Position numbers and translations under genes: made by a program. DNA of 41,357 nt from the NCBI GenBank assembly GCA_016787225.1, contig JAEUUY010000016.1, forward strand, positions 1 to 41,357, in the 5' to 3' direction. Under the pieces are notes generated by a model. It searched no databases and was not told the DNA's origin. It worked only from the letters and a program-made list of their open reading frames with translations. Within the stretch, counting starts at the first letter, position 1, and every line of letters starts with the position of its first letter. Below are positions 1-41,357 of the stretch, piece by piece. The DNA is from Chitinophagales bacterium. Its GTDB lineage: Bacteria > Bacteroidota > Bacteroidia > Chitinophagales > JADJOU01.

Positions 1-192
1 AGCAATTTGATAGAACGATTTAAGTCTCATAACACCTTATCTAATAAAGGATATACGGTTAGATTCCGTCCTTGGTATGTTATACATATAGAGTTCTTTT
101 ACAATAAAAAGCAAGCTATGGAGCGAGAACATTATTTTAAATCTGGAATAGGCAGAAAATGGTTGGACGAAAACACTAGTATAGAAATATAG
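1..192 (+). CDS. GIY-YIG endonuclease family protein, C-terminal part (cut by window edge)
   Basis: This is the 3' part of a small GIY-YIG nuclease gene; its start lies before the window. Reading in frame from base 1 gives residues equivalent to 23-85 of the complete copy at 277-534, ending in the same TAG. It keeps the arginine of the NLIERFKSHN segment and the conserved glutamate of the AMEREHYFKSG segment, so the visible part is intact. It differs from the downstream copy by two residues (Asn for Lys in LSNKGY, Tyr for Cys in FFYNKK). The family is the short UvrC-N-like group whose cellular job is mostly unknown; members cut DNA in vitro in some cases. The stop codon runs straight into a tRNA-like 3' end, as in the second copy. 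Confidence 0.8.
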   Translation, partial: SNLIERFKSHNTLSNKGYTVRFRPWYVIHIEFFYNKKQAMEREHYFKSGIGRKWLDENTSIEI

Positions 193-199
193 GCTCATA

Positions 200-243
200 T
201 CTGCCAAAGGCGGACGCACGTTCGAGTCGTGTCCCCGCTACTA
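200..243 (+). pseudogene. tRNA 3'-end fragment (variable arm, T-arm, acceptor strand), copy 1
   Basis: A 6-bp hairpin (200-214, loop AAA) is followed by one base and a 5-bp T-stem (216-220 with 228-232) closing a 7-base loop TTCGAGT that fits the tRNA T-loop consensus. Then come seven bases CCCCGCT, a discriminator A and CTA, as at a tRNA acceptor end. The hairpin placed directly before the T-arm is the arrangement of a class II tRNA (Leu, Ser or Tyr). No D-arm, anticodon arm or 5' acceptor strand (expected AGCGGGG) is present nearby, so this is a fragment and not a complete tRNA gene. Isotype cannot be assigned. Confidence 0.7.
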
Positions 244-250
244 GTTTTTT

Positions 251-276
251 AAGAGACCCAACGGTCTCTTTTTTTT
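251..276 (+). terminator. Rho-independent terminator
   Basis: An 8-bp stem (251-258 with 263-270), loop CAAC, is followed by a T-run that continues to 276. It ends the first nuclease/tRNA-end module. The ATG of the next nuclease gene follows at 277 with no gap, so that gene has no obvious leader or ribosome binding site of its own between hairpin and start. Confidence 0.85.
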
Positions 277-534
277 ATGGAAGAATATGTTGTTTATGTT
301 TTGTATTCTAAGTCTCATTCCAAACGATATATCGGATATACGAGCAATTTGATAGAACGATTTAAGTCTCATAACACCTTATCTAAGAAAGGATATACGG
401 TTAGATTTCGTCCTTGGTATGTTATACATATAGAGTTCTTTTGCAATAAAAAGCAAGCTATGGAGCGAGAACATTATTTTAAATCTGGAATAGGCAGAAA
501 ATGGTTGGACGAAAACACTAGTATAGAAATATAG
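277..534 (+). CDS. GIY-YIG endonuclease family protein, complete copy
   Basis: This encodes 85 residues, the usual size for the short stand-alone GIY-YIG proteins related to the UvrC N-terminal nuclease domain. The signature is seen as VYVLYS (residues 6-11) and RYIGYTSN (17-24), followed by the arginine of NLIERFKSHN and the metal-binding glutamate candidate in AMEREHYFKSG. Family knowledge says such domains make one metal-dependent cut in DNA; the substrate here is unknown. The ATG sits immediately after a terminator hairpin and the stop is immediately followed by a tRNA-like 3' end, so the gene is wedged between tRNA-end sequences. It is almost identical to the truncated upstream copy, which points to a recent duplication or a repeated insertion. 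Confidence 0.85.
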   Translation: MEEYVVYVLYSKSHSKRYIGYTSNLIERFKSHNTLSKKGYTVRFRPWYVIHIEFFCNKKQAMEREHYFKSGIGRKWLDENTSIEI

Positions 535-585
535 GCTCATATCCGCCAAAGGCGGACGCACGTTCGAGTCGTGTCCCCGCTACTA
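343..585 (+). repeat. Direct repeat, copy 2
   Basis: This is the second copy of the 243-bp repeat (239 of 243 bases identical). The one change inside the hairpin (T in copy 1 at 202, C here at 544) swaps a G-T for a G-C pair, so the hairpin is kept in both copies. Confidence 0.95.
542..585 (+). pseudogene. tRNA 3'-end fragment, copy 2
   Basis: It has the same architecture as at 200-243: a 6-bp hairpin (542-556, perfectly paired here), a T-arm (558-574) with loop TTCGAGT, acceptor strand CCCCGCT, discriminator A and CTA. As in copy 1, the 5' half of a tRNA is absent. A terminator follows directly. Confidence 0.7.
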
Positions 586-590
586 AATTT

Positions 591-622
591 AGAAGGCTAT
601 CAATTTTTTGGTAGTCTTTTTT
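591..622 (+). terminator. Rho-independent terminator
   Basis: An 11-bp stem with a few G-T pairs (591-601 with 610-620) is followed by T residues. It closes the second nuclease/tRNA-end module. Confidence 0.7.
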
Positions 623-654
623 AGTGATATTTATTTTACTTCGAAAAATATTCT

Positions 655-662
655 TACCTTTG
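655..662 (+). promoter_or_regulatory. Bacteroidota -7 promoter box (TACCTTTG)
   Basis: TACCTTTG matches the TAnnTTTG -7 element of the Bacteroidota primary sigma factor. TTTA at 635-638, 16 bases upstream, is one base off a TTTG -33 element. The ATG at 667 lies only 4 bases downstream, so the transcript would be leaderless or nearly so. Confidence 0.5.
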
Positions 663-666
663 ACTA

Positions 667-1062
667 ATGAAAGGAAAGTATCGAAAAATATATTTATTAT
701 CTTTTATACTCTTGGCAGGCATTACGCTAGCTGCTGTATTTGTAGTGTTTAAGAAATATCGTAATGAGTCGAATAATAGTATGATGGTGTCGAATGCTAA
801 ATTTCAATTATCAAAAATTAAAGAGCGAATAACTCAAATTGAAAATCGTTTGCCTATTGCAGATAGTACTCTTTTGCAGGATATAGAAACGATTAAACTT
901 GATGAGGCTACCGTTGACTCACTTCTTAATTTTAATTCGCTAAGTAAAGAATCATTAGAGGTTATTGCCGAACAACTGGCTAAACTTTCTAGCCGAAGTA
1001 GCAAGATGGAGAAATCAGTAGATGCTTTAGCACAAGATTCTCAATCAGAATCCACAAAATAG
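667..1062 (+). CDS. Small membrane-anchored coiled-coil protein of unknown function
   Basis: This encodes 131 residues and matches no family I recognise. A lysine/arginine-rich start (MKGKYRKIY) is followed by one hydrophobic segment at about residues 8-29, which looks like an uncleaved N-terminal anchor. The rest is hydrophilic, rich in Lys, Glu, Ser and Leu, and looks largely helical, with likely coiled-coil stretches at about 48-65 and 95-120. There is no cysteine after the membrane segment, so it is probably not a lipoprotein. It has its own promoter-like box and is convergent with folE, with only 19 bases between stop codons and no visible terminator. Function is unknown. Confidence 0.65.
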   Translation: MKGKYRKIYLLSFILLAGITLAAVFVVFKKYRNESNNSMMVSNAKFQLSKIKERITQIENRLPIADSTLLQDIETIKLDEATVDSLLNFNSLSKESLEVIAEQLAKLSSRSSKMEKSVDALAQDSQSESTK

Positions 1063-1081
1063 ATTATAGTCCTTTACGAAT

Positions 1082-1681
1082 CTAGGAAAGTTTATGACTA
1101 ATAAGATTCATAAATTCTCTCCTCGTAGCTGAATTGTCGAGAAATGGACCTGTAAATGCAGAAGTTACAGTAGATGAGTTTTGTTTTTGAACACCTCGCA
1201 TCATCATGCACAAATGCTTGGCTTCTATGACCACAGCTACACCATGTGGATCTAATGCTTCCTGTATAGCATCTCTAATTTGTGTGGTCATTCTTTCTTG
1301 AACTTGAAGCCTACGGGCATATACATCCACCACCCTAGCTAATTTACTTAAACCAGTTATTTTACCATTCGGTAAATAACCTATATGTGCTTTGCCATAA
1401 AAAGGAACCATATGATGCTCGCACATAGAGTATAGCTCTATATCCTTCACGATTACCATCTCTTCTGAGTCTTCATTAAATATGGCGGATTTGAGAATAT
1501 CAACTGCATTAAGTTGATAACCATTAGTCATGAAGCTCCATGCCTTGGCTACACGAAGAGGAGTGTTTAGTAAGCCTTCTCGATCAGAATCTTCACCTAA
1601 TAAGTCCAAAGATGATTTTATATTTTCCGATATCCTATTGATAACTGCAGGGTTGTATTCTTCTACTTTTTTATAGGACAT
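1082..1681 (-). CDS. folE: GTP cyclohydrolase I
   Basis: FolE converts GTP to 7,8-dihydroneopterin triphosphate, the first step of tetrahydrofolate (and pterin) synthesis in the cytoplasm. The 199 residues match the usual bacterial length. The zinc ligands are visible as Cys87 and His90 in the MCEHHMVPF motif and Cys158 in HLCMMMRG. The downstream segment with [16 protein letters not shown] is also typical. It is the last of a minus-strand run panD, flippase-like gene, RNase H gene, folE; a 47-base gap separates it from the RNase H gene. No strong promoter box is visible in that gap, so it may be read from upstream. Confidence 0.95.
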
Positions 1682-1728
1682 TTTTTTTCTTTTTGACTTT
1701 TGGATAACAAATTTTTATTTGCGATAGT

Positions 1729-2358
1729 TCACTTTCTTCCGAAATCTGCTGGAATTTCACCCCAGTGTTCAGTATCCCATTTGCGAATATCAATCGATAA
1801 TGTATGAGTTTTTAGGTAGTTTTCAGCTCGATTAATAAGTTCAAATAGTTCTTTATTATAGTCAGTAGGTTCAAGTTTTGTTTTTGCCTTCTTAGCTTTT
1901 ACCCAGGCAATGGCTGTGGCGCTATCGGTATAAACAGTCTTGACAATATTATTTTTCTGAAGATATGCTATGGCATGCACCAAACCTAAAAATTCGCCTA
2001 TATTGTTGGTACCTTCCTCAAACGGACCACGGTGAAATATGACTTCTTTTGTGGCAGTATCGACACAGCGATATTCCATAACTCCAGGATTACCGCTACA
2101 GGCTGCATCAACACAGATGCTATTTTTTTCGATTGGTAAATTGCTGATTGAAGGCTTTGGGCTCTCAGGATTCGTGTTGATGTTTACATATTTCCAATAA
2201 CTATCTTTGAAGGCTAATTCAGCTTGGGCTTTATTTGGGAATGCCTTGTATTGTGCTCCTTGAAAACCATCTATTTGAGCCTTGCATTGGAGCCAATTGT
2301 CATAGATTCCAGGTTGGTTCCCACGCCATACGACATAGAATTTAGTTGATTTTGCCAT
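1729..2358 (-). CDS. Viroplasmin/RNase H1-like domain protein
   Basis: This protein of 209 residues joins an N-terminal caulimovirus viroplasmin-type domain (about residues 1-45, FYVVWRGNQPGIYDNW) to an RNase HI-like domain (about 75-209). RNase HI degrades the RNA strand of RNA-DNA hybrids. Candidate catalytic acidic residues are seen in CVDAACSGNPG, NIGEFLG and VYTDSATA, with a fourth near the C-terminus (IPADFG). The first motif departs from the canonical DGSCLGNPG form. I chose the ATG at 2358 over one 13 codons upstream because the viroplasmin domain normally starts with a short MA/MS-K-KFYVVW sequence. The first 17 bases overlap the end of the flippase-like gene, which suggests translational coupling. 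Confidence 0.85.
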   Translation of the reverse strand: MAKSTKFYVVWRGNQPGIYDNWLQCKAQIDGFQGAQYKAFPNKAQAELAFKDSYWKYVNINTNPESPKPSISNLPIEKNSICVDAACSGNPGVMEYRCVDTATKEVIFHRGPFEEGTNNIGEFLGLVHAIAYLQKNNIVKTVYTDSATAIAWVKAKKAKTKLEPTDYNKELFELINRAENYLKTHTLSIDIRKWDTEHWGEIPADFGRK

Positions 2359-3313
2359 GGTCTCTTTTAAGAAGATATATCCACGAAAGTACTCCAAAAA
2401 AGACTAGAGTGGCAGTAGGAAGAATCCATGCCGCCCATGAATAGGTCTGTGCCGTAGTTTCTGATATGCCATATAATACTAAGGTCCAAGTCACTAACAC
2501 TTGATAGGCGCCGATACCTCCTTGAGTCAGTCCTACTCCCAGAGTTCCAGCTATTAGTACCACCAACCCACAACCGAGACTTAAATTAATAGTTTCACTA
2601 AATGCAAAAAAGAGAATATAGGTACTCAAGTAGTATATCGAATATATAGCTAGACTATAAATGATAAATAGAAGAGGATTTTTTAATTTTAAAATGGTTT
2701 TAAGACCTTCCAATACACCTTGGATTTTGCTAAGAACAAATTCTCTCAACTTACCCACACGCCAGATAACAATACCACCAATGAGTAACCCGATACCAAT
2801 ACATAAAGGTAAAAGAAGACTTGATTCTCCTTTCATATTACTATATTGTTTGTATATTTTTAGAAGTCGTTCGAATTCAAATAGAAGAGCTAATAAAATA
2901 TAAAGCCCTAATCCAAGTACATCGACTATGCGTTCTGTTATCATAGTGCCAATTCCCTTATCGAGTGGAACTTTTTCTTCTTTTAGCAGCACAGAGCAGC
3001 GAAGTACCTCTCCTAATCTAGGAAATACTAAATTGCCTAAATACATAATAAATATAGAAGAAATAAGGGTGGAATTTCTTGGATGATAATTCAGAGGTTC
3101 AAGCAACATTTTCCATCGAAATGCCCTAACAATACATGCTAAAGCTGCCAAAAAAATGGATAATATAACAAGCCAAACTGGAATATTTTTTATTCCTTCG
3201 ATTATTTGAATGCGCTGCTCTGGTGTGATTTTTGTTTGAAGGTAATATACCAAGCCGAATCCAATCCCAAGAGATATTAGAAATTTGGCTATGGAACTAA
3301 AGCTGAACTTCAT
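2342..3313 (-). CDS. Flippase-like / lysylphosphatidylglycerol synthase TM-region family membrane protein (UPF0104)
   Basis: This integral membrane protein has 323 residues and about eight hydrophobic segments, with the polar motif EVLRCSVLLKEEKVPLDKGIGTMITERIVD typical of the AglD/YbhN/MprF-N superfamily (here shortened: E-R-x9-K-x8-ERIVD at about residues 102-130). A second signature, GGIGAYQ, sits near residue 266. Members move or modify lipids at the cytoplasmic membrane; the substrate of the Bacteroidota version is not known. Its ATG overlaps the panD stop codon by one base (TAATG), and its 3' end overlaps the RNase H gene, so it is cotranscribed with both. Confidence 0.85.
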   Translation of the reverse strand: MKFSFSSIAKFLISLGIGFGLVYYLQTKITPEQRIQIIEGIKNIPVWLVILSIFLAALACIVRAFRWKMLLEPLNYHPRNSTLISSIFIMYLGNLVFPRLGEVLRCSVLLKEEKVPLDKGIGTMITERIVDVLGLGLYILLALLFEFERLLKIYKQYSNMKGESSLLLPLCIGIGLLIGGIVIWRVGKLREFVLSKIQGVLEGLKTILKLKNPLLFIIYSLAIYSIYYLSTYILFFAFSETINLSLGCGLVVLIAGTLGVGLTQGGIGAYQVLVTWTLVLYGISETTAQTYSWAAWILPTATLVFFGVLSWIYLLKRDHGKIN

Positions 3314-3666
3314 TATGCAGTCAGTTGATTATTTGGCTGAGAAGGATAAATCATCACAGGCTGATGTTTTTTCATTTCTTCTTCTGTCATATAAGCATAG
3401 GAAATGATAATAACCAAATCACCAGGTTCTACACGCCTTGCAGCAGGACCATTGAGACAAATAACTCCACTGCCTCTTTCACCTTTGATCACATATGTTT
3501 CTAGTCGCTCACCATTATTGACATTGACTATCTGTACGCGCTCATTCTCAAATATTTTGGCAGCATCCATCAAATCTTCATCGATAGTGATGCTCCCTAT
3601 ATAGTTAAGATCCGCTTGGGTTACGACTGCACGGTGTATTTTAGATTTGAATACCTGAAAAAACAT
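3313..3666 (-). CDS. panD: Aspartate 1-decarboxylase precursor
   Basis: PanD decarboxylates L-aspartate to beta-alanine for pantothenate and coenzyme A synthesis. It is a pyruvoyl enzyme that cuts itself between Gly24 and Ser25; the site is seen in [10 protein letters not shown]. Lys9, Arg54, Tyr58 and Asn72, the active-site residues known from the E. coli enzyme, are all at the matching positions. At 117 residues it is a normal-length enzyme. It is the first gene of the panD, flippase-like, RNase H, folE run, with a -7 box 30 bases upstream of its ATG. No PanZ/PanM maturation factor gene is present in the window. Confidence 0.95.
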
Positions 3667-3695
3667 TAGCTTTTGTTGGATAAAAAATTAAGCGA

Positions 3696-3703
3696 CAAAG
3701 ATA
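3696..3703 (-). promoter_or_regulatory. Bacteroidota -7 promoter box (TATCTTTG) before panD
   Basis: On the minus strand TATCTTTG matches TAnnTTTG exactly and lies 30 bases before the panD ATG. No good -33 TTTG is visible at the usual distance, so support is moderate. Confidence 0.5.
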
Positions 3704-3737
3704 AGATTACATTTTGATTTAGCCGCTTATTATTCCT

Positions 3738-5183
3738 TTACAAAGTAAATTCATAACGTATAATATAGGGTCTATTGGGATAAAAGCCTTCAATATACAC
3801 TTTACTACCTTCCTTATCTTGTAATATTTGGCTTATTTCCGACTCTGTACTAATGGCTATGTTATTTATATTAGTAATCACAAATCCAGGCTTCATATCT
3901 GTATTACGAGCTATGATACCATCTTCGATTTTTACTATTTTCAATCCATTGGCTACCCCGAAGTGTTGTAACTCTTGTGAGGATAGTGGTGTAAGCTTGA
4001 TACCTAATTTTTTGATACTGCCTTGTACATTTTTAATAATCTCAGTGGTGTTTGCCTGATTTTTCAAGACCGCAGAAGTTTCTTGAATATTACCATTTCG
4101 CACATAAGTTATATTGATTTTATCACCCGGACTGTGTGTGGCGAGGTGTTCTTTCAGCTCAGGAAAACTTGTTATGGTATTGGTGTTTATTTTTACGATA
4201 ACGTCGTTTGATTTCAGCCCAGCGTCTTTAGCTGCACTACCTTCAAACACATTAGCAATCAAGATTCCACTTGGAGACGGAAGTGATAATTTCTTAGCTA
4301 AATCAGATGTAAGCTGAGCCGGTTGAATTCCTAAATAAGCTCTCTGTACAGTACCGTGTTTTTTGAGGTCATTCATAACTTTATTGACTATATTGGATGG
4401 TACAGCAAAGGCATATCCTGCATAGGCCCCAGTAGGGGAGGCTATCGCTGTGTTGATGCCTATGAGTTCTCCTTTGAGATTGACTAAAGCGCCGCCAGAA
4501 TTGCCAGGATTCACAGCCGCATCTGTCTGTATAAAGGATTCTATTGGGTTTCCTTGCTGATTGGGTTGATTCATGCTAAGTGAGCGGCCTTTAGCACTTA
4601 CGATACCTTGAGTCACAGTACTTTCTAGGTTGAATGGATTACCTACCGCTAGAACCCATTCTCCTACCATTACCTCATCTGAATTAGCTAAAGCCATCGC
4701 AGGGAGTTCATTTTCTTCTATTTTTATAAGTGCCAAGTCTGTATCTTTATCTGTACCAATTACTTTGGCTTTGTAGGTGTTTTTGTTTCTTAAGGTTACC
4801 TCAATTTCTGTCGCATTTTGTATCACATGGTAATTGGTTATAATATAGCCATCTTTGGCTACTATGACTCCAGAGCCGCTTGATTCCTGTTTGTGTGTGC
4901 GTGGTTGATAGAAATCAAATCCAAATAAACTGTGAAACGGATTTTGGTAGTTAATAGTGACTTGTATTTTAGTCTTAATGTGCACTACACATGGAGTGGA
5001 CACAGCTGCTGCTGCCACGAAACTAATACCATTGTTTGATTTATTAGCATTTTTAATCAGTTCTGTAAGTTCTTGATAATTGCTATTTTCTAGACCTTTA
5101 CTCTCTTTCGGTTTCGCTTGGCACTGAATCAATACAAGTAATAATGTTATAAATCCTAGACTTTTAATTTTGTAGTTAATCAT
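3738..5183 (-). CDS. HtrA/DegP-type periplasmic serine protease with two PDZ domains
   Basis: This is a quality-control protease of the cell envelope. The trypsin-like domain (about residues 55-250) has the catalytic triad His119 (ITNYHVI), Asp149 (DTDLALI) and Ser229 (NPGNSGGAL). PDZ1 follows at about 265-355 and a more divergent PDZ2 at about 385-475; 481 residues is normal for DegP. The N-terminus has a hydrophobic signal segment ending in Cys21 (LVLIQC), a plausible but non-canonical lipoprotein site, so it may be lipid-anchored. It lies 71 bases upstream of panD on the same strand and probably has its own promoter in the AT-rich gap before 5183. The assignment to the DegP/DegQ/DegS branch is left open. 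Confidence 0.93.
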   Translation of the reverse strand: MINYKIKSLGFITLLLVLIQCQAKPKESKGLENSNYQELTELIKNANKSNNGISFVAAAAVSTPCVVHIKTKIQVTINYQNPFHSLFGFDFYQPRTHKQESSGSGVIVAKDGYIITNYHVIQNATEIEVTLRNKNTYKAKVIGTDKDTDLALIKIEENELPAMALANSDEVMVGEWVLAVGNPFNLESTVTQGIVSAKGRSLSMNQPNQQGNPIESFIQTDAAVNPGNSGGALVNLKGELIGINTAIASPTGAYAGYAFAVPSNIVNKVMNDLKKHGTVQRAYLGIQPAQLTSDLAKKLSLPSPSGILIANVFEGSAAKDAGLKSNDVIVKINTNTITSFPELKEHLATHSPGDKINITYVRNGNIQETSAVLKNQANTTEIIKNVQGSIKKLGIKLTPLSSQELQHFGVANGLKIVKIEDGIIARNTDMKPGFVITNINNIAISTESEISQILQDKEGSKVYIEGFYPNRPYIIRYEFTL

Positions 5184-5375
5184 TTTGTTTATTTTTTTGA
5201 TATAAACACAAAATTATGGTCAAAAATTTTGATTGAAAAGATAATTTATAGTTAAATTAACTATGTTTTATTTTTTTTAAAAATTCTTAGAATGAGAATG
5301 ATTGAGGGTAATTAAAATTTATTGTTTATTTTCGTATTTTAGGATTTTAAATAAAAAAAATAGATTATATAAAGT

Positions 5376-6164
5376 GTGAAAATTCAAGAATTAAAGCAGA
5401 AAGCTTTAAAGATTAAGAAAAGATTTTTAGCAATGTACTATAATGCTAATGCTGGACATATTGGGTCTTCCCTTTCATGTTTAGAGATTGTTACGTTTGT
5501 TAAACTAAATTGGATGAAAGTACATGACAAATTTATTTTATCAAAAGGACATGCTGCAGCTTGCCTTTATAGTGTTTTAGCAGAAAAGGGTTTTTTATCT
5601 GAAGCTGAAATTGATAGTTTTTATAAGAATGGAAGCTATTTAGCGGCTCATCCGCCAGTAAATAAGATTAATGGAATTCCATTTGCTACTGGTAGTTTAG
5701 GTCACGGATTGAGTCTTGCTGCAGGGTTTGGATTATCTAATAGCATACAAGGAAAATCATTAATGACTTTCTGTGTTACTAGTGATGGAGAATTGAATGA
5801 AGGGAGTATATGGGAAGCAGCTATGTTTATTGCCCATAAAAAATTGAATAATGTTGTATGGTTTATTGACAGAAATAGGTGGCAAGGTTTTGGCAGTACA
5901 GAAGATGTTATTAAACTTGACCCTCTCTATGATAAATTAAAGGCATTTGGTTTTAACGTTCTAGAGGGAAATGGTCATGATTTTAATTTTTTAGATTCTG
6001 TAAAAAATATAATAATCAATTCTACATATGATAAACCATATGTCGTAATTTGTAATACTATAAAAGGGAATGGCTTAAAATTTTTTGAAGATACATTAAG
6101 CTGTCACTACCTACCTTTGACCATTGAACAATACGAAATGACTAATTTATTGAATGAAAATTGA
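5376..6164 (+). CDS. Split transketolase, N-terminal (thiamine diphosphate-binding) subunit
   Basis: This is a 262-residue stand-alone version of the N-terminal domain of transketolase. The cofactor-binding histidines are visible at His28 (GHIGSS), His59 (SKGHAA) and His110 (SLGHGLS). The TPP motif spans about 136-167 but reads SDGE rather than GDGE, and ends in DRNRWQG. The start is GTG at 5376; the first ATG would remove 19 residues of the first helix. Housekeeping transketolase is a single chain, whereas split forms in sugar gene clusters usually serve special two-carbon transfers. The partner gene starts 11 bases downstream. Together they would move a ketol group to a sugar acceptor; the acceptor here is probably an activated sugar, judging from the fused epimerase that follows. 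Confidence 0.92.
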   Translation: MKIQELKQKALKIKKRFLAMYYNANAGHIGSSLSCLEIVTFVKLNWMKVHDKFILSKGHAAACLYSVLAEKGFLSEAEIDSFYKNGSYLAAHPPVNKINGIPFATGSLGHGLSLAAGFGLSNSIQGKSLMTFCVTSDGELNEGSIWEAAMFIAHKKLNNVVWFIDRNRWQGFGSTEDVIKLDPLYDKLKAFGFNVLEGNGHDFNFLDSVKNIIINSTYDKPYVVICNTIKGNGLKFFEDTLSCHYLPLTIEQYEMTNLLNEN

Positions 6165-6175
6165 GATTATAACCC

Positions 6176-7084
6176 ATGCGAAATGAATTTGCGAAAAGCA
6201 TTATTGGACATTACAAAAAACAGAAGAATATTTGTTTTCTTACAGGAGACCTTGGTTTTATGGCATTAGAGGGTGTTCAAACTGAGCTTGGAGACCATTT
6301 TATTAATGTAGGAGTAGCCGAACAAAATTTAGTTTCGATTGCTGCAGCCATGGCATTTGAAGGTTTTATTCCTTTTGCATATAGTATATCACCTTTTATC
6401 ACATTTAGACCATACGAACAAATAAGAGTTGATGTATGTTTACATAATCTACCTGTTAAAATTGTAGGCAATGGTGGTGGCTATGGCTATGGAATTATGG
6501 GTGCTACGCATCACTCCATAGAAGATTTTGGTTCCATGAAGATATTGCCAAATATGAGGGTGTATTTACCTTTTTTTGATCGTGACGTGGATGTAGTTGT
6601 AAATATGATGTTAAAAGATGTTCATCCAAATTATTTGAGACTTAATATGGGTGTTAAAGAAAATGTAATCACATATCAACCATTTGAACCATATAGGAAG
6701 TTGAAAGCTGGATCTGAACTAGTTATTTTAGGTTGTGGTACAGTTGTTGAACAGCTATTTAAGTTACCAAGCGATATAGTTAAAAATATTGAAATTTGGT
6801 TGGTAAGTATACTACCGTTAGAAAAATTTCCAGAAAGTCTAATACATTCAATCAATCAAAAAAAGAAGTTAGTAATAATTGAAGAACATGTTAAAGAAGG
6901 CGGATTAGGTGAGAGTGTAATATATGAGATTTTTCAATCTGGCATTCAACTTAATAGTTTTGATCACATATTTGCTCAAGGATATCCAAGTGGAAAATAT
7001 GGTTCACAACTTTGGCATCTTGAAGAAAATGATCTAGCTGGCAAAGGACTTGAAACTCGAGTTAAATTAATGTTAGATAGATGA
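6176..7084 (+). CDS. Split transketolase, C-terminal (pyrimidine-binding plus regulatory) subunit
   Basis: The 302 residues cover the second and third domains of transketolase. The glutamate that activates thiamine diphosphate is seen as Glu49 in VGVAEQNL. The SISPFITFRPYEQIR and ATHHSIED segments are typical of the pyrimidine-binding domain, and residues from about 180 onward form the transketolase C-terminal domain. It acts as a complex with the product of the gene ending at 6164. Its stop TGA overlaps the ATG of the next gene (ATGA at 7081-7084), so all three genes look translationally coupled. DXS-like activity is unlikely because both subunits resemble the sugar-cluster transketolase pair. 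Confidence 0.92.
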   Translation: MRNEFAKSIIGHYKKQKNICFLTGDLGFMALEGVQTELGDHFINVGVAEQNLVSIAAAMAFEGFIPFAYSISPFITFRPYEQIRVDVCLHNLPVKIVGNGGGYGYGIMGATHHSIEDFGSMKILPNMRVYLPFFDRDVDVVVNMMLKDVHPNYLRLNMGVKENVITYQPFEPYRKLKAGSELVILGCGTVVEQLFKLPSDIVKNIEIWLVSILPLEKFPESLIHSINQKKKLVIIEEHVKEGGLGESVIYEIFQSGIQLNSFDHIFAQGYPSGKYGSQLWHLEENDLAGKGLETRVKLMLDR

Positions 7085-9009
7085 GTCTAAAAGATCAAAT
7101 TAAAGATGAGGTGTTATGTCTTGAAGGCCCAATAATAATTTTTGGTGCTGGTGGTTTCATTGGCGCAAATTTGTTTCGACATATAATTCCCTATAGGAGT
7201 GATTGTTATGCTATAACAAGTAAGCCATTTATTCCTTGGAGAATAGATAATATCGAAGATAATAATATTATTCATGCCAATATTATTAATAAGCAAGATG
7301 TAAAAAATCTTTTTAATAAGCTAAAGCCTAAAACAGTGTTTGATTTAGCTGCATACGGCGCTTATTCTAAACAAAGTGATGTTGATTTAATTTATCAAAC
7401 AAATTTAATCGGTCTTTTAAATCTATTAGAGGTTACTTCAGAATATTCAATTTATGCATTTGTGCATGCTGGAAGTTCTTCAGAGTATGGATTAAATTGT
7501 CAAGAACCTTTAGAGGAAGATGTTCTTATACCTAATTCACATTATGCTGTCACGAAAGCTAGTGCGTCTCAAATGATTAAATACTACGGTATTATTAAAG
7601 AAGTTCCCGTTGTTAATTTGAGATATTATTCCATCTATGGACCATTTGAAGAACCTGATAGATTAGTCCCTCAGCTTATTGACAAGGGAATGAATCAAAT
7701 CTATCCCCCTTTAGTACAACCTGATATCTCAAGAGATTTTGTATATATTGACGATGCAGTTTTAGCCACATTGATGACTGCAAATTCTGACTTCACTTTA
7801 TTAAAGGGTAAATCTATTAATGTAGCAAGTGGAAAGAAAACCACAATACGTGAAATCGTTGAAAAAATTAGGAGCTTCTTTCATATAGATGAAAGTCCTA
7901 AATGGGGGGATTTCCCAAATAGAAAATGGGATTTAAAGGAATGGTATGGTAACGCTTCTTTAGCTAAAAATCTTCTCGGGTGGGAAACAGTAACATCTTT
8001 GGAGGAAGGAATTAAACTCACCTATGAGTGGCAAAAAAATTATTCTAAACCACTTTACGAAAAGAAAATATATCAAGACAAGATAAGACATAAATTAACT
8101 GCAGTAATTGCTTGTTATAAGGATGCCCAAGCTATACCAATTATGTATCAAAGACTATATGATACATTTAAAAAGATAAATGTAGACTATGAAATAATAT
8201 TTGTAAATGATTGTAGTCCTGATAATACAAGTCATGTAATCCAAGCTATAGTTGACAAAGATGATAATGTCTTGGGTATTGAACATTCAAGAAATTTCGG
8301 ATCACAATCTGCTTTCTTAAGCGGTATGGAATTGTCAACCGGTGATGGAGTCATTTTACTAGATGGGGATTTACAGGATCCCCCAGAACTAATTGTCAAG
8401 TTTTATGAAAAATATAATGAAGGATTTGATGTAGTTTATGGTCGAAGAGTCTCAAGAGAAGGTAATAAGGTGTTAGTATTTTTATATAAAGTGTTTTATA
8501 GATTATTTAGAGGAGTTTCTTATATACCTATTCCTCTAGATGCAGGTGATTTTGCTTTGATGGATAGAAAAGTGGTAGATGAAATAATAAAGCTTCCAGA
8601 AACAGATCAATTTTTACGAGGATTGCGTGCTTGGGTTGGTTTTAAACAAACTGGTGTAGATTATATTCGACCTGAGAGGATGTTTGGTGTTACAACTAAT
8701 AATTGGCGTAAAAATATTGGATGGGCAAGGAAAGCCATTTTTTCGTTTAGTTATGTTCCTTTGGAGCTTTTGACTTATTTGGGTTCTTTTTTAACTTTTG
8801 TCTCCTTTATTGCAATATTAACTCAAATTTACTTATATTTTAAAGCTTATGACATTCCTCATGGTGTCACTACGATTATATGTCTTATACTTTTCTTTGG
8901 AGGTATACAAATGTTAGCCATTGCTATTCTTGGCGAATATCAATCTAAGATAATAGAAGAAGTAAAAAGAAGACCGAAGTTTATCCGGAAGAGAGTAATT
9001 AAAAGATAG
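7081..9009 (+). CDS. Fused NAD-dependent NDP-sugar epimerase/dehydratase and GT2 polyprenyl-phosphate glycosyltransferase
   Basis: One unbroken frame of 642 residues holds two enzymes. Residues about 15-320 form an extended SDR sugar-nucleotide epimerase/dehydratase/reductase: GAGGFIG at 22-28 binds NAD(P), and Ser133, Tyr155 and Lys159 (GSSSEYG, YAVTK) give the catalytic set. Residues about 338-642 form a GT2 enzyme of the DPM1/GtrB/ArnC type, with VNDCSPD, DGDLQDPPE (427-435), FLRGLRAWVG and two C-terminal membrane helices (about 553-575 and 590-612). Such GT2 proteins put a sugar from its nucleotide onto undecaprenyl phosphate. The fusion suggests that the modified sugar is handed directly to the transferase. 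The linker (about 320-338) is short and charged. Coupling with the two transketolase genes implies a shared pathway. Confidence 0.93.
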   Translation: MSLKDQIKDEVLCLEGPIIIFGAGGFIGANLFRHIIPYRSDCYAITSKPFIPWRIDNIEDNNIIHANIINKQDVKNLFNKLKPKTVFDLAAYGAYSKQSDVDLIYQTNLIGLLNLLEVTSEYSIYAFVHAGSSSEYGLNCQEPLEEDVLIPNSHYAVTKASASQMIKYYGIIKEVPVVNLRYYSIYGPFEEPDRLVPQLIDKGMNQIYPPLVQPDISRDFVYIDDAVLATLMTANSDFTLLKGKSINVASGKKTTIREIVEKIRSFFHIDESPKWGDFPNRKWDLKEWYGNASLAKNLLGWETVTSLEEGIKLTYEWQKNYSKPLYEKKIYQDKIRHKLTAVIACYKDAQAIPIMYQRLYDTFKKINVDYEIIFVNDCSPDNTSHVIQAIVDKDDNVLGIEHSRNFGSQSAFLSGMELSTGDGVILLDGDLQDPPELIVKFYEKYNEGFDVVYGRRVSREGNKVLVFLYKVFYRLFRGVSYIPIPLDAGDFALMDRKVVDEIIKLPETDQFLRGLRAWVGFKQTGVDYIRPERMFGVTTNNWRKNIGWARKAIFSFSYVPLELLTYLGSFLTFVSFIAILTQIYLYFKAYDIPHGVTTIICLILFFGGIQMLAIAILGEYQSKIIEEVKRRPKFIRKRVIKR

Positions 9010-9014
9010 TCGTT

Positions 9015-11726
9015 TTGAATTTGTTTAAATGTATTCTGTTTGTAGTAAACTTTCTCATTTTATTTATAAACATTGGAATTTCACAAAATTATAAAATTAC
9101 TCATTATGGCGTCAAAGAGGGCATGTCAAGCAATTGTGTCTATCATTGTACTCAGGATTCATTGGGTCTTATTTGGTTTGCTACAGATAATGGTTTGACT
9201 AGATTTGATGGTAGAAAATTTAAACATTTTGGAATAACTGACGGACTTAGGCAAAATGAAGTATTTCATATTCAGCCTATTTCAAAGAACATACTTCTTG
9301 GCTATGATCTCAATCATTGCTTTGTAATAGATAATGGAAGGATTAAATTTCTAGTTTCCGAAATTAATAAAGTGAATGCATTAAATCATTTTTATACTGA
9401 CGTCTATGATACTAAAGTCGTAGTAAGCAAAAAGGATGGTATATTGATATTTAATAAAAGGAATTTTAAGCTCATTAATAAATATCCCCTTGGATTGTCT
9501 TTATCATATATTGATTCATTTAATAATTTAAAATTTATTCCTATAAGAAAAAACGTACAATCAAGTGTAGTTAAAGGATTTGTTAATAATAAGGATACTG
9601 TTTTTAAAGTAAATTTGTCTAATAATCTTGAACCAATTATTGTATTTAAAGATATAGTTTCTACATTTTTTACTAAGGATTCCAATCTCTTTATTAATTC
9701 CCAAAGTGGACTTTATTGTAAAAAGAAAAATCAGCAAAAGGCCTTTAAAATATTTAGTCATAATAGTTTGAATTTTGTTTATGTTGATAATAAATCAAAT
9801 ATTTGGGCTTGTACAAGCACCGATGGAGTTTATTTATTGCAAAAAAATGAGGTTAAGAAATTTTCAAATATTAAAAATTGTACATTTCGTACAATCAAAG
9901 TCAATAGTTCAAAGGCATTATTTGGAGGCCTGAATTGCTCAGCAGAAATGGAAAAAGGAAAGTTAAAGGTGACGAAGTATAATGGCAATGAAGTTTTAAA
10001 TCCATATTATTGGAAGAGTCAAAAAAGAGCAATATTTATTGGACAATATTATATTTATTTTTCAAAGCATGACTCAATAAAATTCCCTTATAATATTAAA
10101 TGTTTTTCTTATTATAGTTCCGATACGATTCTCATTGGTTCTGGAGCTGGCTTGTATTTTTATGATCTTAAGAATAGAAAACTAGGTGGCAAAATGATTG
10201 ATGGTAGAATTTATTCATTAGGCTATGGTAATAATAAAATATGGGCATACACTGAAAAAGGAATAGTATTGATCCATAATGGACGTTATCAATATTTAAG
10301 ACTAATTAAAGATAAGGATATTAGTATAAGTAATGTTATGTCAGATAAGCAAAAGAATACCTGGATTTCGACCTCAGGCATGGGGGTATTCGTTCTAGAT
10401 AGTCAAAATCAAGTCATAAAAAACCTGCAAGAAAAAAATGGATTAATAAGTAATAATTGCAAATCTATGTTTATTGACGATGACAATCGAGTATGGCTTG
10501 CTAGTAATAAAGGATTATCCTGTATTGATGAATTAGATAAAATTAGAAATTATACCGAATCTGATGGCTTACTTTCTTCGGACATATATGATTTGGCATT
10601 GATTGAAGATACTGTTTATGTTCTTACTAGCTTGGGTTTATGCACGTTTAATTATATTCCTAGAACGCAAATCTATTTTTTTCCTCTATCAATAACTGAA
10701 TTAAAAATAGGAGATAGTATCTATAGCTCTATACCCTCCATACTTGAACCAAGTTCTAATTCTATTAAAATAAGTTATGCTGGTATCTATTATGAAGCAA
10801 GTGACGATATTCAATATGAATATAAATTAATATATAACAATGTCGATAGCAAATGGATAAATACACCAGATAATCAAATTGCGTTTTCTTCACTAAAGCA
10901 TGGAAATTATAAGTTATTGATAAGAGCATATAATAAAAATGATAAAACAATTTTATCGAAAACTTTTGTCTGGACATTTAAAATCAAGCCCTATTATTTC
11001 CAAACTATATGGTTCTTCATATTATGTGTTTTGACTATAGGGATAATTGGGCTATGGTATGGGTATAGCTATCAAAATCGGAAGAAAAAAATAGAAAGTG
11101 ATAGGATGATCTTAGAGTCTAAGTTAAAAGATATTACCCTTCGCAGCTTACAGCATCAAATGAATCCTCACTTCATCTTTAACTCATTGAATACAATCCA
11201 ATATTTTATCTCTATGGAGAATGAAATGGATGCGAATATTTATCTTTCCTCTTTCAGTCAATTAATGAGAGATATGCTTGAAAATATCAAAAGAGAACTG
11301 ATAACTCTTGATGCAGAAATAGAATTTAATAAACGCTATGCAGAATTGGAGTTAATGAGATACCAGAATAAATTTGATATAGAGTTTAATGTAATGTTAG
11401 ATAATACAGAGGATATATTGATTCCAACAATGTTAATTCAGCCCTTAATAGAAAACGCAATAAAACATGGAGTGTCTAATCTAAAAAATAATAGAGGAAA
11501 AATTGAAATTAATTTCTATAATAAGTCAATTGATTTATTACAGATAGATGTCAAAGATAACGGAACTTATACTCCTAGGACTAATTCTAAACCCAATTAT
11601 AAATCTACAGCTATGAATGTGATAAAGGAGAGATTAGCTCTCTATACTAAAAACAATTGTTCTGGGGAGTTTTCAATTCAGTATTATACTGAAAACACGG
11701 TTGCCACTATTATTATCCCTTATTAA
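9015..11726 (+). CDS. Two-component sensor: beta-propeller, Y_Y_Y domain and LytS-type histidine kinase
   Basis: This is a 903-residue sensor. A signal peptide (1-23, ending IGISQ) leads into a periplasmic region with two-component propeller repeats, visible as GLIWFATDNGLTRFDG, NTWISTSGMGVFVL and RVWLASNKGLSCID. A Y_Y_Y domain lies at about 580-660, one membrane helix at about 665-688 and a cytoplasmic His_kinase domain after it. The phosphoacceptor is His719 in QMNPHFIFNSLN; the N-box is LIENAIKHGV and an ATPase DNG follows. The last glycine-containing box is degenerate (STAMNVIKERL, Ala in place of the usual Gly). The start must be TTG at 9015, because an in-frame stop lies just upstream and later ATGs would lose the signal peptide. 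It begins 5 bases after the fusion gene and is followed by its response regulator. Confidence 0.92.
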   Translation: MNLFKCILFVVNFLILFINIGISQNYKITHYGVKEGMSSNCVYHCTQDSLGLIWFATDNGLTRFDGRKFKHFGITDGLRQNEVFHIQPISKNILLGYDLNHCFVIDNGRIKFLVSEINKVNALNHFYTDVYDTKVVVSKKDGILIFNKRNFKLINKYPLGLSLSYIDSFNNLKFIPIRKNVQSSVVKGFVNNKDTVFKVNLSNNLEPIIVFKDIVSTFFTKDSNLFINSQSGLYCKKKNQQKAFKIFSHNSLNFVYVDNKSNIWACTSTDGVYLLQKNEVKKFSNIKNCTFRTIKVNSSKALFGGLNCSAEMEKGKLKVTKYNGNEVLNPYYWKSQKRAIFIGQYYIYFSKHDSIKFPYNIKCFSYYSSDTILIGSGAGLYFYDLKNRKLGGKMIDGRIYSLGYGNNKIWAYTEKGIVLIHNGRYQYLRLIKDKDISISNVMSDKQKNTWISTSGMGVFVLDSQNQVIKNLQEKNGLISNNCKSMFIDDDNRVWLASNKGLSCIDELDKIRNYTESDGLLSSDIYDLALIEDTVYVLTSLGLCTFNYIPRTQIYFFPLSITELKIGDSIYSSIPSILEPSSNSIKISYAGIYYEASDDIQYEYKLIYNNVDSKWINTPDNQIAFSSLKHGNYKLLIRAYNKNDKTILSKTFVWTFKIKPYYFQTIWFFILCVLTIGIIGLWYGYSYQNRKKKIESDRMILESKLKDITLRSLQHQMNPHFIFNSLNTIQYFISMENEMDANIYLSSFSQLMRDMLENIKRELITLDAEIEFNKRYAELELMRYQNKFDIEFNVMLDNTEDILIPTMLIQPLIENAIKHGVSNLKNNRGKIEINFYNKSIDLLQIDVKDNGTYTPRTNSKPNYKSTAMNVIKERLALYTKNNCSGEFSIQYYTENTVATIIIPY

Positions 11727-11737
11727 ATCAGATTAAA

Positions 11738-12481
11738 ATGATAAAAGCTATAATCGTAGATGATGAATTGACTAGTGTTCAGTTATTGTCTAACTTACTA
11801 AAGAAGCATTGCGATCAAATTGATATCTCTGGCGAGTTTACAGATATTGAAAGTGCTTATGATTTTATTTCATTGCATTCTCCTCAATTAGTATTTCTAG
11901 ATATAGATATGCCACCCTTTACGGGTTTTGATTTATTAAAAAGAATAGAAAAACCTAGTTTTGAGGTAATATTTGTGACAGCTTATGATCACTACGCAAT
12001 AGAAGCTATCAAGTTTTCTGCCTTATATTATATTCTAAAACCAGTGAATATTATAGAATTGAAAGAGGCTGTAAAGAGAGCAGTGGAGAGAATTTCCAAT
12101 AATCAAGTATCGGATGTCTCAATATTAAATAAAGTCCAAGATAACAATTATCAAGGAATAAAGAGAATAGTTCTCAATCATTTTAAGGGTTCTGAACTAG
12201 TCGATATAGAAGATATTTTGTATTTAGAAGCCAATCAAGCCTATACCAGTTTTGTTTTAGTGGATGAAAAAAAAATAATTTGTAGTAAAAACCTCGCAGA
12301 ATATGAAAAGATGCTTTTTAATAAAGGATTTTTTAGGATTCATAAGTCGTTTATGGTCAATATGAAATTTGTAAAATCTTTAGATAGAAAGGAAGGATTG
12401 GAAATTTTACTCATTAATGATATAAGATTGCCACTTTCAAGGACTAGAAAGGCAGGTTTTATTGATATACTGAAATTGTAG
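11738..12481 (+). CDS. LytTR-family response regulator
   Basis: The 247 residues comprise a receiver domain (1-120) and a LytTR DNA-binding domain (about 145-247). The receiver has the acidic pair Asp8/Asp9, phosphoacceptor Asp55 (VFLDIDMP), Thr81 and Lys101 (LKP). The LytTR part shows the usual FFRIHKSFMVN and LPLSRTRK segments. It starts 11 bases after the sensor kinase and is surely its partner. Its stop codon (TAG, 12479-12481) is already inside the first of four spaced direct repeats that match the LytTR binding consensus, so the regulator probably acts on the next gene at 12625. Confidence 0.95.
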   Translation: MIKAIIVDDELTSVQLLSNLLKKHCDQIDISGEFTDIESAYDFISLHSPQLVFLDIDMPPFTGFDLLKRIEKPSFEVIFVTAYDHYAIEAIKFSALYYILKPVNIIELKEAVKRAVERISNNQVSDVSILNKVQDNNYQGIKRIVLNHFKGSELVDIEDILYLEANQAYTSFVLVDEKKIICSKNLAEYEKMLFNKGFFRIHKSFMVNMKFVKSLDRKEGLEILLINDIRLPLSRTRKAGFIDILKL

Positions 12482-12552
12482 TTTATCAATATATAAGACC
12501 GTTTATCAATTCAGAATTACCGTTTATCAATTCAGAATTACCGTTTATCAAT
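12478..12552 (+). promoter_or_regulatory. Four spaced direct repeats: predicted LytTR operator
   Basis: GTTTATCAAT occurs at 12481, 12501, 12522 and 12543, so the steps are 20, 21 and 21 bases, close to two helical turns. The last three copies are preceded by ACC, giving ACCGTTTAT at 12498, 12519 and 12540, a full match to the known LytTR site pattern [TA][AC][CA]GTTN[AG][TG] with the typical 12-base spacer. Two of the spacers are identical, making perfect 21-bp repeats. The first copy is weaker (GTAGTTTAT) and overlaps the regulator stop codon. The proximal site is centred about 48 bases before the expected transcription start of 12625, an activator position. Confidence 0.85.
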
Positions 12553-12581
12553 TGCTTGAAATTTTAGTTTGTTTATGATAT

Positions 12582-12589
12582 GATCTTTG
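12582..12589 (+). promoter_or_regulatory. Promoter -7-like box (GATCTTTG) of the S74/T9SS surface gene
   Basis: GATCTTTG is one base off TAnnTTTG and lies 35 bases before the ATG at 12625. No -33 TTTG is found at the normal spacing. A weak promoter beside a row of activator sites fits control by the LytTR regulator. Confidence 0.45.
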
Positions 12590-12624
12590 TGTCATTATTA
12601 TTAATCAACTTAAATTTTTAAATC

Positions 12625-14838
12625 ATGAAAAAAATATTTTTAGTTTTTACTGTTTTACTGAATATGCATAACGTAAATTCACAAATACCAACAGCTGGGA
12701 GGGTTTTACATCTAGATGCCAATATTGGTTTTACAGGAAGTGGAACTGCTGCTGCAGCTTGGGCTGACCAATCTGGTAACGGAAATAATTGCACTGTTAT
12801 GGCATTATCTACAGGTGCACCTACTCAAAACGCAGTCAATGGATTCCAAGCAATAAATTTTGGAGGAAATGTGATTATGAGAAGTGCAACAACCAATACT
12901 GTGACTGGAACTGTTGGTACCATAGTTTTAGTCAAAACAAATAATGGAAATGGTGCACCCGTTTCAGTTGCAAATGATGGGACTGTAAATAATGAATTAG
13001 TCATTCAGGATAATGTTACATATCATCATTCAAGTGCATCTAATTGGGTAGGAAAGCAACATCATTGTACTGGAACTATACCAGCAAACTCCCCTATGAT
13101 TATTGCAGGTACATTTAATACTAATGTGGCAACATCTGATATTTCTAATTTCACAAATGGAGCGATATCTACATCAGCTATGAACACTCTAGGAGTAGCA
13201 GTAGCTTATACAGCCAATAATAGAAGAATATATGTCGGTTCTAGAAATCAGAATGGTGCGTTGCATGTTCCGTTTACAGGCAATATTTTTGAGGTTATAA
13301 TTTATAATCGAATACTTAATGCAGTTGAATTGAATCAAGTATATGAAACTCTTAAATGTAAATACAATGTTAACTATGCTGCTTGTAATTTGAATCCAAA
13401 CACTAATGCAACGATTGTAAATTCAAAGAAAGATACCTTATGTATAGGAGATTCTACTATATTGACTGCAAATCCTGCTGGTATGACTTATGCGTGGAAC
13501 ACAACTCCTTCTAAAACTACACAGTCCATAGCTGTAAAAGCTTCTGGAACATATACCGTGACAGTGACTACTCCAAATGGATGTACCTCTATCGCTTCTA
13601 GAATTATTGTATTCCGAGAATGTTGTCCAGATGAGTGCTTTTGGAATAAGGGTGGAAATATAAATGTAACATCTACCAATAACATCATTGGGACTATGAG
13701 TACAACCAATGTTCAAGATTTTAGAATTTTTACAGCAGGGACTCAAAAAGCAGTAGTTACAACCTCTGGAAACATTGGAATTAATAATCTTGCTCCTTCA
13801 AACAGATTAGAAGTTACACATGGTACAGCTGGAAATTCTGGTTTGAGATTGACAAATTTAATCTCCGGAACTAGTACTACTACTAATAACGCTAATCAAG
13901 TATTATCCGTGACATCAAATGGAGATGTAGTACTAGTTAATACAAATCAGGGGATTTCAAGTTCTTGTTCGACTCAATTTTATGTACCTAGAGTTAATAT
14001 TACTGGATCATCAAACCTTACATGTTCTCAGATATATGATAATGGATCTAGTGTAGGAATTAGTTCAACCGGACCTTTTAATTATACATTAACCACAATT
14101 CCTCCTTTTTCAGGTGGTACAGTTACAACCACAGGAACTTTGAAATTAGATGTGAATGGAATCATAAGATGTACTGGAATATTTGCCACATCTGATGAAA
14201 AACTCAAAACCGAAATAAATTCAATAAAGAGTGCAAAGTCTATAATTTCAAAACTAAATGGAAAGACTTATTTTTGGAATAAACAATATGCAGAAAGCGC
14301 AAGCCTAGATAATGGAAGACACTATGGATTTTTAGCTCAGGAGTTAGAAAAAGTAATGCCAGAAGCTGTATTAAAAGATAATCACGGAAGATATGCTGTA
14401 GAGTATAATGCGCTGATTCCAGTTTTGGTAGAGAGTCAAAAGGAACTTATAAATGAAAATGAGACTTTAAAAGCTAAAATCTCCAGTTTAGAAGAAAGAT
14501 TTACTTTATTAGAAAATTCTCTAGTAACCATCTGCGAAAGTGGTTGTATTGGCTTAAAAAAGGAAGTTAAAAATATGGATGTATTATATCAATCAATCCC
14601 GAACCCTACAGATGATGTAGCCTTGATTAACTATATTTTAAGTCAAGATGATCAAGATGCATATATTTCAGTCTTCTCTAACGAAGGTAAACAGCTTAAA
14701 ACTATTAGACTAGAGTCTAAAATTGGAAAAGGAAATGTTAAAATTTCCTTAACTGAATTATCTGCGGGTGTTTACCCATATTCGTTAATTATTAGTGGAA
14801 AAGTAATAGATACGAAGAGACTTCAAATAATCAGATAG
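12625..14838 (+). CDS. Secreted surface protein: LamG-like domain, peptidase S74 chaperone, T9SS sorting domain
   Basis: The 737 residues begin with a signal peptide (1-20, ending VNSQ). Residues about 25-245 look like a concanavalin/LamG-type domain as often found in T9SS cargo (LHLDANIGF, WADQSGNGNN). An Ig/PKD-like segment follows at about 262-325 and then a repetitive Thr/Ser/Asn-rich stalk. Residues about 520-635 form a peptidase S74 intramolecular chaperone, with candidate dyad Ser523 and Lys528 in TSDEKLKTE, and a coiled coil at the end. Residues about 655-737 are a type A T9SS C-terminal domain (IPNPTDDVALINY, SAGVYPYSL). It is probably an adhesin or matrix protein exported across the outer membrane, and probably activated by the LytTR regulator through the repeats just upstream. 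A strong terminator follows. Confidence 0.88.
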   Translation: MKKIFLVFTVLLNMHNVNSQIPTAGRVLHLDANIGFTGSGTAAAAWADQSGNGNNCTVMALSTGAPTQNAVNGFQAINFGGNVIMRSATTNTVTGTVGTIVLVKTNNGNGAPVSVANDGTVNNELVIQDNVTYHHSSASNWVGKQHHCTGTIPANSPMIIAGTFNTNVATSDISNFTNGAISTSAMNTLGVAVAYTANNRRIYVGSRNQNGALHVPFTGNIFEVIIYNRILNAVELNQVYETLKCKYNVNYAACNLNPNTNATIVNSKKDTLCIGDSTILTANPAGMTYAWNTTPSKTTQSIAVKASGTYTVTVTTPNGCTSIASRIIVFRECCPDECFWNKGGNINVTSTNNIIGTMSTTNVQDFRIFTAGTQKAVVTTSGNIGINNLAPSNRLEVTHGTAGNSGLRLTNLISGTSTTTNNANQVLSVTSNGDVVLVNTNQGISSSCSTQFYVPRVNITGSSNLTCSQIYDNGSSVGISSTGPFNYTLTTIPPFSGGTVTTTGTLKLDVNGIIRCTGIFATSDEKLKTEINSIKSAKSIISKLNGKTYFWNKQYAESASLDNGRHYGFLAQELEKVMPEAVLKDNHGRYAVEYNALIPVLVESQKELINENETLKAKISSLEERFTLLENSLVTICESGCIGLKKEVKNMDVLYQSIPNPTDDVALINYILSQDDQDAYISVFSNEGKQLKTIRLESKIGKGNVKISLTELSAGVYPYSLIISGKVIDTKRLQIIR

Positions 14839-14864
14839 ATATTATAGTCTGTTAACTCAACTTT

Positions 14865-14902
14865 ATACTCTCTTCATTTTTATGAAGAGAGTATTTTTTT
14901 TT
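14865..14902 (+). terminator. Rho-independent terminator
   Basis: A perfect 13-bp stem (14865-14877 with 14882-14894), loop TTTT, is followed by a run of T to 14902. It ends transcription of the S74/T9SS gene. Confidence 0.95.
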
Positions 14903-14905
14903 ATA

Positions 14906-14913
14906 TAACTTTG
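14906..14913 (+). promoter_or_regulatory. Bacteroidota -7 promoter box (TAACTTTG)
   Basis: An exact TAnnTTTG match lies directly after the terminator, 37 bases before the ATG at 14951. It should drive the methyltransferase/GT39 operon. No clear -33 element is seen because the upstream region is the terminator stem. Confidence 0.5.
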
Positions 14914-14950
14914 AATTTAATTTTAATGTTATTTTTTACTTAATTACCCA

Positions 14951-15667
14951 ATGCAAACACAAAAAAAGAACGTTACTGAGTTTAATCAAGATGTAAAATT
15001 AAATGAGGGCTATAGGTATACCACCAATGCCCCATTTTCTTCTATAGTTGCGAATAAGAGAATTACAGAAGCTATCTTGAAATATATTCCTAAACATGCC
15101 AAAACAATTATTGATATTGGGTGCGGAGATGGTATATATACTAATGATTTAAAATCTGAGCTAACTGATAGACAATTCACAGGATTTGATCCTGCAAGTG
15201 AGGCAATAAATATTGCAGTAAAAAAGTATGAAAATATTGACTTCATTATTGGAGATTTGTTAAATAAAGAAACTTTTCCTAATAAATTATTTGATGTAGG
15301 AATAATAAGAGGGGTTTTACATCATTTGCCGAATGCTCAACTAGGAATAGCAAATAGTGCATATCTATCAGATTCAATAATTATTATAGAACCGAATGGG
15401 AATAATCCTATATTAAAATACATTGAAAGAACATCTAAGTATCATATTGAACACGAAGAACAGTCATTTAAAAGTAGTGATCTGAAAAACTGGTGTGAAA
15501 TATCGGGATTTGAGGTAAACAAAATTGAATTTATAGGATTTGTTCCATTTTTCTTTCCAACGATTTTGTCAAGGATTATTTATTTTTTTCAACCAATCCT
15601 AGAAAAAATCCCATTATTAGGTAAATATTTTGGTGCACAAGTAGTTTTGTTTTGCAAAAAAAAATAG
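14951..15667 (+). CDS. SAM-dependent methyltransferase (class I)
   Basis: The 238 residues have a class I methyltransferase fold. The SAM-binding motif I reads TIIDIGCGDGIYT at about 55-67, an acidic residue after the second strand is in GFDPAS, and a motif like IRGVLHHLPN is at about 117-126. The C-terminal third is hydrophobic and aromatic (FVPFFFPTILSRIIYFF), which may sit on a membrane or bind a lipid-linked substrate. It is the first gene of a three-gene operon; the next start is 3 bases after its stop. The substrate cannot be told; the neighbourhood suggests a sugar or lipid-linked glycan. Confidence 0.85.
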   Translation: MQTQKKNVTEFNQDVKLNEGYRYTTNAPFSSIVANKRITEAILKYIPKHAKTIIDIGCGDGIYTNDLKSELTDRQFTGFDPASEAINIAVKKYENIDFIIGDLLNKETFPNKLFDVGIIRGVLHHLPNAQLGIANSAYLSDSIIIIEPNGNNPILKYIERTSKYHIEHEEQSFKSSDLKNWCEISGFEVNKIEFIGFVPFFFPTILSRIIYFFQPILEKIPLLGKYFGAQVVLFCKKK

Positions 15668-15670
15668 TAA

Positions 15671-16378
15671 ATGTCAAGCATTGTTGATGATAGAGGATTT
15701 AATCAGGGTTTTACATTAGTTAAATCAACTGAGGTTCGCATGCAAAGGCGAGCACTTTGGTTTCAAAATGAAATGGATGCTGCCTCTCTGAAAACAGTAT
15801 TAGAGATAGGTTGTGGAACTGGAGAGGTCAGTTATTGGTTAGCGCAAAATTCTAATTTGAGCGTATTAGGAACGGATTTATGTGTTCCATTTATAGAAGA
15901 GGCCAATAAAAAGTACAAATTACCCAATTTAAATTTTGAAGTATTGGATTTTAATAATCCAGAACAAGTTCAAGGTAGAAAATTTGATTATATTATTGGA
16001 AATGGTATATTACATCATCTTTATTATAACTTACCTAATGCTTTAAATACTATAAAAAATTTACTGACTGAAAATGGAAAGTTGATATTTATGGAACCTA
16101 ATATTTACAATCCCTATTGCGCAGTTATTTTTAATATTCCAACTTGCAGAAAATGGGCAAATCTAGAACCTGATGAGATGGCGTTCTCTAAGCAATTTAT
16201 TTCTCAAAAACTTAGGGAAAGTGGATTTAATAATATTAAAGTTGATTATAAAGATTTCCTTTTACCTGGTGTTCCAGAGTTTATGATAAAGCCTTCTATA
16301 ATTATTGGAAATATTCTCGAAAAATTACCAATTGTAAATAAAATTTCACAATCTATATTTATTGTAGCTGAAAAATAA
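15671..16378 (+). CDS. SAM-dependent methyltransferase (class I), second copy
   Basis: The 235 residues carry motif I VLEIGCGTGEVSYW at about 47-60, the acidic residue in GTDLC and GNGILHHLYYN as post-motif. The C-terminal region ends in a hydrophobic stretch (SIIIGNILEKLPIVNKISQS), as in the preceding gene, and the two proteins look like diverged paralogues. It starts 3 bases after the first methyltransferase and ends 4 bases before the GT39-like gene. They may methylate two positions of one glycan, but no substrate is visible. Confidence 0.85.
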   Translation: MSSIVDDRGFNQGFTLVKSTEVRMQRRALWFQNEMDAASLKTVLEIGCGTGEVSYWLAQNSNLSVLGTDLCVPFIEEANKKYKLPNLNFEVLDFNNPEQVQGRKFDYIIGNGILHHLYYNLPNALNTIKNLLTENGKLIFMEPNIYNPYCAVIFNIPTCRKWANLEPDEMAFSKQFISQKLRESGFNNIKVDYKDFLLPGVPEFMIKPSIIIGNILEKLPIVNKISQSIFIVAEK

Positions 16379-16382
16379 ACTC

Positions 16383-18389
16383 ATGAAAGTAAATCATTCA
16401 TTATCACTACAAACTAAGCTATTTAGTTTTATTTCCATTTGTTTACTATCTTTAATGATTTATGCTAGTTATGATTGGGCTCCTAGTAATGATGAACGAT
16501 TTCAAGTACCTTACGCGGATTTAAGTCTTGATTATTATTCTAGTTTTGGCAAGAATGATACAGTATTGACTACTACTACTAAGATTGAACCTGTGATGAA
16601 ACATTATGGTATTGCTATTGAACTGCCTGCCCATTTTCTTCATAGATTGTTTGGCTGGGAACTTTATGGTATAAGACATGCCATTATGACTTTGGTGAGC
16701 TTTTTTTATATTTTTTTTGGCGCACTTTTGGCTAAAAGAATTACAAAATCATGGACTGCAGCATACATAGCTATGGCCTTTCTCATATTAACTCCTCGAA
16801 TTTTTGGAGAGGCATTTAATAATCCCAAGGATCCTACCTACTGTGCAACATCTTTATTTAGTTTATACGCTTTCTTTGTTTTCCTAGATGCGTTGCCAAA
16901 ACCATGTTGGAGGAAAACATGTTTATTAGGTTTAGGTGTAGCTGGCTCATTATTAGTTAGAATATCTGGATTGATAAGTGAATTCCTTTTTGTCATCTTT
17001 TTAGTTTGGGAACTTTACTATTTAAATAAAAATAAAATAAGAATTGATTTAAAAGATATAGCCAAGAAAGTATTTATTGCTTTTGGGGTAGGTTATTTTG
17101 TTGGGATAATGTTTTGGCCTGCTATGATTAATGCACCTTTAACTCAACCTTTTGAAGCATTAGCATTTCTGAAAAATTTACCTGTCACGGTAAAAAATTT
17201 ATTTGAAGGAAAATATTTGCAATCCACTGAAATACCTTGGTATTATTTACCAAAATATTTTCTAATTTCTAATCCAGAAATAATTTTGATAGGCATCTTA
17301 ATAGGATTTATATTTTTTTCATCCCTAACAAATAAGTATAACAAAAGAAGGATACTATTTCTATTAGTGTCTAGTTTTTTCCCCTTGTTTTTAATCATCT
17401 ATGGTAAAACGGGTTTACTTACTGGTTGGCGACATGGATATTTTATTTATATCCCATTGGTAGTTTTTTCTGCTATTGCTATTTACAATTTGCTATTTAA
17501 TTTAATTGAGAAGAAATTATATCAGAAGATTGGTTTGGTGGTGGTTAGTCTAGCTTTAATACCTACCTTTATTTTTATGATTAGAAACTACCCACTTTTC
17601 TATGTTTATTTCAATCCTACATTTGGAGGAGTAAAAAAAGCTATGGGAAATTATGAATTAGATTACTATTCACACTCTATAATGCCAGCCATTAAATGGT
17701 TAGAAAAAAACGAACCCGGTTTTGTAAATAAGAAGTTGGCATCTAATAATGGATTCCAAGTGTACGAAATTTTGAAGCCAAAGTACGGTGAAATTCCTGT
17801 TGCCTATACTCGATATCGCGAAAGATATGATCAAGATTGGGATTATAATATTTTAACACAGAGCTTTGTCGATGCGGAATATCTTAGAAATGGGTATTTC
17901 GGTTCAAGCAAAGATGTTATTAAGACGATAGATGTTGATGGAGTTCCTGTTTGTGTAATTTTAAAACGCACCGATAAAAACGATTATTACGGCAAAAAAG
18001 CTCTAGATTCCAATAATTTCCCTAAAGCTATTGAATATTTAACAAAAGCAATTCAATATAACCCGAGCAATGAAATCGCTTGGACGAATTTAGGTTTGGC
18101 TCAATTGAATATAAATCAAGCTAACGAAGCTGTTCAGTCATTATCAAATGCATTAAAAATATCCCCAGAGAGCATGATGGCTAAAAATTACCTTGCATAT
18201 GCCTACTTGCAATCTGGCAATATAGCTTATGCCCAATCGGTATTGATGAATTTAATAGAAGAAAATCCAAATTTACCAGACCCATACCGTTTATTAGCTC
18301 AGATATATCAGCAGCAAGGTAACATGGCCATGGCTCAGCAGTATATGAATATTTATCAGCAGATTACAGGACAATTGGGAGGACAATAA
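16383..18389 (+). CDS. GT39-like membrane glycosyltransferase with C-terminal TPR repeats
   Basis: This 668-residue protein has about ten membrane helices between residues 11 and 405. The first periplasmic loop begins SNDERF (Asp37, Glu38), the acidic pair expected at the active site of PMT/ArnT-type GT-C enzymes, which use lipid-phosphate sugars. The C-terminal 140 residues (about 525-665) are soluble and contain three or more TPR units (AWTNLGLAQLNI, AKNYLAYAYLQSG, PYRLLAQIYQQQG). It could transfer a sugar from an undecaprenyl carrier, such as the one made by the GT2 half of the fusion at 7081-9009, to protein or glycan. Its TAA touches the stop of the convergent DUF1501 gene with no intervening base. 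Confidence 0.82.
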   Translation: MKVNHSLSLQTKLFSFISICLLSLMIYASYDWAPSNDERFQVPYADLSLDYYSSFGKNDTVLTTTTKIEPVMKHYGIAIELPAHFLHRLFGWELYGIRHAIMTLVSFFYIFFGALLAKRITKSWTAAYIAMAFLILTPRIFGEAFNNPKDPTYCATSLFSLYAFFVFLDALPKPCWRKTCLLGLGVAGSLLVRISGLISEFLFVIFLVWELYYLNKNKIRIDLKDIAKKVFIAFGVGYFVGIMFWPAMINAPLTQPFEALAFLKNLPVTVKNLFEGKYLQSTEIPWYYLPKYFLISNPEIILIGILIGFIFFSSLTNKYNKRRILFLLVSSFFPLFLIIYGKTGLLTGWRHGYFIYIPLVVFSAIAIYNLLFNLIEKKLYQKIGLVVVSLALIPTFIFMIRNYPLFYVYFNPTFGGVKKAMGNYELDYYSHSIMPAIKWLEKNEPGFVNKKLASNNGFQVYEILKPKYGEIPVAYTRYRERYDQDWDYNILTQSFVDAEYLRNGYFGSSKDVIKTIDVDGVPVCVILKRTDKNDYYGKKALDSNNFPKAIEYLTKAIQYNPSNEIAWTNLGLAQLNINQANEAVQSLSNALKISPESMMAKNYLAYAYLQSGNIAYAQSVLMNLIEENPNLPDPYRLLAQIYQQQGNMAMAQQYMNIYQQITGQLGGQ

Positions 18390-19994
18390 TTACCTCACCT
18401 TCTGCAGCGTCACTACGCTCTGATAGCCATCATTCTGGTACCTGCAATAATAAAAGCCAGAAGGAAGTTGTTCATCTTTCCATGTTAGCTGATAAATACC
18501 AGGTGCTGATTTTTCGTCCAACAAGGTTTGAATAAGTCGTCCTTCTGTATTATAAATCTCTACTAAACTAGACCCACCTTTGGAGTTAATATCGATTTTG
18601 ATGGTATCATCACTTGTATATGGGTTAGGGTAGCATTGTAAGCGCTTTTCTTCTAATTCCTTTTGATAATCAGTGATACTGCCAGTTGCACAAGCTGCAT
18701 TTTTTATTATTGGGATAGTTTGATGATTCTTAAACAATATGGTAGAAATGGCACTCTCATCGATGCAGAACCATTGTCTGAGAATTGATGCATAGACAGA
18801 CCGAAAGTCATACTGCATAGCTAGATTGTCATCTACAGTAAAGCTTGAGTTAATTGTAGGGTTTACCCCTATGATTCCACTTTGTACTTGAGTGCCAAAA
18901 AGCAGCATCGGCAAGGCCGAACCATGATCTGTTCCACTACTGCCATTGGATTTTATTCTTCTACCAAATTCTGAAAATGTCATTCCAAGCACTTTATCTT
19001 CGATGGAAAGAAACTTTAAATCATTTTGGAATGCAGCTATAGCACTAGATAGGGTTGCTAAAAGTTCCGCATGTGATCCTTTTGTAAAATCAGCACTATC
19101 AACTTGATCGGAATGAGTATCAAATCCTCCTAAGCTTACCATATAGATTTTAGTTTTTAATCCACCTTTTATGAGCTTGGCAACTATTTTTAATTGATCC
19201 GCCAATTTATTATTGGTTGGGTAGGTTCCTTGATTTGTGACTTTTAAAGCAGCATTTTTGATAGCTGTATTATAGACTTTTGCCTGTCCTGCTACTTCTC
19301 TAACATAGGCCAGTTCTTTTCCTATCGCATTGCTGCCTGGAGAAGAGTGAGAGCCATTCACCAAATCATAAAAATCTTTATCACTAGTGACCGATATAGC
19401 CATAGGTATACCTGGTCCTGGGGACGGTCCTTGAAATCCGGGAGAAACTAAAGCCCCAATTTGAATAGCAAGAGGATCCGGCATATCGGCTGTAGGATAA
19501 GCATCAGGATAATCGGGAAATTGATAATTCAAATAACGACCCATCCAACCAGAATTCTCTACTACCTTGGCATCTGAGGCTGTAAGCCAAATATCTGTGC
19601 TTCTAAAATGTGAATAATTCTGATCAGGATAACCGACATTCTGAACAAAGTTAACCTTACCTTCATTGTATAGCGTTTGAATTCCTGTCATAGAAGGATG
19701 TAAACCTGTCTTATCTACTTTATCTAGTTTTAACACCTTATTTTCCGGAATTAATACATTGGCTCTGTGCAATGCTAAGTTTGTATACTGATCCAGAGGG
19801 ATTAAGGTATTCAATCCATCATTACCTCCATTCAGTTGTATGATAACAAGTACATGGTCGTTGATGTCCGCTGAACCCGCTAATAGCGCACCCAAAGCTG
19901 ATTTTTTTTGAATGGCTGAAAAACTAAATCCAGGAATAACACTTCCTAGTGCTATCGTTTTACCTGTTTTACTTAAAAATTCTCTTCTTTGCAT
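18390..19994 (-). CDS. DUF1501 family protein with Tat-type signal and T9SS sorting domain
   Basis: The 534 residues belong to DUF1501, a sulfatase/alkaline-phosphatase-fold family with unknown substrates. The N-terminus MQRREFLSKTGK has the twin-arginine motif followed by a hydrophobic stretch, so export through Tat is likely. The family core shows VIIQLNGGNDGLNTLIP and GTDHGSALPMLLFG. Residues about 450-534 form a type A T9SS C-terminal domain (CYPNPYTSDD, SGFYYCRYQNDG), so the protein should end outside the cell. It follows the DUF1800 gene by 11 bases; the two families nearly always occur as neighbours and probably act together. Confidence 0.92.
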   Translation of the reverse strand: MQRREFLSKTGKTIALGSVIPGFSFSAIQKKSALGALLAGSADINDHVLVIIQLNGGNDGLNTLIPLDQYTNLALHRANVLIPENKVLKLDKVDKTGLHPSMTGIQTLYNEGKVNFVQNVGYPDQNYSHFRSTDIWLTASDAKVVENSGWMGRYLNYQFPDYPDAYPTADMPDPLAIQIGALVSPGFQGPSPGPGIPMAISVTSDKDFYDLVNGSHSSPGSNAIGKELAYVREVAGQAKVYNTAIKNAALKVTNQGTYPTNNKLADQLKIVAKLIKGGLKTKIYMVSLGGFDTHSDQVDSADFTKGSHAELLATLSSAIAAFQNDLKFLSIEDKVLGMTFSEFGRRIKSNGSSGTDHGSALPMLLFGTQVQSGIIGVNPTINSSFTVDDNLAMQYDFRSVYASILRQWFCIDESAISTILFKNHQTIPIIKNAACATGSITDYQKELEEKRLQCYPNPYTSDDTIKIDINSKGGSSLVEIYNTEGRLIQTLLDEKSAPGIYQLTWKDEQLPSGFYYCRYQNDGYQSVVTLQKVR

Positions 19995-20005
19995 AGGTTT
20001 CTTTT

Positions 20006-21595
20006 TTACATTAATTGATACTCTGCTAGTTCTAAAATGTATTTGTAAAAGGCTAATAACAAATCACTTACCAATTTCTTTTTAGCCGCATCGTTAGGAT
20101 TATTAATATGGTCATTCCATGCATTAGTCCAATAATAATCCTGAGATTGTCCGAATAGCAAGATAGTTTTTAGATAAGTCTTTAGCTCGGTAGTTGCTGG
20201 AATGGTATGCAGGAAACTCAATGCATCATCAATTAATTTATTAGGGTCAGATGGATTTGAAAATCCTTTGGTAAAATTTATAGTGTCTATTTGAATTTTG
20301 TATGATCTTTTATTGTAACCAATTAAGAGACTAACTGCAAATTTGTTTCTATTGGCTATGGTATCGGTGGTAATCCAATTTTCATGCATAAGCGGTTTTT
20401 GATAATAGGCTTCCCAACCAGATACATTTGGTGGGTCATAAGGAAGCTGTCTCAGTAAAAAAGAACCCGAAAACATTTCTCCGTGAATTTCATAATGTTT
20501 TAACAAATCAGAATTGTCAGGAAGGGCAATTTCCATCTCTTTGAATTGACCAAAAACTACATCAACTGGCGATTTGATATGACTGCCATAAGCATCTACA
20601 TCAAAGAAATGCTCCGATTTAAAAAGTGCTTGCACCACTGGTAATATTTCATAGTTATTGGTACGCATAATATTGGCTAAAGGCACTATTACATTCGCTT
20701 CTACCGTGCTATCGATATCATAGTAAACAAAAAAACCATAAAGCTTTCTGCAAAAATGAAGCGCTACTTCGTTTTTTTGAAAAATCATATTGACCAAATC
20801 GTCCAATTCGTCTTGACCTGCCGTTCCAGATTTTCCGGTGATAACGGTATTATTATAAAATGCGGAAAAAGTTTTATTGCCAGTATCATGTCTAGTAGGG
20901 GTGAATTTTACAAGACCAGTAGTTCTATCTATTTGATATCCTGTCAGGACTTTAGCAGCTTCTTTTACATCGGATTCGTTGTAAATAGGAGTGAAGCCTT
21001 TACCCAATGTGAATAATTCTTGCAATTCTCTGGCTAAATTTTCATCGGGGGCATTCTTTTGATTGACATCCCCATTGAGGTATTTTAATATTCCACTGTC
21101 CAATAAGGATTGTTTGATAACTGTTTTAAAATTTCCAAGGCAATTGGCTCTTAGCATTTTATAGTTTTGGTACAAAAACCGTGGATCATTCACATCATGG
21201 GAGATAGGAATGAAACTATGTAAGAAAAGTGCCATTTTTTCCGTTATGGTGGTATCTCTGAAGTAGTTAATAGCTAGCCACCCTCTAAAAGAATTAATTT
21301 TTTGAAAATTGATTTCTGGGAATTGAGGTGCAATATTGACCCATGTGCTTCCATAAGGAATAGCTGCTTCTTTATACTTGGGATCTATAATATTCTCATA
21401 ATGATTTAAAGGTGGCGCAGGTTCTAGTGAAGTGGTGATAATAGCACTCAATACTTGATTCAAGGACTGGCCGCTAAAACTGGCTATATCTTGCCTTTTT
21501 ATCCCAAATCTCGTCCTTCTCAGCAGGTGTTTTAATTCTTTCTCACCGAAACTACCAGTATAGGCATTCAATCCTTTGTTTGATATAATAGGCAT
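20006..21595 (-). CDS. DUF1800 family protein
   Basis: This 529-residue protein is of the DUF1800 family. Typical features are the N-terminal KELKHLLRRTRFG, a central NENLARELQELFTLG-like stretch (here DENLARELQELF), KEAAKVLTGY, and VSGWEAYYQKP toward the C-terminus. No signal peptide is obvious at the N-terminus, so its location is unclear. It is upstream of, and cotranscribed with, the DUF1501 gene. Biochemical activity is unknown in this family; the partnership with DUF1501 is the main clue. Confidence 0.93.
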   Translation of the reverse strand: MPIISNKGLNAYTGSFGEKELKHLLRRTRFGIKRQDIASFSGQSLNQVLSAIITTSLEPAPPLNHYENIIDPKYKEAAIPYGSTWVNIAPQFPEINFQKINSFRGWLAINYFRDTTITEKMALFLHSFIPISHDVNDPRFLYQNYKMLRANCLGNFKTVIKQSLLDSGILKYLNGDVNQKNAPDENLARELQELFTLGKGFTPIYNESDVKEAAKVLTGYQIDRTTGLVKFTPTRHDTGNKTFSAFYNNTVITGKSGTAGQDELDDLVNMIFQKNEVALHFCRKLYGFFVYYDIDSTVEANVIVPLANIMRTNNYEILPVVQALFKSEHFFDVDAYGSHIKSPVDVVFGQFKEMEIALPDNSDLLKHYEIHGEMFSGSFLLRQLPYDPPNVSGWEAYYQKPLMHENWITTDTIANRNKFAVSLLIGYNKRSYKIQIDTINFTKGFSNPSDPNKLIDDALSFLHTIPATTELKTYLKTILLFGQSQDYYWTNAWNDHINNPNDAAKKKLVSDLLLAFYKYILELAEYQLM

Positions 21596-21677
21596 AGAGC
21601 GAATGTTTTATACAAAAATAATAAAATAAATATCTATATATAGAATTAAATAATGGAATTTAAGTTTAAAAATAAGC

Positions 21678-21704
21678 TTGGAAAACCTCATTTTTATATT
21701 TTTG
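21678..21704 (+). promoter_or_regulatory. Bacteroidota promoter (TTG, 16-base spacer, TATTTTTG)
   Basis: TTG at 21678-21680 and TATTTTTG at 21697-21704 are separated by 16 bases and match the -33 and -7 elements. The ATG of the DUF2723 gene follows 28 bases later. Confidence 0.55.
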
Positions 21705-21732
21705 CCATTCTCAGATAAACGAATAATTCAAA

Positions 21733-24700
21733 ATGAATCAATTTAATCGATTAAACAAAATTTTAGGCTGGCTAGTATTTTTTATAGCGTTGGCTACCTA
21801 TACCTTGACTATGGAAAAGACGGGAAGTCTTTGGGACTGTGGGGAATTTCTCAGCTGTACCCACAAACTCCAAGTGGCTCACCCACCAGGAGCACCTTTC
21901 TTCATGATTGTGGGTAAAATTTTCTCTCTATTTTCTTTTGGCGACCCATCCAAAGTGGCCATGTCTATCAATTTTCTTAGCGCACTTTCTACCGCATTTT
22001 GTTCCTTATTCTTCTTTTGGTCAGCGGTCATGCTGCTCAAGATGGTATTTATTAAAAAGAATGAAGACGTAGATACTACCAAAATGAATCTTATTTTGTT
22101 TGGCTCATTCATCGCAGCTATAGCTGCTACTTTCCTAGATTCCATGTGGTTCAATGCGCTAGAAGGAGAGGTTTATGCTTTCTCTGTATTTTTCATGGCA
22201 TTTAACGTATGGGCTATCCTAAAATGGAATGAAGATGATAGTCCTAAAGCTGATTATTGGTTACTGTTAATAGGTGTATGCACTGGAATGAGTATAGGCG
22301 TTCACCTCTTATCACTTCTTGTATTTCCGATAATTACCCTTATTTTTTATTATAAAAGATTTAAGCCTACTGTGTTTGGTGCTCTCATTTCATTTGTAGT
22401 TTCAGTAGTACTGATACAAATAGTGATGAAAGGTATATTGAGTACCACCTCTCTATTCCTAGGAAAAATGGACCTACTTTTTGTCAATTCGTTTGGGTTG
22501 CCTTTTTATTCTGGAACTTTGGCAGGAATCATTTTTATTATTTTACTTTATGTGTATTTAATTCGTTTAACTTCTCAAAGAAGAAGTTTTAAATTTTGGA
22601 ATGAAAATATAACCAAGATTCCATTAAATACAGTAATACTTTTCTTCGCCTTTTTATTAATGGGCTATACCAGTTATTTTATGGTAGTCATTCGTGCGAA
22701 TGCGAATCTACCTATTAATATGAATGTACCAGATAATTTTTTAACTCTAAAATCATATATTGATCGCGAGCAGTATGGAGATAGACCATTATTATTTGGA
22801 CCTCATTATTACGATGTGAATGAAGTAGAAGCCGTCGAAGATAAGAGTGATATTTATATAAAAAATCCACAAACTAAAAAGTATGAATTAGTAGGGACGA
22901 ACAAAGCATATAAATATCCTTCCACAGTTAAAAAGTTTTTTCCTCGTGTAGGACACGAAGGAGATGACAAGAAAAATTATTATAGAGCTTGGATTGATCC
23001 TAAGTATGATATTATTGATAGAGCTACTGGAAACTCAGTTCAAACATTTAATAGAGGAGAATCTGAACAAGCAGAGCAAACAGCAGCTCAGATGAATGGT
23101 GCAGGGGGGCAACAATATATCGTGAAAGATAAAGTGAGTTTTTTTGATAATATAGCTTACATGGTTAAATATCAGATTGGATTTATGTATTTCCGCTATT
23201 TGATGTGGAATACGGCTGGTAGAGTTGATGATCATCAGGGCAGACCAACTAATGACTATGGTAGATGGACTTCGGGTCTTAATTTTGTAGATAATCTACC
23301 ATTTATTGGAGATATATGGGGCAACGTGCAACTAGACCAGTCTGGAAGACCAAAAGAAGCGAAGACTAGCAGAGCTCACAATAGATTCTATATGATTCCA
23401 TTCCTTCTTTGTATTTTAGGATTGTATTATAGTTTTAGAACAGATAAAAAATCATTTTCAATTATTCTACTACTTGTATTTGCTACTGGTATCATGCAGG
23501 TCATATTTCATAATGAGCCGCCTGTGGAGCCGCGAGAACGAGACTATGTTTATGCACCTTCGTATTGGGCATTCTTATTCTGGTTACCTTTTGGTATTAT
23601 TTTTATTTACAACCTATTAATAGATAAGTTGTCTGCGAAGTTCTCTATGTTAGTATCCCTTTTGATAGGTCTTGCCGCTCCATTGCTAATGGGGACGCAA
23701 GGCTGGGATGACCATAATAGAGGAAATAGATCTACGACTTTAGCTTTCGCTAAAAATATGCTTGAAGCTTGTCCACCGAATGCTATTCTATTCTGCTATG
23801 GTGATAATGATACCTATCCATTATGGTATGCACAGGAGATTGAGAATATAAGACCCGATGTACGTGTCATCAATACCAGTTTAATTGAGGGTGATGCATA
23901 TATTAGTCAATTGAGATTACCTATGAATGAGAGCAAAGCTGTCAAGCTCTCAATTCAACAAGATAAGATAAAAGGTGATAAGCGAACTTATTTCAGATCT
24001 AATCAGAATGCGGCTTTCTCTGATACTATGCCATTAAAAGATGTTATAGATTTTATGATGAGCGACGACCCAAATGCAAAGGTTTCATATAATCCAAATT
24101 ATCCTGCTGAAAATTATATACCTACTACTAATGTTTATATTGATATTGATCCAGTTAAGGCTATTCAGTCAGGATTTTTAGTGCCCAAGGGTAAAGAAGC
24201 ATCTGTACCTACAAGAGTTTATCTTCAACTGCCTTCTAGTATGTCTCGAGGTTCAATTCTACAATTGGATGTATTAGTTAATAATTTATACGATAGACCT
24301 GTATGTTTTGCTTCATCTAATCCATCAGTAGCAGGCTTGGGATTGAAAAATTATCTTATGAGCCAAGGTATGCTAGTTATGTTTTCACCGGTAGGTATGG
24401 CTGATGCTAACGGTCTAGAAGCCATGGATGCCGAAAGAATGTACAATCAAGTGTTTAAGTATGATTTCGGGAAAATAAAGGAAAATGATATTTTACTAGA
24501 TGAACATACTTTGATCAGTTTTAATGGAGGTATGAAACCTGCTATAGCTAATCTAGCTATGTATTATGCGGTCAATAATAATCCTGAGAAGGTAGATAAA
24601 TTGTTGAATCATTTATATACTAATATACCACCGAGTAAACTTCCTTATAGTTATATAGATTTGCCTGCTCTACAAGCTGCCACAATAGCGAAAAATCAAA

Positions 24701-24927
24701 AGTTCACAAAGCAGATTTCGGAGGGTATTTATAATACTTGTGTAGCTAATCTTGATTGGATGACAGGTTCAAATAATGCAAAAAAAGCCAAATTGGCACA
24801 GGAAGAATTAAGACTATATCTAAGCTCACTAAATGGTATGCAAGAAATACTAACCCGAAGCGGAGATACTACCATGAATGCTAAAATTCAACAAAAAATG
24901 AATCAGTACAACATGGTGCTGAATTGA
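21733..24927 (+). CDS. DUF2723 family membrane protein (putative protein O-mannosyltransferase-like)
   Basis: This very large membrane protein has 1064 residues. The DUF2723 signature is at the N-terminus (GSLWDCGEFLSCTHKLQVAHPPGAP, here cited by its core WDCGEF and HPPGAP at about 32-54). About ten to twelve membrane helices lie in 10-340 and 545-665, with a soluble C-terminal part of about 400 residues. The family is related to TMEM260 and is proposed to transfer a sugar, probably mannose, from a polyprenyl carrier onto exported proteins. The first loop carries Asp and Glu in the WDCGEF motif, as expected for a GT-C active site. It heads a plus-strand run with lpxK and two glycosyltransferases. 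Confidence 0.92.
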   Translation: MNQFNRLNKILGWLVFFIALATYTLTMEKTGSLWDCGEFLSCTHKLQVAHPPGAPFFMIVGKIFSLFSFGDPSKVAMSINFLSALSTAFCSLFFFWSAVMLLKMVFIKKNEDVDTTKMNLILFGSFIAAIAATFLDSMWFNALEGEVYAFSVFFMAFNVWAILKWNEDDSPKADYWLLLIGVCTGMSIGVHLLSLLVFPIITLIFYYKRFKPTVFGALISFVVSVVLIQIVMKGILSTTSLFLGKMDLLFVNSFGLPFYSGTLAGIIFIILLYVYLIRLTSQRRSFKFWNENITKIPLNTVILFFAFLLMGYTSYFMVVIRANANLPINMNVPDNFLTLKSYIDREQYGDRPLLFGPHYYDVNEVEAVEDKSDIYIKNPQTKKYELVGTNKAYKYPSTVKKFFPRVGHEGDDKKNYYRAWIDPKYDIIDRATGNSVQTFNRGESEQAEQTAAQMNGAGGQQYIVKDKVSFFDNIAYMVKYQIGFMYFRYLMWNTAGRVDDHQGRPTNDYGRWTSGLNFVDNLPFIGDIWGNVQLDQSGRPKEAKTSRAHNRFYMIPFLLCILGLYYSFRTDKKSFSIILLLVFATGIMQVIFHNEPPVEPRERDYVYAPSYWAFLFWLPFGIIFIYNLLIDKLSAKFSMLVSLLIGLAAPLLMGTQGWDDHNRGNRSTTLAFAKNMLEACPPNAILFCYGDNDTYPLWYAQEIENIRPDVRVINTSLIEGDAYISQLRLPMNESKAVKLSIQQDKIKGDKRTYFRSNQNAAFSDTMPLKDVIDFMMSDDPNAKVSYNPNYPAENYIPTTNVYIDIDPVKAIQSGFLVPKGKEASVPTRVYLQLPSSMSRGSILQLDVLVNNLYDRPVCFASSNPSVAGLGLKNYLMSQGMLVMFSPVGMADANGLEAMDAERMYNQVFKYDFGKIKENDILLDEHTLISFNGGMKPAIANLAMYYAVNNNPEKVDKLLNHLYTNIPPSKLPYSYIDLPALQAATIAKNQKFTKQISEGIYNTCVANLDWMTGSNNAKKAKLAQEELRLYLSSLNGMQEILTRSGDTTMNAKIQQKMNQYNMVLN

Positions 24928-24940
24928 TTGTAAATAAATA

Positions 24941-25975
24941 ATGAGAGGTCTTTCTCTTATATTGAAACCTCTATCGTGGGTATATGGTCTTATTTTAAGG
25001 ATAAGGCATTTTCTTTACGATAGAGGTTTTTTCATGGCTAAAACTTATGATATCCCTATAATTAAAATAGGAAATTTAGCACTAGGAGGTACGGGTAAAA
25101 CACCCTTTACTATTTTTTTAGCAAACTTGCTTTCTGAAAACTACGATGTTAATGTCATAAGTCGAGGATATAGCCGTAAAACCAAAGGACTCCATTATGT
25201 AAACAAAGGTGATACTGCTGAGAAGGTAGGAGACGAACCACTACTAATGCGACAGAAATTGAAATCAGGTACGGTAATTGTTTCAGAATCTCGTACAAGA
25301 GCTATTAACTTTATTTTAAGCAAAAATACAGAAAGACCTTTGTTTATCCTCGATGATGCTATTCAGCATAGGCAGCTAGGTTCTGGTTTCCAAATACTAC
25401 TAACCAAGGTTGATAATTTATTTTATCAAGACTTTTTGTTACCGGTTGGTAATCTGCGAGATCTCACAACAAGAGCGAGATACGCTGATGTAATTGTAGT
25501 AACGCATACCACTGAACTAACGAATAGAGAGGAAATTGTATCGAATATCCATAAATATAGCAAGGCCTTGGTCGTATTTTCAGCAATTAACTATCAAATG
25601 TATCAAAACTATTTCTCTGGAGATATTATCAAAGAGGATACCAATAAAAATGCAGTAATAGTTTCAGCTTTAGCCTCCAATCATAGTTTTAAATCAGAGG
25701 TAGCTAAGTCCTATTCTATTGTTACTGAATATAATTATCGAGATCATTACTCGTATAAAAGCGAAGACGTTAAGAACTGGATAAAAAAAGCAATAGAAAC
25801 GAAAGCTAAAATTATAACAACTGAGAAGGATGCAGTCAAGCTGAATAAATACAGAAAATTTTTTGAAGAAAACGAAGTTGATTTACTTGTGCTGCCGATA
25901 GAGATTTATCTTATCGATGAATCGAAAAATTTATTTATAGAAAGTTTAAACAAGCACTTAGATTCGTATAAATAA
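24941..25975 (+). CDS. lpxK: Tetraacyldisaccharide 4'-kinase
   Basis: LpxK phosphorylates the 4' position of the lipid A disaccharide at the inner membrane. The 344 residues fit the family. The N-terminal hydrophobic helix (about 5-30) anchors it, and the P-loop is GNLALGGTGKTPFT at about 47-60. The acidic/histidine segment ILDDAIQHRQL is also characteristic (the family has DDGFQHR; here Ala-Ile replaces Gly-Phe). It starts 13 bases after the DUF2723 gene and is 2 bases from the next glycosyltransferase gene, so it is likely in an envelope-glycolipid operon. Confidence 0.95.
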   Translation: MRGLSLILKPLSWVYGLILRIRHFLYDRGFFMAKTYDIPIIKIGNLALGGTGKTPFTIFLANLLSENYDVNVISRGYSRKTKGLHYVNKGDTAEKVGDEPLLMRQKLKSGTVIVSESRTRAINFILSKNTERPLFILDDAIQHRQLGSGFQILLTKVDNLFYQDFLLPVGNLRDLTTRARYADVIVVTHTTELTNREEIVSNIHKYSKALVVFSAINYQMYQNYFSGDIIKEDTNKNAVIVSALASNHSFKSEVAKSYSIVTEYNYRDHYSYKSEDVKNWIKKAIETKAKIITTEKDAVKLNKYRKFFEENEVDLLVLPIEIYLIDESKNLFIESLNKHLDSYK

Positions 25976-25977
25976 AA

Positions 25978-27063
25978 ATGAAAACGCGAGTCATTATTTC
26001 TGTCACCAATGAGATTAGCTACGATCAGCGAATGTTAAAGACTGCTACAACATTGGTTAATAATGGCTTCACGGTACGAATTATAGGGCGTAATAAAGAG
26101 GAAAAGAATGATTATCCACCACAACCAGGTGATATAGAATTTCATCGTTTCTCACTTTTTTTTAATAAAGGTAAATTCTTTTATTTAGAATATAATTTGC
26201 GTTTGCTTTTCTATTTAATATTCAATTTTGCGGATATCTATTGCGCTGTGGATTTAGATACGATTCTCCCAAATTTATTAGTATCAAGACTAAAAGGCAA
26301 ACCTCTGATTTATGATGCACATGAGTATTTCACCGAAGTACCAGAATTGCAGGGGAGAGGGCTCGAAAAAGCAATATGGAAATGGGTGGAGCGATTGGCC
26401 ATTCCTTTATGCGATAAAATATATACTGTCTCAGATGGTATTGCCTCTTTGTTTTCAAAGGAGTACTTCAAGGAAGTTGAGGTTATCCAAAATTTACCTA
26501 GAAAATTTACAAGAGATACCCAGTCGCGTAAGGAAAATATTATATTATATCAAGGTGATTTGAATGAAGGTAGGGGATTAGAATTAGCTATAAAAGCGAT
26601 GGATAGCCTTGAGAATTATACCTTATGGATAGCTGGTGGAGGTTATTTTGAGTTTGAATTGAAGTCTTTAGCTCTAAAAAATAGACATCCTGAGCGTATT
26701 ATTTTTCTTGGTAAGTTGTCGCCGATGGATTTAAAGAATAAAACACTATCCGCTAAATTTGGTTTAAATTTACTGGAAAACAAGGGCTTAAACTATTATA
26801 ATTCTCTTGCCAATAAATTTTTTGATTACCTACAATCAGGAGTCATTCCTATATCAATGAATTTCCCAGAGTATAGTGCCCTCAATGAGCGATACCATTG
26901 TGCTTTGCTGATAGATAGTCTCGATATACATCAGTTTATAAATACCCTAGAGCTTGCGGAAAAAAACTATCCGAATTTGCTGAAAAATGTCGATATTGCA
27001 GCCTCTTTTCTCACATGGGAAAGCGAAGAAGAAAAACTGTGTTCTATTTATAAAAATGTCTAA
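25978..27063 (+). CDS. Glycosyltransferase, GT4-like
   Basis: A 361-residue GT-B type transferase. The N-terminal domain has ISYDQRMLKTATTLVNNG, typical of GT4 enzymes, and the C-terminal domain has LIYQGDLNEGRGLELAI, IAGGGYFE and the acceptor/donor segment GLNLLENKGLNYYNSLANKFFDYLQSG (here about 263-289, with an Asn-Lys-Phe-Asp-Tyr core). It should transfer a sugar to a lipid or polysaccharide in envelope synthesis. It starts 2 bases after lpxK and overlaps the next glycosyltransferase by 8 bases. Confidence 0.88.
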   Translation: MKTRVIISVTNEISYDQRMLKTATTLVNNGFTVRIIGRNKEEKNDYPPQPGDIEFHRFSLFFNKGKFFYLEYNLRLLFYLIFNFADIYCAVDLDTILPNLLVSRLKGKPLIYDAHEYFTEVPELQGRGLEKAIWKWVERLAIPLCDKIYTVSDGIASLFSKEYFKEVEVIQNLPRKFTRDTQSRKENIILYQGDLNEGRGLELAIKAMDSLENYTLWIAGGGYFEFELKSLALKNRHPERIIFLGKLSPMDLKNKTLSAKFGLNLLENKGLNYYNSLANKFFDYLQSGVIPISMNFPEYSALNERYHCALLIDSLDIHQFINTLELAEKNYPNLLKNVDIAASFLTWESEEEKLCSIYKNV

Positions 27064-28177
27064 GCATATACATATCATATCATTTGATATACCTTACCCA
27101 CCTATTTATGGCGGTATTATAGATGTTTTTTATAAAATAAAATCTTTACACAGTCTGGGTTATAAAATTACCTTGCATTGCTATCAGTACAATTCAAAGG
27201 ATGAACAGACTGTTCTGAATCAATATTGTGATAAGGTTTATTATTATCAACGAAAGAAGATATACAAAGTCTTCTTTAGTATGGTGCCCTATATTATTAG
27301 TTCAAGGTCATCAGACGAGTTATTATCAAATCTAATGGAAGACAAAGACCCTATTATTTTTGAAGGGTTACATACCTGCTTCTATCTAGCGCATCCTCAG
27401 CTACGAGATAGAAACAAAATAGTATGGATGCACAATATCGAATGGGATTATTATAAAAATCTTAGCAAAGCGGATAAAAGCTTTATACATAAAATTCACT
27501 TTAACGTAGAGAGCAAGAAACTGAAGCAATTTGAGAAGTATTTGAGCTCTGCACAGACTATATTCAGTGTCAATCAGTCGGATGCAGAGTATATGAAACA
27601 ATATTGTGAAAATTCTATCTTCATTCCACCATTTCACTTAAATGAAAAAGTAAGCACAAAGCCAGGAACTGGAGACTATATTCTCTATCACGGAAGTCTA
27701 GATGTGGTAGAAAATCATCAAGCGGCTGTATATCTTATTAAATCTGTGTTTTCCAAGATGGACAAAAATGTCATCATTGCTGGGAAAGAACCTAAGTCAA
27801 GCTTGGTTGATTTAATTAAAACGCACCCAAATGTAAAATTGAAAGCTAATCTACCTCAAAGTGAATTGGACGAATTGATAGAAAATGCACAATGTAATGT
27901 GCTATTTACTTTTCAAGCAACAGGCTTGAAACATAAACTCATCAATGCACTTTATAAAGGAAGATTTATCATAGCTAACGATAAGATGGTTTTGAATTCG
28001 GGGCTTGATAAACTATGTCATATAGCGAATACCGCAGAAGAAATTTTACAAAAAATAAATGAGTGCTGGGGTAAAGAGAAAACGAAAGAGCGCATCGCGC
28101 AAAGAGAGAAAGTCTTGCTTGAAAACTATTCTAATGAGCAAAATGCTAAGTTGATGATACCATATTTGATGTTATAA
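27056..28177 (+). CDS. Glycosyltransferase, GT-B fold
   Basis: A 373-residue protein with the GT4/GT1-like layout. The N-terminus HIISFDIPYPPIYGGIIDV is the usual acceptor-side start and WMHNIEWDYYKNL is shared with hexose transferases that build exopolysaccharide or LPS. The C-terminal donor side has YHGSLDVVENHQA, IIAGKEP and FQATGLKHKLINALYKGRF. I chose the ATG at 27056 (overlapping the previous stop by 8 bases) because a further-upstream ATG at 26987 adds only a hydrophilic tail. Sugar and acceptor are unknown; it follows lpxK and another glycosyltransferase. Confidence 0.88.
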   Translation: MSKHIHIISFDIPYPPIYGGIIDVFYKIKSLHSLGYKITLHCYQYNSKDEQTVLNQYCDKVYYYQRKKIYKVFFSMVPYIISSRSSDELLSNLMEDKDPIIFEGLHTCFYLAHPQLRDRNKIVWMHNIEWDYYKNLSKADKSFIHKIHFNVESKKLKQFEKYLSSAQTIFSVNQSDAEYMKQYCENSIFIPPFHLNEKVSTKPGTGDYILYHGSLDVVENHQAAVYLIKSVFSKMDKNVIIAGKEPKSSLVDLIKTHPNVKLKANLPQSELDELIENAQCNVLFTFQATGLKHKLINALYKGRFIIANDKMVLNSGLDKLCHIANTAEEILQKINECWGKEKTKERIAQREKVLLENYSNEQNAKLMIPYLML

Positions 28178-28334
28178 TTTGAAAATGAGTCAATTTGAAA
28201 ATTTTGAAATGATTTTTTCTTTGTATTCTCTGCGACTCTGTTGTTGAGAAAAAGAAGGAATAAACAAATTATATGAATTTGAAAAATAAATAGGTTTAGT
28301 AAATAAATTAATTCGTGAATTCGTGGCAACTAAC

Positions 28335-29525
28335 ATGGAAAAGAAAAGAAATTATTTTGAAGAATCGGTAGCTCTGCACAGAAAATTAAAAGGAAAATTA
28401 TCTGTGACAGCTAAGTCGGAGATTCATTCTATGGAGGATTTGGCAGTGGTTTATTCACCAGGTGTGGCGCAACCTTGCATTGAAATATCTCGTGATGTAG
28501 CACTAGCGAAAGAATTGACTATAAAAGCGAATACCGTGGCTATCGTCTCCGATGGTAGTGCCGTCTTAGGATTAGGAAATATCGGTGCTGAGGCAGCTAT
28601 ACCAGTTATGGAAGGTAAAGCTATTTTATTTAAAGAATTTGCAGGTATCGATGCCTTTCCTATTTGCATTCGCACACAGGATACAGCCGAAATTATCCAA
28701 ACTATAAAAAACATATCACCCGTTTTTGGAGGAATAAATTTAGAAGATATCCAAGCTCCTAAATGTTTCGAGATAGAAGATGCATTGCAGACTTTAGGTA
28801 TTCCCGTTTTTCATGATGATCAGCATGGTACAGCTATTGTGCTTTTGGCAGCTCTCATCAATGCATGTAAAGTCACCAATAAAAAACTAAGTGAACTGAA
28901 AATCGTAATCAATGGTTCCGGTGCTGCTGGTGTGGCTATTTTGAAGTTATTGAAGTGTATCGATTATGATAAAACTTATTGTACTCCAGTTCGCGATGTC
29001 ATCATGTGCGATACCCTTGGTATTATCAGTAGAGACCGAAAAGACCTCAATACTTCTAAAAAAGAATTATTGAAATTCTCCAATATAAATAATATGAATG
29101 GCACAGTCAAAGATGCCATCGTAGGTGCTGATGTGTTTATTGGAGTCAGTTCTGGCAATTTATTGACAGCTGAGGATATTCAGACAATGTATAAGGATCC
29201 TATCGTATTTGCTATGGCGAATCCGATTCCTGAAATAATGCCTGAAGAAGCTTATAAAGGTGGGGCAGCCATTGTAGGAACAGGTCGGAGCGATTTACCG
29301 AATCAAGTGAATAATGTCCTAGCCTTTCCTGGAATATTCAAAGGTGCATTAAGGACAAAGGCCAATAGAATAACCAATGAAATGAAAATAGCTGCAGCGC
29401 TGGCTTTGAGTGAAATGGTTGCGAATCCGAGTAAAGAAAATTTATTGCCAAATGCGCTTGATAAGAATGTACCAGAAATTATAGCTAAGGCTGTAGAAGA
29501 AGCATGGGAGAAGCAGTTTAGTTGA
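28335..29525 (+). CDS. NAD(P)-dependent malic enzyme (malate dehydrogenase, decarboxylating)
   Basis: This enzyme makes pyruvate and CO2 from L-malate, linking the TCA cycle to gluconeogenic and NAD(P)H supply. The 396-residue form lacks the C-terminal phosphotransacetylase-like domain found in longer MaeB proteins. Visible motifs are VYSPGVAQP (with the catalytic Tyr), SDGSAVLGLGNIG, EGKAILFKEFAGIDAFPI (with the catalytic Lys), FHDDQHGTAIV (metal binding) and GSGAAGVAI (dinucleotide binding). I used the ATG at 28335 rather than the in-frame GTG at 28323. The gap upstream (28178-28334) contains no clear promoter; cofactor preference cannot be told by eye. Confidence 0.93.
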   Translation: MEKKRNYFEESVALHRKLKGKLSVTAKSEIHSMEDLAVVYSPGVAQPCIEISRDVALAKELTIKANTVAIVSDGSAVLGLGNIGAEAAIPVMEGKAILFKEFAGIDAFPICIRTQDTAEIIQTIKNISPVFGGINLEDIQAPKCFEIEDALQTLGIPVFHDDQHGTAIVLLAALINACKVTNKKLSELKIVINGSGAAGVAILKLLKCIDYDKTYCTPVRDVIMCDTLGIISRDRKDLNTSKKELLKFSNINNMNGTVKDAIVGADVFIGVSSGNLLTAEDIQTMYKDPIVFAMANPIPEIMPEEAYKGGAAIVGTGRSDLPNQVNNVLAFPGIFKGALRTKANRITNEMKIAAALALSEMVANPSKENLLPNALDKNVPEIIAKAVEEAWEKQFS

Positions 29526-29527
29526 AT

Positions 29528-29639
29528 GTGGAAAGTGGAAAGTGGAAAGTGGAAAGTGGAAAGGTAAAAGGTAAAAGGAAAAAGTTGAAAGTGGAATGTA
29601 AAAAGTAGAATTTAAAAAGTAAAAATCGGTAAGTATAAA
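29528..29639 (+). repeat. Heptamer tandem repeat tract, purine-rich
   Basis: Five perfect GTGGAAA units (29528-29562) start two bases after the malic enzyme stop. They are followed in the same 7-base register by degenerate units such as GGTAAAA (twice), GGAAAAA, GTTGAAA, GTGGAAT, GTAAAAA and GTAGAAT, to about 29639, so some 16 units in all. The tract is purine-rich on the plus strand. It lies in the 265-bp gap between malic enzyme and leucine dehydrogenase genes; I see no gene in it. Confidence 0.9.
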
Positions 29640-29790
29640 AAGTGAAGAATGATTATGAAATTTATTCCTATAGCTGCAATCAATTAAACTTTTTAAATCT
29701 AAACCCCTTAACATGCCAATTTAAACACTCAATCTGTTTATAAACAAAATCAAACATTTAAAATTTAAAATTAAGCATTAAACATTACAA

Positions 29791-30873
29791 ATGGAGTTAA
29801 CTTCAAATCTTTTTTCAGTCCTCAGCGAAATGGAACATGAGCAGATTGTTCATTGCTATGACAAAGAAACTGGCTTGCGTGCCATTATCGCTATCCATAA
29901 TACAGCATTGGGTCCATCATTGGGAGGAACCCGAGTTTGGAAGTATAGTAATGAAGCTGACGCGCTTCAGGACGTTCTTCGGCTCTCCAGAGGCATGACA
30001 TTCAAGTCTTCTATCAGTGGTATCAATCTAGGAGGTGGCAAGGCCGTCATTCTAGCAGATGATAACTTTAAGCGCGATGAACGCTACTGGAGAAAATACG
30101 GTGAGTTTGTGAACAGCCTTGGTGGAAAATATATCACCGCAGAAGATGTCGGCACCTCGACCAAGGAAATAGAATATATCGCTAAAGAGACCAAGCATGT
30201 GGCAGGTAAACCTTTTCACCTCGGTGGTAGTGGAGATCCGAGTCCATTTACAGCTTATGGTGTGTATGTGTCTATGAAAGCATCTTGGAAAAAATTGACT
30301 GGGAATGATTCGCTTACGGGTGTCAAAGTTGCAGTGCAAGGCACTGGGCACGTAGGACAATATTTGATAGATCATTTGATGAGTGAAAACGCGGTCGTAT
30401 CTATTGCTGATATTAATCAAGCTAATTTAGAATTGGTTACTAACAAGTACAATACTGTACAAGTGGTAGCGCCTAATGATATAGCGACTTCTGAGGTCGA
30501 TATTTATTCTCCATGTGCACTCGGTGCTACGCTCAATCCTACATCTATTCCATTGCTAAAATGTAAAGTCGTATGTGGTGCAGCCAATAATCAGTTGAAA
30601 GATGAAATTGTAGATGGCAACGCTATTATGCAGCGAGGTATTTTATACGCACCAGATTTTCTCATCAATGCTGGTGGAGTTATTAACTGCTACACGGAAG
30701 CGATAGGAGACTATAGCAAAGAAAAAACGATGCAGTTTATCGAGCCTATTTATAATAAGGTCATAGAAATATTTGAAAAATCTGCTAATGATAATATCAA
30801 TCCACAATTGGCTGCAATGGCTATAGCGAAAGAAAGAATAGCGAATGCGAAACCTAAATCTATGGCGAGTTAA
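29791..30873 (+). CDS. Leucine dehydrogenase (Glu/Leu/Phe/Val dehydrogenase family)
   Basis: The enzyme oxidatively deaminates L-leucine and other branched-chain amino acids with NAD+, and runs in reverse for branched-chain fatty acid precursors. The 360 residues are the normal size. Catalytic Lys84 is in INLGGGKAVI, the substrate-binding region is GPSLGGTRVW, EDVGTS holds the catalytic Asp, and VAVQGTGHVGQYL is the Rossmann dinucleotide motif. The long intergenic heptamer tract lies upstream. It is followed 3 bases later by nusB. Confidence 0.92.
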   Translation: MELTSNLFSVLSEMEHEQIVHCYDKETGLRAIIAIHNTALGPSLGGTRVWKYSNEADALQDVLRLSRGMTFKSSISGINLGGGKAVILADDNFKRDERYWRKYGEFVNSLGGKYITAEDVGTSTKEIEYIAKETKHVAGKPFHLGGSGDPSPFTAYGVYVSMKASWKKLTGNDSLTGVKVAVQGTGHVGQYLIDHLMSENAVVSIADINQANLELVTNKYNTVQVVAPNDIATSEVDIYSPCALGATLNPTSIPLLKCKVVCGAANNQLKDEIVDGNAIMQRGILYAPDFLINAGGVINCYTEAIGDYSKEKTMQFIEPIYNKVIEIFEKSANDNINPQLAAMAIAKERIANAKPKSMAS

Positions 30874-30876
30874 TTT

Positions 30877-31809
30877 ATGATCAGTAGAAGAAGTATTCGC
30901 ATCAAGGTACTGCAGGCTATCTATAGTCAGCTATTATTACAAAATGAAGATGCCGCCGCAGCCCAAGAGGTTTATGATAAGAGCATCGAAGATGTCATAG
31001 AAGTGAATCTAGTATATCTCTTGTATTTCTATGAGACGTTTAAATATATCGAGGAATATTCTAAGCAGAAAAGCCAGATGCATTTATTATCTGAGGAAGA
31101 AAAAAAGGTCAATACCAGTCTTTTGGACTCCGAATTGTTCATATATTTAAAGGATAATGAGCAGTTTCACAAATTGGTGAAGAAATATAAGCTGGGACAG
31201 TATATTCAGTCAGAGTATGTGCGTAAATTATTTAATGAGCTCCTAGCTACACAGGAATATAAGGAATTTACACTTAAGCGTAAACCTCAGACAGAGTATA
31301 ATCTCTACAATGCTTTTTTCAAGAAAATACTTTTCAAGAACGAAGACTTGATTGATTATTTAGAGTCCTATTATGCCAATATCGATGAAGATGCAGACCT
31401 GGTTCATTTTACGCTTAAGCGCACTATTAAATCAGTCATAGAAGGCAAGCCACTAGAAATATCCTATGGTATCAATGAAATGAAAGAACTCAAAGAATTT
31501 GCCTATAATCTGATAAAAGTAACCTTAGAACAGCATCAGGAGTATATGAAACTTATCAAGCCTAAGCTGAAAGGCTGGGATGCGGAGCGTATTCCGATTC
31601 TCGATATGACGATTATCAAAATGGCTATCAGTGAAATGCTTCATTTTCCTACCATTCCGCTCAAAGTCAGTGTGAATGAGTATATAGACCTCACAAAACT
31701 CTTCTGTTCGGAAAAAAGCAAAGACTTCGTCAATGGTATCATGGATAGAATCATGCGAGACTTGCAGTTTCAAGGGAAGATATTGAAGACGGGGAGAGGG
31801 CTGGAGTAG
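30877..31809 (+). CDS. nusB: Transcription antitermination factor NusB, long form
   Basis: NusB with NusE (S10) binds boxA RNA and helps antitermination in rRNA operons. The 310 residues are the long form common in Bacteroidota; the conserved helical NusB core lies at the C-terminal end (about 205-300), with IPILDMTIIKMAISEML, PLKVSVNEYIDLTKLF and SKDFVNGIMDRI. The N-terminal extension (1-200) is helical and charged. It starts 3 bases after leucine dehydrogenase, so the two are probably cotranscribed. Confidence 0.93.
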   Translation: MISRRSIRIKVLQAIYSQLLLQNEDAAAAQEVYDKSIEDVIEVNLVYLLYFYETFKYIEEYSKQKSQMHLLSEEEKKVNTSLLDSELFIYLKDNEQFHKLVKKYKLGQYIQSEYVRKLFNELLATQEYKEFTLKRKPQTEYNLYNAFFKKILFKNEDLIDYLESYYANIDEDADLVHFTLKRTIKSVIEGKPLEISYGINEMKELKEFAYNLIKVTLEQHQEYMKLIKPKLKGWDAERIPILDMTIIKMAISEMLHFPTIPLKVSVNEYIDLTKLFCSEKSKDFVNGIMDRIMRDLQFQGKILKTGRGLE

Positions 31810-31919
31810 TTTTTAATTATTTTCTCTGATAACAAAATAGGAAATTTTGATACCTATTATGTTATTTAAAACTAATGATAGTAAATCTTAGGTTTGGTCA
31901 TACTTAAAAATATTATGAA

Positions 31920-32366
31920 TTGAATATTGAATTTAAAGTTAATGCCTTAAACTTTGATAGATTAATAGAAGAAAACTTTTCTTTACATTATGATTTTCTT
32001 CTTGGCGATATTCAAATTAGACATGGTTTAGAAATACTTAATATCAATTTCAACATACCCTTACTTGATTTTGCAAATGGAATATCAATAATTATGAACG
32101 AATTGAATAGTAGGAAGGAGGCTAGATATGAGTTTGATTTTACAGAAGGTGAAGGCTTATTAATTTTTACTAAGAATGGAAATGACTTGTCCATATTTCT
32201 AGATTACGATGAATCTTTTTTAAATGTGAACTTTATTATATTTTTATATGCAGTTTACGATTTTAATAAAAAGCTCATTGATTTTATTGAAAAGAATGTG
32301 GAGGTCAATAGATTCAGGGAGTTAGGTGATTTATTGGATAATTTGATTATTGGTGATAAATTATAA
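31920..32366 (+). CDS. Hypothetical protein, no recognised domain
   Basis: A 148-residue acidic protein with no family I recognise. It has no signal peptide or membrane segment and looks soluble, with an alternating hydrophobic/charged pattern (FDFTEGEGLLIFTKNGNDLSIFLD) suggesting beta strands, then helices at the C-terminus. The start is TTG at 31920, since a nearby ATG at 31915 is followed almost at once by a stop. Size and acidity recall small immunity-type proteins, but no motif supports it. It sits in an accessory stretch with the next orphan gene. Confidence 0.5.
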   Translation: MNIEFKVNALNFDRLIEENFSLHYDFLLGDIQIRHGLEILNINFNIPLLDFANGISIIMNELNSRKEARYEFDFTEGEGLLIFTKNGNDLSIFLDYDESFLNVNFIIFLYAVYDFNKKLIDFIEKNVEVNRFRELGDLLDNLIIGDKL

Positions 32367-32511
32367 AATAGATTACTATGTCAAATATTAAAAACTTTCT
32401 CTTATAGCTGAGTCTCTTAGCAGGAGATTCAGAGTGAGGTTAATTAGAAATTTACTATCGCCGAACAAAGGTAAAATCTGCTAGTATAAGTAATATTTAC
32501 AAAATAAAAGC

Positions 32512-32519
32512 TATATTTG
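32512..32519 (+). promoter_or_regulatory. Bacteroidota -7 promoter box (TATATTTG)
   Basis: An exact TAnnTTTG match lies 11 bases before the GTG and 20 before the ATG of the following orphan gene. It supports a short leader and favours the ATG at 32540 as start. No clear -33 element is seen. Confidence 0.5.
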
Positions 32520-32539
32520 TAATGCATTGAGTGAAGATA

Positions 32540-33097
32540 ATGAAATCAGAGATTTTGATACACGGCGACGTATTTGTGAGACTTCGTCGAACAGTGAAAT
32601 TCGTTGTTGAAATAAATGATTTTTGTATTAAATTCATTTTGGGGGTAGTTACTTTTCTTTATTTTGGCTGTTACTTCCCGCTTACGGATTATCCGAGACC
32701 TCCTAGTTCAATAGATTATTCAAGGAAGAATAAATTATTACTTGCCATATTTAAACCAAGTAAAGATTCTATTAAGATAAATAATAATATATTCTATTTT
32801 GGAGAATGCTGGGCGAGCTATAACTTTACAAATTCTATGTATGATTCTATAGACTATAAAACGTATCAACTTATTGTGAAAATGTATAAAAAAAATAATT
32901 TAAGTTTAAGTCCCAAGGATTATATGTTTTTAATAGATAACGTTGAATACTGTAATTCGACTGTAGATTATAAGGGTACGAATTCGGATAATTTTCATTT
33001 TAGTTTTGATTCTAAAATACAACCTTCTCCTCCAGATACTTTAACTATATTAGTATCTGCAAGGGATACGATTTTCCTAACAAAACAAGTAAAATAA
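32540..33097 (+). CDS. Hypothetical membrane-anchored protein, no recognised domain
   Basis: About 185 residues, unrecognised. A hydrophobic segment (FCIKFILGVVTFLYFGCYF) near residues 30-50 would anchor the N-terminus in the membrane, with the rest probably outside. The remainder has many Asn, Asp, Ser and Tyr residues and a Cys pair in FYFGECWAS and EYCNST. An in-frame GTG at 32531 is an alternative start. A -7 box lies just upstream. No terminator is visible downstream, and the first 135-bp direct repeat begins 31 bases after the stop. Confidence 0.5.
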   Translation: MKSEILIHGDVFVRLRRTVKFVVEINDFCIKFILGVVTFLYFGCYFPLTDYPRPPSSIDYSRKNKLLLAIFKPSKDSIKINNNIFYFGECWASYNFTNSMYDSIDYKTYQLIVKMYKKNNLSLSPKDYMFLIDNVEYCNSTVDYKGTNSDNFHFSFDSKIQPSPPDTLTILVSARDTIFLTKQVK

Positions 33098-33128
33098 TTA
33101 TCATATGAAAAAACACTCGCACTCCTAC

Positions 33129-33262
33129 GTTAATCAATCGCTCTAATAGAAAGAGGATAAATTAAATTATGTTCCATTCTCAGAATGGTATAAAAAATCC
33201 AATGCATTTCATTTCTATAATCTTAATTTTGAGGTAAAATGAGTCCTCGATAGCTATCGGGA
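33129..33262 (+). repeat. Flanking direct repeat R1 with 12-bp palindrome
   Basis: This 134-bp stretch is recognisably the same sequence as 34613-34748, with the highest match at its two ends (GTTAAnCAnTCGCTC and TAAAATGAGTCCTCGATAG). It contains the perfect palindrome CGATAGCTATCG at 33248-33259. R1 and R2 are direct repeats flanking the UGT-type glycosyltransferase gene. The 223 bases between 33098 and 33320 hold no gene. Confidence 0.8.
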
Positions 33263-33320
33263 GACGAAGTGGCGTTGGTTGCCATATTACAATAGCCCAC
33301 AAACTGATAGACAACAATAA

Positions 33321-34586
33321 ATGAACATAGGAATATTTACATACGGAACAAGAGGTGACTTACAACCATATGTTGCGTTGGCTCTTGGACTTATGGTCAA
33401 AGGACATAAGGTAACACTCTCTGCAACGGAGGATTTTAAAGACTTTGTTGAAGGATTTGGAGTTGCATTTCAGCCACTTTGGGGAAATGCAGAAACGATG
33501 ATGAACTCAAAAGAAGGAAAAAGCATATTGCAGACAGAAAACTCAATAAAACTAATGAAGTATTATTTCAAAGTACTTCACGACAATAGAAAACCTTTGA
33601 GAAAAAGCTATTTTGAGGCTATTTCGAAAGTTGATTTTATCATTGCAAACTCAATGACACTTCCAATTGTAAGTGCTATTGCTGAAAAACAGAATAAGAA
33701 AGTGGCATTAACTTATTTTATGCCACCAGTAGTTCCAACGGCTGAATTTCCATTAGGCGATTTTGACTTTTTCAACTTTTCTTGGTACAACAAACTTACG
33801 TACAAAATTGCACAAGCTTTCTTTTGGAAATTCATAAAACAAGATACAAACGAGTATAGAAAAGAACTTTGTTTGCCTGAATTAAAAGAGAGTTTGGTAA
33901 CATATCTTGACAAACAAAAAATTTTGGACTTATACTGTTTAAGTCAGTCATTAATTCCACAACCAAAAGATTGGGAAAGCCACCATAAAATCACAGGGTT
34001 TATAAATATTCCAAAACAAAAGAGAGACACACATTTTGCAGACCAAACGCCGACAAAACTTGTGGATTGGCTATCTAATGGCGAAAAACCAGTCTATATT
34101 GGTTTCGGAAGTAATGGAGTTGGAAATACAGAAAAGTTTTCTAAAATCTTGACACAAATTTTAGAGAAAACCAATGAACGGATTTTGTTTTGTACAGGTT
34201 GGTCGCTGTTTGACCATTTACCAGAACATAAAAATTTATTTGTAACCAAATATGTCAATCACGAAACGATTTTACCACTGTGCAAACTAGGAGTATTTCA
34301 TGGTGGAGCAGGAACTTTGGCAACAATGTTAAGACACAATTTACCTGTAATCATTGTTTCGTTTTATACAGATCAACCCACTTGGGGAAAAATAGCAGAG
34401 CGCAAGAAATTAGGAGTTCATATACCCGTAAAAACTTTATCGGCTGACAACCTAATTTCAGCTATTCAAGAAGTACAAGCAGACGAGATTAAAAATAATG
34501 TTAAGACAGTTGGACAACAAATCAGAGACGAAAACGGACTTGACAATGCCATAACTGAAATTGAAAAATACTTTAGTGATAAATAA
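33321..34586 (+). CDS. UGT-type glycosyltransferase (MurG/YjiC-like, GT1)
   Basis: This 421-residue GT-B enzyme uses a nucleotide sugar to glycosylate a small lipophilic acceptor or lipid. The N-terminus IGIFTYGTRGDLQPYVALALGL is the hallmark of the sterol/antibiotic/rhamnolipid glucosyltransferase group. The C-terminal nucleotide-sugar site is FHGGAGTLATMLRHNLPVII and FYTDQPTWGKI, with YIGFGSNGVGN upstream. It lies alone between two direct repeats and uses more GAC, CAC and ACA codons than neighbouring genes, so it may be an acquired gene. The acceptor is unknown. Confidence 0.9.
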   Translation: MNIGIFTYGTRGDLQPYVALALGLMVKGHKVTLSATEDFKDFVEGFGVAFQPLWGNAETMMNSKEGKSILQTENSIKLMKYYFKVLHDNRKPLRKSYFEAISKVDFIIANSMTLPIVSAIAEKQNKKVALTYFMPPVVPTAEFPLGDFDFFNFSWYNKLTYKIAQAFFWKFIKQDTNEYRKELCLPELKESLVTYLDKQKILDLYCLSQSLIPQPKDWESHHKITGFINIPKQKRDTHFADQTPTKLVDWLSNGEKPVYIGFGSNGVGNTEKFSKILTQILEKTNERILFCTGWSLFDHLPEHKNLFVTKYVNHETILPLCKLGVFHGGAGTLATMLRHNLPVIIVSFYTDQPTWGKIAERKKLGVHIPVKTLSADNLISAIQEVQADEIKNNVKTVGQQIRDENGLDNAITEIEKYFSDK

Positions 34587-34612
34587 GATACGGCACATTA
34601 CACGTTTTCTAT

Positions 34613-34748
34613 GTTAAGCAGTCGCTCGAATAGAAGGAGGATAAATTAATTATTTCCTAATCTTAAAATTATACCACAAAGGATCCAAGTCATTTCATTC
34701 CTATAAGTTTATTTTTGAGATAAAATGAGTCCTCGATAGCTATCGGGA
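34613..34748 (+). repeat. Flanking direct repeat R2 with 12-bp palindrome
   Basis: This is the second, diverged copy of the repeat at 33129-33262 (136 bp), again carrying CGATAGCTATCG (34734-34745) in the same context. The first ten bases and the last thirty are the best conserved. Confidence 0.8.
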
Positions 34749-34887
34749 CGCTACTCTTCATTGGACTAAGTACAATTCACTACGGCATTTATCATTCTAT
34801 ACAAATAATACAGATTGGACCATTTTATATGTAATATGGTATATTATGTGACGGGACAAGCAGGAAAGAGTTCTAAGGAATATATTC
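34749..34887. other. Intergenic remainder without a visible gene
   Basis: The stretch 34587-34887 (301 bases) between the convergent glycosyltransferase and LysM genes holds R2 and then this AT-rich remainder. I see no ORF, convincing promoter or strong terminator in it. Confidence 0.6.
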
Positions 34888-36150
34888 CTATCTACACAAC
34901 CTTGCCCTGATAGATAGTGCTCGATGAAATCTTTCTTTCTCGGAGGCTCTTAGGTATTCACAGCCTAGGTCATCGTTTCCATTTAATACATAAGAATGTC
35001 CTATTCTAAAATTGATTTCAGGAGCTAATCGATGCTTTTTGGCAGCTAATTTGCTATAATATTCTATCGCGGGTACGAAATCATTATCAGCATAATGCAG
35101 TGAGCCTAGATTGTAGGTGATAAAGTCTCTACCTGGTCGCATCATATCTACTTTTTTATAAAGTTCTTTGGCATAGGGGATATGATTATCGATCTGACCC
35201 ATAGCAGCACGCACGATAATTGCCGATTCACAGTTTGGATTTAAACCTAGTGCCTCATCGGTAAATATGATTGATTTCTCATAATTTTCTAACCAATAGT
35301 AAAGGACGCTTCTCAAGCCGAAAAGAAAGTCATTATTAGGATTAGCCTTATTTAATTTTGCTAAAAGGTTAAATGCGTTAGATAAAAAGACGGCATCGGT
35401 ATTGATCTTTTTTTCATTGAGTTCGGAGCCTACATAAAAGACCTCTTCATAGAGCGAATCTAGCCATATTTGCTTATCTACCGAAGAGTCTGCTCCATTT
35501 TTTACCAAATGATAAATGAGCCTAGTCATGATATCACTATCATCATCGGGATAAGGAAAGGAGTCGTAGCTTACTGCGAGGTCTTGCTCTTCATAAATAG
35601 AGGATATTCTGTCATCTAAGGTGGCATTAAACGCCTTGACTAGTTCGAACTCTGCAGTATCTCTCACTTCTATGAGATTGTATTTATACAAGTCACCATT
35701 TAAATAAATAATCTGACGACTATATTGGGATTCTGCGTTCAAGGTTACTTGAATATTAATATCTTCATCGACAGGTAAGGCTTCACCTCTACTCAAATGG
35801 GGATTGATTAATAGTAAATCATAAACAGTGACTCCGTATTTCCGGGATATCGAATACAAAGATTCTCCTTTGACTATGCGATGCTGAATCGTTTTTATAA
35901 TTTTACCTACACTGCCACTCGCATTATAGTTTTTATCTGGCACTATTAAAATAGAATGCTCCATAAGTCTGAAGTTGGAGGTATCCATTTTATTAATCTT
36001 TAAAATCTGTAGAGGGGTTACACCATAGATTCTAGCTATTTTATAGATATTATCTCTATCTGTGACGATATGAACGTAGGTCTGAGCGCTAATTTTAAGT
36101 GTAAGAAAACTGAATATCAATAAAAAGCTATAGTGTCGACGGATAATCAT
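34888..36150 (-). CDS. Secreted LysM and TPR-like repeat protein
   Basis: The 420 residues begin with a signal peptide (1-22, ending KISAQ). Two LysM domains follow: about 24-71 (DNIYKIARIYGVTPLQILKIN) and about 88-135 (GESLYSISRKYGVTVYDLLLIN, cited by its core GESLYSISRKYG), which bind peptidoglycan or other GlcNAc polymers. The C-terminal half (about 265-415) has TPR-like units (SVLYYWLENYEKSI, YNLGSLHYADNDFVPAIEYY, INFRIGHSYVLNGND). It is probably an envelope scaffold protein. It ends the minus-strand run outer membrane protein, DciA, LysM, and its ATG is 12 bases after the DciA gene. Confidence 0.88.
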   Translation of the reverse strand: MIIRRHYSFLLIFSFLTLKISAQTYVHIVTDRDNIYKIARIYGVTPLQILKINKMDTSNFRLMEHSILIVPDKNYNASGSVGKIIKTIQHRIVKGESLYSISRKYGVTVYDLLLINPHLSRGEALPVDEDINIQVTLNAESQYSRQIIYLNGDLYKYNLIEVRDTAEFELVKAFNATLDDRISSIYEEQDLAVSYDSFPYPDDDSDIMTRLIYHLVKNGADSSVDKQIWLDSLYEEVFYVGSELNEKKINTDAVFLSNAFNLLAKLNKANPNNDFLFGLRSVLYYWLENYEKSIIFTDEALGLNPNCESAIIVRAAMGQIDNHIPYAKELYKKVDMMRPGRDFITYNLGSLHYADNDFVPAIEYYSKLAAKKHRLAPEINFRIGHSYVLNGNDDLGCEYLRASEKERFHRALSIRARLCR

Positions 36151-36162
36151 AAAGGAGTAAAC

Positions 36163-36456
36163 TCAAGTAAAGATAATCTCTTTTACACAATCTTCGCCTA
36201 AATAATTATTGATTTTATCTATTAGCAAGTTACTATCGTGGTAGAGCATTTCTTTCAAGGAAGAATTATTTATCTTGAGAAAAATCTTAGGTAACTTGGC
36301 ATCTATTCGTGTGGTATGATGGTAAATCGTATTACCCACAATCTCCTGCCAGTTTTCTGTAACTTTGATATTGAGAGATTTATCTTTGAAATGATTTTTA
36401 TCTAACCATTGATCAAAGCTATCAGAAACCTTTATAATCTCCTTGTTTCGCTTCAT
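36163..36456 (-). CDS. DUF721 / DciA-like protein
   Basis: This 97-residue protein has the DUF721 pattern (LNIKVTENWQEIVG, KIFLKINNSSLKEMLYHDSNLLIDKIN). DUF721 includes DciA, which loads the replicative helicase in bacteria lacking DnaC/DnaI. Bacteroidota homologues of this size are usually called DciA-like, but helicase loading is not shown for them. Its ATG overlaps the stop of the outer membrane protein gene by one base (TAATG). Confidence 0.85.
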   Translation of the reverse strand: MKRNKEIIKVSDSFDQWLDKNHFKDKSLNIKVTENWQEIVGNTIYHHTTRIDAKLPKIFLKINNSSLKEMLYHDSNLLIDKINNYLGEDCVKEIIFT

Positions 36457-39335
36457 TAATCAGATTTCGGCATCATCATTTGCATAAATCCTCCGGCTTT
36501 TTTATCCGGGTCTGTCCCTTGAAATTTCTTAAAGGAATAAGTCAGTGTGAAAAGACCATAGCGATTCATCGCATTGATACGGGAATCTACTATGGTATTG
36601 TTCGTAATTGTTCTGCTAATGTTTTGGTTCTGGTTAAAGATATCGAAAACTGTGATTTTAGCTTCTAACTGCCGATTCTTTAGAAATTTATAGGCAAGAC
36701 TAGAACCCAATAAAAAGATATGCTGATTGATAGCAGCATCTATCTGACTATTATAGTTATAGCTAAAATCATAACTCCACACAAAGTTTTTAAACAAGGT
36801 CAAGCGAACATTATTACCTACAGTATGTATCCAGTAGTTATTATTGGGTAGTCCGTCTAAGCTGAATGTGTTGATAAAATACTTGGGATTATAACTCAAT
36901 GAAAAATCTACGTCCGGGCTCACATTGCTGGATAGCATAGATCCTAGAGAAAACATATTGGTACGAGTCATGTTCTCTCTGAGATTAACTATGGAAGGGT
37001 TTTGAGAGTAGGTGTAATTCCCATTGATACTGAAATTAGATTTTAAAGGCTTGATAGGGAAGGTGTAATTAGCAAATAGAAAACCAGTAAAGGCATGATC
37101 CATATTTACAAATTTGTTGTAGGTAATTCCCCTTCTCAAGGCAATGTTATCTATCATAGTGTCTTGCACGGCAGTGAAGGTATAGTTAGATATTCTATTA
37201 AATGTATAGTTCAAATTGGAAACAAATATTAAAAATGTCCCTTTCACTATATTGGGTTTCATATAATGAAAAAAGAGATTATGGCTATATTCATTGGTTA
37301 GGTTATCATTTCCTCTATAGATAGATACTGGATTGGATAAGTCTAAAACTGGCTGAATCTGTGTGACTGAAGGCACATTCATACTGGTATTATAGGTCAA
37401 ACGCAATCGATTCATAGGTTTAGAATTGAACTGAATATTAAAATATGGCAATACTCCGAAGAAATTTCTTTCAAGTGTACTAGCTCCTGGGAATCGCTCT
37501 CTGCCAATAAAGTTTATATTTTGCACATTGGTTCCAAACATAATTCTCAATTTGCTAAATTGAAGTCTATAACTCAATCCTCCGATATTGTAAAAGAGGT
37601 TATTGGTAAAATTATTGGATAAGCTATCCGCTATCACTGGAGTAGGATTTGCCGAGCTGAAAGCACTCACTTCTCTATCATTTCTTCTATTGCTAAAAGA
37701 GGGACTATAGTTGATCAACCATTGTCCATACTTTCCACTAGGTTCTGTATAGGTTAGAATATTGGTAAAAGTAGAATTCCACTGTCTCGTGACATAATCT
37801 AGCCCGAATGCATTCGAAATCCCTCCACGCTCAGTGATGATATTTTGAACAGAGTTACCATTTTGTGAATTGACATCTACGATGGAATTGAGTGAAAATG
37901 TGCGTCCTTTTTTATCGAAGGCAAATTTGTATAAGAAGTTAGTATTAAAATCTATAGATCTACTATTCGAGTTTGATTGATTGATATTTCTCAGGCTACC
38001 TCTAGCGATTTCGAAAAAGTTTTGCAACTCCGTTTGAAAGACTCCATTATTATCACCAAAATTGAGTTTATTAGTCCATATATAACTATTTCTACGGTCT
38101 AGTTTGCCATCGATTCTAGATGTAAATCTATGTTTATAGGCTTGATCGGTGTTAACTTCATTTTGATTGGTAGATAAGGTATTGAGTGTATCTAGTAAAT
38201 TTTTTTGACTGGTTTGACCCAGGGTTAGATTATCCGTTCTGTTGCCAAAATAGCTCATACTCACTGTAGTGTTTTTATTTTTCCCCCACTTATCATTATA
38301 ATTAAGCCCAAAGGAATAGGCGTCGTTGACTCCATCTCTATTCGATACGGTAAAATTGGACATAGGGCCTCCAAAACCACCTCTACGACCTCCAGCACCC
38401 GATACACTCATCCCAAAGCTCATTCCGCGCATCATGTTCGCACCGCCCATGCCGCCCATATTGCTAGAGCCTGTCATGGCACCTACTATTTCTGAAGTAG
38501 AGAAATTGAGATTATTGATATTATTGGCTAAACCCAAAATAGATACTCTCTTAGAGCCATTATAGTAGTTATAGTTTCCGCCAGCTTGATAGCGATCTGA
38601 GGTTCCATAGCCGGCATAGGCTTTCCCGAAATAACCTTTATTCATACCTGGCTTGGTCTTGAGGTTCATTGTCTTCGTGGTATTGCCATCGTTGAACCCT
38701 GTAAACGCATTTCTATCGTTCATAGCATCGAAGATTTCTACCTTATCTACGGTCTCGGCAGGTAGGTTTTTAAGAGCGATATTCGCATCTTCGCCGAAAA
38801 ACTCTTGACCATCTACCAATACCTTTTGAACTTTTTCGCCATAGGCTTTTACCTCGCCTCCATCTTTGGTTATTCCAGGCATTTTGGTCACGAGGTCTTC
38901 TACATTGGCATCTTTGTGGGTTTTAAAAGCTTTAGCATCATATATGACGGTATCGTCTTTAATAGTAGCACGCGCGCGTGTACCTTCTACCTCTACTTCT
39001 TTGAGCTGGCTTGCAGTTGGTTCCAGACTGATATTGACTTTGAGTGGTAACTTGCTCACAGCATAAATTTCCTGAAATTCTGTATATCCCACCATTCGAG
39101 TTGTTAGAGTAAATTCTTCTCCTTTGAATTTTAAATCATCAAACCTGAATTGACCTTTTTCATTCGTATATGTCGAAGCTAAAGGGGCAGCCTTTTTTTG
39201 TTCCATGATGACTACGAGGACGCGTTCCAAAGCCTGACCGCTTTTACTATCTTTGATACTACCACTAATGATTTGTGCCTGGACAGCATTCACCAGACCT
39301 AGACTCAATAAAATAAGGCAAAATTTCTTGTACAT
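36456..39335 (-). CDS. TonB-dependent-receptor-like outer membrane beta-barrel protein (OMP_b-brl_3 family)
   Basis: The 959 residues have a signal peptide (1-20, ending VQAQ), a CarboxypepD_reg-like beta-sandwich (about 22-110), a plug-like region (about 135-230, VLVDGQEFFGEDANIALKNLP) and a large barrel (about 240-959) rich in alternating aromatic strands. This is the outer membrane beta-barrel family close to SusC/TonB receptors, without a typical TonB box. Its ligand is unknown. A Gly/Met-rich loop lies at about 285-330. It starts a minus-strand operon with dciA-like and LysM genes, with a promoter just upstream. Confidence 0.9.
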   Translation of the reverse strand: MYKKFCLILLSLGLVNAVQAQIISGSIKDSKSGQALERVLVVIMEQKKAAPLASTYTNEKGQFRFDDLKFKGEEFTLTTRMVGYTEFQEIYAVSKLPLKVNISLEPTASQLKEVEVEGTRARATIKDDTVIYDAKAFKTHKDANVEDLVTKMPGITKDGGEVKAYGEKVQKVLVDGQEFFGEDANIALKNLPAETVDKVEIFDAMNDRNAFTGFNDGNTTKTMNLKTKPGMNKGYFGKAYAGYGTSDRYQAGGNYNYYNGSKRVSILGLANNINNLNFSTSEIVGAMTGSSNMGGMGGANMMRGMSFGMSVSGAGGRRGGFGGPMSNFTVSNRDGVNDAYSFGLNYNDKWGKNKNTTVSMSYFGNRTDNLTLGQTSQKNLLDTLNTLSTNQNEVNTDQAYKHRFTSRIDGKLDRRNSYIWTNKLNFGDNNGVFQTELQNFFEIARGSLRNINQSNSNSRSIDFNTNFLYKFAFDKKGRTFSLNSIVDVNSQNGNSVQNIITERGGISNAFGLDYVTRQWNSTFTNILTYTEPSGKYGQWLINYSPSFSNRRNDREVSAFSSANPTPVIADSLSNNFTNNLFYNIGGLSYRLQFSKLRIMFGTNVQNINFIGRERFPGASTLERNFFGVLPYFNIQFNSKPMNRLRLTYNTSMNVPSVTQIQPVLDLSNPVSIYRGNDNLTNEYSHNLFFHYMKPNIVKGTFLIFVSNLNYTFNRISNYTFTAVQDTMIDNIALRRGITYNKFVNMDHAFTGFLFANYTFPIKPLKSNFSINGNYTYSQNPSIVNLRENMTRTNMFSLGSMLSSNVSPDVDFSLSYNPKYFINTFSLDGLPNNNYWIHTVGNNVRLTLFKNFVWSYDFSYNYNSQIDAAINQHIFLLGSSLAYKFLKNRQLEAKITVFDIFNQNQNISRTITNNTIVDSRINAMNRYGLFTLTYSFKKFQGTDPDKKAGGFMQMMMPKSD

Positions 39336-39354
39336 ACAATTATTTTAAAACTTA

Positions 39355-39382
39355 CAAAGTTAGAACAATCCTTTACTCCAAA
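39355..39382 (-). promoter_or_regulatory. Bacteroidota promoter (TTTG, 16-base spacer, TAACTTTG)
   Basis: On the minus strand TTTG (39382-39379) and TAACTTTG (39362-39355) are separated by 16 bases, an exact match to the -33/-7 pair. The ATG of the outer membrane protein gene lies 19 bases downstream. Confidence 0.65.
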
Positions 39383-39566
39383 GCGTTATATTAGTTTAAA
39401 TTTACCACTCCAAGGTGGCCGAACTTTGGGGAAGCAGACAGGATGTTAATTGGAGACCAAAGGAAGGAGCGGCTTAACCAGACTATTTTTATACAAATAT
39501 ACAATGTTCAATACCATCCTGCCATTTATTTTAACGCCGACCCCCGCTCTTTTAGAATACTGCCAG

Positions 39567-39583
39567 ATATGCGTCGTTATTAA
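39567..39583 (+). repeat. Inverted repeat, left arm, flanking the SUKH gene
   Basis: ATATGCGTCGTTATTAA matches the reverse complement of 40177-40193 at 15 of 17 bases. It overlaps the stop codon of the SUKH gene (39580-39582). Confidence 0.75.
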
Positions 39584-40164
39584 TTTTGATATCTTGTGTT
39601 CAATTTTGTTGTTATAAAAATGTAGCTCCGTTCTTTATCGCCTTCCATGAGTTCTTTGAAATTTGCACAGTATTCAATTTTGTCGTCTAGATTTTCATGG
39701 TCAAGAAACATGATTTTATATTCATTTTCGTGTTTTGGTTCTGTTGCATCAAAACATAAAAAACCTATATCTTGAAAACTTGCAAAGCATATTAGTTTTT
39801 TGTTCACTAGATATCTTGGCTCATAAATGTTAAGCATAAAATCTTCAAGAGTTTCTTGATATGTATTAGGTAAATGTTTCGGGAAACTTACTGCGAAATC
39901 ATCAATTTGAAGTTCAACGAAATGTTTGTACTTTAGAAATTCACGATAAGATTTTGGAAGATTTAGTTTGAGTTTTCCTTCTAGTTCGTTTAGGCTATCA
40001 TCAGTGACAACGCTTTTAATGGGTTTCCATGTTTTGTATTCCTTTCTTGGGTCGTAATCTTCCAAGTACATTTCTTGTGGTATTTTTACGCATGTTTGCA
40101 TTAGGTATTCTTCTTCTACCATTTTTGCAAAACTTTTATCAAGTATTTCAGTTAGCCATCTCAT
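39580..40164 (-). CDS. SMI1/KNR4 (SUKH)-family protein
   Basis: The 194 residues carry the SUKH core: LEGKLKLNLPKSYREFLKYKHF at about 85-106 (cited by its centre LPKSYREFLK), followed by aromatic/acidic strand segments and CFDATEP. SUKH proteins in bacteria often act as immunity proteins that neutralise polymorphic toxins, but no toxin gene is recognisable beside it. A signal peptide is absent, so it is cytoplasmic. The gene is bracketed by 17-base inverted repeats, the right one 12 bases before its ATG. It shares the cassette-like region with the DUF4145 gene. Confidence 0.82.
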   Translation of the reverse strand: MRWLTEILDKSFAKMVEEEYLMQTCVKIPQEMYLEDYDPRKEYKTWKPIKSVVTDDSLNELEGKLKLNLPKSYREFLKYKHFVELQIDDFAVSFPKHLPNTYQETLEDFMLNIYEPRYLVNKKLICFASFQDIGFLCFDATEPKHENEYKIMFLDHENLDDKIEYCANFKELMEGDKERSYIFITTKLNTRYQN

Positions 40165-40176
40165 GTCTTCAGTTCG

Positions 40177-40193
40177 CTAATAATGACGCATAT
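40177..40193 (-). repeat. Inverted repeat, right arm, flanking the SUKH gene
   Basis: The minus-strand ATATGCGTCATTATTAG pairs with 39567-39583 in inverted orientation (15 of 17 bases). The two arms enclose 627 bp that hold only the SUKH gene. Confidence 0.75.
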
Positions 40194-40201
40194 CGACTCG
40201 C

Positions 40202-40264
40202 GCGGCTTTGCGAAGGCACAAATTGCATAGCATTGAGCGTTGGCTTGTGCTTTTGCCAAACTGC
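40202..40264. repeat. Long imperfect palindrome (stem about 20 bp, loop 23 bases)
   Basis: Bases 40202-40221 pair with 40264-40245: 18 of 20 positions pair, three by G-T, with mismatches at 40206 and 40209. The loop is 23 bases. No T-run follows, so it is not a standard terminator. The stem is GC-rich in an AT-rich region, and lies between the divergent SUKH gene and the next plus-strand ORF. Confidence 0.7.
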
Positions 40265-40307
40265 CTGTTATCACTAGTTTTTTATTCACAAATTAAATGT
40301 TTTTTAT

Positions 40308-40652
40308 ATGATAGAAGTTAAAGAATTGATTATTACTGACCTTGTTTTGGCAGGGAAAGGGGTTGCTCCACATAGCCCTTTTCGTAAGGTTTTGGAAGTT
40401 TACACTAACGACGGAGTTTGTTTGGCTAGGCACGACAACTTTGGAAATTTTAGTTCAGAGGATTTGTTTGAGTTTGGAAAATTTTGTTTAGAAAATAAAG
40501 ACCTTACAATAGATAAAATTTATGAAAAATTAAGAATCTCTTTTTTCAATGTTTTCTTTGTCCTTTTGAGGCAAAAGAAGCTCATATCCTTCATCTATGC
40601 TTTTAGGAATGGTTATGAAATGGTTTGCAATAATGTTAATATACTTAAATAA
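40308..40652 (+). CDS. Hypothetical protein, probably truncated at its 3' end
   Basis: A 114-residue frame. The first 75 residues (AGKGVAPHSPFRKVLEVYT, FGNFSSEDLFEFGKFCLEN) look like a real soluble protein, but residues from about 75 on (SFFNVFFVLLRQKKLISF) are coded by the antisense strand of the DUF4145 gene (123 bases overlap) and look like non-coding sequence read through. I infer that the original 3' end was replaced when the DUF4145 gene arrived. The family is not recognised. It shares its upstream motif with the DUF4145 gene. Confidence 0.45.
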   Translation: MIEVKELIITDLVLAGKGVAPHSPFRKVLEVYTNDGVCLARHDNFGNFSSEDLFEFGKFCLENKDLTIDKIYEKLRISFFNVFFVLLRQKKLISFIYAFRNGYEMVCNNVNILK

Positions 40653-41189
40653 AACAAATGCAACATCTAGTTTATCATCGAAATCTATTTGTCCTGGGTG
40701 GACAGCATTGTTTCCAACAACACGAATGGTATCCAGTGCCTTTTGTATGGTTGCTGGAAGCCCTTTCTTTACTAAACTTGCAATATCGTCATTTATGTTT
40801 TTACCTTTTTCTCCAAGCTCTATGCATAGTTTTTGAAGTGCTAGTCTTAATAAGGCGCTTGCTCCACGAGGAGATAGATTTACAATTTTTTTTGCCTCGT
40901 TATATAAAAGTACAATATCTTCTGATAAGTCAGAATTTGGCTGTTCTACGTTTCCTGATATTGGATAAATCATTTCTTTATTTAACCAAAGAGAGAAGTT
41001 TTCACAATAACTACATTGCGCGCTATTTAACCCATACAACCTATATGCAGAATTTTCCCAACTACCATTCGCTTTTTTATATTGGTACGTTGATACCGAT
41101 TCAATTGACCAAATTTGTTCGGCATAAGTTCCACAGTTTGGACAGTGAAATTTATCTTCTTCAAATTTTGCGGGTGTGTAGTTTGACAT
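40530..41189 (-). CDS. DUF4145 domain protein with N-terminal zinc-finger-like motif
   Basis: The 219 residues have two CxxC motifs at the N-terminus (CPNCGTYA and CSYCENFS), likely binding one metal ion. The DUF4145 domain lies at about 100-200 with SPRGASALLRLALQKLCIELG and NNAVHPGQID. DUF4145 is found in restriction-modification and other defence-associated proteins and in stand-alone proteins of unknown role. The ATG at 41189 has a -7 box about 62 bases upstream. Its 3' end overlaps the plus-strand ORF at 40308-40652. No partner nuclease or methylase is visible in the window. Confidence 0.85.
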   Translation of the reverse strand: MSNYTPAKFEEDKFHCPNCGTYAEQIWSIESVSTYQYKKANGSWENSAYRLYGLNSAQCSYCENFSLWLNKEMIYPISGNVEQPNSDLSEDIVLLYNEAKKIVNLSPRGASALLRLALQKLCIELGEKGKNINDDIASLVKKGLPATIQKALDTIRVVGNNAVHPGQIDFDDKLDVAFVLFKYINIIANHFITIPKSIDEGYELLLPQKDKENIEKRDS

Positions 41190-41250
41190 ATGTGTTAAGT
41201 TCGATAAAAATTAGTGATAACGCCAGTTCGTCTAAAAACTAACATTTAGA

Positions 41251-41258
41251 CAAATATA
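41251..41258 (-). promoter_or_regulatory. Bacteroidota -7 promoter box (TATATTTG) before the DUF4145 gene
   Basis: The minus-strand TATATTTG matches TAnnTTTG and lies 61 bases before the DUF4145 ATG. No -33 element was confirmed. Confidence 0.45.
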
Positions 41259-41308
41259 AGGTTTTAGAACTTAAATACATAGCGTTTATTGAGTTCAAAT
41301 TTTGAGTT

Positions 41309-41357
41309 ATGTTAGATTTGAAGTTTTGTGATGAAAAATTAGAAGACGTAGAATGGA
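41309..41357 (+). CDS. Possible start of a gene running past the window end
   Basis: ATG at 41309 opens a frame (MLDLKFCDEKLEDVEW) that has no stop up to the last base. It is 16 codons, too short to judge; the acidic, charged content is compatible with a real N-terminus, but no promoter or family is recognisable. Confidence 0.3.
   Translation, partial: MLDLKFCDEKLEDVEW

Follow-up and report, generated by a model that had tools for sequence, protein, structure and literature searches.

A phased array of LytTR-type repeats between a response regulator gene and a secreted S74 protein gene in a Chitinophagales bacterium: a probable activator operator with sibling arrays of different words

LytTR domains canonically recognise two 9-bp repeats separated by 10-13 bp (PMC11347149). 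In Staphylococcus aureus, AgrA, a receiver-LytTR activator that works with a histidine kinase, is served at agr P2/P3 by 9-bp direct repeats about two turns apart, with the promoter-proximal repeats centred near -60 and with suboptimal spacers in the promoters themselves (PMC4227749). Operators with three repeats have been described for RcoM1 of Paraburkholderia xenovorans and CoxC of Afipia carboxidovorans, in which a LytTR domain is served by evenly spaced direct repeats (with spacers of 12-13 bp in the case of RcoM1); CoxC is a repressor, whose three-repeat operator overlaps the -35 box (PMC11347149). LytTR operators in Bacteroidota, or operators with four repeats, were not found in the literature searched, which covered few subscription papers. 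Promoters of Bacteroidota have a -7 box with the consensus TAnnTTTG, at position -12 to -5 (PMC9723704).

Here we describe an array of phased repeats in a stretch of DNA of 41,357 nucleotides from a Chitinophagales bacterium (the whole of which is called the window), between the gene of a LytTR regulator and the gene of a secreted S74 protein. The genes of the kinase, the regulator and the S74 protein stand in one line, in the same direction, and the locus comprises the following features:

9015..11726, + strand: sensor histidine kinase, 903 aa (Pfam Reg_prop, Y_Y_Y, His_kinase)
11738..12481, + strand: LytTR response regulator with receiver and LytTR domain, 247 aa (Pfam)
12481..12490, + strand: repeat copy 1, GTTTATCAAT, weak LytTR match (7/9), 20-bp step
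12498..12510, + strand: repeat copy 2, ACCGTTTATCAAT, exact LytTR consensus
12519..12531, + strand: repeat copy 3, ACCGTTTATCAAT, exact LytTR consensus
12540..12552, + strand: repeat copy 4, promoter-proximal, ACCGTTTATCAAT, exact LytTR consensus, with TTTG 44 bp past its core C
12556..12558, + strand: TTG that may serve as a poor -33 element, 23 bp ahead of the -7 box (spacing counted by hand)
12582-12589, + strand: -7-like box GATCTTTG, one base off the Bacteroidota TAnnTTTG
12625..14838, + strand: secreted protein with S74 chaperone domain (Peptidase_S74, 8.6e-16) and a borderline T9SS type A sorting domain, 737 aa
14865..14894, + strand: terminator-like hairpin and T run, past the S74 gene

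The kinase contains the kinase motif HQMNPHFIFNSLN, and translation may in fact begin a little past the TTG. The regulator encoded upstream of the array has a LytTR DNA-binding domain (PF04397, E 3.9e-19, 69.1 bits against a cut-off of 22.6) and a receiver domain (Response_reg, 5.1e-20), and its residues D55, T81 and K101 are invariant among the paralogues. The target had been called an S74/T9SS gene in an earlier note made from the sequence alone; the S74 part of that name holds, while the T9SS type A tail (TIGR04183) is borderline, scoring 22.6 bits and thus just below the cut-off of 23. The corresponding tails of two paralogues score 27.4 against a Pfam cut-off of 27 (L158) and 25.1 against 23 (L160), and the N-terminus of the S74 protein resembles, by eye, a signal peptide.

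Reading of the sequence places GTTTATCAAT at 12481, 12501, 12522 and 12543, i.e. at steps of 20, 21 and 21 bp, exactly as the earlier note had it. Copies 2-4 share identical 13 bp and contain the 9-mer ACCGTTTAT (12498-12506, 12519-12527 and 12540-12548), which agrees exactly with the LytTR consensus [TA][AC][CA]GTTN[AG][TG] (WMMGTTNRK) and is separated by spacers of 12 bp, within the 10-13 bp (a step of about 21 bp) expected of such sites; the units 12498-12518 and 12519-12539 are identical over their entire 21 bp. The 9-mer of copy 1, GTAGTTTAT, matches the consensus at 7 of 9 positions, with TA where the other copies have CC, and its G is the final base of the TAG stop codon of the regulator (12479-12481); outside the core, copies 1 and 4 diverge. 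The three exact copies, the two identical units and the start of the array within the stop codon, all of them claimed before, are therefore upheld. Taken singly, WMMGTTNRK words show no enrichment in the window (37 observed, 47.6 expected), so that only the phasing counts as evidence. When the intergenic region was dinucleotide-shuffled and searched for chains of 9-mers at steps of 20-22, none of 3000 shuffles had four phased copies, which the real sequence has, and one had three.

The -7-like box begins 30 bp past the end of the array, in keeping with the earlier estimate of about 30 bases. The accompanying claim that a -33 element is absent needs qualification: there is no well-placed one, but a TTG is present at 12556-12558. 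If the box is taken to occupy -12 to -5, and the start site is accordingly placed near 12594, the centre of the pair 12519-12548 falls at about -60.5 and the array ends at about -42. On this reckoning the repeats lie just upstream of the promoter, with the proximal pair near -60, as in the AgrA promoters, which in turn differ in having two sites each and a Firmicutes -35/-10 architecture, and in activating a regulatory RNA and a quorum-sensing operon. RcoM1 and CoxC, on the other hand, are one-component CO sensors, and their repeat word, TTCNNGCA or TTNNNGCN, is not that of the window.

It is quite probable that the LytTR response regulator whose gene directly precedes the array uses it as an activator operator for the adjacent S74 gene. 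The regulator would be phosphorylated by the adjacent histidine kinase and would then fill the ACCGTTTAT repeats side by side on one face of the DNA (21 bp being two turns), with copies 3 and 4 acting as the canonical pair, to which copy 2 would add a further site and copy 1, the weaker match, possibly another. The promoter-proximal pair, centred near -60, would help RNA polymerase at an imperfect -7 box that has no well-placed -33 element, and the gene of the S74/T9SS-type surface protein would be switched on. Binding, activation, phosphorylation dependence and cognate pairing are what we infer at this locus.

Paralogous loci with members of the S74 family and their regulators are found repeatedly, and sibling loci with a kinase, a LytTR regulator and a secreted protein, in the bacterium's own genome and in a congener, exhibit the same layout with different words, at steps of exactly 21 bp and with two or three sites. 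At G000:C11 the order is kinase, regulator, S74 gene and a second T9SS gene; three sites (GCGCTCAC, ACGCTTAC and TCGCTCAA) at exactly 21-bp steps precede the S74 gene and two (ACGCTTACA and ACGTTCACA) the second gene. Between the kinase and the regulator of this locus there is about 1.4 kb of short open frames (L158:8050-9413), possibly an insertion or a decayed gene; in the window these two genes are nearly contiguous. The S74 promoter at G001:C123 has two perfect copies of ACACTTATTCATT and a third, weak copy, all at 21 bp; at G001:C80 there are two sites, ahead of an S74 gene that is itself upstream of kinase and regulator; and at G001:C107 three sites precede the gene of a small secreted protein. 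In another family of the order (G015:C170), CGTTTATC, CGTTTATC and CATTAAAT stand at 21 bp before a secreted protein. The earlier note had regarded absence of the repeats in relatives that keep the gene order as evidence against its proposal. The opposite was seen, as the sibling kinase/LytTR/S74 loci carry 21-bp arrays of their own words, equally far from the -7 box; the family's five other genomes yielded no close orthologue with the same repeat word. The array of the window is almost certainly an operator of a known kind, whose layout is repeated in related bacteria with different words. The sibling arrays mostly adjoin their own regulators, and from this adjacency each regulator is presumably matched to its own repeat word; in the tree of regulators, the forks among the array-bearing ones are mostly unresolved.

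In all seven promoters TTTG is found 41-44 bp past the core C of the last site: at 44 in the window, at 44 and 41 in the S74 gene and the second gene of C11, at 44 in C80, at 43 in C107, at 43 in G015:C170 and at 44 in C123. In shuffled sequences TTTG falls at 41-44 in 1-5% of cases per promoter, and in at most three of the seven promoters at once in 5000 rounds, a test that is not blind, since the promoters were first picked by eye; the weak third site of G001:C123 was counted after its phase had been seen, and without it the agreement is six of six. None of the seven promoters places a TTG some 20 bp upstream of the box, that of the window being 23 bp away, and this lack of a well-placed -33 element fits the expectation for activator-dependent promoters. 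The literal pattern CGTTNA-N15-CGTTNA-N35..39-TTTG, considered as a general signature, was rejected: across 398 genomes of the order it exhibits no visible excess over the reversed control (totals judged by eye), and an excess of CGTTNA-N15-CGTTNA with TTTG is seen only in this genus and in a small number of genomes.

As an unbiased test, intergenic regions were taken from loci retrieved solely through homology of the regulator, and every period was searched for any 10-mer that recurs with at most one mismatch. Period 21 was found in 32 of 320 regions from named genomes and period 42 in 20, over a background of about 2-4, although many of these matches represent one orthologous Tenacibaculum/Polaribacter/Kordia locus and are not independent; in the bacterium's own order the numbers are 9 of 75 and 6, over a background of about 1. 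This TPR-kinase/LytTR locus resembles the window in having putative 21-bp sites (mostly three, with the word GTTTACTCATT) beside the kinase-regulator operon, in a divergent promoter; the targets examined comprise a VWA-like protein and one other secreted protein rather than S74. Of the four cases translated, three have the GTTTACTCATT promoter (L085:2572-2807, L091, L102 and orthologues) pointing toward a VWA-like secreted protein. A mechanical count of sites gave approximately 21 arrays with three sites, 8 with two and 4 with four, at a site-acceptance background of 1.2% per offset and with some AT-rich arrays misregistered (including those of the S74 genes in C11 and C80). Three-site arrays are thus common in Bacteroidota, and four sites are at the high end of the common range.

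These counts bear on a stronger form of the explanation, according to which all copies are filled together and the S74 gene responds steeply, in an all-or-none manner. It is suggested by the four phased copies, three of them identical over 13 bp, and by CoxC, which needed all three repeats for efficient binding (PMC11347149). We nevertheless regard it as doubtful, because copy 1 is degenerate, stands at a 20-bp step and overlaps the stop codon, because the sibling loci have two or three sites, and because the number of sites alone does not confer steepness. Of the earlier proposal of a dedicated four-site operator acting as a cooperative switch, the dedication of a LytTR operator to the neighbouring S74 gene is retained, given the sibling arrays and the failure to find a second array, while the four-site switch is unproven, operators with three sites being already published.

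The regulator bound to the array might alternatively block the polymerase, in the manner of CoxC, whose operator demonstrates that multi-site LytTR repressor operators exist (PMC11347149). The TTG at 12556-12558, which nearly abuts the last copy, would suit such a role, but the end of the array at about -42, the proximal pair centred as in the AgrA activator sites, and the lack of a well-placed -33 element in the window and the sibling promoters all suit activation, which makes repression improbable.

Another possibility is that the array is read by a different LytTR paralogue or by an unrelated factor. The genome carries six LytTR domains. However, a search of the 2.96-Mb genome (99% complete) for the TATCAA word with up to three mismatches revealed no further array, so the word forms an array only beside this regulator; besides the window array, the looser scan returned one three-mismatch match, which lies within a coding frame, and the control gave more. 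The earlier note had proposed scanning the genome for further targets of the repeat pair; our scan relied on sequence patterns, and weaker or single sites may exist elsewhere. A sigma-70 scan was uninformative, with 22 sites against 19 expected, and Rfam gave no matches.

A second family of 21-bp site pairs, with the word ACCGTTTACAAAC, is also present in the genus, and its TTTG likewise stands at exactly 44. One such array is present in G002, of the same genus (C72:3610-3680), in whose assembly (93% complete) a LytTR domain was looked for and none was found; its regulator may be encoded in a missing contig, or its reader may be other than LytTR, and the certainty that LytTR reads the array of the window is slightly lowered by this finding. 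Even so, a reader other than the neighbouring regulator is quite improbable, given where the TATCAA array lies and given that sibling arrays mostly adjoin their own regulators.

Several further observations were made, most of them on the second family. Paired ACCGTTTACAAAC sites with TTTG at 44 (L206:1501-1660, i.e. G000:C27:54128; L200, G001:C3; L201, G002:C72) are followed, downstream of the box, by about 100 nt without an open frame and with a conserved GGGG(T/A)A(A/T)AATTCCAAAATACTA, in G000 also with a terminator-like hairpin; this element, conserved in three species and with no Rfam match, is a candidate small RNA. Four sites of the family, in two 21-bp pairs about 51-52 bp apart, are present at L199:1470-1700 (G000:C5) and L209 (G001:C72), at L199 preceding the gene of a secreted 353-aa protein. 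Tandem repeats at G000:C31:8307-8753 (CGTTGAGACAAGATGAATC...) are periodic in themselves and in this way fitted the promoter pattern at one mismatch.

An origin as a functionless tandem repeat, made by replication slippage of one 21-bp unit and suggested by the two full identical units, is very improbable and was rejected, because the siblings with other words keep the 21-bp step and the distance to TTTG, and copies 1 and 4 diverge outside the core.

The activator operator proposed for the window may be one instance of a general promoter grammar of LytTR regulators in Bacteroidota. We put this forward tentatively, as a possibility that falls somewhat short of being probable: usually three (here up to four) 21-bp-phased sites, at a fixed 41-44 bp before the TTTG of the -7 box, would connect every duplicated pair of kinase and regulator with a secreted surface protein of its own, and the word would diverge along with the regulator so that the paralogues stay insulated. 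Bacteroidota have many LytTR regulators (61 LytTR domains were found in one genome searched), and with a fixed promoter grammar in the DNA, pairs of regulator and target would become predictable from sequence. The duplicated kinase/LytTR/S74 loci offer a natural test set for how paralogous regulators keep separate DNA words.
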